Below are positions 1 to 64,000 of a DNA stretch of 64,000 nt, one piece after another. The stretch lies in the NCBI RefSeq assembly GCF_000384475.1, contig NZ_ARWB01000001.1:1406176-1470175 (forward strand), written 5' to 3'. The notes beneath the pieces are model-generated. The model searched no databases and was not told the origin of the DNA. It saw only the letters and a list, made by a program, of their open reading frames with translations. Made by a program: the position numbers and the translations under genes. Position 1 is the first letter of the stretch. Each line of letters opens with the position of its first letter. Origin of the DNA: Methylopila sp. M107. GTDB lineage: Bacteria; Pseudomonadota; Alphaproteobacteria; Rhizobiales; Methylopilaceae.

Positions 1-1323
1 GACGAAGGCGTCGTTGTCCTTGGGACCGGTGTAGCCGATCTTGGCCTTGTCCAGGTTCTTGATGTAGACGAGCTCGGCGCCGATATCGAGCTTCTTGACC
101 GGCGACCAGATCAGGTTGCCGGTGACCGCGCCGGTCGCCCAGTCAGCGTTGATCTTCTTGTAGTTCACGTCGATGTAGGTGGCCTGCAGGGCCGAGCGCC
201 ACTGGGGCGACCAGTAGTGCAGGACGCCGAGGTTGGCGTTGAACGCCTGGGTCTTCTGCGTCTTGCCGTCAACCAGCAGGTAGTCGCGGACCGGGTTGAA
301 GCCGGCGATGTTCTGGGTCGTGCCCGAACCGACGTTCTGGTCGCCGATGCCGACATAGGAGAGCCCGGCGCCGTCGATGTAACCGACCTGGCCCCAGATG
401 AAGTCGCCCTTCTGGTCCGACGTGTTCGCGGTCGGCAGGTTGAGCTTCAGGCCGGCCTGAACGCCCCAGCCCCACTCGCTGTCGCCGGTGATCGAGTTTT
501 CGCCGGCGAGCGAGCCGACCGGAGTGACAGCCGGCGGTCCGACGCGGAAGCCGTTGTCGCTCTTCGGGTTGATGCGGTGCGCGACGCCCGAGATCTGAGC
601 CTCGCCCCAGCCCTGCTTGACGCGGACGTTGGCGACGATGTCGGGGATTTCCTGGCCGGTGTTGCGGAAGCCGTTGGTGTCGTTGCGGTAACGGGCCGTC
701 GCGTCTTCCAGGCCGATGCTGGCGGAGAAGTCGCCGATCTTAGCCGTGTAGGCGATCACCGGAACCGTGCGGTCCGAGATGAAGGGGTTCTGGAAGGTCG
801 GGTACGGCTTGAAGTCCCAGAAGCTGTCGGTCACGCCGGCCGTGAGGCCCGCGAACTGAACGAAGGCCTGGTCGAACAGCGAGTCGTCGGCGTCGAGGCC
901 CGTCAGGCCGTTCGAGATGCGGGCGGCCTGACCGGCGGCGCCCGTCTCGCGCTGCAGCTGCAGGCGGACGAAGGTGCGGACGGTGCCATATTCGGTCTCG
1001 GTGCGGGCGTCGAACCAGACGCGGGCGCGGACGCGGTAACCGGTGCGGTTCACTTCGTCCTTGGCCTTGAGGCCGTTCGAAAGGCCCGTCGTGGCGACCC
1101 GCGGGTCGAGGATTTCGCCGCTCGTCACTTCGAGGCGGGCGAAGCCGCCGACCTGAAGGCAGGTGTCGGTGCCCGGGATGTAGAAGAAGCCGGTGCTGCC
1201 CTTGACGTCGCAGACCTTGACGTAATCGACGGGCTCGGCGCCCGGAAGATCGGCCGCCTGGGCGCCCGTCATCGTCATCAGCGCTGCGGCGGAGCCGAGA
1301 GCGAGGCTCTTGACCAGTTTCAT
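1..1323 (-). CDS. Omp2b-type alphaproteobacterial porin (partial)
   Basis: General outer-membrane beta-barrel porin that lets small hydrophilic solutes diffuse into the periplasm. The protein starts with a clear signal peptide (about 23 residues, ending GAQA before ADLPGAEPV). The mature N-terminus carries the family signature YVKVCDVKG followed by GFFYIPGTDTCLQVGGFARLEV-like residues, typical of the Rhizobiales Porin_2/Omp2b family. The remainder is aromatic- and glycine-rich, as expected for a 16-strand barrel. A GGAG ribosome binding site lies 7 bases before the ATG. At least 441 residues are present and the C-terminus lies beyond the left edge. It is transcribed away from the aminotransferase gene. 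The family call is firm; pore specificity cannot be read from sequence. Confidence 0.9.
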   Translation of the reverse strand, partial: MKLVKSLALGSAAALMTMTGAQAADLPGAEPVDYVKVCDVKGSTGFFYIPGTDTCLQVGGFARLEVTSGEILDPRVATTGLSNGLKAKDEVNRTGYRVRARVWFDARTETEYGTVRTFVRLQLQRETGAAGQAARISNGLTGLDADDSLFDQAFVQFAGLTAGVTDSFWDFKPYPTFQNPFISDRTVPVIAYTAKIGDFSASIGLEDATARYRNDTNGFRNTGQEIPDIVANVRVKQGWGEAQISGVAHRINPKSDNGFRVGPPAVTPVGSLAGENSITGDSEWGWGVQAGLKLNLPTANTSDQKGDFIWGQVGYIDGAGLSYVGIGDQNVGSGTTQNIAGFNPVRDYLLVDGKTQKTQAFNANLGVLHYWSPQWRSALQATYIDVNYKKINADWATGAVTGNLIWSPVKKLDIGAELVYIKNLDKAKIGYTGPKDNDAFV

Positions 1324-1807
1324 GTGCTTTCTCCAACCCCGAAAATCGGAAGGCCGCTTGGACCCTTGGCCGACGCCGGATCCAACCGGCTTTAGAAATC
1401 TATGGAGATCGCCGATCCCCCGACGATCAGGCCCCGAAGCGCTCCAGCTCCGTGCCGCATGACGACCATATTCGCGGCGGGACCGTGCGCAAGCGCGAAC
1501 ACGATTGTGACGCTTTGGATTCCGGCCTTTGAAAATCGCTGTGACTGGAATGCCACTAGCTTGGGCTGCCGGCGCCTCATTTCTCAACGATCCGTTAAGC
1601 GAGAGGAGGTGAGCGCCCAACCGGAGCGATCAGGCGAGGCGATCTCGCGCGGGTCGAATCACGGTCACGAGTCGGCCTCATTGCCCGCGAATGGCCGCAC
1701 TTTGGGCAGGCCTCGTCCGCCACCGCCGCGTGGCGTCGCGGCGCAGTGGAGTCTATGGATGGGGTCGACCGCGCCCGTCGCGCCATAACGACCATGAGCG
1801 AGCGTAA
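1324..1807. other. Intergenic region between divergent genes, no gene seen
   Basis: 484 bases separate the leftward porin from the rightward aminotransferase. Open frames here are short, have poor codon-position bias and match nothing I recognise. The part nearest the porin (about 1390-1600) is less GC-rich than its surroundings and should hold the porin promoter, but no convincing -35/-10 pair or operator could be picked by eye. Confidence 0.4.
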
Positions 1808-3157
1808 ATGACGTCTCCCGTCTCCCGAACGGCCGATCTCCGGCCGGCGCCGACCAACAATCTCGAAGCCTTCTGGATGCCGTTCACGGCGAACCGCCAG
1901 TTCAAGGCCGCGCCGCGGATGCTCTCCTCCGCGAAGGACATGCATTACGTCGCGACCGACGGGCGGAAGATCCTCGACGCGACCTCGGGCCTCTGGTGCG
2001 TCAACGCCGGGCACTGCCGCCCGAAGATCGTGGAGGCGATCCAGGCCCAGGTCGCCGAGCTCGATTTCGCGCCGAGCTTCCAGTTCGGCCATCCGAAGGC
2101 CTTCGAGCTCGCGAGCCGCCTCGCCGCAATCGCCCCAACCGGGCTCGATCACGTGTTCTTCTCGAACTCCGGCTCGGAGGCGGTCGACACCGCGCTCAAG
2201 ATCGCGCTCGCCTATCACCGGACGCGCGGAGAGGGGCAACGCATTCGTTTCATCGGGCGCGAGCGCGGCTACCACGGGGTCGGCTTCGGCGGGATCTCGG
2301 TCGGCGGAATGGTCGGGAACCGCAAGACCTTCGGGCCGGGCCTGCCGGCGGTCGACCATCTGCGCCACACGCACGACCCGGAGCGCAACGCCTTCTCACG
2401 CGGGCTTCCGGAGCACGGCGCAGAACTCGCCGACGATCTCGAGCGCCTCGTCGCCCTTCATGGCGCCGAAACCATCGCGGCCGTGATCGTCGAACCTCTC
2501 GCCGGCTCGACCGGGGTGCTGCTTCCGCCCAAGGGCTATCTGGAGCGTCTTCGCGCGATCTGCTATCGCCACGACCTGCTGCTGATCTTCGACGAGGTCA
2601 TCACCGGCTTCGGCCGACTGGGCTCAGCCTTCGCGTCCGAGCGCTTCGGCGTCACGCCCGACATCATGACGACCGCCAAGGGCGTCACCAACGGCACGAT
2701 CCCGATGGGAGCGACCTTCGTCTCGGCGTCGATCTACGACGCTTTCATGCACGGCCCGGAACACATGATCGACCTGTTCCACGGCTATACCTACTCGGCG
2801 CATCCGATCGCCTGTGCCGCCGCGCTCGCCACGCTCGACACCTATCAGGAGGAGGGCCTCCTCTCGCGGGCGGCGGAGCTGGAAAGCCGCTGGACCGACG
2901 CGGTGCAGTCGCTGAAAGGCCTGCCGCACGTGATCGACATCCGCACGCTCGGCCTCGTGGCGGGGATCGAACTCGAGCCGATCGAGGGCGAGCCGACCCG
3001 GCGCGCCTTCGCGGCGTTCCGCAAGGCCTTCGAGGACGGCATGATGATCCGCACCACCGGAGACACCATCGCGCTGTCGCCGCCCCTGATCGTCTCGGAG
3101 GCGCAGATCGACGAGATCGTCGGCAAACTCGCGGCCGTCATCCGGAGCCTCGACTGA
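1808..3157 (+). CDS. Omega-amino acid (beta-alanine):pyruvate aminotransferase, class III
   Basis: PLP-dependent class III aminotransferase that moves the terminal amino group of beta-alanine or related omega-amino acids onto pyruvate, in the cytosol. The 449-residue length matches the family. The opening NNLEAFWMPFTANRQFK is characteristic of the beta-alanine:pyruvate subgroup. Visible motifs are the phosphate-binding SNSGSEAVDTALK, the pyridine-nitrogen aspartate in FDEVITGFGRLG (D262) and the Schiff-base lysine in TTAKGVTNG (K291). The substrate could also be another omega-amine or taurine-type compound. It is followed two bases after the stop by a small membrane protein gene, probably co-transcribed. 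Family assignment is secure, exact substrate is inferred. Confidence 0.88.
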   Translation: MTSPVSRTADLRPAPTNNLEAFWMPFTANRQFKAAPRMLSSAKDMHYVATDGRKILDATSGLWCVNAGHCRPKIVEAIQAQVAELDFAPSFQFGHPKAFELASRLAAIAPTGLDHVFFSNSGSEAVDTALKIALAYHRTRGEGQRIRFIGRERGYHGVGFGGISVGGMVGNRKTFGPGLPAVDHLRHTHDPERNAFSRGLPEHGAELADDLERLVALHGAETIAAVIVEPLAGSTGVLLPPKGYLERLRAICYRHDLLLIFDEVITGFGRLGSAFASERFGVTPDIMTTAKGVTNGTIPMGATFVSASIYDAFMHGPEHMIDLFHGYTYSAHPIACAAALATLDTYQEEGLLSRAAELESRWTDAVQSLKGLPHVIDIRTLGLVAGIELEPIEGEPTRRAFAAFRKAFEDGMMIRTTGDTIALSPPLIVSEAQIDEIVGKLAAVIRSLD

Positions 3158-3158
3158 G

Positions 3159-3527
3159 ATGGCGTCCCGTCCGGCCGAGGGCCCAGCTGAAAAGACCGTC
3201 GGCCGCGCCGGCTTCCTCGCGGGCCTGCTTGGGCTGATCTCGCTCGTCGCGCTCTCGATCGTCGGCCTCGGCCACGCCCGCACCATCGAGGGCGCGGCCA
3301 ACGCGCAATTCTGGATCGTCGTCGCGATCGCCGCGGCGGCGCTCGGCTGGACGACGCTCATGCTGTCGCGCACGCCCGCGCGTAGCCGCGGCGGCGACGT
3401 CTTGCGCAAGCTCGGAGTCGTTTTCGGAGCGCTTTGGCTTGCGCTGTTTCTCTGGGAGACCCTCGCGATCGGCACGAACGCCTTCACCGGGCCGATCGAG
3501 TTCGGCTGGGCGGCGTGGCGAGGCTGA
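3159..3527 (+). CDS. Small three-helix membrane protein, function unknown
   Basis: A 122-residue protein whose ATG follows the aminotransferase stop by one base, so translational coupling is likely. Hydropathy shows three membrane segments at about residues 20-42, 48-70 and 86-108, linked by basic loops (SRTPARSRGGD). I do not recognise a named family. Codon use matches the neighbouring genes (strong GC at third positions), which supports it being real. The only clue to function is its coupling to the aminotransferase. Confidence 0.55.
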   Translation: MASRPAEGPAEKTVGRAGFLAGLLGLISLVALSIVGLGHARTIEGAANAQFWIVVAIAAAALGWTTLMLSRTPARSRGGDVLRKLGVVFGALWLALFLWETLAIGTNAFTGPIEFGWAAWRG

Positions 3528-3579
3528 CCTAGGGACATTCTGACGGATTGTCGGCCTTCGCGCGCTCTGATAGGCCTGC

Positions 3580-3765
3580 TTCATTCGCTACGGCTCCCGC
3601 GAGGGACCATGAGGGAATCCGGTGAGGGCCTCGCCCGAAGCCGGAGCTGCCCCCGCAACTGTGAGCGGCGAGCGGCGCGTCAATTGTCCACTGGGGCTTA
3701 GCCCCGGGAAGGCGGACGCGTCCGTGACGACCCGCAAGCCAGGAGACCTGCCGGCGCGACCAACG
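3580..3765 (+). promoter_or_regulatory. Cobalamin (B12) riboswitch upstream of cbtB
   Basis: The leader contains the conserved cobalamin riboswitch blocks in order: an AGGGAAtCCGGTGaggGCC-like segment (about 3611-3630), GCCGGAGCTGCCCCCGCAACTGTGA, the B12 box core, at 3639-3664, and GACCCGCAAGCCAGGAGACCTGCC near 3728-3751. Adenosylcobalamin binding normally blocks expression of the downstream genes. It sits about 40 bases before cbtB, so cobalt import, and perhaps the co-directional cobU-cobW genes, should be shut off when B12 is abundant. Edges are approximate. Confidence 0.88.
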
Positions 3766-3803
3766 CTTAAAGCCCTCGGTGGGAGGGCGTGAAAGGCCTT
3801 GAA

Positions 3804-3989
3804 ATGTCGAACGTCAACACCGCGCCCCGTTCCGAAGCCGCAGCCGCCGTCCAGGCGCGCGCGCTTCCGATCGTCTCCGCCTTCCTGCTCGGGGTCTTCG
3901 TGATCATGGGGGCGGGATTCGTCTCGATCCCGGCGGTCCACAACGCCGCGCACGACCAGCGGCACGCCATCGGCTTCCCCTGCCACTAA
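3804..3989 (+). CDS. cbtB: CbtB, small subunit of cobalt transporter
   Basis: Small (61-residue) subunit of the CbtAB cobalt uptake system in the inner membrane. It has one transmembrane helix (about residues 21-43) and the diagnostic C-terminal metal-ligand tail HDQRHAIGFPCH, rich in His and ending in Cys-His. The ATG at 3804 is preferred because AAAGG lies 7 bases upstream; an in-frame GTG at 3789 would have its ribosome site too close. It follows a B12 riboswitch and precedes cbtA by 11 bases, the standard arrangement of this transporter. Confidence 0.88.
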   Translation: MSNVNTAPRSEAAAAVQARALPIVSAFLLGVFVIMGAGFVSIPAVHNAAHDQRHAIGFPCH

Positions 3990-4000
3990 GGGGAAACGCC

Positions 4001-4747
4001 ATGCATCTGTTCCGGAACATCGTCTTCACGGCGGCGATCGTCGGCCTGTTGGCCGGCCTCGCCATGACCGCGATCCAGCACTTCGGCACCCAGCCGCTCA
4101 TCGTCAAGGCGGAGGTGGTCGAGCAGGCCAACGCCGCGAAAGCCGCCGAGCCGCATGACCACGCGACGGCCGGCGCGCACGACCACGCCGCCGTCACGGC
4201 GACGGAAGAGGCTGCCGCGTCCGGCCACGAGCACGGCGCGGACGAGTGGGAGCCGGCCGACGGGATCGAGCGTTTCAGCTGGACGCTCGTCGCCAACATC
4301 GTCTCAGGGATCGGCTTCGCGCTGCTGCTCGTCGCCGCCAGCGAGCTTCGCGGCGGGCTGACGTCCTGGCGCGAAGGACTGCTGTGGGGCCTCGCCGGCT
4401 TCGCGGTATTCACGCTTGCGCCGTCGATCGGGCTGCCGCCCGAGGCGCCAGGCGTCGAGGGCGCTCCGCTGATGGATCGACAGATCTGGTGGGTCGCCAC
4501 CGCGATCGCGACTGCGGTCGGCCTCGCGCTCATCGCCTTCTCCCGCTCGCCGATCGCGGCGATCGCGGCTGTGGCGCTGATCGCCGCGCCTCATGTCGTC
4601 GGCGCGCCGAAGCCTCCGGCGCCGCCCGCGATCCCGCACGATCTCGAGCACGGCTTCGTCGTCGCGGTGATCGTCACCGGCTTCCTGTTCTGGGCGATCC
4701 TCGGCGCGCTCGCGGGCGTTTTGCGTCCGCGCTTCGCGGGAAGCTGA
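4001..4747 (+). CDS. cbtA: CbtA, cobalt transporter membrane subunit
   Basis: A 248-residue integral membrane protein of the CbtA family, predicted to import cobalt for corrin ring metallation. It has about five transmembrane helices. The first is followed by a periplasmic loop (residues 45-85) with repeated His-Asp-His and HEHG motifs that could bind Co(II). It shares an operon with cbtB upstream and cobU downstream (10-base gap) and is most likely repressed by B12 through the leader riboswitch. Transport energy source and stoichiometry are not known for this family. Confidence 0.88.
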   Translation: MHLFRNIVFTAAIVGLLAGLAMTAIQHFGTQPLIVKAEVVEQANAAKAAEPHDHATAGAHDHAAVTATEEAAASGHEHGADEWEPADGIERFSWTLVANIVSGIGFALLLVAASELRGGLTSWREGLLWGLAGFAVFTLAPSIGLPPEAPGVEGAPLMDRQIWWVATAIATAVGLALIAFSRSPIAAIAAVALIAAPHVVGAPKPPAPPAIPHDLEHGFVVAVIVTGFLFWAILGALAGVLRPRFAGS

Positions 4748-4756
4748 GGGACGCCA

Positions 4757-5305
4757 ATGTCCCTCCCCGCCCAGCGCGGGCCCGTCACGCTCATTCTCGG
4801 CGGCGCGCGCTCCGGCAAGAGCCGCTTCGCCGAGAGCCTCGCGCTGGAGACCGGCCTCGCGCCGGTCTACGTCGCGACCGCGAGCGTGCATGACGAGGAA
4901 ATGCGCGCCCGGGTCCACGACCACCAGACCCGCCGCGACACGCGCTGGCGAACGGTCGAGGTCCTTCTCGACCTCGCCGGCGCCATCGAGGCCGAAGCGA
5001 CGCCGAAGCGGATTGTCCTCGTCGACTGCCTGACGCTCTGGCTCACCAACGTCATGCTCGGCGGCGGCGACGTCCCGGAGGCGGCGGAGGAACTTGCGGC
5101 GACGCTCGCCTGGATCCCCGGCCCCGTCATTCTGGTTTCGAACGAGGTCGGCTTCGGCATCGTGCCGGACAACGCGCTCGCCCGCGCCTTCCGCGACCAT
5201 CAGGGCCGGCTGAACCAGAGGCTCGCCGCGGTCGCCGACCGGGTGACGCTGGTCGCGGCCGGCCTTCCCCTCGATCTCAAGCTTCCGAAGGAGAGCGCCC
5301 GATGA
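4757..5305 (+). CDS. cobP: CobU/CobP: adenosylcobinamide kinase / guanylyltransferase
   Basis: Bifunctional cytosolic enzyme that phosphorylates adenosylcobinamide and then transfers GMP from GTP to give adenosylcobinamide-GDP, activating it for lower-ligand attachment. The P-loop GGARSGKS lies at residues 15-22. The VHDHQTRRD segment (about 51-59) contains the histidine region that is guanylylated in the family. DCLTLWLTNVM and LVSNEVGFGIVP are further family signatures. 182 residues is a normal length. The gene (also called cobU) overlaps cobW by four bases (ATGA) and follows cbtA closely. Confidence 0.93.
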   Translation: MSLPAQRGPVTLILGGARSGKSRFAESLALETGLAPVYVATASVHDEEMRARVHDHQTRRDTRWRTVEVLLDLAGAIEAEATPKRIVLVDCLTLWLTNVMLGGGDVPEAAEELAATLAWIPGPVILVSNEVGFGIVPDNALARAFRDHQGRLNQRLAAVADRVTLVAAGLPLDLKLPKESAR

Positions 5306-6342
5306 GCGCCCCGACAAAGATCCCCGCCACCGTCGTCACCGGCTTTCTCGGCGCCGGCAAAACCACGATCATCCGTCACCTGCTGGAGAACGCCGAGGGG
5401 CGCCGCATCGCGCTGATCGTCAACGAGTTCGGCGACGTCGGCATCGACGGCGACGTGCTGAAGGCCTGCGGCTCGGACGCCTGCGACGAGGACGACATCG
5501 TCGAGCTCGCCAATGGCTGCATCTGCTGCACGGTCGCCGACGACTTCATCCCCGCGATGGAGAAGATTCTCTCCCGCAGCCCGGCCGTCGACCACATCGT
5601 CATCGAGACCTCCGGCCTCGCGCTGCCGCAGCCGCTGGTGAAGGCGTTTCGCTGGCCCGAGATCGCGACCCGCGTCACCGTCGACGGCGTCGTCACCGTG
5701 ATCGACGGCCCGGCCGTACAGGCCGGCCGCTTCGCCCATGACGAGGAGGCGGTCGCCGCCCAGCGCGCGGCCGACGACAATCTCGACCATCACGACCCGA
5801 TCGAGGAGCTGTTCGAAGACCAGGTGCGCTCCGCAGACCTGCTGGTGGTTCACAAGGCGGACCAGCTTTCCGAAGCCGAGATCGAGAGCGTGAAGTCGCA
5901 AGCGCTGCGTCATGCGAGCGAGGGCGTCCGCGTCGTCTCCGCAGCGAACGGAGCGCTGCCGGCCGCCGTGCTGCTCGGGCTCGGCTCCGGCGCCGAGGAC
6001 AAGATCGAAGCAAGGCCCAGCCATCACGAGCTCGAAGGCCATGACGACCACGACCACGACGAGTTCGAGAGTTTTGTGGTGGCGACGCCGGAAGCCGCAG
6101 ACGTCGAGGCGCTCACCGAGCGCGTGCGGACGGCGCTCGCCGCCTCCGACATCCTGCGGCTGAAGGGGTTCGTACCGGTCGCCGGGAAAAACGCGCGGCT
6201 CGTGGTGCAGGCGGTCGGCCAGCGGGTCGACACCTACTTCGACCGGGCGTGGAAGGACGGCGAGGCGCGCGAGGGCCGGCTGGTGGTGATCGGCGAGACG
6301 GGGCTTGACCGGGCGAAGATCGAGGCGGCGCTGGGAGGGTAA
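5302..6342 (+). CDS. cobW: CobW, G3E-family GTPase metal chaperone
   Basis: A 346-residue P-loop GTPase of the COG0523/G3E family, thought to deliver cobalt to the CobNST chelatase. Visible elements are Walker A GFLGAGKTT (about 14-22), the metal-binding GCICC motif (about 73-77), the G4-like VHKADQL and a His/Asp-rich linker HHELEGHDDHDHDEFE near residue 240. The CobW C-terminal domain follows. Overlap with cobP (ATGA) and position just before cobN support the cobalt-specific CobW subgroup rather than zinc-responsive relatives. Confidence 0.9.
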   Translation: MSAPTKIPATVVTGFLGAGKTTIIRHLLENAEGRRIALIVNEFGDVGIDGDVLKACGSDACDEDDIVELANGCICCTVADDFIPAMEKILSRSPAVDHIVIETSGLALPQPLVKAFRWPEIATRVTVDGVVTVIDGPAVQAGRFAHDEEAVAAQRAADDNLDHHDPIEELFEDQVRSADLLVVHKADQLSEAEIESVKSQALRHASEGVRVVSAANGALPAAVLLGLGSGAEDKIEARPSHHELEGHDDHDHDEFESFVVATPEAADVEALTERVRTALAASDILRLKGFVPVAGKNARLVVQAVGQRVDTYFDRAWKDGEAREGRLVVIGETGLDRAKIEAALGG

Positions 6343-6356
6343 CACCGCGCCCGGTT

Positions 6357-6520
6357 CCTCCCCTGCGAAGCGGGGGAGGGGAACCATGGCGCGAGCCATG
6401 GTGGAGGGGGCCACGCTTCAGGATGAAGCTCGGACGCTGACATACGCGCCCTTCGCCCGCCCCCTCCACCGCGCTCCGCGCGGTCCCCCTCCCCCGTGCG
6501 TTCCGCACGGAGGAGGATCA
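6357..6520. repeat. Composite palindromic repeat (family B)
   Basis: An imperfect long palindrome: the left arm CTCCCCTGCGAAGCGGGGGA with GGTGGAGGGGGC is mirrored by GCCCCCTCCACC and GTCCCCCTCCCCC plus an inner CGTGCGTTCCGCACG hairpin. The same element occurs twice between 32.0 and 32.4 kb. It lies between cobW and cobN and could act as a transcription attenuator or mRNA stabiliser, but nothing in sequence proves that. Confidence 0.7.
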
Positions 6521-6528
6521 GGCGCGGC

Positions 6529-6613
6529 GCCCTTGTCCCGGCCTTGAGCCGGGACCCAGTCGCGCTGCGTAAACTGCTGGGATTATGGGTCCCGGCTCGA
6601 GGCCGGGACGAGA
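6529..6613. repeat. Palindromic repeat pair (family A, GTCCCGGCCTTGAGCCGGGAC)
   Basis: Two hairpins, TCCCGGCCTTGAGCCGGGA and TCCCGGCTCGAGGCCGGGA, in inverted arrangement about 45 bases apart, ending ten bases before the cobN ATG. The same sequence recurs at 29.46-29.58 kb and 33.0 kb. It is a dispersed REP-like element. Confidence 0.75.
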
Positions 6614-6622
6614 AGGGAACCG

Positions 6623-9600
6623 ATGCATCTCCTGAAGGCCCAAGGGACGCCGATCGGCGACGGGACGGAGGCGGTCGATCTCGACCTGTCGCCGGCCGAC
6701 GTCGTGATCGTCTCGGCCGCCGACACGGAGATCGCAGGCCTCGCCCGCGCCCACGCGGCGCTGGGGCGGGACGCGCCATCGTTGAGGCTCGCGAGCCTCC
6801 AGAAGCTCCGCCATCACATGTCGGTCGACCTCTTCCTCGAGAAGACCGTCTCGCGCTCGCGCCTTTTGGTGCTGAGGCTGCTCGGCGGCGAAAGCTACTG
6901 GCCCTACGGCGTCGAGGAGGCCGCGCGCATCACGCGCCGCCACGGAGTGAAGCTCGCGGTCATGCCCGGCTGCGGCAACGCCGATCCCGACCTCATCGCG
7001 CGCTCGACGATCGCCGCTCAAGACAGTGAGACGCTCTGGCGATTGCTCGTCGAGGGCGGGCCGGAAAACCTCGCCTCCGCGCTCAGAGCCTGCCAGTCGC
7101 TGCTCGACGGCGAGCCAGCGCCCGAGAGCCCGAAACCGACGCCCGCCGCAGGCTTGTTCTGGCCGGGGCTCGCCTCGCCGACCCTCGACGACCTCAGGGC
7201 GCGCTGGGCTAAGGACGCCCCTGTCGCGCCGATCGTGTTCTACCGCGCGCAGTATCAGGCCGGCGACGTCGCGCCTGTCGAGGCGCTGATCGCAGCGCTC
7301 GAAGAACGCGGGCTCGGCGCGCTGCCGATCTTCGTCTCTTCTCTGAAGGATGCTTCCGCCGCCCGCTTCGTGCGCGAGACGTTTGCGGCGGCGAAGCCGG
7401 ACGTCGTGCTGAACGCGACGGCCTTCGCGGTCTCGAAGCCCGGCGCCTCTTGGGAGGGCTCGCCGCTCGATTCGGCCGACGCGCCCGTGCTGCAGATCGT
7501 GTTCGCCGGCATGGACAGGGCGACCTGGGAGGGCTCGCCGCGCGGGCTCGGCGCCCGCGACCTCGCAATGTCGGTCGCGCTGCCCGAGATCGACGGGCGT
7601 GTGCTGACCCGCGCGGTCGCGTTCAAGTCGGTCGGCCGGTTCGACGCCGCGACCGAGACCGAGGTGGTGGCGCTGGAGCCGGTTCAGGACCGTATCGACT
7701 TTGTCGCCGACCTCGCCGCGAACTGGTCGCGGCTGCGCCGGACGCCGCGCGCCGAGCGGCGGGTGGCGCTGATTCTCGCCAATTACCCGACCGGCGCCGC
7801 GCGGCTCGCGAACGGCGTCGGGCTCGACACGCCGGAGAGCACGGCGGTGATTCTGGGCGCGCTGAAGGGCGCCGGATACGCGGCCGACGGCGCGCTGGAG
7901 ACGGGCGCGAAAGTCGTCGACGCGATGACGGCGGCGCTCGAGCGGTCGCTCGCTCGACGCGTCCCCCAACCACCGCCGTCATCCCCCGGCTCGTCCGGAG
8001 GATCCGGGCTTCAGCCAGCCTCGATGGCGGACGGATCGCGCTCGACGCCGACGCTGGATGCCCCGGACGAGCCGGGGCATGACGAGGCTTTTTCTGGACC
8101 AGCGTCGCTTCCCCTCGCCGCCTACCAGCGCTTCCTCTCCGCGGTCCCCGCCGCCGCGCGGGAGAGAATGACGGCGCGCTGGGGAGCCCCGTCCACCGAC
8201 CCGACGTTCGACCCGGCGACCCAAACCTTCCGCCTCGCCATCCGCCGCTACGGCAACCTCGTGCTCGGCGTGCAGCCCTCGCGCGGCTTCGACCTCGACC
8301 CGAAGGCGGCGCATCACGATCCGGACCTTCCCCCGCCGCACGGCCACCTCGCCTTCTACGCCTGGCTGCGCGACGAGTTCGGCGCGCAGGCGATCGTCCA
8401 TGTCGGCAAGCACGGCAATCTGGAATGGCTGCCGGGAAAGGCGCTGGCGCTGTCTGCGGAATGCTTTCCAGAAATCGCGCTCGGCCCCCTGCCCCACATC
8501 TATCCGTTCATCGTCAACGACCCCGGCGAGGGCGCGGCGGCGAAGCGGCGATCGTCCGCCGTCATCGTCGACCACCTGACGCCGCCGCTCGCCCGCGCGG
8601 AGGGCTCCGCGCAGTTGCGTGAGATCGAGACGCTGGTCGACGAATACGCGGAGGCCGAGGGGCTCGACCCGCGCCGCGCGAAAACGCTCGGCAAGCAGAT
8701 CCTTTTGCGCGCCGCTGATCTCGGCCTCGACCGCGATTGCGGGTTCTCGATCGCCGACGATCCCGACGACGCGCTGACCAAGCTCGACGCGTTTCTCTGC
8801 GAGGTGAAGGAGCTGCAGGTCCGCAATGGCTTGCACGTGTTCGGGCGCTCGCCGGTCGGACGGAAGCGCGCGGAGCTGCTGGTGGCGCTGGCGCGCAACC
8901 CGCGCGGACCAAGGGCGGCTGACGCGTCGCTGATCCGGGCGCTGGCGGCGGACATGGGGCTCGGAGGGTTCGATCCGCTGGCGGCGGAGTTTTCGGCGGT
9001 CTGGACGGGAGCGCGGCCGGCGGCGCTTCAGGCGCTGTCGCAAGAGCCGTGGCGGACGGCTGGCGACACGGTCGAGCGGTTGGAGACGCTGGCGCTGAGT
9101 TTGGTGGAAGAGGCTGGCTCCTCTCCGCCGTCGTCCCCCGGCTGGTCCGGGGGACCCATGGGTCGACGGGACTCGATCCTTGACCGGTCGCGCTCCACGC
9201 CAAGCATGGATCCTCCGGACAAGCCGGATGATAACGCGCTTCGTTCTGACGCCTCCGGGATTGCGGCCGCCCTCCCCGCCGCATCCGCCGTGCTCACCGA
9301 AATTCGCGACGTCATCGCCCCCCGCGTGGACATCAGCGGCGACGCCGAACTCGCAGGCCTGCTGACCGCCCTCGACGGCCGCTTCCTGCCCCCCGGCCCC
9401 TCCGGCGCGCCGACGCGGGGGCGGATCGACGCGCTGCCGACGGGGCGCAACTTCTTCGCGCTCGACCCGCGCTCCGCGCCCACGGAAGCGGCGTGGCGGC
9501 TCGGCCGCGCGAGCGCCGACGTCGTCTGCCGGCGGCATTTCCAGGACCATGGCGAGTGGCCCAAGCGACTCGCGATTTCTGCATGGGGCACGGCCAACAT

Positions 9601-10762
9601 GCGCACCGGCGGCGACGACATCGCCCAGGCGCTAGCGCTTCTTGGCGTCGCGCCGCAATGGGAGGCCGGGTCCTCGCGAGTCGTGGGCCTGGAGGTGCTG
9701 CCGCTCTCGGAGCTGAAGCGACCGCGCGTCGACGTGCTGTTCCGGATCTCCGGCTTCTTCCGCGACGCGTTTCCGTTCCAGATCGACCTGATCGACGAGG
9801 CGGTGAGGCTGGTCGGCGCGCTGGTGGAGGACGCCGAGTCCAACCCCGTCGCCGCCCGCTTCGCACAGGAACGCGCGGCGGGGCGCGAAACGCACTCGAT
9901 TTTCGGCGCGCGCCCCGGCGCCTACGGGACCGGGCTGGCCCCGCTCCTGAACGAGGGCGCATGGGAGACGCGCGAAGACCTCGCGGAGGCCTATCTCGCG
10001 GCCAGCGGCTTCGCCTATGCGCAAGGGATCGAGGGCGCGCCCGCGCGCGCCGGTCTCGAGGCGATCGCGAAGCAAGTCGATGGCGTCGTGCAGGCGCAGG
10101 ACGCGCGCGAGTTCGACCTTTTGGACTCCGACGATTTCCACGAATTCGCCGGCGGGCTTTCGGCCGCGGTCGAGAGGCTGAAAGGCGCGGTGCCGGCGGT
10201 TTATCACCTCGACACCTCGCGGACCGAAACGCCGATCGCGCGGACGCTCGGTGAAGAAATCGCGCTTGTCGTGCGCGCCCGCGCCGCGAACCCCAAATGG
10301 ATCGCCGCGATGCGCGGGCACGGCCATAAGGGCGCGGCTGAGATGCTGGCGACGGTGCGTAACTTGATGGGGTTCGCGGCCACCACGGACGCGACAGGGA
10401 ACCACCAGTTCGAGGCGCTGTACGACGCCTATCTCGGCGACGCCGAGACGCGGGCGTTCATCGCAGAGGCGAACCCGGCGGCGCTTGCCGAGATGGCGGC
10501 GGCGTTCCTTGAGAGCGAACGCCGCGGTTTCTGGCGCCCCCGCCGCAACAGCGCCCATGACGAGCTCACCGCGCTCGCGGCGTCCCCCTCCCCCTTGCGG
10601 GGAGGGGTAAGGGGTGGGGGTGGTCCAGAAGAAGACGCCACGCCCAACGCCGCTCTAAGCGCGACCGAAGAACTTTATCCTGAGCCACCCCCACCCTTAC
10701 CCTCCCCGCAAGGGGGAGGGAGAGGGACCGTCGCGCCTCACACCAAGGAACGTCGACCATGA
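6623..10762 (+). CDS. cobN: CobN, cobaltochelatase large subunit with in-frame repeat insertions
   Basis: Large subunit of the ATP-dependent aerobic cobaltochelatase (CobNST), which inserts Co(II) into hydrogenobyrinic acid a,c-diamide. The magnesium-chelatase-H-like architecture is clear, including HGHLAFYAWLRDEFGAQAIVH and HVGKHGNLEWLPGKALALS (about 572-615), GRNFFALDPRSAP near 950 and MRGHGHKGAAEML near 1230. At 1379 residues it is about 100 longer than well-known CobN proteins. The excess matches two Pro/Ser-rich inserts (about 451-488 and 835-871) encoded by dispersed palindromes, plus a repeat-encoded tail after about residue 1320. The stop overlaps the cobO ATG (ATGA). The partner subunits cobS and cobT are not in this window. 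Confidence 0.93.
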   Translation: MHLLKAQGTPIGDGTEAVDLDLSPADVVIVSAADTEIAGLARAHAALGRDAPSLRLASLQKLRHHMSVDLFLEKTVSRSRLLVLRLLGGESYWPYGVEEAARITRRHGVKLAVMPGCGNADPDLIARSTIAAQDSETLWRLLVEGGPENLASALRACQSLLDGEPAPESPKPTPAAGLFWPGLASPTLDDLRARWAKDAPVAPIVFYRAQYQAGDVAPVEALIAALEERGLGALPIFVSSLKDASAARFVRETFAAAKPDVVLNATAFAVSKPGASWEGSPLDSADAPVLQIVFAGMDRATWEGSPRGLGARDLAMSVALPEIDGRVLTRAVAFKSVGRFDAATETEVVALEPVQDRIDFVADLAANWSRLRRTPRAERRVALILANYPTGAARLANGVGLDTPESTAVILGALKGAGYAADGALETGAKVVDAMTAALERSLARRVPQPPPSSPGSSGGSGLQPASMADGSRSTPTLDAPDEPGHDEAFSGPASLPLAAYQRFLSAVPAAARERMTARWGAPSTDPTFDPATQTFRLAIRRYGNLVLGVQPSRGFDLDPKAAHHDPDLPPPHGHLAFYAWLRDEFGAQAIVHVGKHGNLEWLPGKALALSAECFPEIALGPLPHIYPFIVNDPGEGAAAKRRSSAVIVDHLTPPLARAEGSAQLREIETLVDEYAEAEGLDPRRAKTLGKQILLRAADLGLDRDCGFSIADDPDDALTKLDAFLCEVKELQVRNGLHVFGRSPVGRKRAELLVALARNPRGPRAADASLIRALAADMGLGGFDPLAAEFSAVWTGARPAALQALSQEPWRTAGDTVERLETLALSLVEEAGSSPPSSPGWSGGPMGRRDSILDRSRSTPSMDPPDKPDDNALRSDASGIAAALPAASAVLTEIRDVIAPRVDISGDAELAGLLTALDGRFLPPGPSGAPTRGRIDALPTGRNFFALDPRSAPTEAAWRLGRASADVVCRRHFQDHGEWPKRLAISAWGTANMRTGGDDIAQALALLGVAPQWEAGSSRVVGLEVLPLSELKRPRVDVLFRISGFFRDAFPFQIDLIDEAVRLVGALVEDAESNPVAARFAQERAAGRETHSIFGARPGAYGTGLAPLLNEGAWETREDLAEAYLAASGFAYAQGIEGAPARAGLEAIAKQVDGVVQAQDAREFDLLDSDDFHEFAGGLSAAVERLKGAVPAVYHLDTSRTETPIARTLGEEIALVVRARAANPKWIAAMRGHGHKGAAEMLATVRNLMGFAATTDATGNHQFEALYDAYLGDAETRAFIAEANPAALAEMAAAFLESERRGFWRPRRNSAHDELTALAASPSPLRGGVRGGGGPEEDATPNAALSATEELYPEPPPPLPSPQGGGRGTVAPHTKERRP
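7975..8086 (+). repeat. Palindromic repeat inside cobN, copy 1 (family C)
   Basis: About 110 bases beginning GCCGTCATCCCCCGGCTCGT and ending GACGAGCCGGGGCATGACG, so the two ends are reverse complements. It is read in frame as a Pro/Ser/Gly-rich stretch containing SPGSSGG, SRSTP and DEPGHDE. It aligns base for base with the copy at 9127-9236 and is in the same reading phase. It interrupts an otherwise conserved CobN region between two globular segments. Confidence 0.85.
9127..9236 (+). repeat. Palindromic repeat inside cobN, copy 2 (family C)
   Basis: Second in-frame copy in cobN, beginning GCCGTCGTCCCCCGGCTGGT and ending GGACAAGCCGGATGATAACG. Encoded peptide contains SPGWSGG, SRSTP and DPPDKPDD, matching copy 1 position by position, although the central 30 bases have diverged. 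The reading phase is identical to copy 1, so the same peptide was inserted twice. Confidence 0.85.
10583..10730 (+). repeat. Inverted repeat forming the cobN C-terminal tail (family B type)
   Basis: TCCCCCTCCCCCTTGCGGGG followed by a GGGTAAGGGGTGGGGGTGG arm is mirrored 70 bases later by CCACCCCCACCCTTACCC and CCCCGCAAGGGGGAGGG. The cobN frame reads through it, giving a low-complexity Gly/Pro tail of about 55 residues after RRNSAHDELTALAA, the natural end of CobN. The stop codon lies beyond the repeat, overlapping the cobO start. Confidence 0.8.
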
Positions 10763-11361
10763 CCCCCGACACCGACCGCCACGCCGAGAAGATGAAGCTC
10801 CGCAAGGCGCATCAGGACAAGATCGTCGCCGCGCGGCAGGGCGAGAAGGGATTGCTGATCGTCCACACCGGCAAAGGCAAGGGCAAGTCGACCGCCGCCT
10901 TCGGCATGGCGATGCGCGCGATCGCGCACGGCATGAAGGTCGGCGTCGTGCAGTTCATCAAGGGCCCGTGGGAAAGCGGCGAGCGCGACCTGCTGCGCAA
11001 GTTCCCGGATCAGGTGGAAGTCCACGCCATGGGCGAGGGCTTCACCTGGGAGACGCAGGACCGTGAGCGCGACGTCCGCGCCGCGAAGGAGGCCTGGGAG
11101 ATGTCGAAGAAGTTCATCGCCGATCCGGAGGTGAAGCTCGTGGTGCTGGACGAGCTCAACATCGTGCTGCGCTACGACTATCTCGACCTTGTCGACGTGC
11201 TCGACGCAATCGCGGCGCGGCCCGTCGACACCCACGTCGTCGTGACGGGGCGCAACGCCAAGGACGAGTTGATCGAGGCCGCCGACCTCGTCACCGAGAT
11301 GACGCAGGTGAAGCATCCGTTCCGCGACGGCATCAAGGCGCAGGCCGGGATCGAGTTCTAG
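10759..11361 (+). CDS. cobO: CobO, corrinoid adenosyltransferase
   Basis: ATP:co(I)rrinoid adenosyltransferase that attaches the 5'-deoxyadenosyl group to cobalt of cob(I)yrinic acid a,c-diamide. The P-loop VHTGKGKGKSTAAFG (about 35-49), the VQFIKGPWESGER segment and VVLDELNIVLRYDYL are hallmarks of the CobA/CobO/BtuR family. 200 residues is typical. Its ATG overlaps the cobN stop, so chelation and adenosylation genes are translationally coupled. Confidence 0.94.
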   Translation: MTPDTDRHAEKMKLRKAHQDKIVAARQGEKGLLIVHTGKGKGKSTAAFGMAMRAIAHGMKVGVVQFIKGPWESGERDLLRKFPDQVEVHAMGEGFTWETQDRERDVRAAKEAWEMSKKFIADPEVKLVVLDELNIVLRYDYLDLVDVLDAIAARPVDTHVVVTGRNAKDELIEAADLVTEMTQVKHPFRDGIKAQAGIEF

Positions 11362-11368
11362 AGCCTCG

Positions 11369-11648
11369 TCATCCCGGGCGCAGCGAAGCGAAGCGCCCCG
11401 GATCGCGTTCCGGACAAACCGCCGTCATGAGGCCCCGAGGCCGTCATGCCCGGCGGAGCCGGGCATCTACGAATCGCTGGATCGTCGAGCACGACGCCCA
11501 ACTCGTGGATACCCGAGACAAGCTCGGCATGACGGTCGACCGCTGCACAAGACGTCGGCCGCCGGTCAAGCCTAAAGAGGACGGGAGCGTCTCGACGCTC
11601 TATCCTGAATGCGATCCCGGATCGCCCGATGGCCGTCCGGGATGACGT
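11369..11648. repeat. Cluster of palindromic repeats between cobO and cobQ
   Basis: Several family C hairpins in series, including CGTCATGCCCGGCGGAGCCG, a spacer with CTACGAATCGCTGGATCGTCGA, and a closing GGATACCCGAGACAAGCTCG. A GATCCCGGATCGCCCGATGG / CCGTCCGGGATGACG pair lies near the cobQ end. No gene is visible in this roughly 300-base gap. Confidence 0.65.
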
Positions 11649-11666
11649 CTGTCACGAACGAGTTCC

Positions 11667-13142
11667 ATGCCCCGCCTCACCCCCGCGATCATGTTCCAGG
11701 GCACCGGCTCGAACGTCGGCAAGTCGCTGATCGTCGCCGGGCTCTGCCGGCTGTTCGCACGGCGCGGGATCTCGGTCGCGCCGTTCAAGCCGCAGAACAT
11801 GTCGAACAACGCGGCCGTCACCGCCGACGGCGGCGAGATCGGGCGCGCGCAGGCGCTGCAGGCGCGGGCCGCGAACCGCGAGCCGCTGATCGACATGAAC
11901 CCGGTGCTGTTGAAGCCCGAAAGCGAGACCGGCAGCCAGGTCGTCGTGCAGGGCCGCCGCATCGGCAGCTATCGCGGCCACGCCTACACGGCGCTCAAGC
12001 CGACGCTGATGCCCGCCGTGCTGCAGAGCTTCGAGGCGATAGCGAAGAGCGCGGACATCGTGATCGTCGAGGGGGCGGGCTCCGCGGCCGAGGTCAACCT
12101 GCGCAAAGGCGACATCGCGAACATGGGATTTGCGGAGGCGGCTAAAGTTCCGGTCACGATCGTCGGCGACATCGACCGCGGCGGCGTCATCGCTTCTCTG
12201 GTCGGCATCCATGCGTTGCTTCCAGAGGTGGATCGCAAGCTGGTGCAGGCCTTTATGATCAACCGCTTCCGCGGCGACTCAACTCTGTTCGCGAGCGGAA
12301 CCGCCATAATAAGGGAGCGCACGGGCTGGGAAGCGCTCGGCATAGCGCCGTGGTTTCCGGAAGCCGGCAAACTTCCGGCGGAGGATTCCGTCGATCTCGC
12401 CTCCCGTTCCAGCTCTTCTCGCGACGGGCTCCGGATCGTCGTGCCCGCCCTGCCCCGCATCGCGAATTTCGACGATCTCGATCCACTCGCGCAGGAGCCG
12501 GGCGTCTCGCTTCAGCTGCTTTCGCCGGGCGAGCCGATCCCGCCGGACGCCGCCCTCGTGCTGTTGCCAGGTTCGAAGGCCACCATCGCGGATCTCGCGG
12601 CGCTGCGCGCCTTCGGCTGGGACCACGACATCCACGCTCATGTGCGGCGTGGCGGGCGGGTGCTCGGGCTCTGCGGCGGCTACCAGATGCTCGGCCGCTC
12701 GATCGCGGATCCCGACGGCGTCGAGGGCGCTCCGCAGGCGGTCGCCGGGCTCGGGCTGCTCGACGTCGACACCGTGCTCGACGGCGACAAGCGCCTCGCC
12801 CGCGTCTCGGGCCGCAGCGTCGCGCATGACGAGCCGGTCGAAGGCTACGAGATCCATATGGGCCGCACGTGGGGACCGGATTGCGACCGTGCGCCGTTCG
12901 AGATCGAGGGCCGGCCGGAAGGCGCGGGCTCGCCGGACGGGCTCGTCCAGGGCGCCTATGTCCATGGCGTGTTCGGCATGGACGGATTTCGCCGCGCTTT
13001 CCTCAAGGAGTTCGGGATCTCGGGCTCGTCGTTCGCCTATGAGGCGACGGTCGAGGCGACGCTCGACCGGCTGGCGGACCATCTCGAAGCGCATCTCGAC
13101 ATCGAGTCGATCGTGCGGATCGCGCATCGGCGCGGCGCTTAA
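11667..13142 (+). CDS. cobQ: CobQ, cobyric acid synthase
   Basis: Glutamine-dependent amidotransferase that amidates side chains b, d, e and g of adenosylcobyrinic acid a,c-diamide to give adenosylcobyric acid. The N-terminal dethiobiotin-synthetase-like ATPase has [14 protein letters not shown] and [13 protein letters not shown], followed by [14 protein letters not shown] and GDIDRGG. The C-terminal triad-type glutaminase domain has the nucleophile in [10 protein letters not shown] (C336) and its histidine in YVHGVFG (H433). 491 residues is normal. It stands alone between repeat clusters and faces the convergent cbiB. Confidence 0.94.
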
Positions 13143-13145
13143 GGC

Positions 13146-14141
13146 TCAGCCAAGCGCCCACAACGCGGCCAGCAGAGCGGCGACGCCGCCTGCATGAACC
13201 ACGCAGGCCGCGCGGAACAATTTGAGGGCCGGCCCGATGTCCGCGATCGTCAACGCCTTGCGCCCGTCCGCATTCATGTAGGGCACGTCGACCCTCACGC
13301 CCGAATAGACCCGCGGCCCGCCGATCGCGATCCCGAGCGCGCCGGCGAACGCGGCTTCGGGCCAGCCGGCGTTCGGCGAGGCGTGGCCGCGCGCGTCACG
13401 GCGCATGGCGCGGAGGCTCGCGCGCCAGTCGCGGCGTGTGACGAGCGCCGCAATCGCGATGATCGCGCCCGAAAGCCGCGCGGCCGGAAGGTTGACGAGG
13501 TCGTCGAACCGCGCCGCCGCCCAGCCGAAGGCGAGATGCCGCTCGGTCTTGTGTCCGATCATGCTGTCGGCGGTGTTGATCGCCTTGTAGGCGAACAGGC
13601 CCGGCAGGCCGAACAGCAGCCCCCAGAACACCGGCGCGACCACGCCGTCGGAAAAATTCTCGGCGGCGGACTCGATCGCGGCGCGGCTGACCCCGTCTTC
13701 GTCGAGCTTGCTCGGATCGCGCCCAACGATCATCGAGACCGCGTGCCGCGCCGCTCCCAACCCGCCCACCGCAAACGCGTCGCGAACGGCGGCGACGTGG
13801 CGGTGAAGGCTGTTCTGGGCGATCAGGATCGACGCGATGACGCCCTCGGCGAGAGCGTCCCACAGCGCCGACCCTGACGCGAACGAACGGAAAGGCAGGG
13901 CGATCAGCGCCCCGACAGCGGCCGCGCCGAGCGTCAGCACGATGATCGCGAAGACGCCGCGCCTTCGACGCACGCTCTCGTCGAGCTCGAGCTTGTTCAG
14001 CCGCGCGTCGAGCCAGCCGACCGCAGCGCCCATCATGGCTGCCGGATGCGCCAGTTTGCGCCAGATCCTGTCGGGATCGCCGACGAGCGCGTCGAGCGCG
14101 AGCGCGAGCAGCATCACCGCCGCATGATGTGCGAAATCCAA
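13146..14141 (-). CDS. cobD: CbiB/CobD, adenosylcobinamide-phosphate synthase
   Basis: Integral membrane enzyme that joins adenosylcobyric acid to aminopropanol (or its phosphate) to make adenosylcobinamide (phosphate). Family signatures are LALDALVGDPDRIWRKLAHP near the N-terminus, ESAAENFSDGVVAPVFWGLLFGLPG in the centre, TADSMIGHK and HASPNAGWPEAAFAGALGI. About five to six membrane helices are evident. 331 residues fits. It is transcribed convergently to cobQ, with only three bases between the stops. The gene is cobD in Pseudomonas denitrificans naming and cbiB in Salmonella naming. Confidence 0.93.
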   Translation of the reverse strand: MDFAHHAAVMLLALALDALVGDPDRIWRKLAHPAAMMGAAVGWLDARLNKLELDESVRRRRGVFAIIVLTLGAAAVGALIALPFRSFASGSALWDALAEGVIASILIAQNSLHRHVAAVRDAFAVGGLGAARHAVSMIVGRDPSKLDEDGVSRAAIESAAENFSDGVVAPVFWGLLFGLPGLFAYKAINTADSMIGHKTERHLAFGWAAARFDDLVNLPAARLSGAIIAIAALVTRRDWRASLRAMRRDARGHASPNAGWPEAAFAGALGIAIGGPRVYSGVRVDVPYMNADGRKALTIADIGPALKLFRAACVVHAGGVAALLAALWALG

Positions 14142-14167
14142 GGCGTCAGACCGTCATCGCTTCGGGT

Positions 14168-14276
14168 GGATTCACCGCCGTCATGCCCGCGGCTTCGCGG
14201 GCATCCACGACTTGATCGTAGGGTTCCACGATCCAAGACATGCTTGGATACCCGGCTCCGCCGGGCGTGACGAGCG
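14168..14276. repeat. Palindromic repeat (family C) between cobD and cobC
   Basis: GCCGTCATGCCCGCGGCTTC with its GCGGGCATCCACGACTTGAT arm, then CCAAGACATGCTTGGATACC and CGGCTCCGCCGGGCGTGACG. It has the same layout as the element between cobO and cobQ, including the CACGA...TGGATAC spacer, so the two are members of one dispersed family. Confidence 0.7.
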
Positions 14277-14306
14277 CTCCTGGCCGCTCCGACGACGCTT
14301 CCGCCT

Positions 14307-15305
14307 TCAGGCGGCGGTTTTGAGCGCGGAGCTGAGCTCCGCCTTCAGCCGTTCAAAACCTTCGTCGTCCGGCGGCAGGCCGAAGCGGAGCTGGTCCGGC
14401 CGATCGTCGAATGCCCGGCACCAGACGCCGGCGCGGGCGAGCTGGCGGTGCAGCGTGCCGGCCGCCGGGTGGCGCACGGTGCGGAACAGGTCGCAGCCGC
14501 GCACCTGCTCGAAGCCGGCGTCGGTCAGGATCGCGTCGAGCCGCATCGCCTCGACGGTCAGCTGCAGGCGGGTCGAAACCGCCCAGGCGTCGTCGGCGAG
14601 CGCGGCGCGGCCGGCCTCGAGCGCCGGGCCCGAGACCGGCCACGGCCCAAGCTCGCCGGACAGTTCGCTGATCATCTCCGCGTCGCCCGCAGCGAAACCG
14701 AGGCGCAGGCCCGCGAGGCCGTAGAACTTGCCGAGCGAGCGCAGCACCACGAGACCCTTCGGCCCGACGCGCTCGGCCATCGAGGTCTCGACGCTGACGT
14801 CGGCGAAGCTCTCGTCGACGACGAGCAGCCCGTCCCGCTTGGCGAGGTCCGCGGCGAGCTTGAGGAGAACGTCGGGTTCGGTCGTCCTGCCGGACGGATT
14901 GTCCGGATTTACGAGCACCACGACCTGCGATTCCTCGGCGTGGGAGAGCGACCACGCCTCCCGGACCTGATGGCCGGCGCGGGCCCAGAGATAGGCATGC
15001 TCGCCATAGGTCGGGCCGATAACCAGCACGGAGCCGCGCACGCGCAGGTAAGGCAGCAGCTGGATCATCGCCTGCGCGCCCGGCCCCGCAACCACGGGCA
15101 CGTCCGGCTTCCAGCCATAGGCCCTGCGCGCGGTGACGAGCAGCTGCTTGACGTGCTCCGGGTCCGGCAGGCGCGTGAGGGCCGTAGCGCTGAACGGCTT
15201 GAGCGGATAGGCGTGGGGATTGACGCCGGTCGACAGATCGAGCCAACCCTTTGCCGGTCGACCGAAAGCGGCCTCCGCCGCTGCAAGATCGCCGCCGTGC
15301 CTCAT
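14307..15305 (-). CDS. cobC: CobC, threonine-phosphate decarboxylase
   Basis: PLP enzyme of the class I aminotransferase fold that decarboxylates L-threonine O-3-phosphate to (R)-1-amino-2-propanol O-phosphate, the linker of the nucleotide loop. Motifs are WLDLSTGVNPHAYP (N-terminal), VLVNPDNPSGR, VVDESFADVS and the Schiff-base lysine in RSLGKFYGLAGLRLG. 332 residues matches CobC/CobD. It lies upstream of cobD in the same direction, which pairs the linker-making enzyme with the enzyme that uses it. The Salmonella name for this activity is CobD. Confidence 0.9.
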   Translation of the reverse strand: MRHGGDLAAAEAAFGRPAKGWLDLSTGVNPHAYPLKPFSATALTRLPDPEHVKQLLVTARRAYGWKPDVPVVAGPGAQAMIQLLPYLRVRGSVLVIGPTYGEHAYLWARAGHQVREAWSLSHAEESQVVVLVNPDNPSGRTTEPDVLLKLAADLAKRDGLLVVDESFADVSVETSMAERVGPKGLVVLRSLGKFYGLAGLRLGFAAGDAEMISELSGELGPWPVSGPALEAGRAALADDAWAVSTRLQLTVEAMRLDAILTDAGFEQVRGCDLFRTVRHPAAGTLHRQLARAGVWCRAFDDRPDQLRFGLPPDDEGFERLKAELSSALKTAA

Positions 15306-15435
15306 ATAGTACCCCCGCTACTCTTACGCCAAAAGTTGAGCAGTTTTTGTGCGGCGTCAATCTGACTTACGCCGATGTTCTCGATCAGGACTTGCGGCGA
15401 ACTGTCCGGAATTGCGTAAAGGTTAAGCTGGCCAC
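15306..15435. promoter_or_regulatory. Divergent intergenic region with probable promoters
   Basis: A 130-base, comparatively AT-rich spacer between leftward cobC and rightward DUF1636 gene, holding stretches such as CGCCAAAAGTTGAGCAGTTT. It must contain promoters for both directions. No cobalamin riboswitch elements are present, so these transcripts lack the control seen before cbtB. Confidence 0.35.
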
Positions 15436-15870
15436 ATGACAGGCGTCACGACGCTGCGATCGACCCTCACGATCTGCCGGACCTGCCGCCCCGAAGGCGC
15501 GGCGCCAGACGCGGAGCCGGCCGGCGCCGCGCTCGGCCGTGCGACGGCGCGCGCGGTTTCGGGCCTCGCCGACGCTCCGGTCGACGTCGTCGCTATCGCC
15601 TGCCTGTCCGCCTGCGGACGGGCCTGCTCGGCCACGGTCGCGGCCCCGGGCAAGTTCTCCTACGTGATCGGCAATCTCGCGCCGGAGGACTGCGACGACC
15701 TCGCCGCTTTCGCGCTCGCCCATGCGGCGAGCCCCGACGGCATCCCGCCGTGGCGGTCGCGGCCGGAAAAGATCCGCAAAAACACCATCGCGCGCATCGC
15801 GCCGCCGGGCGTCGCGCATGCGCTGGTCGAGCCGGCGACGACGCCCGAGCCCGCCGAAGACGAGGCGTGA
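15436..15870 (+). CDS. DUF1636 protein, predicted small metal-binding (thioredoxin-like) protein
   Basis: A 144-residue protein of the DUF1636 family, which recurs in alphaproteobacterial cobalamin clusters but has no established function. Cysteines are arranged as TICRTCRP near residue 14 and IACLSACGRAC near residues 53-60, a pattern resembling thioredoxin-fold [2Fe-2S] proteins. The C-terminal tail is acidic and probably disordered. It is divergent from cobC and convergent with cobB, five bases apart. A role in redox or metal delivery to a Cob enzyme is inference from context only. Confidence 0.75.
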   Translation: MTGVTTLRSTLTICRTCRPEGAAPDAEPAGAALGRATARAVSGLADAPVDVVAIACLSACGRACSATVAAPGKFSYVIGNLAPEDCDDLAAFALAHAASPDGIPPWRSRPEKIRKNTIARIAPPGVAHALVEPATTPEPAEDEA

Positions 15871-15875
15871 ACAAC

Positions 15876-17177
15876 TCACGACGCGTCGATGAGGTGCAGG
15901 AACGAGCCGCCGACATTTCCGACAACGAGCCCGACCGCCGACCCGTCGCCGAGGCGAAACAGCGGAGGCGCGTCGCCCTGGGCGATGATCGAGGCGTAAT
16001 GGAATTCATGCGCGCGGCAGTCGAGCCCTACCGGGCCTAGCGGCCCGTCCGCCACGAGCTTTGCGCGCCGGTAGCCGAGATGCAGCTGGCGGCGCTCGAA
16101 CGAGGTTTCGAGCGGCAGCAATCCGAGCATGGCGTGGCGGGCGCCGTCGGCGTCGACCAGCCCCTCGCCCAGAACCATGAAGCCGCCGCACTCGCCGTAG
16201 ATCGGCGCGCCGCGCGCCGCCGCCGCGCGCATGCCGGCCGAGAAGCGAGACGCCGCCGCGAGGCGCCCGGCGTACAGTTCCGGGTAGCCGCCGGGCAGGA
16301 ACACGGCGTCGGCGCGCGCGTCCGGCGCTTCGTCGGCGAGCGGGGAAAACGGCAGGATCTCGGCCCCGGCGGCCCGCCAGCCGTCGAGCGCATGGCGATA
16401 GGCGAAGCGGAACGCGACGTCGCTCGCGAGCGCGATCCGGGCGCCGAACGGGCGGATCGGCGGCGAAGTCGGCGTCGCGTCGGGAGCGCGGAACGGTCGG
16501 GCGACGCGGCGAAGCGCGGCGAGGTCGACATGCTCCGCGACCGTGCGCCCTGCCCGCGCCACGAACGCCTCGAGCCCGTCGATCTCCTCGGCCTGGACGA
16601 GCCCCAGGTGCCGCGAAGGCGTCGAGAGCGCCTTGTCGCGCGGCAGCGCGCCGAGGACCGCGATGTCGGCCGCCGCGCAGCCCGCTTTGAGCAGCGCCTC
16701 GTGACGGGGGCTCGCGACCCGGTTCAGGATGACGCCCGCGATCTCGATCGCAGGATCGAACGCGCGGAACCCCGCCGCCAGAGCGCCGGCCGACTGCGCC
16801 ATGCCGGAGCCGTCGACGACAAGCACGACCGGCGCGCGAAGCGTCTTGGCGACGTCGGCCGCGCCGCCCGCGCCGAGGCCGGGCTCCGCCGCCTTGTCGT
16901 AAAGGCCCATGACGCCCTCGACGACCAGGACGTCCGCCCCCTCCCCGGCCTCGGCCGCGAGCGACAGCAAGCGGTCCGGCGTCATCGCCCAGCCGTCGAG
17001 ATTGACCGAGGGGCGGCCGCTCGCCGCCTCGTGGAAGCGTGGATCGATATAGTCGGGACCGATCTTGGCCGAAGCTGCGGCCGCCCCGGCGTCGCGGAAC
17101 GCCCTCAGCAGTCCGAGCGTCAGGAGGGTCTTGCCCGATCCGCTCGAAGGGGCGGCGACAACGAAGCCCGGCGTCAC
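15876..17177 (-). CDS. cobB: CobB, hydrogenobyrinic/cobyrinic acid a,c-diamide synthase
   Basis: Glutamine- and ATP-dependent amidation of carboxylates a and c of hydrogenobyrinic acid. The N-terminal ATPase P-loop reads APSSGSGKTLLTLGLL, followed by KIGPDYIDPRFH and VVEGVMGLYD. The C-terminal glutaminase has its nucleophile in YGECGGFMVLGEG and a late CRAHEFHYAS. 433 residues fits the family. It starts with GTG at 17177, overlapping the cobA stop by four bases (GTGA), so cobA-cobB form one leftward operon. Confidence 0.94.
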   Translation of the reverse strand: MTPGFVVAAPSSGSGKTLLTLGLLRAFRDAGAAAASAKIGPDYIDPRFHEAASGRPSVNLDGWAMTPDRLLSLAAEAGEGADVLVVEGVMGLYDKAAEPGLGAGGAADVAKTLRAPVVLVVDGSGMAQSAGALAAGFRAFDPAIEIAGVILNRVASPRHEALLKAGCAAADIAVLGALPRDKALSTPSRHLGLVQAEEIDGLEAFVARAGRTVAEHVDLAALRRVARPFRAPDATPTSPPIRPFGARIALASDVAFRFAYRHALDGWRAAGAEILPFSPLADEAPDARADAVFLPGGYPELYAGRLAAASRFSAGMRAAAARGAPIYGECGGFMVLGEGLVDADGARHAMLGLLPLETSFERRQLHLGYRRAKLVADGPLGPVGLDCRAHEFHYASIIAQGDAPPLFRLGDGSAVGLVVGNVGGSFLHLIDAS

Positions 17178-18049
17178 CCGCCGAGCGCCTCGGCGAGCGT
17201 CGGGGCATCCTGCACGGCAGCCGCCGCGGCGAGGCCGAGAACCGGCGCGAGCGCGACGACGCCGCCGACCACGATGATGGCGGGCGGCGAGATCCCCTCG
17301 ACGTCTTCGCCCGCCGCGAGCCGGCCGAGCGTGGTGCGCACGACCTGCTGGCGGTCGGTGGTGGCGTTGGCGACGACGGCGGCCGGTTCGCTCTCGGGCC
17401 GGCCCGCGGCCAGAAGCCGCGCGGCGATCACGCTCATCAGCCGGAAACCCATATACACGACCAGCACTGGCGCTCCTTTCGAGAGCGCCTCCCAGTCCAG
17501 CTTCGACGACAGGCCGCCGCTCGCGTCATGCGCGGTGATGAGCGTCACGGACTGGTTGACGTCACGATGGGTGACCGGGATTCCGGCCGCCGCGAGCCCG
17601 CCGATGCCGGCCGTCACACCGGGAGACACCCGGAACGGGACTCCAGCCGCGACCAGCCCCTGCGCTTCTTCCGCGCCGCGCCCGAAGACGTAGGGGTCGC
17701 CGCCCTTCAGCCGCGCCACGCGCTGGCCGCGCCGTGCGGCCGCGATCAGGGCCGCGTTGATCTCCGACTGCTTCGGCGACGGGCAGCCCGCCCGCTTGCC
17801 GACGAAAACCTTTTCGCAGTCGCCCCGCGCGAGCCTCAAAACCTCCGCATTCACAAGCGCATCGAAGTAGATGGCGTCGGCTTGGCCGAGCGCCCAAGCG
17901 GCCTGCAGCGTGACGAGGCCCGGATCTCCGGGGCCTGCGCCCACCAGCCAGACCGTTCCGGGGGGAAAGGGCGGCATGGCGCTCTCGAGCGCCGGCGGCA
18001 GTTCGAGCGGCGACGGAGACGGGGCGGAATGCGGCAACTCAGGCGACAT
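17174..18049 (-). CDS. cobA: CobA, uroporphyrinogen-III C-methyltransferase
   Basis: SAM-dependent methylation of uroporphyrinogen III at C2 and C7 to give precorrin-2, the branch point to cobalamin. Signatures are VWLVGAGPGDPGLVTLQA, YFDALV, VGKRAG, RLKGGDPYVFGRGAEEA and SPGVTAGIGGLAAAGIPVTHRD. The start is uncertain. ATG at 18049 keeps a Pro-rich N-terminal extension like those of other Rhizobiales CobA proteins but would overlap the divergent cobK start. ATG at 17977 (MPPFPPGTVW) would avoid that overlap and still leave the whole catalytic domain. Confidence 0.92.
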   Translation of the reverse strand: MSPELPHSAPSPSPLELPPALESAMPPFPPGTVWLVGAGPGDPGLVTLQAAWALGQADAIYFDALVNAEVLRLARGDCEKVFVGKRAGCPSPKQSEINAALIAAARRGQRVARLKGGDPYVFGRGAEEAQGLVAAGVPFRVSPGVTAGIGGLAAAGIPVTHRDVNQSVTLITAHDASGGLSSKLDWEALSKGAPVLVVYMGFRLMSVIAARLLAAGRPESEPAAVVANATTDRQQVVRTTLGRLAAGEDVEGISPPAIIVVGGVVALAPVLGLAAAAAVQDAPTLAEALGG

Positions 18050-18862
18050 GCGCCGGACCATGACGGTTCGGCCGATCCCGCACAATCCCGTGACGCGGGC
18101 CGCGACGACGCGCCCCGCATCCTCATCCTCGGCGGATCCTCGGACGGCTTCGCGGCGGCCGAGACCTTTATGGCGGCGGGCTATTCGGTCACGACCTCCT
18201 TCGCCGGCGTCACCGAGACGCGTCGCGCGCCGGTCGGCATCTTCCGCGTCGGCGGATTCGGCGGCGTGTCGGGCCTCGTCGCCTATCTCGCGGTCGAGAA
18301 CATCGACCTGATCGTCGACGCGACCCACCCTTACGCGACGCAGATCAAGGCCAACGCCCGCGAGGCCTCGATTCTCTCAGGCGTGCCGCTGGTCCATGTC
18401 GTGCGCCCGGCCTGGACGCCGGAACCCGGCGACGACTGGCGCTTCGCGCCGGACCTCGCGACGGCCGCGGCCATGACGCCCGTCACCTTCGGACCGTGCT
18501 TCCTCACCGTCGGGCGCAGCAAGATCGCGCCCTTCGCCAACCGCCACGACGTCCGGTTCCTGATCCGCACGGTCGATCCGCCGGCCTTCGCGTTCGATCA
18601 CCCGACGACCCTGATCATCCAAGGCCGCGGACCGTTCTCGATCGACGACGAGCGGGCCTTGTTCGAGAAATACGGCGTCGGCTGCCTCGTCACGGCGAAC
18701 AGCGGCGGCGACGGCGCGGCGGCGAAGCTTGCAGTCGCGCGGGAGCGCGGCGTGCCAGTGGTGATCGTCGACCGCCAGCCGCCGCCGGAGGGCCTCGTGG
18801 TCACGACGGCGACCGAAGCGCTCGCGGTCGGCCGGGACCTGCTCGCGATCAGGCGCGCGTGA
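18029..18862 (+). CDS. cobK: CobK, precorrin-6A reductase
   Basis: NADPH-dependent reduction of precorrin-6A to precorrin-6B. Motifs are RILILGGSSDGFAAAE near the N-terminus, VDATHPYATQIKANA, LTVGRSKIAPF and LVTANSGGDGAAAKL. The only in-frame ATG upstream of the first motif is at 18029, giving 277 residues with a 30-residue hydrophilic leader. This start lies in the divergent cobA start region. cobL follows 39 bases later. Confidence 0.9.
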   Translation: MRQLRRHAPDHDGSADPAQSRDAGRDDAPRILILGGSSDGFAAAETFMAAGYSVTTSFAGVTETRRAPVGIFRVGGFGGVSGLVAYLAVENIDLIVDATHPYATQIKANAREASILSGVPLVHVVRPAWTPEPGDDWRFAPDLATAAAMTPVTFGPCFLTVGRSKIAPFANRHDVRFLIRTVDPPAFAFDHPTTLIIQGRGPFSIDDERALFEKYGVGCLVTANSGGDGAAAKLAVARERGVPVVIVDRQPPPEGLVVTTATEALAVGRDLLAIRRA

Positions 18863-18901
18863 TACGGTTCCCGGGCGACCTCCCCCGCCCGAAGAGCCCT
18901 C

Positions 18902-20176
18902 ATGCCGCCCTTAGCCTCCGCCCTGCCCTCGACGACGCCCGATTCGAAACCACGCGCCGCGACGCGCTGGCTGACTGTCGTCGGCCTTGGCGAGGACGGG
19001 TTTTCGGGGCTCGGCGAACAGGCGCGCGAGGCGATATCGACTGCGGATGTGCTTGTGGGCGGCGAGCGCCATCTCGCGCTCGCCTCCAACGACGCGGCGT
19101 CGGGCGCGGAGCGACACGCCTGGCCGTCTCCGATGCTGCCTTTCCTCGACGTCGTCGCGGGCTGGCGTGGACGGAACGTCGTTGTGCTGGCGAGCGGCGA
19201 TCCGCTGCTCTACGGCGTCGCGGCGACGTTGGCCGCGCTAATCGACCGGGACGAGATTCTGGTGCTGCCCGCCGTGTCCTCCGTCCAGCTCGCCTGCGCG
19301 GCGATGCTCTGGCCGGTGAACCGGACGGCCGTCGTCTCGGCCTGCGGACGCCCGGTCGAGACGCTCGCGCTCGAACTGTTCGACGGCGCGCGGATCGTCC
19401 TGCTGTCGGCGGACGGCGGCACGCCCGCCAAGGCCGCGGAACTGCTCGTCGGCCACGGATACGGGCCAAGCCGCGTCACCGTGCTGGAGCGGCTCGGCGG
19501 CGCCTCGGCGCGCGCCCTGCCCTTCCGGGCCGACGAAGTCGGCGGCCGAAGCTTCGACGCGCTCAACGTCGTGGCGATCGACGCCGTCGCCGGCCCCGAC
19601 GCCGGGCTGCTGTCGCGCGCGCCGGGCCTTCCTGACGACGCTTACGAGAACGACGGCCAGATCACCCGCCGCGAGATCCGCGCGCTGACGCTGGCGCGGC
19701 TCGTTCCGATCCCCGGCGCGCTGCTCTGGGACATTGGCGGCGGCTCCGGATCGATCGGGATCGAATGGATGCGCGCCGCGCCCGGCGCCCGCGCGATTGC
19801 GCTGGAGCCTCGCGCCGACCGCGCCGCACGGGCGCGGGGGAACGCGGCGCGGCTCGGCGTTCCCGGCCTCGACGTCCGGGAGGCCGCCGCGCCCGACGGG
19901 CTCGCGGGCCTGCCGCGTCCGGACGCGGTGTTCTTCGGCGGCGGCGCGACCGCCGACAAGGCGATCGAGATCGCATGGGCGGCGCTCAAACCCGGCGGAC
20001 GGCTGGTCGCCAACGCCGTCACGCTGGAGACCGAACAGCTTCTGTTCACGGCGCGCGCGGCCTATGGCGGCGATCTGGTGCGCCTGCAGGCGACCTACGC
20101 CGACCCTGTCGGGCGCATGACTGGGTGGCGGCCCGCAATGCCCGTCACGCAATACGCCGTCACGAAGCTCAGTTGA
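18902..20176 (+). CDS. cobL: CobL, precorrin-6B C5,15-methyltransferase (decarboxylating)
   Basis: Fused bifunctional methyltransferase: the N-terminal CbiE-type domain (residues about 22-215: WLTVVGLGEDGFSGL, LASGDPLLYGVA) methylates C5. The C-terminal CbiT-type domain (about 235-424: ITRREIRALTLARLVPIPGA, LLWDIGGGSGSIGIEW) methylates C15 and decarboxylates, giving precorrin-8X. 424 residues is standard. The N-terminal 20 residues are low in sequence complexity, so the exact start may lie slightly downstream. Four bases separate it from cobM. Confidence 0.93.
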   Translation: MPPLASALPSTTPDSKPRAATRWLTVVGLGEDGFSGLGEQAREAISTADVLVGGERHLALASNDAASGAERHAWPSPMLPFLDVVAGWRGRNVVVLASGDPLLYGVAATLAALIDRDEILVLPAVSSVQLACAAMLWPVNRTAVVSACGRPVETLALELFDGARIVLLSADGGTPAKAAELLVGHGYGPSRVTVLERLGGASARALPFRADEVGGRSFDALNVVAIDAVAGPDAGLLSRAPGLPDDAYENDGQITRREIRALTLARLVPIPGALLWDIGGGSGSIGIEWMRAAPGARAIALEPRADRAARARGNAARLGVPGLDVREAAAPDGLAGLPRPDAVFFGGGATADKAIEIAWAALKPGGRLVANAVTLETEQLLFTARAAYGGDLVRLQATYADPVGRMTGWRPAMPVTQYAVTKLS

Positions 20177-20180
20177 TCCG

Positions 20181-20963
20181 ATGACGGTCTATTTCATCGG
20201 GGCCGGGCCGGGCGATCCCGACCTCATCACGGTGCGCGGCCGCGACCTGATCGCGCGCTGCCCCGTCTGCCTCTACGCCGGGTCGCTGGTCCCAGGTTCC
20301 GTCGTGGCCTACGCGCCGGAGGGCGCCCGGGTGATCGACACCGCGCCTTTGTCGCTTCACGAGATCGTCGCCGAGTTCGAGGCCGCGCACGCCGCCGGCC
20401 TCGACGTCGCGCGCGTGCATTCGGGAGACCCGTCGATCTACGGCGCGACCGCCGAGCAGTTCGCGGCGCTGCGCACGCGCGAAATCCCGTTCGAGATCGT
20501 GCCCGGCGTGCCGGCCTTCGCGGCCGCCGCCGCACGCCTCGGCGTCGAGCTGACGGTTCCCGAGATCGCCCAGACGATCACGCTGAGCCGCCTCGCCGGC
20601 CGCGCCTCGTCCATGCCGCCGGCCGAGACGCTGGCCGCCGTCGCCGCGTCGCGCGGCACGCTGGTTCTGCACCTTGCGGCGAAGCAGCTGTCGCGCATCG
20701 TCGAAGAGCTGGCTCCGCTCTACGGGGCGGACTGCCCGGTCGCGCTCGTCGCGCGCGCGACATGGCCGGACGAGGCGATCGTGCGCGGCACGCTCGCCGA
20801 CATCGTCGAAAAGGCTGCGCCGCTCGGCGTGGAGCGGACCGCGCTCGTGATCGTGGGCCGCGCGCTCGACGGAATCGGGCGCGCGACCAGCGCGCTCTAC
20901 GCCGAGGATCACGGCCGGCATAGGAAGCCGGGGAAGACGCCGATAGAAGACCGAGAGGTCTGA
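20181..20963 (+). CDS. cobM: CobM, precorrin-4 C11-methyltransferase
   Basis: SAM-dependent methylation of precorrin-4 at C11 to give precorrin-5. The class III methyltransferase signatures YFIGAGPGDPDLITVRGRDL, YAGSLVP, RVHSGDPSIYGATAEQ and EIVPGVPAFAAAAARLG are present, and the GSLVP segment is characteristic of CobM/CbiF. 260 residues is typical. It ends the rightward cobK-cobL-cobM group. Confidence 0.94.
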   Translation: MTVYFIGAGPGDPDLITVRGRDLIARCPVCLYAGSLVPGSVVAYAPEGARVIDTAPLSLHEIVAEFEAAHAAGLDVARVHSGDPSIYGATAEQFAALRTREIPFEIVPGVPAFAAAAARLGVELTVPEIAQTITLSRLAGRASSMPPAETLAAVAASRGTLVLHLAAKQLSRIVEELAPLYGADCPVALVARATWPDEAIVRGTLADIVEKAAPLGVERTALVIVGRALDGIGRATSALYAEDHGRHRKPGKTPIEDREV

Positions 20964-20984
20964 AGTCGCGCCCGCAGGCTCAGC

Positions 20985-21086
20985 TGTCATTCCGGCCGAA
21001 GGGCCGGAATCCAGAGCCACAAAGCTTTCAGGCACTTTCTGAACCGATGACGCGTCTGGACGCCGGCCCTCCGGCCGGCATGACGG
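20985..21086. repeat. Palindromic repeat (family C, GTCATTCCGGCC type)
   Basis: GTCATTCCGGCCGAAGGGCC / GGCCGGAATCCAGAG followed by CACAAAGCTTTCAGG and a second hairpin GCCGGCCCTCCGGCCGGC with TGACGG. The element at 59925-60038 has the same order, including the CCAGA-CACAAA-TTTCAGG spacer. It lies between two convergent cob operons, where a bidirectional terminator would be expected. Confidence 0.75.
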
Positions 21087-21089
21087 CCA

Positions 21090-22766
21090 TCACCCTTCGT
21101 CCAGCGTCACCGAATGCCCGTCGAGCTCGTAGACGCGCGGGGTGTACATCCACGAGCGCCCGTCCGCGCGGGCGAAGACGCGGGTCTTGGACGAGCCGAT
21201 CAGGATCAGCGTCCGCATGTCGACGACCGCCGGGTCGAGCTCCCCGAGCGTGGTGACGCTGAGGCTTTCGCCCGGTCGGCCGATGTTGCGCGCGAGCGCG
21301 ACGGGCGTCGCGGGCGCACGGTGGCGGCGGACGATCTCCAGCGCGTCGACGAGCTGCTGGCGGCGGCGCAGCGACGCCGGATTGTAGAGCGCAAGCGCGA
21401 AATCGGCGCCCGCCGCGCCTTCGAGACGCGCCGAGATCGTCTCCCATGGCTTCAGCAGATCGGAGAGCGAGATCACCGCGAAATCGTGGCCGAGCGGCGC
21501 GCCGAGCCGGGAGGCCGCGGCCTGCATGGCGGAGATGCCGGGCGTGACCTCGATCGAGACGCTCGGCCAGCGCGCGGGCTCCGCCGCGACCGCCTCCATT
21601 ACGGCGGCCGCCATGCCGAACACGCCGCTGTCGCCGGACGAGACGACAGCGACCTCGCGGCCCTGCGCTGCGAGCGCAAGGGCTGCGCGCGCGCGCTCGA
21701 TCTCGACGCGGTTGTCGGAGCCGTGGCGGCGCTGGCCGGGGCGCTCCGGCGCCATTGCGAGATAGCCCTCGTAGCCGACAAGATCGTCGGCGCGGTCGAG
21801 CGCTGCGGCAGCCTCCGGCGCGAGCCAGCCCTTGGCGCCGGGGCCGAGGCCCACCACCGTCACGCGGCCGGCCGCCCTGCCGAAGGCCGAAGGCCGGACA
21901 GGCTCCGCGAAGCGGTGCAGGCGCAGACCCGGTTCGTGATGCGTCTCGCCGGCGCCTTCGATGCGGCCTTCGATCAGCCTGAGCGGCAAGGACCTGGCGG
22001 CGAGCTTTTCGCGGAACGCGTGAAACAGCGGCGCGCCGTCCGGCGCGGTCGCAAGCGCGAGCGACGACGGCGCGAGGCCGAGCCGCGCCAGCGCGTGGTC
22101 GAGCCGGTCGAGGCTCTCGACATCGGCGCGGTCGAACTCCGCGACCAGGATCTTCGGGTGATAGAGCAGCCCGCCCTCGGGAGCCGCTCCGGCCTCCGCC
22201 GCGACGCGCAGCACGACGCGGCCGTCGTCGGACAGCGGCAGGGCGGCGGCCTCGAGCCACGGAGCTCGCCCCTCGATCCGCGCGCCCGCGCCGGCCAGCA
22301 GTTCCGACGTCACCGACTTGGCGTCCTGCGGATTCGCAAGCGCATAGCCCTCGGGCGGCGCCTCCAGCACCACGCCGAAGCGGCGCGCGCCCGCGCCGGT
22401 GATCGCGGCCGTCGCCCCGAGCGCTTCGGCGAGCTTTCGGGCCAGCGCGTCGCCGCCCGTGAGGCCGCCGAGCAGCGGCGCGACGATCTCGCCGTCGTCG
22501 GAAAGCGCCAGCACCGGCGGCTCCGCGCGCTTGTCCTTGAGCAGCGGCGCGAGCAGCCGGATCAGGATGCCGGCCGCGCAGACGCCGAGGATCGGCCGGC
22601 CGGCGCGGAACAGCTCGCCGACCTGCGCGCCGGCGTCGTCAAACGTGTGGTCGAGCCCTTCCGCGCGGCCCGCGAGGCCGAACGTCTCCGCGCCGATCGG
22701 GCCCGCGGCCTTCAGCGCAAGGCTCGCTCCGGCCGCGTTGAACGCGAGGATCGCCGGGCGCGTCAC
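21090..22766 (-). CDS. cobJ: CbiG-CobJ fusion: CbiG-like domain with precorrin-3B C17-methyltransferase
   Basis: A 558-residue fusion. Residues 1 to about 300 resemble CbiG/CobE: VCAAGILIRLLAPLLKDKRA, PVLALSDDGEIVAPLLGG and GGDALARKLAEALGATAAIT mark the CbiG N-terminal region, followed by a diverged CobE-like segment without the usual Gly-Cys-Arg motif. Residues about 310-558 are CobJ, the precorrin-3B C17-methyltransferase that contracts the ring (VTVVGLGPGAKGWLAPEA, VVSSGDSGVFGMAAA, EVTPGISAMQAAASRLG, ALYNPASLRRR). The GTG start at 22766 overlaps the cobI stop (GTGA). The fused domain may open the lactone or assist C1 processing, but its aerobic role is unproven. Confidence 0.9.
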   Translation of the reverse strand: MTRPAILAFNAAGASLALKAAGPIGAETFGLAGRAEGLDHTFDDAGAQVGELFRAGRPILGVCAAGILIRLLAPLLKDKRAEPPVLALSDDGEIVAPLLGGLTGGDALARKLAEALGATAAITGAGARRFGVVLEAPPEGYALANPQDAKSVTSELLAGAGARIEGRAPWLEAAALPLSDDGRVVLRVAAEAGAAPEGGLLYHPKILVAEFDRADVESLDRLDHALARLGLAPSSLALATAPDGAPLFHAFREKLAARSLPLRLIEGRIEGAGETHHEPGLRLHRFAEPVRPSAFGRAAGRVTVVGLGPGAKGWLAPEAAAALDRADDLVGYEGYLAMAPERPGQRRHGSDNRVEIERARAALALAAQGREVAVVSSGDSGVFGMAAAVMEAVAAEPARWPSVSIEVTPGISAMQAAASRLGAPLGHDFAVISLSDLLKPWETISARLEGAAGADFALALYNPASLRRRQQLVDALEIVRRHRAPATPVALARNIGRPGESLSVTTLGELDPAVVDMRTLILIGSSKTRVFARADGRSWMYTPRVYELDGHSVTLDEG

Positions 22767-23488
22767 GGTCGCTCGGGTCCGGGCACGACAATGATCGAGA
22801 AATACGGCACCGTCGTCGCGTCGACTTCCGCGGCCGGCAGCACGCGCTGGCGCGACTGGCTGGCGCGCTCGACATAGAAGGCGCGGTCGAGCACGCCGGC
22901 CTCCGACAGCGCGGTCCGGACCTTCTCGAAGGTGCGCCCGAGCTTCATCACGACGGCCGCGTCCGCGGCGCGGATGCGGCGCAGCAGCTCTTCCGGCGAC
23001 AGCGTGCCGGGGATCACCGTCACGGTGTCCTTGCGCAGGCAGAGCGGCACGCCGAGCGCGACGGGCCCGGCCATGACTGAGGAGACGCCGGGCGTGACGG
23101 TGGTGTCGTAGCGGTCCTTCAGGCGGTCGTGCCAGTAGATGAAGGAGCCGTAGAAGAACGGGTCGCCCTCGCACAGCACGCAGACATTCTTGCCGGCGTC
23201 GAGCTTCCGGGCGATCTCCTCGGCGCTGCGGTCGTAGAAGTCGCGCATCACCTGCGGATAGGACGGCAGGTCCGCCTCGGGGCTCGCGGTCACCGGATAG
23301 ACCAGCGCCAGCAGCTCCTGGTCGTCGCGGATGTGCGGGCGCGCCGCCGTGAGCGCGACGCCGTTGCCGGCCTTCGCGGCCGGATAGGCGACGACGTCGG
23401 CCTCGCCGATCAGGCGGACGGCCTTCAGGGTCAGGAGCTCCGGATCGCCGGGCCCGACGCCGACGCCGGAGAAGCGTCCCGGCGTCAT
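22763..23488 (-). CDS. cobI: CobI, precorrin-2 C20-methyltransferase
   Basis: SAM-dependent methylation of precorrin-2 at C20, giving precorrin-3A. Motifs are [40 protein letters not shown] and [17 protein letters not shown]; the [11 protein letters not shown] block is diagnostic of CobI/CbiL. 241 residues is normal. The ATG at 23488 overlaps the cobH stop (ATGA), and its own stop overlaps the cbiG-cobJ start, so cobH-cobI-cobJ are translationally coupled. Confidence 0.94.
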
Positions 23489-24114
23489 TCGCGCTCGCTC
23501 GCCACGGCGTTGACCGCCGCGACCGCCATCGCGCTGCCGCCGCGGCGGCCGAGCAAAGTGAGATAGGGAACGCCGCGCGGGTTCCGCGCCAGCTCGTCCT
23601 TCGATTCCGCCGCGCCGATGAACCCGACCGGCAGGCCGAGGATCGCGGCGGGCTTCGGCCAGCCGGCGTCGAGCCTTTCGAGCAGATGGAACAGCGTGGT
23701 GGGCGCGTTGCCAATCGCAACCACCGCGCCTTCGAGCCGGTCGCGCCACAGCTCGACGGCGGCGGCCGAACGGGTCGTTCCGAGCTTTTCCGCGAGGCCC
23801 GGGGTCACCGGCGCGTCGAGCGTGCAGAGAATCTCGTTTGCGCCCGGCAGCCGTGCGCGGGTGATGCCGGACGCGACCATCTTGGCGTCGCATAGCACCG
23901 GCGCGCCACGGTTCAGCGCCGCGCGGGCGGACGCGACGACATCGGGCGAATAGCGCACCTCGCCTGCGAGATCCGTCATGCCGCAGGCGTGGATCATCCG
24001 CACCACGACGCGCGAGACGTCGTCGGGCAGTTCGTCGAGCGCAGCTTCCGCGCGGATCGTCGCAAACGATCTGCGATAGATCTCCGCGCCGTCCTTCACA
24101 TAGTCCATCAACAT
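23485..24114 (-). CDS. cobH: CobH, precorrin-8X methylmutase
   Basis: Moves the C11 methyl group of precorrin-8X to C12, producing hydrogenobyrinic acid. The catalytic histidine region is [20 protein letters not shown] (about residues 35-54), and [14 protein letters not shown] plus [18 protein letters not shown] are further family blocks. ATG at 24114 is chosen because AAGAGG lies 6 bases upstream, giving 209 residues, the usual CobH length. Any start further upstream would add non-homologous sequence. Confidence 0.93.
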
Positions 24115-24196
24115 GCCGGGCCTCTTGGGCGAGCATGCCTTGTAAGGGACGGCCGGGCTTTCGCAAGGCGTTCTTTTCGGGAATTTCCCGACACTC

Positions 24197-25432
24197 TCAG
24201 CCTGCGAGACGTCGGAGGAGATCGACCGGATCGGCCCGTTCGATCCGTTCGAGCGAAGGTCCCGGCGCCCGAGGCGCGCCGCCGGCGTGAACGGCCCAGC
24301 CGTCACGATCGCCCGAGCCCAGCAGCAGCAGGTCGGCGGGCGCGGAGCCTGCGCATCCCTTCGGGCAGGCCGACAGATGCAGACTTCTTGCGCCTGGCGG
24401 CAGCAGCTCCCGCCGCTCGGCGGCGAGCCGCAGAACGTCGGCGCCAAGGTCCTTCGCGGCTTCGCGCGCTTTCACGCAGGCCGGCGCGCCAGAACACGCC
24501 GTCACCGAGAGCCGCTCGGCAACCGCTACGGGCACAAAGCCTACTGCTTCCGCGCGCGCCATTACCGCGGGAGCGCGTCCGCCCACGCCCGGCAGCACGA
24601 CCGCCGACCATGGCGCGAGCGTCGCGACGCCCTCGCCCTCCGTCTCGGAAGCGCCCGCCAGAAAGCGCATCATGCCGGCGTCGAGCCGACCGACCGGAAC
24701 CGCCAGAACGATCGCGTCGATCCCGGTTCTGGAAGCGACGACGCCATGCAGCGGCGACAGCCTTCGCGCGCGCGCGCCGACATCGAGCGGCATGGCCGGC
24801 CCGGCGAATTCCAGCGCAGCGGCGACGTCGCTTTCGGAAAGTCCGCTCGCCCGCGCGTCCGGACCCGAGCGGGCGGCGAGCTCCGCAATCGAGACGAGCG
24901 CCGCCAGAGCCGCCGCCTCGCTCGAACAATGCGCACGCAGGCGGCCCGCCTCGATCGCAAGTCCGTCCCGTTGGGCGAGCACCGTCACGTCGGAAGCGAC
25001 GGCCGCGACGCCGCTCGCGCCGCCGCCATCCAGCACGAACGAGAACTTCGGCGAGAGCCCGCCGATCCAGTCGGCCGCGACCAGCGCGGCGTCGAGCGCC
25101 CGGGCCAGCGGTCTGAGATCACGAATTTCGTCCGGGTCGATCCCGGACAGCGGATCCACGAGGACGTTGCGGCGACGGTCGGCTTCGCCGTGAAAGGCGA
25201 AGCCCGCGTCCGCCAGCAGGCCTGCGAGCGCGCCGCCGCCGCCGTGACTCAGCCCCCGGATCTGCAGGTTGGCGCGGTTGGTCAGGTCGATCGCGCCGGA
25301 GCCGAGTCGCCCGGCGGCGTTCGCCACGGCGCGGAGCTGCGCCGCCGTCAACGCGCCGCCCGGCACGCGCAGACGCGCCAGGCCGCCGTCGGCCATCTCC
25401 GCCAGATGAAGGACGCCCGGGCACTCCGCCAT
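24197..25432 (-). CDS. cobG: CobG, precorrin-3B synthase (siroheme-type monooxygenase)
   Basis: Oxygen-dependent hydroxylation of precorrin-3A at C20 with lactone formation, the defining step of the aerobic pathway. It resembles nitrite/sulfite reductases: [17 protein letters not shown] and [11 protein letters not shown] in the N-terminal ferredoxin-like part, and cluster-binding cysteines as CSGAPAC and CPKGCAG (Cys-x5-Cys and Cys-x3-Cys) in the C-terminal part. ATG at 25432 ([10 protein letters not shown]) is preferred over a GTG 87 bases upstream because GAGGA precedes it by about 8 bases and the family usually begins near this ACPG-like motif. cobH follows after 82 bases. Confidence 0.9.
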
Positions 25433-25585
25433 GCGCCAGTCCTCGCGCCTCGGGGAGAAATGCGCAAGCGGCGCGACGCGTCGCCGCAATTTCGAGGGGA
25501 ACCGCCTCGCGCGCTTCACGTTGTACTGCGCAAGGACGGGATTTCCGTCCCAATATCATCCACTTCTAAGGTGAGGTTTCCCATC

Positions 25586-25969
25586 ATGGCGCAGAGCAGG
25601 ACGAGCGGGCTCGCCAGCGACGCGGGCGCGCAGCTGGCCGAACTCAAGGACACGATCGCCGATCTGACCGATCGCGTCGCCGAGATCACCGCGGCCCGTA
25701 CCCGCGACGCCCGCAAGCAGGCGCGCGCCGCCGCGAAGTCGGTGCGTTCCTCAGGCGGCCAGCTCTACAGCGACGGCTCCGAGGCCCTGAGCGCCGCCGG
25801 CGACACGGCGCTCTATTACGGTCGCCGCGCGGGTCATGTGGTCAAGCAGAACCCCGGTCTGTCGGCGCTCGGCGTGCTGGTCGGCGTCGGCGTCGTCGCC
25901 GCCATCCTCTACGCCTCGCAGCAGCAGGAAGAGAGCCGCTGGTACGACCGGCCCCGCAGCTGGTTCTGA
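25586..25969 (+). CDS. DUF883/ElaB-type membrane-anchored protein
   Basis: 127 residues: a long amphipathic helix or coiled coil (about 10-65, QLAELKDTIADLTDRVAEIT) followed by one C-terminal membrane helix (about 90-110, GLSALGVLVGVGVVAAILYAS) and a short basic/aromatic tail. This is the layout of the DUF883/YqjD/ElaB family, whose E. coli members bind inactive ribosomes at the membrane in stationary phase. An AAGGTGAGG ribosome site precedes the ATG. It is monocistronic and followed by a strong terminator. Confidence 0.85.
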   Translation: MAQSRTSGLASDAGAQLAELKDTIADLTDRVAEITAARTRDARKQARAAAKSVRSSGGQLYSDGSEALSAAGDTALYYGRRAGHVVKQNPGLSALGVLVGVGVVAAILYASQQQEESRWYDRPRSWF

Positions 25970-25988
25970 TCTCTGATCGACTGGACTG

Positions 25989-26022
25989 AAAAAGGGCGGC
26001 GCTGCGAGGCGCCGCCCTTTTT
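25989..26022 (+). terminator. Rho-independent terminator after the DUF883 gene
   Basis: A perfect 14-base-pair stem, AAAAAGGGCGGCGC paired with GCGCCGCCCTTTTT around a six-base loop, ending in a T run, 20 bases after the DUF883 stop. The A-rich left flank makes it potentially bidirectional, so it could also stop transcription of the leftward transglutaminase gene ending at 26050. Confidence 0.95.
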
Positions 26023-26049
26023 CGTTGCGGGCGGCTTCGATCGAACGCG

Positions 26050-27141
26050 CTACGCGGTCACCTCCCGCGCGGTGATCGAATATTTGAAGTTGTCCGGGTC
26101 GAGGCAGTCGAGCAGCCCCGCCACCGTCTCGGCCTGCGGATACATGAAGAAGCCGAGCGACGCTCCTTGCGATCCCGGCAGCTTGACGTCATGGGCGTCG
26201 TTATAGGCGAGCCAGTTGGTCTCCCACGAACCGAACAGCGCCTTGCGGGCCGCGACCACCTTCGGGTCGTCGATCGCGAGCTTGGTCGGCGGCTCCTCCA
26301 GAACGACCTTGCGCACGTCCGCCGGATCGACCGGGAACCACCCCGCCCCGTCGAGCCACACTTCGGCGCGGCAATGCTGCGACTTGGTGATGGTCTCGCT
26401 GTTCGCCCCAAGGCTCTTGTAGCCGAACTTCGAGGGCGCCACGCGGATGCCGTAGACATCGCGCGCCGGTAGCCCCGCCGCGCGGGCGAGCCCGACATAG
26501 AGCGCGTTGATGTCGGCGCATTTGCCACCCAAATTGCCGCTTTCGAGCATGGTCGCGATGTCGCCGAGGCCGCAGCCGCGGACCTTCGCGTCGCGATGGG
26601 TGTTTTCGACGACCCATTCGTAGATCGCCTTCGCCTTGGCGCGATCGTTCGTCTCGGAGCCCACGATCTTCTCGGAGGTCTTCGCCACGACGCCGTCTGT
26701 CGGGATGAGCTTGGTGCCGGCGAGATAGGCGGCGCGGTCTGCGTCGGAGAGCTTGCCTCCGGCCCCGCTTTCGCTCGCGTCGCGATCACGCGTCGAGACG
26801 CGGCTCACAACCTCGATCCGGGGCGCCTCGGCGCCGCCCTTCCACTCGGCCAGCACCATGCCGACCGGGCCGGACTGCAGATCCGCCTTGTCGGCGTTGC
26901 CCTCGAACTTGCTCTCGCCGGGCTTGGTCCAGTCGTCCGCGGAAAAGCTCGGCGTCGGGATCCAGACGCGCGCCTCGCCCTTCGACGAGACCAGCTCGAC
27001 CCGCGTGCGGATCTCGAAATGGCGCCACGCGCCGGGTTTTGGCGCGAAGCTCGCGGCCTCCTCCGCGAAGGCCGAGCGCCCGAGCGCCATCACGCCGAGC
27101 GCGGCGGCGCCCGTCTTCAGTACCGTACGACGATGCATCAT
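26050..27141 (-). CDS. Tat-exported transglutaminase-like protein
   Basis: A 363-residue secreted protein. The N-terminus has a twin-arginine signal (HRRTVLKTGAAALG, then a hydrophobic core and cleavage near AFAEEA). The transglutaminase/cysteine-protease core shows the triad as Cys in GGKCADINALYVGLAR, His (QHCRAEVWL) and Asp in WFPVDPADV. Such domains act as peptidases or amide-processing enzymes; the substrate is unknown. ATG at 27141 has GGGAG nine bases upstream. The gene lies downstream of a TlpA-like thioredoxin (26-base gap) in one operon. Tat export suggests folding before export. Confidence 0.85.
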   Translation of the reverse strand: MMHRRTVLKTGAAALGVMALGRSAFAEEAASFAPKPGAWRHFEIRTRVELVSSKGEARVWIPTPSFSADDWTKPGESKFEGNADKADLQSGPVGMVLAEWKGGAEAPRIEVVSRVSTRDRDASESGAGGKLSDADRAAYLAGTKLIPTDGVVAKTSEKIVGSETNDRAKAKAIYEWVVENTHRDAKVRGCGLGDIATMLESGNLGGKCADINALYVGLARAAGLPARDVYGIRVAPSKFGYKSLGANSETITKSQHCRAEVWLDGAGWFPVDPADVRKVVLEEPPTKLAIDDPKVVAARKALFGSWETNWLAYNDAHDVKLPGSQGASLGFFMYPQAETVAGLLDCLDPDNFKYSITAREVTA

Positions 27142-27167
27142 CTCGGTGTTCTCCCTCGTCTTCTCTG

Positions 27168-27707
27168 TTAGCGCGCGAGACCGTCGAGGGTCTCGGCGAG
27201 TTTGGGCGACGTCCAGTCGAGCGGGCCGGCGGCTGCAAGCGCGGTCCTGCCGTCCGGCGACAGGACGACCGTCGCGGGCAGGCCGCGGACGTGAAAAGCG
27301 GTCGTGATCGTCTTGTCCTCGTCGAGCGCGACTGCGCCCGGCAGGTCGAACCGCGCCGCGAACGTCTTCGCCCGCGAGGCGGGCTCCGCGACGTTGACGC
27401 CAATGAAGCGGATCGTGTCGCTCCGCGCCTTCGCGAAGGCCGCGAGCGAGGGCAGCTCGTCCTTGCAGGGCTCGCACCAGCTCGCGAAGAAATGCACCAG
27501 CGTGACGCGGCCGGGTTCCGGCGAGATCGTCAGCGGGGCGCCGTCGAGGGACTTCGCCTGAACCGGCCCCGAGGGCGCGCTGAGGAACGGGGCGAGCGCG
27601 CCGAACTCGGTCGCGGCGGCGGGCGGCGCCAGCAGAGCGGCGACGATCGCGCCAAGCGCGATGCGCGTTCTGGGAAATCCGGGTCTTGTCGGTCCGGTCG
27701 CCGGCAC
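27168..27707 (-). CDS. TlpA/ResA-like periplasmic thioredoxin
   Basis: A 179-residue thioredoxin-fold protein with an N-terminal signal or anchor segment (ALGAIVAALLAPPAAAT) and the redox motif ASWCEPCKDELPSL. It also has VHFF, GVNVAEPASRAK and the cis-proline region VRGLPATVVLSPDGR. Family members reduce disulfides in apocytochromes and other periplasmic proteins. GTG at 27707 is preferred because GAAGGA stands 8 bases upstream. It is the first gene of a pair with the Tat-exported transglutaminase, whose active-site cysteine it could keep reduced (inference). Confidence 0.85.
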   Translation of the reverse strand: MPATGPTRPGFPRTRIALGAIVAALLAPPAAATEFGALAPFLSAPSGPVQAKSLDGAPLTISPEPGRVTLVHFFASWCEPCKDELPSLAAFAKARSDTIRFIGVNVAEPASRAKTFAARFDLPGAVALDEDKTITTAFHVRGLPATVVLSPDGRTALAAAGPLDWTSPKLAETLDGLAR

Positions 27708-27871
27708 GCGGCAGATCCTTCGGCTCGAAAATCCAACAACTTGGACCTCGCGACGATGCGCCCGCCGCCCCGAGACGGTCAAGGCTCCGCTTGCAGGAGA
27801 GCCCGCCCCGCACCAAATCTTGTTCGCGGGGTGAAACTCCCCGCGCGACCTGACCGGAGACGCCCGAAGAC

Positions 27872-28375
27872 ATGACGACCTCCAGCCCGCTCTACCCGAC
27901 CGCGATCCCGCCGCGCGAGCTGATCGACCCGCTGGTCGACCCGCGCCTTTACGAGGGCGTGCTGAGCCGCCGGGTGCTCGCCTTCTGCGTCGACTTCACC
28001 ATCGTCGCGACGTTGACCGTGATCGCGATCCCGATCGTCGGCGTGATCGGGCTGCTGACGCTCGGTCTCGGCTGGCTGGTCTATCCGTTCCTGTTCCAGG
28101 CGATCGCGATCCTCTATTCCGGCGCGACGCTCGGCGGCGACAAGGCGGCGACCTGGGGCATGCGGCTGACGGGCTTGACCTCGCGGCTCTGGCACGGCGC
28201 CAAGCCCGGCTTCATGATCGCGGCCGCGCACGTCATCTTCCTCTACATGTCCATCACGTTCCTGACGCCGTTCATCCTGATCGTTGGGCTTCTGACGCGC
28301 CGCAAGCAGCTGCTGCACGACCTCGTGCTCGGCACGCTGTTCATCGACAAGGGAGCGCTCGAAGGCCGCGGCTGA
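27872..28375 (+). CDS. RDD-family membrane protein
   Basis: A 167-residue inner-membrane protein with about three helices and the RDD-family hallmarks: a basic Arg followed by Asp in the first helix (SRRVLAFCVDFTIVA), the ATLGGDKAATWGMRLTGL loop after helix two, and RRKQLLHDLVLGTLFID at the C-terminus. The function of RDD proteins is poorly defined; some are linked to ion stress. It stands alone and is followed by a repeat-rich gap. Confidence 0.85.
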   Translation: MTTSSPLYPTAIPPRELIDPLVDPRLYEGVLSRRVLAFCVDFTIVATLTVIAIPIVGVIGLLTLGLGWLVYPFLFQAIAILYSGATLGGDKAATWGMRLTGLTSRLWHGAKPGFMIAAAHVIFLYMSITFLTPFILIVGLLTRRKQLLHDLVLGTLFIDKGALEGRG

Positions 28376-28410
28376 TCGCGCTTGCTCGGTTGCTCAAACG
28401 GCGAGACGCC

Positions 28411-28574
28411 GTCCTTCACCTCTCCCCGGCGGGGAGAGGTCGGCGCGCAAGCGCCGGGTGAGGGGGCGCCGCCGCATCCGGACAGCCCCGATCCCCCTCA
28501 CCCGCTCGGCTTCGCCTCACGACCCCCGATCGGGTCGGGGGCAGGCTCTCTCCCTGCTGGGGAGAGGTGAAGGA
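28411..28574. repeat. Palindromic repeat element between RDD gene and bpt
   Basis: GTCCTTCACCTCTCCCCGGC with GGGGAGAGG hairpin at the left and CTCCCTGCTGGGGAGAGGTG with AAGGAC at the right form outer inverted arms, with GAGGGGGCGCCGCC / CCCCCTCACCCG inside. The 326-base gap holds no gene. A 14-base direct repeat, CTGATCGCGCTTGC, flanks the element at 28372-28385 and 28604-28617. Confidence 0.75.
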
Positions 28575-28701
28575 CAGCGCGATTGCCTCAGGCGACCCTC
28601 CTGCTGATCGCGCTTGCCGTAGGCCAAACGGCTGATATCCTTCCAGACTCAAGAAGCGCCGTCGCGGGCGGGACCGTGACGGCGGTGAGGACAGCTCGCA
28701 C

Positions 28702-29454
28702 TTGACGGCCCATTCGCGCGACACGCCGCAGTTCTACCTGACCGCCCCTTCGCCCTGCCCCTACCTCAAGGGCCAGTTCGAGCGAAAAGTCTTCACGCAC
28801 CTTGTCGGCGAGCAGGCGGCGACGCTGAACGACCTGCTGACGCATGGCGGCTTCCGCCGCAGCCAGACCATCGCCTACCGCCCCGCCTGCGAGAGCTGCC
28901 GCGCCTGCGTCTCGGTGCGCGTGCGGGTCGACGAGTTCGTGTGGACCAAGGCGTTCCGCCGCAACCGCGCGGTCAACCGCGACCTCGTCCGCGCAGACAT
29001 CGGGACGACGCCCACCTCCGAGCAGTATTCGCTGTTCCGCGCCTATCTCGACCGCCGCCATTCCGACGGCGGCATGGTCGACATGACGGTGCTCGACTAC
29101 GCAACCATGGTCGAGGACAGCCACGTCCGCACCGGCCTCGTGGAGTATCGCCGCCGCGGTCCGGACACCGCGATCAACGGCAAGGGACAGGGGCCCCTGA
29201 TCGCGGTCGCGCTGGTCGACCGGCTCTCGGACGGGCTGTCGCTGGTCTACTCGTTCTACGACCCCGAGCAGTCCGAGCGCGGCCTCGGCACCCACGTCAT
29301 CCTCGACCATATCGAGCAGGCCCGGAAGCTCGGCCTGCCGTACCTCTACCTCGGCTACTGGGTCGATGGCTCGCCGAAGATGGACTACAAGCGGAGGTTC
29401 CGCCCGCAGGAGTTTTTGAGCCCCGGCGGATGGGTGCTGCGCGAGGGGGAATAG
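28702..29454 (+). CDS. bpt: Bpt, aspartate/glutamate leucyltransferase (N-degron pathway)
   Basis: Transfers leucine from Leu-tRNA to N-terminal Asp or Glu of proteins, making them ClpAP/ClpS degradation substrates. The 250-residue protein has the Ate/Bpt N-terminal block [20 protein letters not shown], the Cys pair [12 protein letters not shown] and the C-terminal GNAT-like segment [20 protein letters not shown]-type with [20 protein letters not shown]. The start is TTG at 28702, with GAGGAC about 10 bases upstream; no in-frame ATG exists before the conserved block. Confidence 0.92.
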
Positions 29455-29455
29455 C

Positions 29456-29583
29456 CCCGCGCCCTTGTCCCGGCCTTGAGCCGGGACCCATAGCCACCAT
29501 GGCGTCCGGACGATCCCGCCGCGCGGTGCGCCGTTTTGGCGGGCGCGTCTGTGTCCCGGCTCAAGGCCGGGACAAGGGCGCGG
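29456..29583. repeat. Long inverted repeat (family A) between bpt and parC
   Basis: CGCGCCCTTGTCCCGGCCTT / GAGCCGGGACCC on the left is mirrored by TGTCCCGGCTCAAGGCCGGG / ACAAGGGCGCG on the right, each arm itself a hairpin. It fills the space between the convergent bpt and parC stops and could terminate both. The same family precedes cobN. Confidence 0.75.
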
Positions 29584-29585
29584 GG

Positions 29586-31829
29586 TTACCCCCCGAACCT
29601 ATTCGACTTCGGGAACCCATGCGGCGGCAGCCTGCCGGCCTCGGCGCGGTTCCCGAGCCAGTCCCGCAGTTCCTCGCCCTTCACAAGCCGAGCCACGCCG
29701 CCATTGGTCGTGAAGCTCAGCCCCTCGGCGAGCGAAAACACCTTGGCGTCGGAGACGCCGCCGTCCTTGTAGCGCTGCAGGCGCACGCCCGCGCCGCGCG
29801 CCATCTCGGCGACCTGCGAAATGGGAAACAGCAGCAGCTTCCTGTTCTGCCCGACGATCGCGACCGTGTCGCCATCGGCGACCGCGAACAGCAGCAGCCT
29901 CGCCTTGTCGTCGAGGTTGACGACCTGCCGCCCCTTGCGGGTCGACGACAGCAGCTGGTCCTCGGAAATCAGAAACCCGCGCGCCTCGCTCGTCACGACG
30001 AGGCGCTTGCGCCCCGCCTTGTGCGCGAAGGCGGCGACGATGTCGGCGCCGTCGTCGAAATCGACCATGAGCCGGATCGGCTCGCCGGTGCCGCGCCCGC
30101 CCGGCAGCTTCGACGCCTCGAGCGTAAAGGCCTTGCCGTTCGAGGTCGCGATCAGGATCTTGGCGGTCGTCTCGGTCGGGAAGGCGAATTTGAGCTTGTC
30201 GTCGGCCTTGAAGGCGAGGCCCGAGACGTCCGCCACATGACCTTTCAGCGCGCGGATCCAGCCCTTCTCGGAAATCACCACCGTGACCGGCTCGCGCTCG
30301 ACGAAGGCGTCGGCGACGTCGGCTGCGGTCGCCGACGGCGGCGCCTCGAAGCTGGTGCGACGCTTGCCCAGGGCTGTGTCGGGGCCGAACGCCTTTTCCA
30401 GCCCGTCGAGCTCCTTGCCGACGCGCTTCCACTGCTTCGCCTCGGAGCCGAGAAGGCCGCGCAGCTCCTCGCCTTCCTTGGTCAGCTTCTCGTGCTCGCG
30501 GCGGATTTCTATTTCCTCGAGCTTCGCCAGCGAGCGCAGCCGCATGTTGAGGATCGAGTCGGCCTGCAGCTCGGTGAGGTCGAAGGCCTTCATCAGATCG
30601 GCCTTCGGGTCGTCCGCCTGCCGGACGATGCGGATCACCTCGTCGACATTGAGGAACGCGATCAGCAGCCCATCGAGAATCTCGAGGCGGCGGACGATGG
30701 CGTCGAGCCGGTGCTGCGAGCGGCGCTGGATGACCTCGCGGCGATGGTCGAGCCAGTGGCGCAGAGCGTCCTTCAGGCCGAGCACCATGGGAGTCTGGCC
30801 CTTGACCAGCACGTTCATGTTGATCGGGATGCGGGTCTCGAGCTCGGTGAGCTTGAACACCGACTCCATCATCACGACCGGGTCGACCTGGCGGGCGCGC
30901 GGCTCCAGCACGAGGCGGATCACGTCGGTCGACTCGTCGCGGACGTCGACCACCAGCGGCATCTTGCGCTCGTTGATCAGCTCGGCGATCCGCTCGACCA
31001 GCCGGCTCTTCGGGATGCCGTAGGGGATTTCGGTGATCACGACGACCCAGGTTCCGCGCCCCAGATCCTCGACGGACCAGCGCGCGCGGGTGCGGAACGA
31101 GCCCCTGCCCGTCCGGTAGCTCTCGGCGATGACCGAGGCCGAATCCACGATCACGCCGCCGGTCGGAAAGTCCGGTCCGAGAACGTGCTCCAGCAGCGCC
31201 TCGGTCTCGGCGTTGGGGTCGGCGAGCAGCACGCGCGCGGCGCGCACCAGCTCGGTCACGTTGTGCGGCGGGATCGACGTCGCCATGCCGACCGCGATGC
31301 CCTGGGAGCCGTTCGCGAGCAGGTTCGGGAACGCGCTCGGCAGGACGATCGGCTCCTGCTCCAGGCCGTCATAGGTCGCGCGGAAGTCGACCGCGTTCTC
31401 TTCGAGCCCATCGAGCAGAAGGCGCGCGACTTCGGTGAGGCGCGCCTCGGTGTAGCGCATGGCGGCGGCGTTATCGCCGTCGACATTGCCGAAATTGCCC
31501 TGCCCCTCGACCAGCGGCCAGCGCTGCGCAAAGTCCTGCGCGAGCCGCACCAGCGCGTCGTAGATCGATTGGTCGCCATGCGGGTGGTATTTGCCCATCA
31601 CGTCGCCGACGACGCGGGCGCATTTCTTGAACGCGGCCCCGGGATCGAGCTTCAGCTCGCGCATCGCCCACAGCACGCGGCGGTGGACGGGCTTCAGCCC
31701 GTCGCGGACGTCGGGGAGCGCGCGCTGCGTGATGGTCGAGAGCGCATAAGCGAGGTAGCGCTCCTCCAGCGCCGACCGGAGGTCGACGGGAAGAACGCCG
31801 TCTTCGGGCGGAGGCGCTAGTTCGCTCAT
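29586..31829 (-). CDS. parC: ParC, DNA topoisomerase IV subunit A
   Basis: Breakage-reunion subunit of topoisomerase IV, decatenating chromosomes. 747 residues: winged-helix core with [17 protein letters not shown] (about 40-56), [20 protein letters not shown] (80-99) and the catalytic tyrosine in [11 protein letters not shown] (Y126). ISEIPYG-like [16 protein letters not shown] follows, then a coiled coil and a C-terminal beta-pinwheel. The length favours ParC over GyrA, as does the absence of a GyrA box in the tail. The quinolone-determining position equal to E. coli Ser80 is Gln87 here. Confidence 0.93.
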
Positions 31830-31904
31830 TGTTCCGGATTAGGCGCTGGGCCGATTCGGATCAAGGAGCGCTTGGCGTTCGTGCACAGCCGAGACGTCGC
31901 GCCC

Positions 31905-32390
31905 TTCCCTCCATTCTTGACCCGGGCCTGACCCGGGACCCAGACGCCCGACGCGTTCTGGAAAGAACGCGCACGAAGCGTCGCGGCGCCTTCGGCGCCG
32001 TTAGCCCGCGACGGTTCTTGATCCTCCCCCGCTTCGCGGAGGAGGGGGCGGACGTAAGGCGCGACGGTTCAATGCCCAGCGCGAGACTTGCGCCTATGGA
32101 CGAAGCGGCGGCGCGAGGCCGCCCCCTCCACCATGCTGACGCATGGTCCCCCTCCCCCGCGAAGACGCAGGGGAGGAACCGGCGGCGACGCCTCTTGATC
32201 CTCCTCCGCTTTAGCGGGGGAGGGGGACCGCGAAGCGGTGGAGGGGGCGGGCGTAGGGCGCGACGGTTCAGCGTCCCCCGCCGCGCGGGAATAGCGCTAT
32301 CGAAGAAATGGCGGCGCGAGCCCGCCCCCTCCACCATGCTGACGCATGGTCCCCCTCCCCCGCGCGTGCCGCACGGAGGAGGATCGAGGG
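31905..32390. repeat. Tandem composite palindromic repeats (families A and B)
   Basis: Starts with a CCCGGGCCTGACCCGGGACC hairpin, then two copies of a composite unit (about 32034-32185 and 32205-32385). Each has a GGAGGGGGCGG-[GA]CGTA arm, the phrase GGCGCGACGGTTCA, a central variable part and CCCCCTCCACCATGCTGACG with CATGGTCCCCCTCCCCCGCG. The second copy ends in the CGTGCCGCACGGAGGAGGATC hairpin also seen at 6493-6518. Confidence 0.75.
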
Positions 32391-32740
32391 CGCGCCTTTT
32401 CGTTCGCCGGCTCGATTTCGCCGTCGTCGTCATGGCCTGCGATGTCAGACAGCGCATGCGAGAAGCAGGAAGGCGCGGAACGCCAGGCCACCGCTCATTC
32501 CGTAGTTTTCGGATAACCGGTCGCCCGGCGCCCCGCGCGCGGCGTTTCGCATCGGCTGCAGAAGCCGCGCTCCGACGTCGGGCGAACCGTCGGTCCGGGG
32601 ACTAACCCGGGTTCCGGTCCCATTGCGGCGACTTGGCGGGTCCGGACATCCTTTCGGGACGTCGGCCCGGCAGTTTCGCCTCCCGTCGCGTTACGGCCCA
32701 CTGAAGGGCGGCCCCGTCTTCACAGGGCGGGCGGCCAGTT

Positions 32741-32890
32741 TCACGCCGGGCGATCCCCGAAGCCTCGACCGCTCGCGTCCCGAGGGACGAAAGCGGCGTC
32801 GATCCCGGCATCCTGCCCGACGCCGCAGTCCGACGTCCCGCGGCTGAAGCTCCGGTGCTTCCAACCGCTGGCGCCGCCCTCGTCCCGCAT
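32741..32890 (-). CDS. Possible small SOS-regulated protein (49 codons), tentative
   Basis: An ATG at 32890 opens a 49-residue frame ending at a TGA at 32741. It lies about 45 bases downstream of a leftward promoter containing a LexA-type box. Its third codon positions are about 85 percent G or C, which is coding-like for this genome and better than the longer overlapping frame on the same strand. No ribosome site is obvious and I recognise no family. It is polar, Gly/Arg/Asp-rich and without a membrane segment. It may equally be that the transcript is a non-coding RNA. Confidence 0.25.
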   Translation of the reverse strand: MRDEGGASGWKHRSFSRGTSDCGVGQDAGIDAAFVPRDASGRGFGDRPA

Positions 32891-32936
32891 GGCCGGCCGG
32901 TACCGATCACGCCTTCCCGACGGGAAGAGGTCTCAC

Positions 32937-32966
32937 GACCAGAACATAGAAGGAACAAACTGTCAA
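32937..32966 (-). promoter_or_regulatory. Putative SOS promoter with LexA box (GAAC-N7-GAAC)
   Basis: On the minus strand a consensus -35 TTGACA (32966-32961) is followed by GTTC-N7-GTTC (32956-32942), the alphaproteobacterial LexA operator, sitting in the spacer before a weak -10 (TCTGGT, 32943-32938). This is the geometry expected of a LexA-repressed promoter firing leftwards. The operator half-sites are exact; the -10 is poor. Confidence 0.6.
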
Positions 32967-33004
32967 GGAATAATTTCCGATACAGCGTGGTCCGGTCCCC
33001 CGCC

Positions 33005-33080
33005 CCTCCCCCGCCCCTCCCTTGTCCCGGCCTTGAGCCGGGACCCGGAGTCGCCATGCGTTCGGGCGCGGGCCGCATAC
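33005..33080. repeat. Family A palindromic repeat
   Basis: CTTGTCCCGGCCTTGAGCCG with GGACCC, followed by a less symmetric CATGCGTTCGGGCGCGGGCC segment. It resembles one half of the element at 29456-29583. It lies just beyond the 3' end of the lipoprotein gene and may assist termination. Confidence 0.6.
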
Positions 33081-33092
33081 GCGGCGTCTCCC

Positions 33093-33554
33093 TCAGGTCG
33101 CGGGTTTGACGGCGGTCTCGTTCAGCGAGAGTTTCGGCGCGGTCTCGCGCCCGCGACGCCGGGGGCCGACCGGCGACTGGATCGGTTCGAGCGCGATGAC
33201 GACCGGGCTCGGATAATGCTCGAGCGTCGCGCCGGTCGCAGCGTCCACGCCCATCCCGATGACGCCGCCGACGAGGAGGTTGCCCGCAAAACCGGCCGCG
33301 CCGCGACCGGCGACCTTGGTCTTCACCGGAACGCTGGCGTCGCGATAGCCGGGCTTCGAAGCCGTGACCACGAACTCGTCCTTGCGACCGACCTGGAACG
33401 TGCAAGGGGTGGCGGGGCAGGCATGGTTCATGGAGGTGCGCACCGCCGCGCCCTGCGGCTCGGTGTTGACCGTAATCTGCTCGGTCGTGCCGCGCGTGAT
33501 CGAGGCGCAACCGGCCAACGCACAGCACGTCGCGGCGACAAGAAACATGCGCAT
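33093..33554 (-). CDS. Predicted outer-membrane lipoprotein with PEGA-like domain
   Basis: 153 residues with a type II signal: MRMFLVAATCCALAGC, the lipobox LAGC giving acylated Cys16 followed by ASI, which favours outer-membrane sorting. The mature part (ITVNTEPQGAAVRTS, FVVTASKPGYRDASVPV) has the beta-strand pattern of PEGA-type domains, then a Gly-rich hydrophobic loop (FAGNLLVGGVIGMGVDAATG) and a Pro/Arg-rich tail. Similar small lipoproteins are common in Rhizobiales and of unknown function. The gene is isolated. Confidence 0.8.
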   Translation of the reverse strand: MRMFLVAATCCALAGCASITRGTTEQITVNTEPQGAAVRTSMNHACPATPCTFQVGRKDEFVVTASKPGYRDASVPVKTKVAGRGAAGFAGNLLVGGVIGMGVDAATGATLEHYPSPVVIALEPIQSPVGPRRRGRETAPKLSLNETAVKPAT

Positions 33555-33721
33555 GCAAGGGTATCCCGGCACCAAAATTGGTGAGGACGCCCTATAGGGC
33601 CGAATCGCGCTTAGGTTGTATCCGTAGAACTACTTATCGGTCGACCACTGCGGTCGCGTTCACTGGAACGGCGCATGAGGGGGCCCGCCTGGTCGCGGCG
33701 GGCCGCTCGCACTGAAAAACC

Positions 33722-34804
33722 TCACGCCGCGGCGCGGTTTTGGATGCGGCCGTGGACGAGATCGTGGATGAAGCCGAGCTTCCGCACGACCGCGTCGGCC
33801 AGCACGAACGGATAGGCGTCGCCGATGCCGATCGAGCGGTTCAGCATGTTGAGCGCAGCCGCAGTCGCGAACCAGCTGGTCGCGATGTCCCCGATGGTCG
33901 CGCCCTTGCCGTAGACGTCGAAACTCGCCTCGGTGCTGATCGCGTCTTCCTTGTCGACGCGCGGATCGACCTTGAAGCCGAGCGCCCGCGCGGTGTCGAG
34001 CGTGTCGGTGATGTGGAAGTAGTGCGCCCAGGTCTCGGCGAAGTCCTCCCACGGATGGACCGCCGCGTAAGACGACAGGTACTCGTCCTGCCAGCCGGGC
34101 CTCGGCCCGTTGGCGTAATGGGTCTGCAGCGACTGCTCGTAGTCGACGCTGTCGTCGCCGAACACGGCGCGGCACTGCTCCAGCAATCCGCCGTCGCGCA
34201 CCAGCCGGTCCCAGTACCAGTGGCCGACCTCGTGGCGGAAATGGCCGAGCAGCGTGCGATAGGGCTCGCCCATGGCCGAACGGCGCTTCTCGCGCTCGGC
34301 GTCGTCGGCCTCGACCAGCGCGATGGTGATCAGCCCGTCGTCATGACCCGTCATCACGTGGCCCGCGGCGTTGGGATCGTCGCTCAGGAACTGGAAGCCG
34401 AGGCCCTCGGGATGGTCGGCGCGGGTGTCGCGCGGCAGGCCGAGCCGGAAGATCGTGTAGAACAGCCGGCGCTTGGCCACTTCCATCCGCCGCCACAGGT
34501 CGAGATTGGCGGCGTCGTCCGTGCTCGGCACGACGAGATTGTGCCTGCAGCAGTCGCAGAACTGCCGGCCGCCGGAGGCCGGAACCAGCCAGTTGCAGAC
34601 GCTCTGGTCGTAATTTGTGCAGTAGAACCAGCCGGAGCTGTCGCTCCGTTGTCCGACGGACGTCCACGACCCGTCGTCCGCCTGCTCGAGCGCGAGCATC
34701 GCGTTGGAGTGCGGTTCGTAGCCGAGCGCATGATTGCAGCGCTCGCAGACGACGTTTTCGAAATAGACGACCTGGCTGCAGGACGGACAGGCGAACAGTC
34801 TCAT
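33722..34804 (-). CDS. Putative zinc-binding metallopeptidase with N-terminal zinc ribbons
   Basis: A 360-residue cytosolic protein. The N-terminus has two zinc-ribbon-like Cys clusters (CPSCSQVVYFENVVCERC at residues 5-22, and CTNYDQSVCNW with CDCCRHN around 70-95). The C-terminal part holds a zincin motif HFRHEVGHWYWDRL and the downstream HPWEDFAETWAHYFHI, which supplies further metal ligands. ATG at 34804 has a GAGGGGG ribosome site 5 bases upstream. The family typically neighbours transglutaminase, ATP-grasp and alpha-E genes, and it does so here, divergent from the transglutaminase-DUF2126 gene by 184 bases. Role as peptidase is inferred from motifs. Confidence 0.85.
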   Translation of the reverse strand: MRLFACPSCSQVVYFENVVCERCNHALGYEPHSNAMLALEQADDGSWTSVGQRSDSSGWFYCTNYDQSVCNWLVPASGGRQFCDCCRHNLVVPSTDDAANLDLWRRMEVAKRRLFYTIFRLGLPRDTRADHPEGLGFQFLSDDPNAAGHVMTGHDDGLITIALVEADDAEREKRRSAMGEPYRTLLGHFRHEVGHWYWDRLVRDGGLLEQCRAVFGDDSVDYEQSLQTHYANGPRPGWQDEYLSSYAAVHPWEDFAETWAHYFHITDTLDTARALGFKVDPRVDKEDAISTEASFDVYGKGATIGDIATSWFATAAALNMLNRSIGIGDAYPFVLADAVVRKLGFIHDLVHGRIQNRAAA

Positions 34805-34988
34805 TTGGCCCCCTCGTGGCGCTTTCAGGCGCGAAAATAGCGGTTTGGCCATAAATGCCCACGCGCCCGAGAGGTTCCCTCGTAGGGCGCCGAAATTGTC
34901 GTCTGAAATTCCGGCGCCTTGGCGCTTGCTGCGTTGCGGCAGCCGTTTATGGTCCGATGCTTCGAGTTGAAGGATTTTTCCCCACAAG

Positions 34989-37900
34989 ATGTCCGTTCTC
35001 GCGAGCCTCCATCACGTCACCCATTATCGTTACGACCGCCCGGTCACGCTGGGCCCGCAGGTCGTACGCCTCAGGCCCGCGCCGCATTCGCGCACAAAGA
35101 CGCCGTCCTATTCGCTGAAGGTCACGCCGGCCGAGCACTTCATCAACTGGCAGCAGGACCCTTTCGGCAATTATCTCGCCCGCTTCGTGTTCCCCGAGCC
35201 CACGACCGAGTTGAAGATAGAGGTCGACCTTCTCGCCGACATGACGGTCTACAATCCGTTCGACTTCTTCGTCGAAGAGGCCGCGACGACATGGCCGTTC
35301 GAATATGACGAGGACCTGAAGTCCGATCTAAAACCCTATCTCGAGGTCGAGGCCGTCGGCGACGCCTTCGAGCGCCATGTCGCGGAGATCGACCGCAGCG
35401 AGAAGGGCACCGTCAACTTCCTGGTCGGGCTGAACCAGGCGCTGTCCCAAAAGATCAAATATCTCATCCGGATGGAGCCGGGCGTTCAGACTCCGGAAGA
35501 GACGCTGACGGTCTGTTCGGGCTCGTGCCGCGACACGTCCTGGCTGCTGGTGCAGACGATGCGGCGGCTCGGCTTCGCGGCGCGCTTCGTGTCGGGCTAC
35601 CTGATCCAGCTCAAGCCCGACCTCACGGCGCTCGACGGGCCGAAGGGCACCGACAAGGACTTCACCGACCTTCACGCCTGGGCCGAGGTCTATCTGCCGG
35701 GCGCGGGCTGGATCGGGCTCGACCCGACGTCAGGCCTTCTGACCGGCGAGAGCCACGTGCCGCTGGCCGCGACGCCGCATTACCGCTCGGCGGCGCCGAT
35801 CGCGGGCCTCGCGACCTTCGCCAATGTCGATTTCGGCTTCGAGATGACGGTCGACCGCATCGCGGAGCGGCCGCGCGTCTCCTATCCGTTTTCCGAGGAA
35901 AGCTGGGTCGCGCTCGACGCGCTCGGCGAAAAGGTCGACGCGGAGCTCGCCCGCAACGACGTCCGCCTCACCATGGGCGGCGAACCGACCTTCGTCTCGA
36001 TCGACGATTTTCAGGCGCCCGAATGGAACGCCGACGCCACGGGGCCGGCGAAGCGCGCGCTGGCCGACGACCTGATCCGGCGCCTGCGCGACCGCTTCGC
36101 GCCGGGCGGCTTCCTGCATTACGGCCAGGGCAAGTGGTATCCGGGCGAAACGCTGCCGCGCTGGACCTTCTCGCTCTACTGGCGAAAGGACGGCAAGCCG
36201 ATATGGAAGAACGCAGACCTCATCGCGCGCGAGAAGAAGTCGACGGGCGCGGACGCCGCAGCGGCTGAAGCGCTGACGCAGGACGTCGCGCGTTTCATCG
36301 GCGTGCCGGCGGAGAACGTCGCGGCGGCCTATGAAGACCCGAGCTACTGGCTCGTGCGCGAGGCGGAGCTGCCGGAAAACGTCGACCCGGCGAACTCGAA
36401 GCTTTCCGACCCCGAGCAGCGCGCCCGAATCGCGAAGACCTTCGACCGGGGCCTCGACAAGCCGACCGGCTACGTGTTGCCGATCCAGCCCTGGCAGGCC
36501 AATCCGCCGCGTTGGGCGTCCGAGCGCTGGTCGACGCGGCGCGGAAAGCTGTTCCTGACGCCCGGCGACAGCGCGCTCGGCTACCGCCTGCCGCTGGCCT
36601 CCCTGCCGCATTTGTCGTCGTCGCAGTACCCCTATTTCTTCCCCGCCGACCCGGTGCGCGAATTCGAGCCGCTCGGCGAACCGGCGTCGCGCAAGCCCGC
36701 AGGCGGCGCGTCGCCGAAGCCCGAGGCGGCGGAGATCGAGGCGCATCCGCAGGCCTCGATCTCGGTGCCGCAGCCAGAGACATCGCTTCAGCCTGAGGCC
36801 GCAACCAACAACGAGATCGTCGCGACGGTCCGCACCGCGCTCTCTGTCGAGCCGCGCGACGGCAAGCTCTGCGTGTTCATCCCGCCGATGGAGTCGATCG
36901 AGGCCTATCTCGATCTGCTCTCCGCCATCGAGGCCTCCGCCGAGGAGCGCGGCGTTCCGGTGCAGATCGAGGGCTACGCGCCGCCGAACGATCCGCGCGT
37001 CAACGTCATCCGCGTCGCGCCGGACCCGGGCGTGATCGAGGTCAACGTCCACCCGGCGGCCTCCTGGCGGCAGGCGGTCGAGATCACGACCGGGGTGTAC
37101 GAGGACGCGCGCCAGTCGCGGCTCGGCGCAGACAAGTTCATGATCGACGGCAAGCATTCCGGAACGGGGGGCGGCAACCATGTCGTGGTCGGCGGCGCGA
37201 CGCCGCTGGATTCGCCCTTCCTGCGCCGGCCGGACCTGCTGAAGTCCCTGGTGCTGCACTGGCAGCGCCATCCGTCGCTCTCCTACATGTTCTCAGGCAT
37301 GTTCATCGGCCCGACGAGCCAGGCGCCGCGCGTCGACGAGGCGCGCCATGACGGGCTCTACGAGCTCGAGATCGCGATGGCGAACGTCCCCTCCCCCGGC
37401 GACGGCTCGACCACGCCGGCATGGCTGGTCGACCGGCTGTTCCGGAACCTGCTGATCGACGTCACGGGCAACACGCACCGCTCGGAAATCTGCATCGACA
37501 AGCTCTATTCGCCGGACGGGCCGACGGGCCGGCTCGGCCTCGTCGAGTTCCGCGGATTCGAGATGCCGCCGGACGCGCGGATGAGCCTCGCCCAGCAGCT
37601 GCTGATCCGTGCCATCATCGCGCGGTTCTGGAAGGACCCGGCGACCGGCTCATTCGCCCGCTGGGGCACGCAGCTGCACGACCGCTTCATGCTGCCGGCC
37701 GTGCTCTGGGCCGATTTCCTCGACGTGCTGGAGGACCTGAAGACGGCCGGTTATCCGATCCGCGCCGAGTGGTTCGAGGCGCAGCGCGAGTTCCGCTTCC
37801 CGTTCTGCGGCCGGATCGAGCGCGAGGGCGTGGCGCTGGAGCTCCGGCAGGCGCTGGAGCCGTGGCACGTGATGGGCGAGACCGGCGCGATCGGCGGCAC

Positions 37901-38351
37901 GGTGCGCTACGTGGACAGTTCGGTCGAGCGGCTCCAGGTCTCGCTCGGCGGCGGCGATCCGAACCGCTACGCGGTCACCTGCAACGGCCGGCTCGTGCCG
38001 CTCGCGCCGGTCGGGGCCGGCGGCGAGCATGTCGCGGGCGTGCGCTTCAAGGCCTGGCAGCCGGCCTCGGGGCTGCACCCCACTTTGCCCGCGCAGGCGC
38101 CGCTGACCTTCGACATCTACGACCGGTGGTCGCGCCGCTCGATCGGCGGCTGCGTCTATCACGTCGCCCATCCGGGCGGGCGCAACTACGAGACCTATCC
38201 GGTCAACTCCTACGAGGCGGAAGCCCGCCGCCTGGCGCGCTTCGAGGACATCGGGCACACGCCGGGCGCCTTCGAGCCGGTCCGGGAGCTGCCGAACCCG
38301 TCCTTCCCGATGACCCTCGACCTCCGGCGGCCGGCCGCGCTGAACGCTTGA
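34989..38351 (+). CDS. Giant transglutaminase-like protein with DUF2126 domain
   Basis: 1120 residues. Residues 1-85 form the bacterial transglutaminase N-terminal domain ([20 protein letters not shown]). The transglutaminase core follows, with Cys in [20 protein letters not shown] (about 175-193), His in [20 protein letters not shown] (about 227-246) and Asp in the same block. The remaining 800 residues are the DUF2126 region, which begins near [20 protein letters not shown] and contains [27 protein letters not shown]-like and the tail [19 protein letters not shown]. No signal peptide is present. Families like this occur with ATP-grasp/alpha-E proteins. A peptide-cleaving or amide-exchanging role is inferred. 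Confidence 0.9.
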
Positions 38352-38397
38352 GAATATGACGGATCGTGGAGTGAGATCGGCAATGGCGGGCTTGGGT

Positions 38398-38556
38398 GAC
38401 GCCCCCTCACCCTTACCCTCTCCCGCAAGCGGGAGAGCGGGACGGAGACGGCGGCCCTTTGCTACATTTCCTCGCAGCGCGACGGACAACGTGGAGACGC
38501 GACGCCGCCGCCCCCTCTCCCGCTTGCGGGAGAGGGTAAGGGTGAGGGGCGGTCAA
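38398..38556. repeat. Inverted repeat (family B variant) upstream of DUF559 gene
   Basis: CCCCCTCACCCTTACCCTCT with CCCGCAAGCGGGAGAG at the left is mirrored by CCCCTCTCCCGCTTGCGGGA and GAGGGTAAGGGTGAGGGG at the right, about 65 bases apart. The right arm ends three bases before the DUF559 start codon, so any ribosome binding site would lie inside the repeat. Confidence 0.8.
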
Positions 38557-38558
38557 GC

Positions 38559-38912
38559 ATGCGGGACGGACAGAAGATCGAGACTGCGCGACGATTGCGT
38601 CAGAACGCGACCGATGCCGAACGCGCCCTTTGGAGACTTCTTCGTGATCGACGACTGGAGGGCGTCGAGTTCCGCAGACAGGTTCCGATCGGACCCTACG
38701 TCGCCGACTTCGCCTGCGCGTCAGCGCGACTCGTCATCGAACTCGACGGCGGGCAACATGCGGAGTCGCAAGCCGACGCGCGTCGCGACGAAGCCTTGCG
38801 GCGTCTCGGCTGGAGGGTCGCACGGTTCTGGAACGACGAGGCGCTTCGGAATCGCGAGGGCGTCCTGCTGCGCATCGCCGAGGACCTCGGAATCGATGTT
38901 TCGGTTCCGTGA
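38559..38912 (+). CDS. DUF559 protein, Vsr-like predicted endonuclease
   Basis: 117 residues of the DUF559 family, related to the very-short-patch-repair endonuclease fold (PD-(D/E)XK). Motifs: ARRLRQNATDAERALWRLLR, FRRQVPIGPYVADFACASAR with the catalytic Asp, LVIELDGGQHAESQADARRD with Glu and Asp, and GWRVARFWNDEAL. Function in cells is unknown. It sits between two genes of the transglutaminase/ATP-grasp cluster and is bounded by palindromic repeats on both sides, which suggests insertion as a unit. Confidence 0.88.
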   Translation: MRDGQKIETARRLRQNATDAERALWRLLRDRRLEGVEFRRQVPIGPYVADFACASARLVIELDGGQHAESQADARRDEALRRLGWRVARFWNDEALRNREGVLLRIAEDLGIDVSVP

Positions 38913-38945
38913 TCTGATCAAAGTTTACTTCGGCGCTTCGAAAAC

Positions 38946-38998
38946 AAGCGCCCCCTCACCTAGCCCCTCTCCCGCAGGTGGGAGAGGGAGAAGAAGCA
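38946..38998. repeat. Palindromic repeat downstream of DUF559 gene
   Basis: CGCCCCCTCACCTAGCCCCT with CTCCCGCAGGTGGGAGAGGG, a single hairpin of the family found upstream of the DUF559 gene. It ends five bases before the ATG of the ATP-grasp gene; the GGGAGAAG of its right arm could double as ribosome binding site. Confidence 0.7.
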
Positions 38999-39002
38999 TG
39001 GC

Positions 39003-41452
39003 ATGACCGAGCTCCTCACCGCCGAAATCCTGAACGGGGCGCCCCCGAAGAACGGGTTCCTCGACGGCTACGGGCCGAGCGCCGGCGTCCATGACGAGAT
39101 GCTCGCGCCCGACGGTTCGGTGCGCCCGCATTACCGGCAGATGATCGCAGCGCTCGCGCGCATGAGCGAAGCCGAGAGGACCCGCCGCTCCGCCAGCGCC
39201 GCGCAGTATCTGCGCGAGGCGGGCGTCTACTACCGGGTCTATGGCGGGCCGGAAAAATCCGAGCAGACCCGCTCGTGGCCCCTCGGCGAGCCCCCGCTGA
39301 TCATCGCGCGCGACGAATGGGAGCGGCTGGTCGCGGGGCTCACCCAGCGCGCCGGCTTTCTGGAGAAGCTGATCGCGGACTTCTACGGCGACCGCCGCCT
39401 GCTGACCGACGGCGTGCTGCCGGCCGCGATCCTCGGGCGCAACCCGGAATTCCTGCGGCCGCTCGCCGACCAGGCGAAATCCGGCCAGCCGCTGCTGCGC
39501 TTCATCGCGGTCGATCTCGGACGCGGCCCGGACGGCCGCTGGTGGGTGCTGGGCGACCGCACGCAGGCGCCGTCGGGCGCGGGCTTCGCGCTCGAAAACC
39601 GGGTCGCGACCGCGCGCGCCTTCCCGGACCTCATCCGCGACATGAAGGTGCAGCGGCTCGCCGGCTTCTTCCGGCGCTTCCGCGAATCGCTCAATGCAAT
39701 GATCGACCCCAAGGACCGCGGCCGCATCGGGCTGCTGACGCCGGGGCCGGCGAACGAGACCTATTTCGAGCACGCCTACCTCGCCCGTTATCTCGGCTTC
39801 CTGCTGCTCGAGGGCGGCGACCTGTCGGTGCAGGGCGCCAAGGTGGTGGTCCGCACCGTCGACGGCGCGATGCCGATCAACGTGCTGTGGCGACGTCTCG
39901 ACAGCGACTTCGCCGACCCGCTCGAACTCCATTCCGGCTCGCGCATCGGCACGCCCGGCCTCGTCCGCGCGGTGCGCCGCGGCGCGCTCCAGATGGTCAA
40001 CGCGCTGGGCTCGGGCATCCTCGAGACCCGCGCGCTGCTCGCCTTCCAGCCGGCGCTCGCGCGCGCGCTGATCGGCGAGGACCTGATCCTGCCGACCGTG
40101 GCGACCTGGTGGTGCGGGCAAGAGAACGAACGCGCCTATGTCTCGGCCAACCGCGACCGGCTCTCGCTGTCGCGCGCCTTCCCGCAAGGGGCCGACACCG
40201 ACGACCGCCGCCGGCCGCTCGATCTCGGCATCCGGCGCGATCCGTCGGACAGACTGCTCGACGAGCTCGACGGGCACGGCATGGGCATCGTCGGACAGGA
40301 GATCGTCGGGCTGTCGACCGCGCCGGTCTTCGTCGACGGGCGCCTCTCGGCGCGGCCCGTGACCATGCGGGTCTATCTCGCGCGCGACGCGGAGGGCTGG
40401 CACGTGATGCCGGGCGGCTTCGCCCGCACGTCGAGCTCGGCCGATCCGCTCGCCGTCTCGATGCAGGCCGGCGGCTTCTCGGTCGACGTCTGGGCGCCGT
40501 CCGACAAGCACGAGCGCGAGGTCTCGCTGCTGTCGAGCTCGAAGGCGTTTTCGCGCCGGCTGCCGTCCGCGCCTCCGGCGCGCGCGGCCGACAATCTCTA
40601 CTGGCTCGGCCGCTACGTCGAACGCGCGGAAGCCGCGACGCGGCTGGTCCGGCTCTACGCCGCCCGCGTCGCGGAAGGCGAGCGGCGCGACGATCTGGAA
40701 GGGCGCGTTGCGGAACTCCTCACCGACTTCGACGTCGACGTGCTGGAAGGCGACCCGGCCGAGGGGCTGCTGGCGCTCGCGCGCCGCGCGTTCTGGACGG
40801 CGTCGCGCATCCGCGACCGGTTCTCGCCGGACGGCTGGCGGGCGCTCCGGGAGGTCGTCGACCTGATCGAAGCCCATCTCAAGCTCGAAGGCCCGGGCGA
40901 CCTCGTCGATCTGACCAGCGCCGCGCTCACCCGCTTCGCAGGCTTCGCCGGCCTCGTGCAGGAAAACATGTACCAGTTCACCGGCTGGCGTTTCCTGCAG
41001 ATCGGCCGCCTGCTGGAGCGCGGCCAGATCTCCGCCGGCGTCGCCGCGGCGCTGACGGGGGAGAAGCCGCCGGAGGGCGGGCTGGAGGCGCTTCTCGAAT
41101 TCAGCGACAGCCGGATCACCTATCGCAGGCGTTATACCGTCGACCTGTCGCGCGAGACCGTGCTCGACCTCGTGGTGCTCGACCCGCTCAATCCGCGCGC
41201 CATCGCGTTCCAGGTGAACGGCTTCAAGACGCTGCTCGACGAACTGCCGGGCATGCGCCGCGGCGAGACGCTGCATCCGGTGTCGCGCCGGGCCGCGCGG
41301 CTGCAGGTCCGGCTCGCGACCGGCGACGCGGCGGAAGCCACCGGCCCGTTCCTGACCCGGATCGCGACCGATCTCGGCGACATCTCGAACCTGTTGAACC
41401 AGCGCTACTTCGGCAACGCCGCGCAGATCAACACAGACCCGCTGGACGCAGA

Positions 41453-41456
<4 letters not shown>
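39003..41456 (+). CDS. Circularly permuted ATP-grasp / alpha-E fusion protein
   Basis: 817 residues. Residues 1 to about 500 are a circularly permuted ATP-grasp ligase domain (FLDGYGPSAGVHDEMLAPDG, YRVYGGPEKSEQTRSWPLGE, WWVLGDRTQAPSGAGFALEN, LTPGPANETYFEHAYLARYL, LLEGGDLSVQ). Residues about 520-817 are the alpha-helical alpha-E domain, beginning AADNLYWLGRYVERAEAATR. ATP-grasp enzymes make amide bonds through acyl-phosphates; the alpha-E partner is of unknown role and is often a separate gene. The stop overlaps the next ATG (ATGA). Together with two transglutaminases it forms a predicted peptide synthesis/processing operon; substrates are unknown. Confidence 0.9.
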
Positions 41457-42346
<890 letters not shown>

Positions 42347-42423
42347 GGGCCGCGCCGTCGTCGCCGAAGGGCGGCGGCTGTCCGGAATTCGTCGGATCGC
42401 ACGGGCATTGCTTGAACTCGGAA

Positions 42424-42552
42424 GCCCCCTCACCCGGATGACTGTCGTCATCCGACCTCTCCCCACCGGGGAGAGGTGCAGGGACGGCGCCGCTTCTTCA
42501 CCTCTCCCCGGTGGGGAGAGGTCGCGAGGCGGAGCCGATGGGGTGAGGGGGC
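42424..42552. repeat. Palindromic repeat cluster (family B variant)
   Basis: CCCCCTCACCCGGATGACTG, TCATCCGACCTCTCCCCACC with GGGGAGAGG, and TTCACCTCTCCCCGGTGGGG with AGAGGTCGCGAGG and GGGGTGAGGGGGC. Outer arms CCCCCTCACCC and GGGTGAGGGGG pair across the element. It lies between the convergent transglutaminase and cytochrome genes. Confidence 0.75.
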
Positions 42553-42592
42553 GTCGCGGCTGCAAAGACGCCACCGACGCCGCCCCCTCCCC

Positions 42593-45500
42593 TTAATGCC
42601 CCTTCACGTTGAACGTCACGATGTGGACCGCCGAGCCGCCTGCCGCGGGCCGCGCGGCGGCGGGCGAGCTCAGGCTCGTGATCGTCGCGGGCGCGGACGG
42701 CGCCGCGTTCTGCTCGGTCAGCTTCTGCGCGAGGCCGCGCGTCGGCGCGCCGCGCGAGACGCTCGCCAGCGCCTTCGCCTGCTCGGCGCTGAGGCGCTGC
42801 TCGCGCAGGCCGCCCTCGCGGCAGAACAGCACGAGCGACTCGTCCCTGCCCGGCGTGTCGAACACCAGCGATCCGCCGCGCGGATCCGGGATGCGACGGG
42901 GCACGCCGGCCTCCAGGAATGGCGCGCCTATCAGCGCCTGAGAGATCACCTCCACGTTGCCGGTCTCCTCGACGTAGAACACCTGCAATTCGCAGGCGCG
43001 GTTGGCGGTGACGTCGAAGTGCAGCTCCTGCCCGACGAAGACGTTGGAGCTCGCGACCTTGAGTTCGAGCGTCAGCTTTCCGGCGGGGCCGTCGGTCTGC
43101 ATCGCCGGGTTCTTGTAGTCCGGCAGCGCCGGCGCGACCGCGGGTACGGGCGCGGCGCCGGTCGGGGCGAGCGCCTGCTTTGCGAGCGGCTTGGCCTCGA
43201 GCGCCTGCACGCCGAGCAACGGCTTGGAGAGCGCCGCGAACTGCTGCTCGACCTCGAAGCGCGGCACCTTCGCGCCGGTCTTGAGCTGCGTCTGCCAGAG
43301 AATGACCAGCTGGCTCTGCACCGGATCGCGCACGAGGCTGGCGGCGGTCTGGAACTGCTCCGCCGTCATGTCGAACTCGGAAGCGAGCGCCTCCGCGTCG
43401 AGGTTGTCCTCGTAGAGGTCGGCGAACCAGTTGACGATCTCTTCCTTGCCCGGGCCGGTCGCGCTGGTCCGTGTGCCGTCCGGCGCGGTCTGGGTCGCGC
43501 CGATCTTGTCGAGCGCGGCGACGAAGGCCTTGCGGTCCGCGTCGTAGGTCGCCTCGAGCTGCTTCTGCGGCACGTACATGTCGAGCAGCAGCTCGCGCTG
43601 GCCGGCCGGGAAGGTGGTCTCGATCTTGGACCGCAGCTGGTCGCGCTTGGCGATGATGCCGTCGACATGGCAGGCGAAGCAGGTCTTGCCGTTCGATACG
43701 ATCACGCCGCCGACGCGGCCGACCGGCCTGTCGCGGAACGAGACGATCGAGGTCGGGCCCTCGTCCAGCCGGTCGCCCTTGGCGGTTGACAGATAGTAGC
43801 CCTGCAGCCCGTTTGGCAGCTGGAAGATCATCTCGCCGCCGTCATGGTGGAACGACTCGAGCCCCTGCTCGAGCTGACCGATCTCGGGCGGGCCGTGCGG
43901 GCGCTTGGTCAGGTCCTGCAGGTTGCGGCTCTCGGCGAAGTCGTAGGACTTCCAGTAGTAGCCGCCGCGCGGCAGCGCGTGCCGCTCGATCATGCGGTTG
44001 TGGTCGGACACGCCCGAGGCGCCCTGCAGGAAAGCGGCGCGAACGATGCGGCGGCGACGGATGTTGTCGTCGACGTTGACGCCGAGCCTGCCCTTTTCGA
44101 GGTCCGCGATGTTCTGCGGCAGATCGAGCAGCGTGTGGTAGAGCGCGGGCTTCGCCGCGTTCGCCATGAACCAGTCGACCCGCAGGATCGGGACCTGCGT
44201 GCGGGTCTGGGCGGCGAGCGCCTGCAGCGAGCCGTCGCCGCCGCTGGGATCGAGCGCGTAAGGATAGCTCGCGACGAGCGCGTCCCACTTCGCCGCGTCC
44301 CAGCCGAGGTCGCGGATGTCGACGCGGGCGAGCGGGGCCGGCGCGCCGTCGACCTTGTCGGGCGTGACGAGGCTCTCGCCGAGCGACAACGAGTTCAGCA
44401 GCTTGTTGAAGCCGGCGTCGTAGAGCTTCATCCGCTCCGCGAACCGCTTCTGGTCCTCGCAGGGCAGCACGCCGTTCTGCTGCGGGCGGAACGAGAAGTA
44501 GCGGACGAACGGCTTGTCGGCGTCCTGGACCTTGCCGATGTCGCCGGCGGCGGCGAGCGTGTAGCCGCGCCAGTCGACGATCGCGCGCTTGCGCGGCGGC
44601 CCTGCGAGAGCGGAGGCGGCGATCGGCGCCGGCTGCTTGAGGCTGTCGATCCACTTGCCGAACGCGTCGATCTCGGCCGCGCTCGGCTGCTTGCCCTTCG
44701 GCATGCGGCCGGACTTGATGCTCTTGAACACGGCCGAGTTGGCGGCGTCGCCAGGCGTGAGGAAGGCGGCGTCGGCAGCGATCGAGGGAAGGTCGCCGGC
44801 CGGATAGCTTCCCTGAGCGCTCGCGCCGGGGCCGTGGCAGTTGCGGCAATGGTTCGTCATAAAGTCGTCGGCGGCGCGCGCGAGGCCCGGGTCGGCCCCG
44901 GCGGTCGCGGCCTGCGCGGTCGGGTCCTTGCAGGCGGCTTCCGCGGTGTCGGCGACCTTCGGGGCCTGCACTTCGGCGCCCTTGAGATAGGCCACCACGG
45001 CGCGGCGGTCGGCGTCGGTCAGGCCCGACAGCCCCTGCGCGATCTTGCGCATCACCGGGTCGCCGAACGGCGCGCCCGAGAGCTTCGTGCCGTCTTCGAA
45101 CAGACGCTTGGCGAAGGTCGCGTCGCCGACGCTCGCAATGCGCGACTTCGAGATGTCTAGCGCGGCGCCGCCCGAAAGTCCCTTCTCGCCCTGGAAGGCG
45201 CGGGTCTTGTCGAGGCCGTAGAGGCCTGTGCGCGGCGTGTGACATTCGCCGCAGCCGCCGACGGCCTCGACGAGGTAGCGGCCGCGCGCGAGCTGCGAAC
45301 CGTCGCCAGGCGCGAACGCCGTCTCGTCGAGGTTGGCGCGCTTCCAGAGGTTCATCGTGACCGACATGTTGTACGGCCACGAGATCCGGTTCGCCTCGGT
45401 TCGCGCGTCCGACTTCGGCAGCGTCTCGAGATAGGCCTTCACGTCCAGCATGTCGGTCGGGTTCATGCCGGCGTAGGACGCGTAGGGCATGACCGGATAG

Positions 45501-45841
45501 AGGTGGCGGCCGTCCTTGCCGATCCCGCGCATGGTGGCGTTGAGGAACTGGGCGTTCGACCAGCCGCCGATCCCGGCGGGGTCCGCCGTGATGTTGGACG
45601 CGAACAGCGTGCCGATGAACGTGTCCATCTTCAGCCCGCCGGAGAGCAACTTCGGGTCGTCGCCGGACGAGTGGCAGGCGGCGCAGCCCGCCGCGCCCGC
45701 CACATAGGCGCCGTTCTTCGGATCGCCCTTGTAGGTCGCGAAGGCGTCGTCGCGGAACGGCTCGGCGAAGGCCGGCCCCGCGACGGCGAGGCCAGCGAGC
45801 CCGAGAGCCGCGATCGTTACCCTGTGCATGGTCATCCGCAT
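42593..45841 (-). CDS. Secreted tetraheme cytochrome c with C-terminal DUF4384-like domain
   Basis: 1082 residues with a Sec signal (about 1-26, ending AFAEPF). Four CxxCH heme sites are visible: CAACH (C53), CGECH near 197, CRNCH near 334 and CFACH near 725. The first two lie in cytochrome domains like those of gluconate/alcohol dehydrogenase cytochrome subunits. After a long alpha/beta region, residues about 935-1025 (LELKVASSNVFVGQELHFDV, CELQVFYVEETGNVEVI) resemble DUF4384, a domain often found in caspase-containing envelope proteins. A periplasmic or outer-membrane electron carrier is likely. It is followed on the operon's upstream side by a ferric-reductase-like gene 46 bases away. The overall architecture is not one I know. 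Confidence 0.82.
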   Translation of the reverse strand: MRMTMHRVTIAALGLAGLAVAGPAFAEPFRDDAFATYKGDPKNGAYVAGAAGCAACHSSGDDPKLLSGGLKMDTFIGTLFASNITADPAGIGGWSNAQFLNATMRGIGKDGRHLYPVMPYASYAGMNPTDMLDVKAYLETLPKSDARTEANRISWPYNMSVTMNLWKRANLDETAFAPGDGSQLARGRYLVEAVGGCGECHTPRTGLYGLDKTRAFQGEKGLSGGAALDISKSRIASVGDATFAKRLFEDGTKLSGAPFGDPVMRKIAQGLSGLTDADRRAVVAYLKGAEVQAPKVADTAEAACKDPTAQAATAGADPGLARAADDFMTNHCRNCHGPGASAQGSYPAGDLPSIAADAAFLTPGDAANSAVFKSIKSGRMPKGKQPSAAEIDAFGKWIDSLKQPAPIAASALAGPPRKRAIVDWRGYTLAAAGDIGKVQDADKPFVRYFSFRPQQNGVLPCEDQKRFAERMKLYDAGFNKLLNSLSLGESLVTPDKVDGAPAPLARVDIRDLGWDAAKWDALVASYPYALDPSGGDGSLQALAAQTRTQVPILRVDWFMANAAKPALYHTLLDLPQNIADLEKGRLGVNVDDNIRRRRIVRAAFLQGASGVSDHNRMIERHALPRGGYYWKSYDFAESRNLQDLTKRPHGPPEIGQLEQGLESFHHDGGEMIFQLPNGLQGYYLSTAKGDRLDEGPTSIVSFRDRPVGRVGGVIVSNGKTCFACHVDGIIAKRDQLRSKIETTFPAGQRELLLDMYVPQKQLEATYDADRKAFVAALDKIGATQTAPDGTRTSATGPGKEEIVNWFADLYEDNLDAEALASEFDMTAEQFQTAASLVRDPVQSQLVILWQTQLKTGAKVPRFEVEQQFAALSKPLLGVQALEAKPLAKQALAPTGAAPVPAVAPALPDYKNPAMQTDGPAGKLTLELKVASSNVFVGQELHFDVTANRACELQVFYVEETGNVEVISQALIGAPFLEAGVPRRIPDPRGGSLVFDTPGRDESLVLFCREGGLREQRLSAEQAKALASVSRGAPTRGLAQKLTEQNAAPSAPATITSLSSPAAARPAAGGSAVHIVTFNVKGH

Positions 45842-45887
45842 TCTTCCCCGCGCGCGTCCGCCTTCGAGGGCGGCGCCCTATTGGTCG

Positions 45888-47144
45888 TCACCGGAACTCG
45901 AAACGTTCAAACTCGAGCCGGCGAATTTTGACGCCGGCCGCGCTCAATCCTTTGGCGATGGCGCTCCGCAGCAGCGGCGGGCCGCAGAACCAGAGGTCAG
46001 CGCCGTTGAGATCGAAGGGCGCGGCGGCTTTCAGCCCAGCGGCTTCCAACCGGCCCGCCTCCCCGCTCTTGTGCAGGCGGAACGTGAAATTCGGCAGCTC
46101 GGCGTCGCGCGCCGCGAGCTTCTCGGCCTCGACGGCCTCCGCGTCGTCTCGGACGCAGTGGACGAGCAGGATCTGCCGCGGGTCCTCCGCCTTCAGGCTC
46201 GACGCCATGGCGAGGAACGGCGTGATGCCGATGCCGCCCGCGAGCCACACCTGCTTTTCGCCGCCGCGCGCATGGGTGAAGCGGCCGTAGCCGCCCTCGA
46301 CCCGGATCTCGTCGCCGACCTGCGCCAATTCCCGAAGACGTTTTGTGAAATCGCCGAGCGGCTTGATCGCGAAGCGCACCGATCCGTCCTTGCCGTAGCC
46401 CGCGACCGTGAACGGGTGCGGCTCGCGCAACCCCGGCTTCACGAAGCTCAAAAAGGCGAACTGGCCGGGCTTCACCTTGATGGGCCGGCCGATCGGCCGC
46501 GCCTCGACGATGGTCGCGGAGGAGAGCCGCGTCACTGTCACGACCCGATACTTCCGCCGCCGGAAGAAGCCGTTGAACTCGGCGTAGAGGTAGGACACGA
46601 CGCCAAGCACCGCGAAGAAGGCGAGGTAGTTCGCGAGCCACGCGTCGCCCGCGAAGGGCCGCTTGATGAAGAACTGGTGGAACGCGATGAACGCAAAGAA
46701 CACCCCGATCAGCCGGTGCGACAGCCGCCACCAGTGATAGGGCGTCTCGATCTTCGTGAACGGGATACGCTTGATCAGGCTGAGCGCGATCAGCGCCATC
46801 AGGCCGATGAAGCCCGCCATGCCGACGTTCTTCGCGAACTTGTTCAGGTCGCTCGCGAGCTGCTTGCCCTGAAAGTCCGGCGTCAAAAAGAAGTGCACGA
46901 GGATCAGCACCAGCGCCAAAATGCCGAGATGGCGGTGCATGCGGTAGATCTGGTCGAGCCCGCCGAACAGCGGCTCGGCGAAGCGCGGCCGCGTCGCGAG
47001 AAACTGGTTCAGCGCCATCGCGACGAACGCCGCCGACGAGCAGGCGAGCGACAGCCACGTCGCGAGCCCCGTCCAGCTCGCGGCCGGAATCGAAAGCATG
47101 GCCGCGAACGCGCAGAGCGCGAAGCAGATCGCCCGTCCTGTCAT
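45888..47144 (-). CDS. Ferric-reductase-like transmembrane flavocytochrome
   Basis: 418 residues. The N-terminal half has about six helices of the ferric reductase transmembrane domain with likely heme histidines in MHRHLGILAL, LVHFFLTPDF, WWRLSHRLIG and FAFIAFHQFF. The C-terminal half is a ferredoxin-reductase module: FAD-binding EPHPFTVAGY, then the NAD(P)-binding LAGGIGITPFLAMASSL and DLWFCGPPLLRSAI. Such proteins move electrons from cytosolic NAD(P)H across the membrane. Adjacent to a tetraheme periplasmic cytochrome, it is a plausible electron donor for it. A normal-length protein; start ATG at 47144 follows GGGGG closely. Confidence 0.88.
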   Translation of the reverse strand: MTGRAICFALCAFAAMLSIPAASWTGLATWLSLACSSAAFVAMALNQFLATRPRFAEPLFGGLDQIYRMHRHLGILALVLILVHFFLTPDFQGKQLASDLNKFAKNVGMAGFIGLMALIALSLIKRIPFTKIETPYHWWRLSHRLIGVFFAFIAFHQFFIKRPFAGDAWLANYLAFFAVLGVVSYLYAEFNGFFRRRKYRVVTVTRLSSATIVEARPIGRPIKVKPGQFAFLSFVKPGLREPHPFTVAGYGKDGSVRFAIKPLGDFTKRLRELAQVGDEIRVEGGYGRFTHARGGEKQVWLAGGIGITPFLAMASSLKAEDPRQILLVHCVRDDAEAVEAEKLAARDAELPNFTFRLHKSGEAGRLEAAGLKAAAPFDLNGADLWFCGPPLLRSAIAKGLSAAGVKIRRLEFERFEFR

Positions 47145-47203
47145 AACCCCCGCACCGCTTGCATGGACCGGACCGCGCCCCCCGGCGATCCGGCCGCCAG
47201 ACG

Positions 47204-47821
47204 CTAGTTCTGGCTCAGATTGACGATCTCGACCCGCCGGTTCTCTTCGGCCAGCGGTTCCGCGGAATTCTTCAGGCGTTCCTTGCCGTAGCCGATCGCG
47301 ATCAGCCGCTCCGGACCGATGCCGAAGCGCGCGGTCAGATAGGCGCCGATCGCCTTGGCGCGCCGCTCGGACAGCGCCTGATTGTAGTCGGGCGAGCCGG
47401 CCGCATCGGTATGGCCGTTCAGGAGCAGACGCGCATTGGCGAGCTGGGCGCTCACCAGCGCCTTGCCGAGCTCGTTGACGTCCGGAATCGACGACGGGCG
47501 GATATGGTCGCTGTCGTAGTCGAAGGTGATCTGGATATCGATCTTGGGCAGATCCTGCTTGGCGACGATCTCGGCGACCTTCTCGCGCTCGAACTGCTTG
47601 AGGCCGCGGGTCGGCGCCAGGTTCTGGAGAAAGGCCTTGTCTTCGGGACTGACGGCCGGCGCGGCGGCAGCCGGGCCGAACGATCGCGTCAGCCCTCTCG
47701 TCTGGGCCGGCTTCGGCTGAAGCTTGTTGACGATCGTCTCCGACGAAACGGTCTGCGCGGCCGCGGGCCCCCAGAGAACGAGCGCGCCAAGCGCGCCGAC
47801 GAGTAGACGAGCTCCCCTCAT
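47204..47821 (-). CDS. OmpA-family peptidoglycan-binding protein
   Basis: 205 residues with a Sec signal (cleavage near AAAQTVS) and a C-terminal OmpA/MotB domain (about 95-205: IQITFDYDSDHIRPSS, LLNGHTDAAGSPDYNQALSE, RRAKAIGAYL, EENRRVEIV). It should anchor to peptidoglycan through the NGHTD...Rx10 motif. The linker KAFLQNLAPTRGLKQFEREK lacks a beta-barrel, so it is a periplasmic or lipoprotein-like form. Co-directional with the flavocytochrome 60 bases downstream. Confidence 0.88.
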   Translation of the reverse strand: MRGARLLVGALGALVLWGPAAAQTVSSETIVNKLQPKPAQTRGLTRSFGPAAAAPAVSPEDKAFLQNLAPTRGLKQFEREKVAEIVAKQDLPKIDIQITFDYDSDHIRPSSIPDVNELGKALVSAQLANARLLLNGHTDAAGSPDYNQALSERRAKAIGAYLTARFGIGPERLIAIGYGKERLKNSAEPLAEENRRVEIVNLSQN

Positions 47822-48023
47822 TTTCCCCTCCTGCGGACCCGGCCGCGCGCGACGCAGTGGCCGCCATCAAGCGACGAACGGCGCCGGCATCAAATCAGTT
47901 TACGAATGGAACAGTTACAGCCGCAAGTCGGCGACCCGCTCCACTATGCGATTGGTCGCCGCTTCGCGTCCGAAGGTTCAATCGGACAGGCGCGAGAGCG
48001 ACGGGCCAGCCTGATGCGCGTCC

Positions 48024-48605
48024 TCAGCGGGGCGTTTTCAGCATGACGTCCTTTCCGTCCCCGAAGCCGAGCATGGTCAGTTCGGCGCCTTTCAGCGGCC
48101 CGGACTTGTGTTCCCAGGCATTGCACCCGTTCCCGGAGCAATCGTGCTCAAGCTTCGTGATCTTGCCGCCCGGCGCCTTGATCGACACGTGGAAGATCAG
48201 TCCCGGAAGCATCACCGGAGGCTCTCCCACGATCGTCACCTGGTAGCCCTGGCCGCGATACTCGTCGCGATAGCCTTGCTCGTACTGGCCGGGATCGGTC
48301 TTCGGCGTCCGCCGCCGCGAGGCGAGCTTGAGCCGCACGATGCAGCCGGAAGAGTCGCAGGCCTTCGTCTTGAGAGCGGGCGCTTCCTTGCTGTTGAGCG
48401 CCTCTCTGCATTGCCCCCGCGCAGCATTCGACAGCTCGTCGAGCCGCTTCTGCACTTTCTTGCAGGCGGCGTAACAGGTCGGCAGCGCGCCTTCGTCGCC
48501 GCAACCGGCGTACACGACCTCATTGGCGTCGGGTTGCGCCGCAAGAGCGCCATGGCCCCCGCTCCACGCTAGCATCATGAAGAGCGCAGCAATCAGAACG
48601 CGCAT
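48024..48605 (-). CDS. Secreted Cys-rich protein, unknown function
   Basis: 193 residues with a Sec signal (MRVLIAALFMMLAWSGGHGALAAQ) and a strong GGGGGAAAAGG ribosome site. The mature part has cysteines as YAGCGDEGALPTCYAACKKV, GQCREAL, KACDSSGC and DCSGNGC, likely paired in disulfides, and a beta-rich C-terminal half (VTIVGEPPVMLPGLIFHVSI). I recognise no family. It lies 13 bases downstream of the caspase-family gene on the same strand, so it is probably co-expressed and may be a substrate, ligand or inhibitor of that protein; this is speculation from context. Confidence 0.7.
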   Translation of the reverse strand: MRVLIAALFMMLAWSGGHGALAAQPDANEVVYAGCGDEGALPTCYAACKKVQKRLDELSNAARGQCREALNSKEAPALKTKACDSSGCIVRLKLASRRRTPKTDPGQYEQGYRDEYRGQGYQVTIVGEPPVMLPGLIFHVSIKAPGGKITKLEHDCSGNGCNAWEHKSGPLKGAELTMLGFGDGKDVMLKTPR

Positions 48606-48618
48606 TCCTTTTCCCCCA

Positions 48619-50430
48619 TCAATTTGAGTTCTGGCAAAGCCGCCGCCCTTCGAACTCGATCCACGTACAACCGGGCTTGTTCGCGCCCCTCGCCGGGGCG
48701 CGCTCGGCGCGTTGCGTCGCGGGTTTCGTTCTGATGCGAGGCGCATCGACCTGAACAGGCGCGCAGGCGCCGGCGGCGGTCAGCTTCTCGCCTGCGGGGC
48801 ATGACTGCCGACACAGCTGGCCCGTCTTCGCTCTCAGCGCGGCCAGATCGTCCCCCGTCCATTGGGCCGGATCGGCTTTCAGGCTCGAGGACGTCGTGCG
48901 GTTGTAGCTGTCCACGGCGCGGCGCGAGGCGGCGCCCCAGCGGCCGTCGGGCTTCGACGCGAAGCAGCCGAGACGTCGCAGCTCCGTTTGAGCGGCGCGC
49001 GCGAATGTGACGCTTCCCGGACCGTCCGCGGCTGCGGGAGCGACCGGCTTGACCTCGGGCGGCTCCGCGGGCCCGGCGTCCGGGATCACGGGCGGATCGT
49101 TCGGGACCGACGTTTCCGACGGCGTCAAGGACGCGACCTGCGCCGGCGCCGGCGGCGGAACGATCGGCTGGGTCAAGACCGGCGCTGGCGGCGGGACGAC
49201 CGGCGAGGGCGCGATCGGTTGCGGGACGACGGGCGCGGGCTGGGGCTGCAGGACCGTCACAGGGGCGAGGCTCGCGATGTGGGCCTCGACCTCCCGCTTG
49301 AAGCGCCCTGTCGGATAGCTCACCAGATACCCTTGCGCGTCGCCGACCGACTTTGCGGACGCCGCCTTCTGGAACGCCAGCTGTTCCTGCGTGATCTGCA
49401 GCAGTTCGACCATCCGGCGGTCGAGCGAGAAGTCGCTCACCGCCCGCTCGCACGCGCCGAGCGCGCCGCCTAAGCTGGCGTTCTTGACGACTTCCGGCGA
49501 AGCGTCCGGCTTCGCCAGCATCTCGCACGAGGTCACGGCGGGTTTCGGGGGCGTGAAGTAGAACTTGCCGCTCAGGCTGTCATAGGTCGCGGGCCGCTGG
49601 TTGTGCGGGGCCGGATTGCCGTCCTTGTCCTTGAGGGAGAGCGCGGCCGTCCGGACCGTCTGCACGAGCTCCTCGTTGAGATCGTCGATCTCGAGCCCTT
49701 CCCGGTCCATCAGCTTGAGCAGGTTGCGGGTGTAGAGGCCGTTCGGGTCCTTGTCGTTCTGGCTCAGCCGGTCGAGCGCCTGTTCGCCGATCCCGGCGGA
49801 GTACATCACGTAGCTGCCTTGCGCCGCCGTGACGGAGGCGAGCCCCTGGGCAGACGCCGATGGAACGCCACGGACCAGGGCCGCAAGTTGCGGGCGGAGA
49901 GGATTGTTGCGGCAGGCGTCGATGATCACAATCACGGCGCGCGCCTGCTTGCGTTGCAACAGCTCCATCATGTCCGACAGACTGAAGGCTTCGCGCCCGA
50001 TCTCCTTGACCGTATCCGGGAGTTCGGCGCCGATGTCGACGGGCAGCAGGAAGTTGGTGCCGCTCAGCTCGACGCCGTGGCCGGCGTAGTAGATGACCGC
50101 CTCGTCGTTCTCCTGGATGCTCTTGATGAAGCCCTCGATCGCCTGAAAGATCTCGAACCTCGTAAGGTCCAGGAACGGCTTCTCGATCGCGTAGCCCTTT
50201 TCCTTCAGCTTCTTCGCCATCGCCTTGGCGTCCGCGGCGGCCGTCACGAGCTTGGTGATGTTGGCGTAATCCTGATTGCCGATGACCAGCGCCAGCTTGC
50301 GCCCCTTCGGCGCCGGCGGCGGGTCAAACGCCGTCTGGCAGATTGCCTGCGTCGGCGCGCCAAACGCGAAACATAGCGTCAGCACGAAGGCGACGACTCG
50401 CCACGCATTAGTGAATCGTCTGTAGGACAT
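48619..50430 (-). CDS. Secreted caspase-family (metacaspase-like) protein
   Basis: About 603 residues. A signal peptide (RVVAFVLTLCFAFGAPTQA) is followed by a caspase p20 domain: KLALVIGNQDYANI, then the catalytic His in AVIYYAGHGVELSGTNFLLP (H118) and Cys in VIIDACRNNPL (C173). A long Pro-rich linker (about 395-470) leads to a peptidoglycan-binding-like helical domain (TFARAAQTELRRLGCF, DGRWGAASRRAVDSYN) and a Cys-containing tail (GCTWIEFEGRRLCQ). Start is uncertain: ATG at 50430 or at 50445. Both catalytic residues are intact. It is the first gene of a leftward unit and divergent from the Tad-like genes. Confidence 0.87.
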   Translation of the reverse strand: MSYRRFTNAWRVVAFVLTLCFAFGAPTQAICQTAFDPPPAPKGRKLALVIGNQDYANITKLVTAAADAKAMAKKLKEKGYAIEKPFLDLTRFEIFQAIEGFIKSIQENDEAVIYYAGHGVELSGTNFLLPVDIGAELPDTVKEIGREAFSLSDMMELLQRKQARAVIVIIDACRNNPLRPQLAALVRGVPSASAQGLASVTAAQGSYVMYSAGIGEQALDRLSQNDKDPNGLYTRNLLKLMDREGLEIDDLNEELVQTVRTAALSLKDKDGNPAPHNQRPATYDSLSGKFYFTPPKPAVTSCEMLAKPDASPEVVKNASLGGALGACERAVSDFSLDRRMVELLQITQEQLAFQKAASAKSVGDAQGYLVSYPTGRFKREVEAHIASLAPVTVLQPQPAPVVPQPIAPSPVVPPPAPVLTQPIVPPPAPAQVASLTPSETSVPNDPPVIPDAGPAEPPEVKPVAPAAADGPGSVTFARAAQTELRRLGCFASKPDGRWGAASRRAVDSYNRTTSSSLKADPAQWTGDDLAALRAKTGQLCRQSCPAGEKLTAAGACAPVQVDAPRIRTKPATQRAERAPARGANKPGCTWIEFEGRRLCQNSN

Positions 50431-50851
50431 GAGCACGCGACGCATGGAATCCACTGGCCGGCGCGCCGCTGTCGACCGCCTGTCGCGAGAGAAACACAAC
50501 GCGCGGACAGTCACAGATCGTAAAACTACCTAGGTCCCGCCCCGCGTCGCAGAACGCTTCGCAACCTCGGCGGCATCGCCGCCGCTCCGCGAGGTGGCGG
50601 AGGCTCCGACCAACGCGCGTCCCTCCCAATTACAAGGCCGCGTTTCATGTGGCCGGCGAGCGGGAGGAAGTATTCCGCTCGACATTCATTAACCGAACAT
50701 GGCGCCTGCAGCACAATCCGCAGACATCCCCTAAACGCTTTGTTCGCTACGTATGAAAGGCGTCGTGTTTATTCGGACGGATTCATAAAGAGACAATTTG
50801 ATCGAGCTATCGTCCGCATTGTGGATCAACAACGCGACGTATTCAGCTCCG
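50431..50851. other. Divergent regulatory region, no gene seen
   Basis: About 420 bases between the caspase-family gene and the first TadE-like gene. The part 50640-50830 is notably AT-rich for this genome (CATTCATTAACCGAACATGG, TTTATTCGGACGGATTCATA) and should hold promoters. A GCGGCATCGCCGCCGC hairpin and a CCTCGGCGG / GGTGGCGGAGG pair lie around 50565-50610. A TTG at 50798 preceded by AAAGAG would extend the TadE-like frame by 18 codons. Confidence 0.4.
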
Positions 50852-51427
50852 ATGCTATTGATCACTTGGCTACTTCCCCGGAGACTGAAGCGCGACCGTA
50901 GCGGCGCAACCGCCGTCGAGTTCGCGCTGATCTCGCCGGCGCTGATCCTGATGTTCATCGGGATCATCGAGTTCGGGCTGGTCCTCACCGCCCAGGCCAT
51001 CCTCGACAACGCGACCTTCGCGGCGTCCCGCGTGGGCAAGACCGGATATTCGACCACCACCAGCACGCAGGACCAGCTGGTGCTCGCGGCGGTGAAGAAG
51101 GCGGCGTCCGACTATCTCGACCCCGCGAAGATCACGCTCACGAGCAAGTCCTATGCGGACTATGGCGACATCGGCCAGCCGGAGCCGTTCACCGACACCA
51201 ACAAGAACGGCGTCCGCGACCCGGGCGAGTCCTACACCGACGTCAACGGCAACGGGACCTACGACAAGGACCAGGGCCGCTCCGGCGTCGGCGCGACGGC
51301 GCAGATCGTCGTCTACACGGCGACCTACGACTGGCCGATCATCACGCCGCTTGCGAAGTCGCTCATCGGATCGAGCGGCATCGTCAAGATCAACTCCAAG
51401 ATCGTCGTCAAGAACGAGCCCTATTGA
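50852..51427 (+). CDS. TadE-like pseudopilin with Ca-binding-type loop
   Basis: 191 residues from ATG at 50852 (a TTG at 50798 with AAGAG upstream is an alternative). The TadE signature is the N-terminal RSGATAVEFALISPALILMF helix, followed by a secreted domain. Residues about 120-150 carry two Asp/Asn/Gly loops, DTNKNGVRDPGESYTDVNGN and GTYDKDQG, resembling EF-hand-like calcium sites. The prepilin-type processing site expected of Tad pseudopilins cannot be confirmed. It is the first of three coupled genes (stop overlaps the next ATG as TGATG). Confidence 0.82.
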   Translation: MLLITWLLPRRLKRDRSGATAVEFALISPALILMFIGIIEFGLVLTAQAILDNATFAASRVGKTGYSTTTSTQDQLVLAAVKKAASDYLDPAKITLTSKSYADYGDIGQPEPFTDTNKNGVRDPGESYTDVNGNGTYDKDQGRSGVGATAQIVVYTATYDWPIITPLAKSLIGSSGIVKINSKIVVKNEPY

Positions 51428-51993
51428 TGCGACGCCATCTCATTCCGCTTATCGACCGGCTGCGGCGTTCGACCGACGGCCTCGCCGCGATCGAATTCGC
51501 GCTCTTCGCCCCCGTGCTCGGGCTGCTGATGCTCGGCGGGTACGATCTCTCCAGGTTCATCATCGCGAGGGCCAACGTCGACAGGGTCGGCTTCTCGGTC
51601 GCCGACGTGACGTCGCAATACGACCAGCTCAGCTCCGACGCGATGACCCAGGTCTTCAAGATCACGGGGTCGAGCCTCCCCAACTACGTGTCGGGCACCA
51701 ACGGCGTCACGATCCTGACGTCGATCTATCTCGACTCCGCCGGATCGCCCCGCGTGAAGTGGCAGTGCTACAGCAGCTCCGGCTCCACGTGGAAAAGCGC
51801 CATCGGCGTCGAGGGCGGCGTCGCAGCCATCAACGCCAAGCTGCTCGCGGACACCAAGGACAACGTGATGACGTCCGAGGTGTACTTCGTCTTCAAGCCG
51901 ATCTTCACGCGCTTCTTCAAGAGCGACGTGCCCCTCTACACCACCTCGATCTACCGGCCGCGCCTCGGCGCGCTAACCACGAAGCCATGCTGA
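51427..51993 (+). CDS. Second TadE-like pseudopilin
   Basis: 188 residues. The N-terminal region STDGLAAIEFALFAPVLGLL with the following GGYDLSRFIIARANVDRV is the TadE/G pattern of one membrane helix and an extracytoplasmic domain. ATG at 51427 overlaps the preceding stop by one base (TGATG). The rest is Ser/Thr-rich with a central SSGSTWKS segment and an aromatic C-terminal part. Likely a minor component of a surface pilus or of a secreted complex. Confidence 0.82.
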   Translation: MRRHLIPLIDRLRRSTDGLAAIEFALFAPVLGLLMLGGYDLSRFIIARANVDRVGFSVADVTSQYDQLSSDAMTQVFKITGSSLPNYVSGTNGVTILTSIYLDSAGSPRVKWQCYSSSGSTWKSAIGVEGGVAAINAKLLADTKDNVMTSEVYFVFKPIFTRFFKSDVPLYTTSIYRPRLGALTTKPC

Positions 51994-53312
51994 TGGACAG
52001 CCGCTCGCCTCTCCGCGCGTTCCGCCCCGGACACGCCCTCCGCCGCTTCCGGCGCGCCGAAAGCGGCGCGGCGGCCCCACTGCTTGGCCTGTGCTTCCTG
52101 ATCCTGATCGGGTGCATCGGCATCGCGATCGACACCGGCCGGTCGATGGTGGTCAAAGCGCGCCTCACCAACGCGCTGGACGCCGCTGGCCTTGCGGTCG
52201 GGGCGCGCCTCGCGACGACCGACTACACCGCCGACGCGAAGAACTTCGTCGCAGCGAACTTCAAGGCGAACTACGCCAACGCGACCGTCACCGACGTGAC
52301 GGCGACCGCCAACACCGACAAGTCCGTCATCACGCTGGCCGCAACCGCCGCGATGCCGACGGCCTTCATGCAGCTGTTCGGGATCAAGAGCGTCACGGTC
52401 AACGCGGCCTCCGAAGTCACGCGCGCCTCCGCCGGGCTCGAGTTGGTCATGGTGCTCGACAATACGGGCTCCATGCTCGCCAGCATGCCCTCGCTGAAAA
52501 GCGCCGCGAACAGCCTCGTCAGCATCCTGTTCGGCGACGCCGCGACCGTGAAGAACCTGTATGTCGGCCTGGTTCCGTTCTCCCAGACGGTCAATGTCGG
52601 CTCCAGCCGCACGAGCTGGGTGACGGCGTCGAGCCTCGCGGCCAAGCCGGCCTGGTCTCTCGGCTGGAACGGCTGCATCGAGGAGCGCTACGACGGTCTG
52701 GACCAGACCGACGACGCCCCGACCTCGTCGGACACGAAGACGCAGTTCGCCGCGAACTACTACGCCGTCTGCCCGCAAGCCATAACGCCGATGACGAACG
52801 TCAAGGCCACCGTCGAGACCGGCATTACGAACATGGTCGCCAGCGGCTCGACGCTGATCAATGTCGGCGCGGTCTGGGGTTGGCGCCTGATTTCGCCCAC
52901 CTGGCGCGGCCTGTGGGGCGGAACCATGAACGCCAACTCGCTGCCGCTGGACTACGGCACGAAGTTCATGACGAAGGCCGTCGTTCTGATGACGGACGGC
53001 GACAACGACCTCGCCGGCGGCAGCTACACCGCCTACGGATATGTCAACGAAAAGCGGCTCGGCACCAACAGCGTGTCCAAGGCGGAAGCGGAAGCCGACA
53101 GGCGGCTGGGCGTCGTGTGCTCGAACATGAAGGCGAAGGGCGTGTACGTCTACACGGTCGCCTTCAGGAACCCGAGCTCCGACACCAAGAAGTTGCTCGA
53201 GACCTGCGCGACCAGCACGAGCTATTACTTCGACGCCGGAGACGCCGCCGCGCTGAAGAGCGCCTTCCAGACCATCGGCGGTTCGCTCTCGAAGCTCCGG
53301 CTCAGCCGGTAA
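51993..53312 (+). CDS. TadG-like protein with von Willebrand A domain
   Basis: About 439 residues. The N-terminal TadG-type helix (AAPLLGLCFLILIGCIGIAI, then DTGRSMVVKARLTNALDAAG) is followed by a VWA domain with an altered MIDAS motif DNTGS (VMVLDNTGSMLASMPSL) and VVLMTDGDNDLAGGS. VWA domains bind metal and protein ligands, so this protein could be an adhesin or a pilus cap. ATG at 51993 gives the TGATG coupling seen in the gene before; ATG at 51987 is equally in frame. It ends the Tad-like trio; no tadABC machinery is in the window. Confidence 0.87.
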   Translation: MDSRSPLRAFRPGHALRRFRRAESGAAAPLLGLCFLILIGCIGIAIDTGRSMVVKARLTNALDAAGLAVGARLATTDYTADAKNFVAANFKANYANATVTDVTATANTDKSVITLAATAAMPTAFMQLFGIKSVTVNAASEVTRASAGLELVMVLDNTGSMLASMPSLKSAANSLVSILFGDAATVKNLYVGLVPFSQTVNVGSSRTSWVTASSLAAKPAWSLGWNGCIEERYDGLDQTDDAPTSSDTKTQFAANYYAVCPQAITPMTNVKATVETGITNMVASGSTLINVGAVWGWRLISPTWRGLWGGTMNANSLPLDYGTKFMTKAVVLMTDGDNDLAGGSYTAYGYVNEKRLGTNSVSKAEAEADRRLGVVCSNMKAKGVYVYTVAFRNPSSDTKKLLETCATSTSYYFDAGDAAALKSAFQTIGGSLSKLRLSR

Positions 53313-53339
53313 AGGGGGGGACGGAGGCGCAAGCCGCCG

Positions 53340-54092
53340 TCACTCGCCGGCGCAGAACGCGTCGACGGCCTCCGCGACCGCTTCGGCGATCGCGGACCTC
53401 CGGCTCCCCGTATCGAGCGCCGCCTCCTCGTCGCGATTGACGATCACGCCGGCCTCCAGCAAGGCGGCCGGGGCGGGCGCCGAACGCAGCACCGCAAGAT
53501 CGTCGCGCCGGTAGACCCCGCGCGACGGATCGATCAGCGCCCTGCCCTCGCCTAGAATCGGCTCGGCGTGGTGGCGGGTGAACGGCCATCCGCGGGACTT
53601 CAGCCGGTCTCCGAGCAGCCTCGCGAAACGCAGGCTCTCCCGTGCGTGGGTCCCGGACTGCGAGACGAAGAGCGACCAGCCCTTGAATCGGTCGCTATAG
53701 GCGCGCTGCTCGCCCTGATACGTCCAGGTTTCGAAATAGCGCGGCTGCGCGGAATCGTGATGGACCGAGAGCAGCAGGTCCGCCCCGGAGCGTTTGATCG
53801 CGCCAGCCCGGCGCACGGCGCGGGCGGCCGAGGCCGCGGCGCCGAGCCGGTCGACCGCAAACCCCTTCGAGGCGACCGCGCGCTCGATGGCTGCGGCGAG
53901 CGCGACGTTGAAGGCGTACTCCGTCTTGCCGCGCGCGCTGATCGCCCCAGGCGCCGAGGGCGAATGGCCGACGTCGAGCAGGACCGTGAAGGAGCCCTTC
54001 TCGCAGGCGCGCGAGCCGGTCGGCGCCGCCGCGGCCGCAAGGCATATTCCCGCCGCCAGCCATGCTCCGCGGCTCGGTCGGCGGTTCGGCAT
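53340..54092 (-). CDS. N-acetylmuramoyl-L-alanine amidase (Amidase_3)
   Basis: 250 residues with a Sec signal (GAWLAAGICLAAAAAPTGSRA). The zinc-dependent amidase_3 motifs are LLDVGHSPSAPGAIS (zinc His), the glutamate in KTEYAFNVALAAAIE, LLLSVHHDSAQPRY (zinc His) and ALLEAGVIVNRDEEA (catalytic Glu). It cleaves the bond between MurNAc and the stem peptide in the periplasm. ATG at 54092 has GGAGA seven bases upstream. It is convergent with the VWA gene and divergent from the second caspase-family gene. Confidence 0.88.
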   Translation of the reverse strand: MPNRRPSRGAWLAAGICLAAAAAPTGSRACEKGSFTVLLDVGHSPSAPGAISARGKTEYAFNVALAAAIERAVASKGFAVDRLGAAASAARAVRRAGAIKRSGADLLLSVHHDSAQPRYFETWTYQGEQRAYSDRFKGWSLFVSQSGTHARESLRFARLLGDRLKSRGWPFTRHHAEPILGEGRALIDPSRGVYRRDDLAVLRSAPAPAALLEAGVIVNRDEEAALDTGSRRSAIAEAVAEAVDAFCAGE

Positions 54093-54236
54093 TCGGGCGT
54101 CTCCGGCGAGCGGCGAAAGCGGCATTGGGCGCCCGGCAAGCTTGCAAGGCGGCGGCGTTTCTAGCACAGATGTCGCGTTTCAGAACTGAGCTTCGCTGGC
54201 GTCTGGCGCTGGCGCTTTCGGGAACGCCGACCGTCG

Positions 54237-55916
54237 ATGCGAGCACTTTTCCTCACGCTGCTGATCCTATTCGCAGGCGTCGCGGAGGCGTCCGCGCAGC
54301 GCCGCGTCGCGCTCGTCATCGGCAACGACGCCTACTCCAACCTCGGCCCCGAGCAGCAGCTCAAGAACGCGGTGAACGACAGCCGGGCGGTCGCGGCGTC
54401 GCTTCAGGGCATCGGCTACGAGGTCATCTCGGGCGAGAACCTCACCCGCAGCGCCATGGTCGACAAGCTGTTCGACCTCGCCTCCAGGCTCAAGACGGGC
54501 GACACCGCCTTCTTCTTCTACGCAGGGCACGGCGTGTCTTTCGCGGGCGCGAACTATCTGCTGCCCTCCGACGTGCCGATGCCTCGCGCCTCGGCCCGCT
54601 CCGAGGAGGGTCGGCTCGCGGACCAGGCCGTCGGCGAGGCGCTCATCACGGAGCGTCTCAAGGCCTCGGGCGCGACCGTCGTGGTGCTTGTGCTCGACGC
54701 CTGCCGCAACAATCCGCTGCAGAGTTCTGACAAGCGCTCCGTGGGCACGTCGCGGGGCCTCAGCATCCAGCCGCCGCCGCGCGGCGTCATAACGATCTAT
54801 TCGGCCGGCGCCGGCCAGACGGCGCTCGACCGGCTGGGCGACAACGACCCGGTGAAGAACTCGGTGTTCACCCGCGTGCTGCTGCAGAAGATCACGCAGC
54901 CCGACATGTCGATCCAGAAGCTCGCCCGCGCGACCCGCAACGAGGTCGCCGCCATGGCCGAAGGAATCGGCCACGACCAGGTGCCGGGCATCTATGACGA
55001 GATCGTGGGCGACGAAGTCTATCTCGGCGACAAGCCGGTCTCCGTCGCCAAGGCCGACGCCGGCGCGCAGGTTGCGCCGCCGCCCGTGCAGCCGACGGGT
55101 CCGACCGAGGACGAGATCGCCTGGGCGGTGCTGAAGGACAGCGGCACCTCGGCGCAGATCGGCGACCTGATCCGGCGCTATCCGCGCAGCGCGCTGATCT
55201 CGGTCTGGGCCGACCGGTTGAGTGTCGTGCAGCGCGAGGAGCAGGCGCGCAGCGCGCAGTCGGCTCCGCCGCAGCAGCAACCGTCGAACCAGTTCGCGAA
55301 TGTCGACAGACGCGATCCGCCGCCCTCCCCGCCTTCCGAATGGACCCGCCCGACGCCGCCCGTCGGCCAGTTCGCGACGCCGAGCTTCCCATGCTCGAAG
55401 GCGCGGCTTCCGGCCGAGCGCATCATCTGCGGTCGCCCGAACCTCGCGGCGCTCGACCGGCAACTCGCGGAACTCTATGCGGCGGCCGTGAAGTCGCCGA
55501 CGCTCGACGCCGGCCAGAGCCTGTGGCGCATCCAGCGCGACGCCTGCGCCAGCAGCTCGTCCACGCTCGACGCGCTCGCGGCCTGCGTCGAACGCTCCTA
55601 TCGCACACGCATCGGCATATTGGCGGCTGGCGCCGGCTCCCAGGGCGCGGCCTCGCCGACCGCCCGGTTCACGCCGAGCTTCGACTGCAAATATGCGCGC
55701 AGCCCGGTCGAGATCGCGATCTGCTCGGACCGCGATCTCGCAGGCCTCGACGTCGAGCTCGCGCGATCGGTCAACATCATGAAGGCGGTTCAGCGGTTCT
55801 CGCTCGGCGAACAGCAGAAGTGGCTCGCCGAACGCGACAGCTGCGCGGCCAATCCCGGCTCGATGCGCGTCTGCGTCGCCTCGGCCTATCGCCGGCGGAT
55901 CGCGGAACTGCGCTGA
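54237..55916 (+). CDS. Secreted caspase-family protein with LprI-like C-terminal repeats
   Basis: 559 residues. Signal peptide (MRALFLTLLILFAGVAEASA), then a caspase p20 domain: RVALVIGNDAYSNLGPEQQL, His in AFFFYAGHGVSFAGANYLLP (H98) and Cys in VLVLDACRNNPLQSSD (C156). After a Pro/Gln-rich linker come two copies of an LprI/DUF1311-like domain (about 385-460 FPCSKARLPAERIICGRPNL; about 475-555 FDCKYARSPVEIAICSDRDL). LprI was described as a lysozyme-inhibitor type domain. Both catalytic residues are present. This is the second caspase-like protein in 6 kb, with different C-terminal domains from the first. Confidence 0.88.
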   Translation: MRALFLTLLILFAGVAEASAQRRVALVIGNDAYSNLGPEQQLKNAVNDSRAVAASLQGIGYEVISGENLTRSAMVDKLFDLASRLKTGDTAFFFYAGHGVSFAGANYLLPSDVPMPRASARSEEGRLADQAVGEALITERLKASGATVVVLVLDACRNNPLQSSDKRSVGTSRGLSIQPPPRGVITIYSAGAGQTALDRLGDNDPVKNSVFTRVLLQKITQPDMSIQKLARATRNEVAAMAEGIGHDQVPGIYDEIVGDEVYLGDKPVSVAKADAGAQVAPPPVQPTGPTEDEIAWAVLKDSGTSAQIGDLIRRYPRSALISVWADRLSVVQREEQARSAQSAPPQQQPSNQFANVDRRDPPPSPPSEWTRPTPPVGQFATPSFPCSKARLPAERIICGRPNLAALDRQLAELYAAAVKSPTLDAGQSLWRIQRDACASSSSTLDALAACVERSYRTRIGILAAGAGSQGAASPTARFTPSFDCKYARSPVEIAICSDRDLAGLDVELARSVNIMKAVQRFSLGEQQKWLAERDSCAANPGSMRVCVASAYRRRIAELR

Positions 55917-56474
55917 TCAGGCGGCGCGCGGGGCGTCGAAGTCGAAGCGGGACTGTTCCGACGTCTCCGCTTCAAAGCGTACGCCTTCCAGCGCGAGCAG
56001 AAACGCTTTCGCTTCGAGCCCGCCGGCAAAGCCGGTGAGCTTGCCCGACGCGCCGATCACCCGGTGGCAGGGCGCGACGATCGACAGCGGGTTCCGGCCG
56101 TTCGCCGCGCCGACCGCGCGCGAGGCCTTTACGTCTCCCAGCAATCGGGCGAGTTCGCCATAGCTGCGGGTCTCGCCGTAGGGAATGTCGAGCAGCGCCG
56201 CCCAGACGCCCCGCTGGAAGGCCGACCCGTGGAACGCGAGCGGCAGGTCAAAGCGTCGGCGCTCGCCGGCGAAGTAGGCTTCGAGCTGGCGCGCGGCCTC
56301 CCGCAGGACGGGGTGCTCTTGCGAAAGCCGTGAGGGCTCGAGCGGCACGCGGCGGGGATCGTCGTTCTCCCAGAGCACCGCGACGAGCGCCGCCTGGGAC
56401 GCCACGAGCTTCAGTTCGCCGACTGGCGACGCCATGAGCCTGTGAGCGAGTTCTGGGGCGGTCGTCGTCATCAT
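55917..56474 (-). CDS. ogt: Methylated-DNA-protein-cysteine methyltransferase
   Basis: 185 residues. Suicide repair of O6-alkylguanine in DNA: the alkyl-acceptor motif NPLSIVAPCHRVIGASGKLT contains the acceptor Cys in PCHRV, preceded by FQRGVWAALLDIPYGETRSY and ELARLLGDVKASRAVG (helix-turn-helix with arginine finger). The N-terminal domain lacks Ada transcription-factor features. ATG at 56474 follows GGAAGGA by 5 bases. The stop abuts that of the convergent caspase gene with no gap. Confidence 0.92.
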   Translation of the reverse strand: MMTTTAPELAHRLMASPVGELKLVASQAALVAVLWENDDPRRVPLEPSRLSQEHPVLREAARQLEAYFAGERRRFDLPLAFHGSAFQRGVWAALLDIPYGETRSYGELARLLGDVKASRAVGAANGRNPLSIVAPCHRVIGASGKLTGFAGGLEAKAFLLALEGVRFEAETSEQSRFDFDAPRAA

Positions 56475-56647
56475 GCCGATCCTTCCACGGCGGCGCCCCG
56501 CCGGGCGACCTCGCGCCAAGGCTTAAATTGCGCCGCCAAGGCGGCCGATCCGCTTCTTGCTTTCAAAGCCCCGCAATCCTCGCGACGCGCGCGTGGCCCG
56601 GCAATTACTTTCTTCACGGGCCCGCTCCCGTCGCGCCTAATCGCGAC

Positions 56648-56950
56648 ATGATAGACGCCGAAGCCCATCATCCCGCCGAAGTAAGACTGTCCGGAAACGG
56701 ACGGCTGCTCGAACTCCTCTGGGGCGACGGCTCGTCGACCCGGCTCGGCGCGACGACGCTGCGCCGCGGCAGCCGCTCCGCCGGCTCGGTCCGCGCCGCG
56801 GTCGACGGCAGGACGGTCGAGCCGCCCGAGGATCTGGCGATCCGGGACGTCGAACCGATCGGCGCCTATGCGCTCCGCCTCGCCTTCTCGGACGGCCACG
56901 ACCGGGGCGTCTACCCCTGGGGTTACTTGCGCGAACTCGGCGCCGAGTGA
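56648..56950 (+). CDS. DUF971 (GBBH-like N-terminal domain) protein
   Basis: 100 residues of the DUF971 family, also found as the N-terminal domain of gamma-butyrobetaine hydroxylase and near iron-sulfur proteins. Visible signatures are EVRLSGNGRLLELLWGDGSS and LRLAFSDGHDRGVYPWGYLR. It lies 10 bases upstream of the flavoprotein gene, so it is probably in the same operon. A role in Fe-S or flavin chemistry is inferred from that context. Confidence 0.85.
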   Translation: MIDAEAHHPAEVRLSGNGRLLELLWGDGSSTRLGATTLRRGSRSAGSVRAAVDGRTVEPPEDLAIRDVEPIGAYALRLAFSDGHDRGVYPWGYLRELGAE

Positions 56951-56960
56951 GGTTTTCGAC

Positions 56961-58694
56961 ATGGACGAGATCAAGGACGGCCTCGCCGAGGTCGCATGCG
57001 ACGTGCTGGTCATCGGCGGCGGCACGGCCGGGCCGATGGCGGCCTACAAGGCCAAGGTCCGCAATCCGAAGCTCCGGGTGATCCTGCTCGAGAAGGCGAA
57101 TGTCCGCCGCTCCGGCGCGATCTCGATGGGGATGGACGGACTGAACAACGCCGTCATCCCCGGCTACGCGACGCCCGAGCAGTATGTGAAGGAGATCACG
57201 ATCGCCAATGACGGGATCGTCGATCAGGCGCCGGTGCTGAAATACGCCGAGCAGTGCTACTCGATCATCGAGGAGCTCGACCGCTTTGGCATCCGCTTCC
57301 AGAAGACCGAGAACGGCGATTTCGAGGTCAAGAAGGTCCATCATCTCGGCACCTACGTGCTGCCGATGCCGAACGGCGACACGGTCAAGAAGGCGCTCTA
57401 CCGGCAGCTCCGCCGCGAGCAGATCCTGATCTCGAACCGCTATATGGCGACCCGTCTGCTGACCGCCGACGACGGCCGCGTGGCGGGCGCGATCGCGGTC
57501 AACGCTCGCACGGCCGAGTTCCTCGTGGTGCGCGCCAAGACCGTGATCCTGTGCATGGGCGCCGCGGGGCGCCTCGGCCTGCCGCAGTCCGGATATCTCT
57601 GGGGCACATACGAGAACGCCGCCAATTCCGGCGACGGCTACGCCATGGCCTACCATGCGGGCGCGGCGCTCGCGAACCTCGAATGCTACCAGATCAACCC
57701 GCTGATCAAGGACTATAACGGCCCGGCCTGCGCCTATGTGGCGGGGCCGTTCGGCGCCTACACCACCAACAGCCAAGGCGCCCGCTTCATCGAATGCGAC
57801 TACTGGTCGGGCCAGATGATGCAGGAGTTCTACAATGAGCTGCAGTCCGGCAAGGGCCCGGTGTTCCTGAAGCTCGACCATCTCCACGGCGACACGGTCA
57901 CCGAGATCGAGGACATCCTGCACAAGGTCGAAAGGCCCTCGCGCGGCCGGTTCCACGAGGGCCGCGGCACGAACTATCGCGAGCGCATGATCGAGATGCA
58001 CATCTCCGAGATCGGGTTCTGCTCGGGCCACAGCGCGTCCGGCGTGTTCGTCGACGACTTGGCCCGCACCACCGTGCCCGGGCTCTATGCGGCCGGCGAC
58101 ATGGCTAACGTGCCGCACAATTACATGCTGGGCGCCTTCACCAATGGCGCGGTCGCGGGCGAGCACGCAGCCGACGTCTCGGCCGAGATCGACCTCCCGT
58201 CCTTCGATCAGGGACAGCTCGAACTGGAGCGCGAGCGCGTGCTGGCGCCGACCCGGCGCGACGACGGCGTGCCGCCGAACCAGATCGAGTACAAGACGCG
58301 GCGCCTCGTCAACGACTACCTGCAGCCGCCGAAGGTCACGGCGAAGATGCGCCTCGGACAGACGCGCCTCGCGGAGACGCGCGACGATCTCGAAAACCGC
58401 ATGGCGGTGCGCGACGCCCACGAGCTGATGCGCGGGCTCGAGGCCGCGTCGATCCTCGACTGCGCCGATATGGCGGCGGCGGCTTCGCTCTACCGGACCG
58501 AAAGCCGCTGGGGCCTCTACCACAACCGCGTCGACCATCCCGAGAAGGACGACGACTGGTTCTGCCACACCCTGCTCAGCAAGCGCGACGGACGGATGGT
58601 CTCCGAAAAGCGCGCGATCGAACCCTACATCGTGCCGATCGAGGATCACGAGCGGTCGGCCTACGACCGCCAGCGCGTCCGCCAGCACGCCTGA
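56961..58694 (+). CDS. FAD-dependent oxidoreductase of the AprA / fumarate reductase superfamily
   Basis: 577 residues. FAD-binding dinucleotide motif VLVIGGGTAGPMAAYKAKV at the N-terminus, LEKANVRRSGAISMGMDG, an FAD-contact ILCMGAAGRLGLPQSGY, and the C-terminal VPGLYAAGDMANVPHNYMLG with AFTNGAVAGEHAAD. These place it in the succinate dehydrogenase/fumarate reductase flavoprotein superfamily, closest by eye to adenylylsulfate reductase alpha. It is much smaller and lacks the partner beta-subunit length. It sits upstream of a 2[4Fe-4S] ferredoxin and a HEAT-repeat protein. The substrate is unknown; sulfur or organosulfur oxidation is a plausible guess. Soluble, no signal. Confidence 0.85.
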   Translation: MDEIKDGLAEVACDVLVIGGGTAGPMAAYKAKVRNPKLRVILLEKANVRRSGAISMGMDGLNNAVIPGYATPEQYVKEITIANDGIVDQAPVLKYAEQCYSIIEELDRFGIRFQKTENGDFEVKKVHHLGTYVLPMPNGDTVKKALYRQLRREQILISNRYMATRLLTADDGRVAGAIAVNARTAEFLVVRAKTVILCMGAAGRLGLPQSGYLWGTYENAANSGDGYAMAYHAGAALANLECYQINPLIKDYNGPACAYVAGPFGAYTTNSQGARFIECDYWSGQMMQEFYNELQSGKGPVFLKLDHLHGDTVTEIEDILHKVERPSRGRFHEGRGTNYRERMIEMHISEIGFCSGHSASGVFVDDLARTTVPGLYAAGDMANVPHNYMLGAFTNGAVAGEHAADVSAEIDLPSFDQGQLELERERVLAPTRRDDGVPPNQIEYKTRRLVNDYLQPPKVTAKMRLGQTRLAETRDDLENRMAVRDAHELMRGLEAASILDCADMAAAASLYRTESRWGLYHNRVDHPEKDDDWFCHTLLSKRDGRMVSEKRAIEPYIVPIEDHERSAYDRQRVRQHA

Positions 58695-58718
58695 AGCGCC
58701 GAACGGGACATCGCATCC

Positions 58719-58952
58719 ATGCCTCTCGCCAGTTCACCGACAACCGTTCCCGTCGTCGTCGACGACGCCAAATGCATCGCCGAGAAGGGCTGCACGGTCT
58801 GCGTCGACGTCTGCCCGCTCGACGTGCTGCGGATCAGCGAAATGACCGGAAAGGCCTACATGAAGTATGACGAGTGCTGGTACTGCATGCCGTGCGAGAC
58901 CGACTGCCCGACGGGCGCGGTCACGGTCAATATCCCCTATCTGCTGCGCTGA
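58719..58952 (+). CDS. 2[4Fe-4S] ferredoxin (AprB-like)
   Basis: 77 residues with two cluster-binding motifs: CIAEKGCTVCVDVCP (residues 19-33, a modified spacing typical of AprB-like ferredoxins) and CWYCMPCETDCP (about 53-64). It probably shuttles electrons from the adjacent flavoprotein. The C-terminus GAVTVNIPYLLR is short, unlike AprB, which has a long extension wrapping AprA. It is 24 bases after the flavoprotein stop and 2 bases before the HEAT-repeat start. Confidence 0.88.
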   Translation: MPLASSPTTVPVVVDDAKCIAEKGCTVCVDVCPLDVLRISEMTGKAYMKYDECWYCMPCETDCPTGAVTVNIPYLLR

Positions 58953-58954
58953 CG

Positions 58955-59914
58955 ATGAGCGTGTTCGAGCCTTTCGAAGCCTTTGGCGATCTCGAGGAGT
59001 TCACCGAACGGCTGCGCGATCCGGACCCGTCCGTCCGTCGCCTCGCCGCGATCGAGCTCGGCGAGACGGCGTCTCCGGAAGCCGTCGCGCTGCTGGCCGA
59101 AGCCATCACGGACGCCTCTCCGGACGTCCGCCGGCAGGCCGCGCTCGCCCTCGGTGACTTCGACGGGCGGGCGGTCGCCGAGGCGCTCGCGATCGGGCTG
59201 CAGGACGCCGATCGGGAGGCGGCGATCGCCGCCGCCGACAGCCTCGCCGAACTCAAGGATCCGGACGCCGCCCCGCCTCTGCTGCCGCTCGTCGCCCATG
59301 AAGACGCCTTCGTGCGCGCCGGCGCCCTGCGCGGCCTGAAGGCGCTGCGGTCGCCGGACGCGTTCGGGCCCGCGGTCACGGCGCTGCGCGATCCCGCGCC
59401 GGAGGCGCGCGTCCAGGCGGTCGGCGTGATCGCCTATCTGAAGCAGGCCGAGGCCCTGCCCTCGCTGATCGCCGCCGCGAAGGACGGGGCGCCGGAGGTG
59501 CGCGAGGCCGCGATCAACGCGCTCGCATTCTCCCGCCACGGCAACGCCGCCGACGCCGTCTCCTCGGCGCTCGGCGATCCGGACTGGCGCGTCCGCGCCG
59601 CCGCGGCCGAGACGCTCGGGCGGATCGGCCTTGGCGAGGCGGCCGCGACGCTCACGGAAGCGCTCCGCGACGCGTTCTGGCAGGTCCGCCAGAAGGCGCT
59701 GCAGAGCCTCGGCAAACTCCGCGAGCGCTCCGCCGCTCCGGCCGTCATTCCGCTGCTCGACGAGGAACTGCCGATCCTGCGCAAGGAGGCCGCGGCGACG
59801 CTCGGCGAGATCGGCGACGGGTCCGCGCGAGCCGCTCTCGAGGGCCGGGCGGACGATCCCGATCCGGACGTCCGCAAGACCGTGCGCTGGGCTCTCGACA
59901 GGCTGGCGGCCTAG
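58955..59914 (+). CDS. HEAT-repeat protein
   Basis: 319 residues made of about nine HEAT/PBS-lyase-type repeats of roughly 31 residues (for example LRDPDPSVRRLAAIELGE, ITDASPDVRRQAALALGD, LGDPDWRVRAAAAETLGR). The protein would fold as a curved helical scaffold, probably for binding the flavoprotein-ferredoxin pair or assisting its assembly. Start ATG at 58955 lies directly after the ferredoxin stop, so the genes are coupled. No catalytic residues are visible. Confidence 0.88.
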   Translation: MSVFEPFEAFGDLEEFTERLRDPDPSVRRLAAIELGETASPEAVALLAEAITDASPDVRRQAALALGDFDGRAVAEALAIGLQDADREAAIAAADSLAELKDPDAAPPLLPLVAHEDAFVRAGALRGLKALRSPDAFGPAVTALRDPAPEARVQAVGVIAYLKQAEALPSLIAAAKDGAPEVREAAINALAFSRHGNAADAVSSALGDPDWRVRAAAAETLGRIGLGEAAATLTEALRDAFWQVRQKALQSLGKLRERSAAPAVIPLLDEELPILRKEAAATLGEIGDGSARAALEGRADDPDPDVRKTVRWALDRLAA

Positions 59915-59924
59915 CCACGACTGA

Positions 59925-60038
59925 TCGTCATTCCGGCTGACGCGAAGCGGAAGGCCGGAATCCAGAAACACAAACGTTTCAGGGCGTAACGGAGACAGTG
60001 ATGGGTCTGGATCCCGGCCCTGACGGCCGGGATGACAG
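59925..60038. repeat. Palindromic repeat (family C, GTCATTCCGGC type)
   Basis: ATCGTCATTCCGGCTGACGC with GAAGGCCGGAATCCAGAAAC, a CACAAACGTTTCAGG spacer and ATCCCGGCCCTGACGGCCGG with GATGACAGC. It has the same architecture as 20985-21086 and lies between the convergent HEAT-repeat and Crp/Fnr genes. Confidence 0.75.
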
Positions 60039-60058
60039 CTCCATTCGAGCCGCCCGGC

Positions 60059-60865
60059 CTAACCGCGGTCGGCGAACACGATCTCCTGCAGCCTGTCGGG
60101 CCGCGCGATGCGGATGCCGCGGGCGTCGATCGTGACGACGCCCTCGCGCTGGAAGCGCTTCAGCATCATGGTGACCCACTGGCGCGTCGAGCCGACCATG
60201 GCGGCGATCTGGTCGTGGGTGACCTTGCGACGGACCACGATCGCCGCGCCCTCGCGGACGCCGTAGAGTTCGCCGAGATTGAGCAGGAACTGGGCGAGCC
60301 GCTCGATCACCGAGCGCGTGCCCAGCATCTGCGCCATCGACGAGTAGCACTTGCCCTTCGAGACCAGCCCCTCGATCAGGCAGAGCGCGAAATTCGGCAC
60401 CGTGGCGACGAGATTTGCGAGCGCGGCGCTCGGCAGGTTCAGGATGCGGCAATCGTCGAGCGCCTCTCCGGACCAGACATGCACGCCGCCGTCCGCGACC
60501 TCCGGGCCGCCGATGAAATGGCCCGGCGTCCAGTAGGCGAGCGTGATCTGCCGTCCGGACGGGGCGGTGTAGAAAACCCGCACGCGGCCCTGTTCGATGA
60601 TGAAGATGCCCTTGTGCGGGTCGCCCTGCGCGAAGACGGCCTCGCCCGCCCTGACCGAAAGCGCCCGGCCGCGCTTCGTCACCAGCGCGCGCTCGTCCGC
60701 CGTGAGCCGGTCGAGGAAACGCGCCCCGGCGTCGAGGCCCTGCGCGGTCTCGCTGAGGAACAGCGAGGCGTCGCCCGCGAGGCCCTCCAGCACAACCGGC
60801 TCGGCGCGTCGCGCGGACCGGCGCGGAACGTCGCGGACATCGGGGTCGGGCGCCGTGGTCAGCAT
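60059..60865 (-). CDS. Crp/Fnr-family transcriptional regulator
   Basis: 268 residues: an N-terminal cyclic-nucleotide-binding-like domain (about 65-170, GEAVFAQGDPHKGIFIIEQG) and a C-terminal winged HTH (VTHDQIAAMVGSTRQWVTMM). The four cysteines of FNR are absent, so it is not an Fe-S oxygen sensor of that type. ATG at 60865 follows AAAGG by 11 bases; an upstream TTG is too close to the ribosome site. It is convergent with the flavoprotein-ferredoxin-HEAT unit, which may be among its targets (inference). Confidence 0.88.
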   Translation of the reverse strand: MLTTAPDPDVRDVPRRSARRAEPVVLEGLAGDASLFLSETAQGLDAGARFLDRLTADERALVTKRGRALSVRAGEAVFAQGDPHKGIFIIEQGRVRVFYTAPSGRQITLAYWTPGHFIGGPEVADGGVHVWSGEALDDCRILNLPSAALANLVATVPNFALCLIEGLVSKGKCYSSMAQMLGTRSVIERLAQFLLNLGELYGVREGAAIVVRRKVTHDQIAAMVGSTRQWVTMMLKRFQREGVVTIDARGIRIARPDRLQEIVFADRG

Positions 60866-61013
60866 CGCGGTCAATGCCTTTCGGAGCGGCGAAGCCCACG
60901 CCCCGCCTCAGCAATCGATTGAATTTATAGATATTAAAGAAAGAACTGTCGCGCGCTGTTTTCGCACAGGCTGGCGACGGGGCCCACCTCCGGACCACCG
61001 TCGGCGACCGGGC

Positions 61014-61820
61014 TCAGACGGGTGGGGTCTCGATCACCCGCAGGCCGCCCCATCGGCCGCGGCGCGCGATGGCCAGAACGTGGCCCGGCGTCGGCCGGCG
61101 CTGGGCGAAGCGCCAGCCCTGTCCGTCCTCCGTCCGCAGCGCGGCGAAATCCCCGTGTCCGGCGGAGGCTCCCATGTCGAAGACGCAACTCGTCATGGCG
61201 CCGGATAGCCCGACGCCGCGGGCCTTCAGATAGGCTTCCTTCAGCGTCCATAGATGCAGGAACATCTCGTTCCGAAGTTCCACGGGCGCTTCGGCGAGCG
61301 CGGCCGCCTCCTCGGGCGCGCAGACGAGCGGGGCGAGATCGTCGACCTCGACCTGACGATCGGAGGTTTCCACGTCGACGCCCAGCTCGCTTCCGCTCGA
61401 GACGACGAGCGCGACGAGCCCGTCGGTATGCGCGAGGTTGAAGCCGAGATCCCAGCCGACGTCGTCATGATCGATGACCGGCCGGCCATGCGCATTGGCG
61501 CGGAAGCGCCATTGGCCCGGGGGGAGAGGCGCATAGCGGCTGAGCGTCGCCCTGAGCAGGGCTCGTCCCGCAAGGTGCAGACGGCGCGCGCCGGAATCGC
61601 GAAACGCTTCGTTGCGCGCCAGTTCGTCCGCGGAAAGCAGACCTCGCCACGCAGCCTCGGCGCACAGGTCCTCAGACCCGACCTCCAGCAGCCAGAGATG
61701 GACGACGCCCGCCTGCGCCTCCAAGGCCAGAGTTGGCTCGAATCGCGCATCAACGCCCGCCGCGCCCCCTGCCGGGCCTGATTTGCTCAAGGCATTCCTT
61801 CCAGGCATGAAGTTTTCCAT
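61014..61820 (-). CDS. 4'-phosphopantetheinyl transferase (Sfp-type)
   Basis: 268 residues. Transfers phosphopantetheine from CoA to the serine of carrier proteins. Motifs: WRFRANAHGRPVIDHDDVGW, the Mg-binding GVDVETSDRQVEVDD and WTLKEAYLKARGVGLSGAM. No acyl-, peptidyl- or aryl-carrier gene is near, so its substrate lies elsewhere. It is divergent from the sigma factor. The start is either ATG at 61820 or ATG at 61808. Confidence 0.87.
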   Translation of the reverse strand: MENFMPGRNALSKSGPAGGAAGVDARFEPTLALEAQAGVVHLWLLEVGSEDLCAEAAWRGLLSADELARNEAFRDSGARRLHLAGRALLRATLSRYAPLPPGQWRFRANAHGRPVIDHDDVGWDLGFNLAHTDGLVALVVSSGSELGVDVETSDRQVEVDDLAPLVCAPEEAAALAEAPVELRNEMFLHLWTLKEAYLKARGVGLSGAMTSCVFDMGASAGHGDFAALRTEDGQGWRFAQRRPTPGHVLAIARRGRWGGLRVIETPPV

Positions 61821-62026
61821 CCAACGACAATAGATTATTTCGCCAACGCCGCGTGCGACAAAATAGTCTTTAAAATCTATCCGACCGCCACCCCTTCAGT
61901 ATAAAGCGTTGCGGCGCACTATTCGGATTAGAGAAATTACAAGATGCTGCTGAACTGTTGATCGGAAGAATTCGTCGACCACTTATGCCGCTCCACGGAA
62001 TTGTTACCGTCTGATCGGGGGCGCAG

Positions 62027-62683
62027 GTGACTTCGAACCAATCGACGCAGATGCTCATGCGGCGCGACCAGCCTGTCGCACGGAGACGGCGCGTCCCGGA
62101 CGGACGCGCTCGCCTGGTTCAGGCGCTTGTCTCGCGCCGGGACATGCTTGTGACGACCGCAGCCAGGATCATCGGCTGTCCGAGGCACGCCGAAGACATC
62201 GTGCAGAACATCGCGCTCAAGCTTTGTGAATGCCCGCGGCTGCCCGAGTTCAAGGATCCGCACGGCTATGTCCGCCGCATGGTGCGGAACGCGGCGATCG
62301 ACGCCGTGCGGCGGGTGGCGGGCGAACGCCGTGTGATCGCGGCCGACGCCGACGCCGAAAAGGCGCCGGAGCCGACCGGCTGCGCCCTTGATCGCATGGA
62401 GGCCTGCGAGGCGCTTGCGGCGGCGATCGACGCGCTGGCGCAGATGCCGGTCCGCACTCGCGCGGCCCTCGTCGCGCATCGCCTCCGCGGCGAAGCACAG
62501 AAGGACATCGCCGCCCGCCTCGGCGTCTCGCCGACGCTCGTCAATTTCATGGTGCGGGACGCGACCGCGGTCTGCCGCGAGGCCGCCGAGGCCCCGCACA
62601 AGCAGCTATCCGCACTCATGCCGACCGACGCGGCGTCGCGGCGCTCGCGGGCCCGGAGCGGCCCGAGCCGGCTGCGTTCGTAA
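62027..62683 (+). CDS. ECF/FecI-type RNA polymerase sigma factor
   Basis: 218 residues. Region 2 (LVTTAARIIGCPRHAEDIVQ, LPEFKDPHGYVRRMVRNAAI) and region 4 (LPVRTR-like QMPVRTRAALVAHRLRGEAQ, KDIAARLGVSPTLVNFMVRD) are visible; the arrangement recalls FecI-type ECF factors controlling iron-uptake genes. The GTG at 62027 has GGGG five bases upstream; ATG at 62051 is an alternative. No anti-sigma gene or TonB receptor is adjacent. The 3' end overlaps the convergent DUF418 gene by 68 bases. The long basic tail is unusual. Confidence 0.8.
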   Translation: MTSNQSTQMLMRRDQPVARRRRVPDGRARLVQALVSRRDMLVTTAARIIGCPRHAEDIVQNIALKLCECPRLPEFKDPHGYVRRMVRNAAIDAVRRVAGERRVIAADADAEKAPEPTGCALDRMEACEALAAAIDALAQMPVRTRAALVAHRLRGEAQKDIAARLGVSPTLVNFMVRDATAVCREAAEAPHKQLSALMPTDAASRRSRARSGPSRLRS

Positions 62684-63812
62684 GCGCCGACATCGCGGCC
62701 TCGGCCGGTCCCTGTGCGAACCTGCGGCGCCAGAGATGCGCGGCAGCGATGAACGCCGCAAAAATGGCGGCCGAGATCCAGAGCGAGTCCGACAGCGTCG
62801 CCTCGCCATGCAGGCCGAAGCCGTAGCCGTAGAAGATCACGCTCGAGACGATCGAGAAGCCAAGATAGATCGACATCGACGTCCCGCCCGCGGGCGACAG
62901 CAGCGCGACCGCGGAGGAAGCCTTGGGGCTCTTCAGCAACGTCAATCCGACGGCGACGAGCACGACGCTCAGGAACGGCGCGAACAGCGGCCGCAGCGCG
63001 AGAGTCAGCAGGAAAAGCTTCGACCCGCCCGCAGTGCTCGGGATCGAGGCTAGAACGCAGTAGAGCAGGTTTCCGAGCACTGCGGGAACAAGGGCGTAGA
63101 AGGCGAGCCTTCGCGCCCTGTCGACCAGCGCTCCCGCGCCTTCCCGCTCGGCCAGGCGTCCGGCCGCCAGGCCGAACAGCATGGCGGCGAGTGAGAGCGG
63201 GTAGTTGGACCAGAGCGAATAGGTCTGGAACGACGCCCAGTTCCTCATCCGCACCGCCGCGATTTCGGCGTAGCCGCCCGTCGCCAGAACGTGAGCGGTT
63301 TCGCCGGAGCCGCCGCCCGACGGCGGATCGAGCGTCATCTTCACGCCGAACAGTCCGTTGCCGATCACCGCGAGCGACCAGAACGCGACGGCCGACGCGA
63401 TCACGATGCGGGTCGAGCGCTCCCGGAACAGCAGCAGCGCGCCGCCCATGACCGCATAGGGCAGCAGGATGTCGGCCTCAAACAGCAGCGCCGCATGCGC
63501 CACGCCGAAGGCGCCGAGCGCGACCAGCCGCCGGGAATACCGGCCGACGCCATGCCGGCTCATCTGCCGCCATGCGCCGAACCCGAACAGCGCCGAGAAG
63601 ATCAGGATGAACTTGCTCTCGAACAGCCCCTGGATCAGGCCGGCCGACAGGAGATCGGCCAGCGACGGCCCGGTCTTCTCCCAGTCGACCCCCGCAAACC
63701 CGCCCGGCAGGGCCAGGAACGGCAGGTTGACGGCCAGAATGCCGAACAGCGCGACGGCGCGCAGCGCGTCGATCGATCCGTCTCGTTGAGGCTGGCGGGC
63801 TTGGGCTTTCAT
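62616..63812 (-). CDS. DUF418-family multi-pass membrane protein
   Basis: 398 residues with about nine membrane helices. The N-terminal IDALRAVALFGILAVNLPFL, LFSALFGFGAWRQM and the C-terminal GGTSMSIYLGFSIVSSVIFY belong to the DUF418 family, acyltransferase-3-like proteins of unknown function. The family usually ends shortly after the last helix; here a Ser/Ala/Arg-rich tail continues and overlaps the sigma-factor gene. Start ATG at 63812, convergent with that gene. Confidence 0.85.
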   Translation of the reverse strand: MKAQARQPQRDGSIDALRAVALFGILAVNLPFLALPGGFAGVDWEKTGPSLADLLSAGLIQGLFESKFILIFSALFGFGAWRQMSRHGVGRYSRRLVALGAFGVAHAALLFEADILLPYAVMGGALLLFRERSTRIVIASAVAFWSLAVIGNGLFGVKMTLDPPSGGGSGETAHVLATGGYAEIAAVRMRNWASFQTYSLWSNYPLSLAAMLFGLAAGRLAEREGAGALVDRARRLAFYALVPAVLGNLLYCVLASIPSTAGGSKLFLLTLALRPLFAPFLSVVLVAVGLTLLKSPKASSAVALLSPAGGTSMSIYLGFSIVSSVIFYGYGFGLHGEATLSDSLWISAAIFAAFIAAAHLWRRRFAQGPAEAAMSALTNAAGSGRSGPASAATPRRSA

Positions 63813-63835
63813 GGATCCTCGCTTTCGGGGAGCGC

Positions 63836-64000
63836 TCAGCGCCGGGCGCGGCCGAGCGCCTGTTCGACGTCGCTCCAGATGACGTCCGGGTTTTCGAGAC
63901 CGACGGAGAAGCGGATGGCGCGCGGGCTGACGCCGAAGCGACGCAGCGAGTTGACCTCGGCCATCTGCAGCGGCGCGAGCGCCGGCATGACCAGGGACTC
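63836..64000 (-). CDS. Cys/Met-metabolism PLP enzyme, C-terminal fragment
   Basis: The last 54 residues of a trans-sulfuration-type enzyme, running off the right edge, with stop at 63836. The segment ESLVMPALAPLQMAEVNSLR followed by RFGVSPRAIRFSVGLENPDV and SDVEQALGRARR matches the C-terminal substrate-binding region of cystathionine gamma-synthase / O-acetylhomoserine sulfhydrylase relatives. Which reaction it catalyses cannot be decided without the rest. Only 23 bases separate it from the DUF418 start, so both are likely in one operon. Confidence 0.85.
   Translation of the reverse strand, partial: ESLVMPALAPLQMAEVNSLRRFGVSPRAIRFSVGLENPDVIWSDVEQALGRARR

Follow-up and report, generated by a model that had tools for sequence, protein, structure and literature searches.

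The cobN gene of Methylopila sp. M107, encoding the cobaltochelatase subunit CobN, contains two inserts that are probably dimers of a CGTC-tagged REP, inserted in frame at linkers of the protein, tolerated there, and filtered by reading phase. Head-to-head (HH) dimers of a dispersed, mostly intergenic alphaproteobacterial superfamily of CGTC-tagged REPs would have entered two cobN linkers in frame; insertions breaking the frame, bringing a stop, or giving a hydrophobic phase would have been purged, and those in flexible linkers would have survived, later to be replaced or deleted while CobN kept working. In-frame palindromic repeats have been proposed, mostly from Rickettsia, as raw material for new protein segments, and a dozen genomes of a free-living genus with both filled and empty sites make gain, loss, phase selection, and the fate of inserts measurable.

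The window (the whole stretch of 64,000 nucleotides that was analyzed) occupies positions 1406176-1470175 of a 4.45 Mb single-contig genome (G000), and the product of its cobN gene (Table 1) scored 1458 bits against TIGR02257 compared to a cut-off of 822. From their translations, the gene before cobN is presumably cobW-like and those after it cobO- and cobQ-like. The hairpin upstream of cobN ends 10 bases 5' of the ATG and might affect cobN translation. A CobN match was identified in 51 genomes and 28 CobNs were aligned, 12 from the same genus including the window genome (records named Methylopila, Hansschlegelia, and Chenggangzhangella) and 16 from other families. The cobN of G009 was left out, as a contig end cuts it at site 2, and for C. 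methanolivorans (G008) the middle piece alone was used and the tail left out of the tail counts. The latter gene (G008:C1:5378665-5382651) is split over three frames, which may represent sequence errors. The window CobN exceeded the 16 aligned other-family proteins (1223-1294 aa) by 85-156 residues, in agreement with the original prediction of a protein about 100 residues longer than known CobNs.

Table 1. Positions of cobN, its palindromic repeats, and related features (window coordinates unless a contig is given).
Feature	Position	Strand	Remarks
cobN, cobaltochelatase subunit CobN, 1379 aa	6623..10762	+	Intact open frame, three palindromic repeats
CGTC-tagged HH dimer 1	7977..8084	+	108 nt, residues ~452-488, site 1, phase a
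CGTC-tagged HH dimer 2	9129..9236	+	108 nt, residues ~836-872, site 2, phase a
Third palindromic repeat, family T (CCTCCCCCTTGCGGGGAGGG)	10583..10723	+	Residues ~1321-1367, CobN C-terminal tail
Hairpin like family C (TTGTCCCGGCCTTGAGCCGGGACC)	6532..6612		Upstream of cobN, outside the protein
Second family C-like hairpin (TTGTCCCGGCC..)	29446-29594		Within the window
Cobalamin riboswitch	3574-3769		Within the window
CGTC dimer in UvrB N-terminal linker	G000:C1:397781-397873 (L098 12781-12873)		Phase as in cobN

Two palindromes of about 110 bases had been predicted in one phase of the cobN frame with related peptides, and both were recovered within a frame open over 1379 aa, with SPG(S/W)SGG, SRSTP, and D(A/P)PD(E/K)P all present. 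The arms of dimer 1 are 29 nt long and 90% complementary, and dimer 2 is more decayed with best ungapped arms of 23 nt. In the same orientation, the copies match at 71% over 124 nt or 74% over 103 nt, and copy 1 matches inverted copy 2 at 71% over 111 nt; orientation says little because the inverted match is nearly as good as the direct one. The CGTC tag is present at one end (copy 1 starts with CGTCAT and copy 2 with CGTCGT), and the far end of copy 2 reads ATAACG, a decayed tag. Read by eye, the left unit of copy 2 consists of the stem GTCCCCCGG/CCGGGGGAC, the loop CTGGT, and the tail CCA, and that of copy 1 has one stem mismatch and the tail CCG, in keeping with the 8-9 bp stem, 4-5 nt loop, and CCA-like tail of the superfamily. 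An assembly artefact was ruled out by the single-contig genome and by palindromic inserts here in nine other same-genus genomes, a tandem repeat by the 1152 bases between copy starts, and a spurious frame by the conserved blocks flanking both inserts on each side.

The cobN inserts are members of a dispersed repeat. Allowing up to three mismatches, the arm pattern matched 192 genome places (102 forward and 90 reverse) compared to 1 + 0 in the reversed control. The predicted dispersed, intergenic nature of the palindrome was upheld for the genome but not for the window, where CGTC arms were found only in cobN; the other palindromes of the window belong to other families, and the dispersed CGTC copies are in other parts of the genome. 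Evenly spaced 20 kb stretches (80 in number) plus the window, together 1,664,000 bases including 7,504 N, were scanned with a position weight matrix, at a threshold set above the reversed control, and contained 32 HH dimers and 29 single arms, with the two cobN dimers as the only ones in the window. With the addition of 33 stretches around pattern matches, drawn from the ~100 of 192 matches listed, at least 74 distinct dimers were read in this genome as a non-random set, and HH dimers with 20-100 bp spacers were among its repeats. Judged from reading frames and flanks, 71 of the 74 lie outside open frames with coding-like flanks and would be dispersed and mostly intergenic, compared to three inside such frames, two in cobN and one in uvrB. 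The 50-codon coding-flank test was passed by 0/32 dimers, both cobN dimers failing too, and three passed once it was loosened to longer flanks plus an open frame; the loosened test is calibrated on cobN itself because the strict version failed even the cobN dimers. In H. beijingensis, a tandem cluster of ~10 CGTC units at 112-base spacing was observed (G002:C6:52454-53597).

Both dimers lie between conserved blocks of the protein. Alignment to the solved CobN 9uk9 gave matched blocks at residues 1-421, 498-833, and 888-1320, separated by gaps of 33 chain residues vs. 76 query residues at site 1 and 10 vs. 54 at site 2. From anchor to anchor, the window CobN linkers span 51 residues at site 1 and 57 at site 2, compared to short linkers of 6-10 and 9-21 residues, respectively, in 14 of the 16 other-family CobNs. 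The other-family genome G032 has a 39-residue site 1 linker with a CGTC-type palindrome, and G045 a 62-residue site 2 linker of different sequence with no palindrome, such that the site 2 slot can be long for other reasons. None of the 16 carried the insert peptides without similarity to the repeat DNA. The block borders and passages of PMC12583661 probably place site 1 close to the border between neck and body in the class I chelatase fold, and site 2 within its domain IV. The CobN relative HmuS is described in that source as having a 120-residue disordered, methionine-rich insertion in domain IV (residues 780-898), which falls near site 2 (+/- ~15 residues) by gapless extrapolation from two anchors (window CobN residue 743 = HmuS 684; window CobN residue 902 = HmuS 927); the link rests on extrapolated numbering because a profile search for a direct site 2/HmuS match returned no HmuS match. 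An AlphaFold model of residues 130-1320 built from 10 sequences (pLDDT 40, pTM 0.27) was too poor to place the inserts, and linker flexibility was inferred from the alignment gaps because of this low pLDDT.

The C-terminal tail repeat of the window CobN was absent from the original prediction and belongs to a different family (T) from the CGTC dimers; the 1.664 Mb sample contained 70 family T arms, grouped in 42 clusters. Matches to family C were identified in 13/13 genomes (a single match in two of them) and to families D and G in 9/13 genomes each, all with 0 in the reversed control. The own genome has one family G match, and the plain G pattern gave 0 matches in its 1.664 Mb sample, making G a repeat of the relatives. 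A family D palindrome also lies in frame with coding-like flanks in some other gene (stretch L107 9135-9261).

Sister species carry different repeats, or no repeat, in these cobN linkers, and palindromic repeats from five families were identified at at least one of three places in 10 of the 12 same-genus CobNs. Site 1 contains CGTC in phase a in the window genome and G011, CGTC in phase b in M. turkensis and M. sp. Yamaguchi, family C in C. methanolivorans and H. zhihuaiae (the latter assigned by likeness to the former), family D in H. plantiphila, only a short family C-like hairpin in G007, and no repeat in M. jiangsuensis, M. capsulata, H. beijingensis, and H. quercus. Site 2 is occupied by CGTC-type dimers in eight genomes (the window genome, G011, H. 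zhihuaiae, H. plantiphila, M. turkensis, M. sp. Yamaguchi, M. jiangsuensis, and C. methanolivorans) and by family G in G007 and M. capsulata, with no repeat in the two species H. beijingensis and H. quercus. Tail repeats occur in 6/11 same-genus CobNs, namely family T in the window genome and, in five relatives, family D (H. plantiphila and M. jiangsuensis) or G (M. turkensis, G007, and M. capsulata). The CobNs of H. beijingensis and H. quercus have no repeat at site 1, site 2, or the tail. The short, native-looking site 2 linker of H. beijingensis contains CGTCCTCCGG, read as SSG, which is possibly a decayed CGTC remnant. Counting family and phase alone and assuming that no family turns into another, at least four events are needed to account for site 1, two for site 2, and three for the tail. 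On a conserved-block tree, sister species differ, with M. turkensis and M. jiangsuensis unlike at both sites and the window genome and G011 unlike in the sequence type of both inserts.

A single ancestral CGTC insertion per linker, inherited with stems and spacers that later diverged or were overwritten by recombination with other genomic copies, and with few real insertions, is a possible but doubtful alternative. All eight site 2 CGTC dimers have phase a and almost the same starting residue, leaving room at that site for one ancestral insertion with later change; the site 1 insert common to M. turkensis and M. sp. Yamaguchi matches at 89% over 117 nt, and the 108 nt length of both window copies, common to several cobN copies, was found in none of the other 72 own-genome dimers (four of which are longer at 139-147 nt). 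Against such inheritance, site 1 is shared by the unrelated families C, D, and CGTC and site 2 by G and CGTC, CGTC is present in two phases at site 1, and the best listed non-self matches of both window copies lie outside cobN. For copy 1, these were M. sp. Yamaguchi C5 (79%), own-genome position 2519351 (77%), and M. turkensis C2 (76%), with cobN site 2 of G008 and of M. turkensis matching at 75% and 73%; scoring covered 40 of the 127-256 first-look candidates in each genome, and a closer match may therefore exist. For copy 2, they were G011 C102 (79%), G009 C33 (77%), and H. zhihuaiae C61 (77%). For both copies, the sister species G011 had no match at its cobN among those listed. Eleven matching copies in relatives were inspected, including the top two for copy 1 and the top four for copy 2, and none lies in an open frame flanked on both sides by coding-like sequence. 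The spacers of the two cobN copies appear related by eye, and one copy may be derived from its counterpart or both may stem from a subtype with long spacers. The repeats do not resemble a GTAG REP mobilised by a RAYT, as their tag is CGTC and no PF01797 (Y1, RAYT-type transposase) was found in the own genome (0/1 compared to 5/14 controls).

Besides the two in cobN, the own genome has one further intragenic dimer, in a gene that is presumably uvrB from its sequence. A CGTC dimer was identified in the N-terminal linker of five of the 13 genus UvrBs (window genome, G009, H. zhihuaiae, H. plantiphila, and H. beijingensis). In G007 and M. capsulata, this linker carries a palindrome of a different family, and in 6/13 genomes no palindrome was visible. 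The uvrB linker behaves like the cobN linkers, and uvrB of Rickettsia conorii is already among the REP-carrying genes described in PMC3733652.

The phase of the inserts is biased to a hydrophilic peptide. The 17 CGTC dimers counted (12 in genus cobN and five in uvrB) comprise 15 in phase a, two in b, and none in c, with phase a in 10/12 cobN dimers (the other two in b) and 5/5 uvrB dimers. The left arm encodes SSPG.. in phase a, RHSP.. in phase b, and VIPR.. in phase c, and phase a gives a hydrophilic Ser/Pro/Gly/Asp peptide. Among 71 other dimers, 185/426 frames are stop-free and divide into 63 a, 55 b, and 67 c. Treated as independent, 15/17 in phase a gives p = 6e-6 and zero phase c in 17 gives p = 5e-4, values that overstate the bias, as inserts are shared among related species; with the dimers reduced to five events (site 1 in phase a and in phase b, site 2, uvrB, and G032), 4/5 in phase a gives p = 0.049 and zero phase c in five p = 0.11. 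The count left out six matches that contain two or three errors and have no partner CGTC arm, located in cobN at site 1 of H. zhihuaiae and site 2 of H. beijingensis, H. quercus, G007, and M. capsulata, and in uvrB of H. quercus, their phases being three c and three a. Imperfect matches with a partner arm were kept for M. jiangsuensis site 2, inside the 17, and G032 site 1, outside them.

Shared inserts change without regard to codon position. The dN/dS ratio was 1.02 for the site 1 insert of M. turkensis/M. sp. Yamaguchi, 1.68 and 1.45 for the site 2 and tail inserts of G007/M. capsulata, and 1.52 for the tail insert of M. turkensis/G007, values that rest on few changes (141 codons pooled), compared to 0.13-0.18 in the core and reached by 0 of 229-230 same-size core windows. 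The ratio is high because dS is low and the DNA slow: core windows with dS as low as the insert numbered 1/230, 0/229, 0/229, and 0/229, and those reaching the insert pN 22/230, 18/229, 10/229, and 128/229. The insert peptides are no faster than the core, and the DNA itself is held by some process that would not be expected under plain neutrality; this lowers confidence in tolerated, phase-filtered insertion as the best explanation and makes strict neutrality less sure.

The palindrome arms are nearly frozen, differing at 5/203 positions compared to 21/77 in the spacers of three inserts (two in cobN, one in uvrB) picked from six aligned pairs for clear arms that we delimited ourselves. For the two cobN pairs, synonymous divergence in the core is 0.37 and 0.22. 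When pairing was predicted across the entire linker, differences at paired vs. unpaired positions in the six pairs were 13/100 vs. 6/29 and 4/116 vs. 8/34 (pairs 1-2), 11/106 vs. 3/44 in the opposite direction (G007/M. capsulata tail), and 3/102 vs. 7/48, 30/162 vs. 17/68, and 11/170 vs. 10/91 (pairs 4-6), such that 5/6 pairs lean toward conserved paired positions. The frozen arms could be due to hairpin constraint, to arm-to-arm template switching, or to exchange with other copies. Exchange is less likely for the G-family insert, because the variant of its stem that G007 and M. capsulata carry in cobN occurs nowhere else among the matches listed. Hairpins kept for a role in the mRNA (ribosome pausing at domain borders, stability, or RNase sites), with the peptide as by-product, would be consistent with arms that barely differ beside such core divergence, with synonymous divergence as low as that of the inserts in at most 1/230 core windows, and with the confined G-family stem variant, which argues against overwriting. 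This role is nevertheless improbable, given that H. beijingensis and H. quercus have no insert at all, that the G007/M. capsulata tail runs in the opposite direction, and that template switching between arms could also keep them matched.

It is very improbable that the inserts constitute a useful new CobN linker, i.e., an adaptive innovation allowing freer head movement or providing a partner site. Their location between matched blocks, the HmuS domain IV insertion near site 2 by extrapolated numbering (PMC12583661), and a pN mostly within the range of the core are compatible with such a function, but both the presence and the sequence of the inserts vary between sister species and their changes ignore codon position. 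Under in-frame insertion of CGTC dimers with subsequent tolerance, the linkers of CobN and UvrB might tentatively be regarded as reusable slots in which, over the genus, unrelated families alternate in one phase, hairpins are near-constant, and the peptide is unselected, a generalization that we hold to be rather unlikely. If true, such slots would be domain-border sites where a nucleic-acid hairpin is tolerated or useful during translation. The inserts also allow CobN to be assayed in their presence and absence, and the combination of codon-blind change with frozen hairpin arms makes the question of selfish DNA, RNA element, or protein part directly testable.

The CGTC-tagged REP superfamily was defined by Di Nocera, De Gregorio, and Rocco (2013; PMC3733652), whose text describes a CGTC tag, an 8-9 bp stem, a 4-5 nt loop, a CCA-like tail, and HH dimers as shared structure, and a mostly intergenic, mainly alphaproteobacterial occurrence with no dedicated transposase and some intragenic copies as shared habits. 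The cobN dimers fit the definition as published there (tag, 9-bp stems, 5-nt loops, CC(A/G) tails, and HH arrangement), and the 9-bp stem plus 5-nt loop would fit families CGTC-3 or CGTC-4 as described in that text. CGTC elements and their intragenic placement are known from the same source, and the host, the gene, and the genus-wide refilling of the same slots are new; the main text of PMC3733652 has no words beginning with "cob" or "Methylo", and a literature search returned no paper on repeats in cobN or Methylopila among the best matches listed. That unrelated repeats have come to occupy identical spots again and again is seen here with unusual clarity. As reported in PMC3733652, recB of two Xanthomonas species carries different REPs at about the same site, and in non-recB genes of one functional category the REPs are located at different sites; unlike those genes other than recB, the linkers studied here are refilled genus-wide by several families. 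The likeness to Rickettsia palindromic elements put forward in the original prediction gained support, as PMC3733652 equates RPE-6 with CGTC-1 and RPE-4 with CGTC-4 repeats (RPE-1, RPE-4, and RPE-6 from Ogata, 2000, 2002, as cited in PMC3733652 and PMC2996958). Similar to the RPEs, the cobN dimers are inserted in frame in what appears from its TIGR02257 score above the cut-off to be an intact housekeeping gene; unlike the RPE hosts, the organisms are free-living methylotrophs and the repeats are GC-rich, and the likeness is one of description. Protein-coding palindromes are also described in PMC2996958 for Wolbachia and Methanocaldococcus, likewise likened by description, where palindromic DNA is again read as protein but the repeats and hosts are different.
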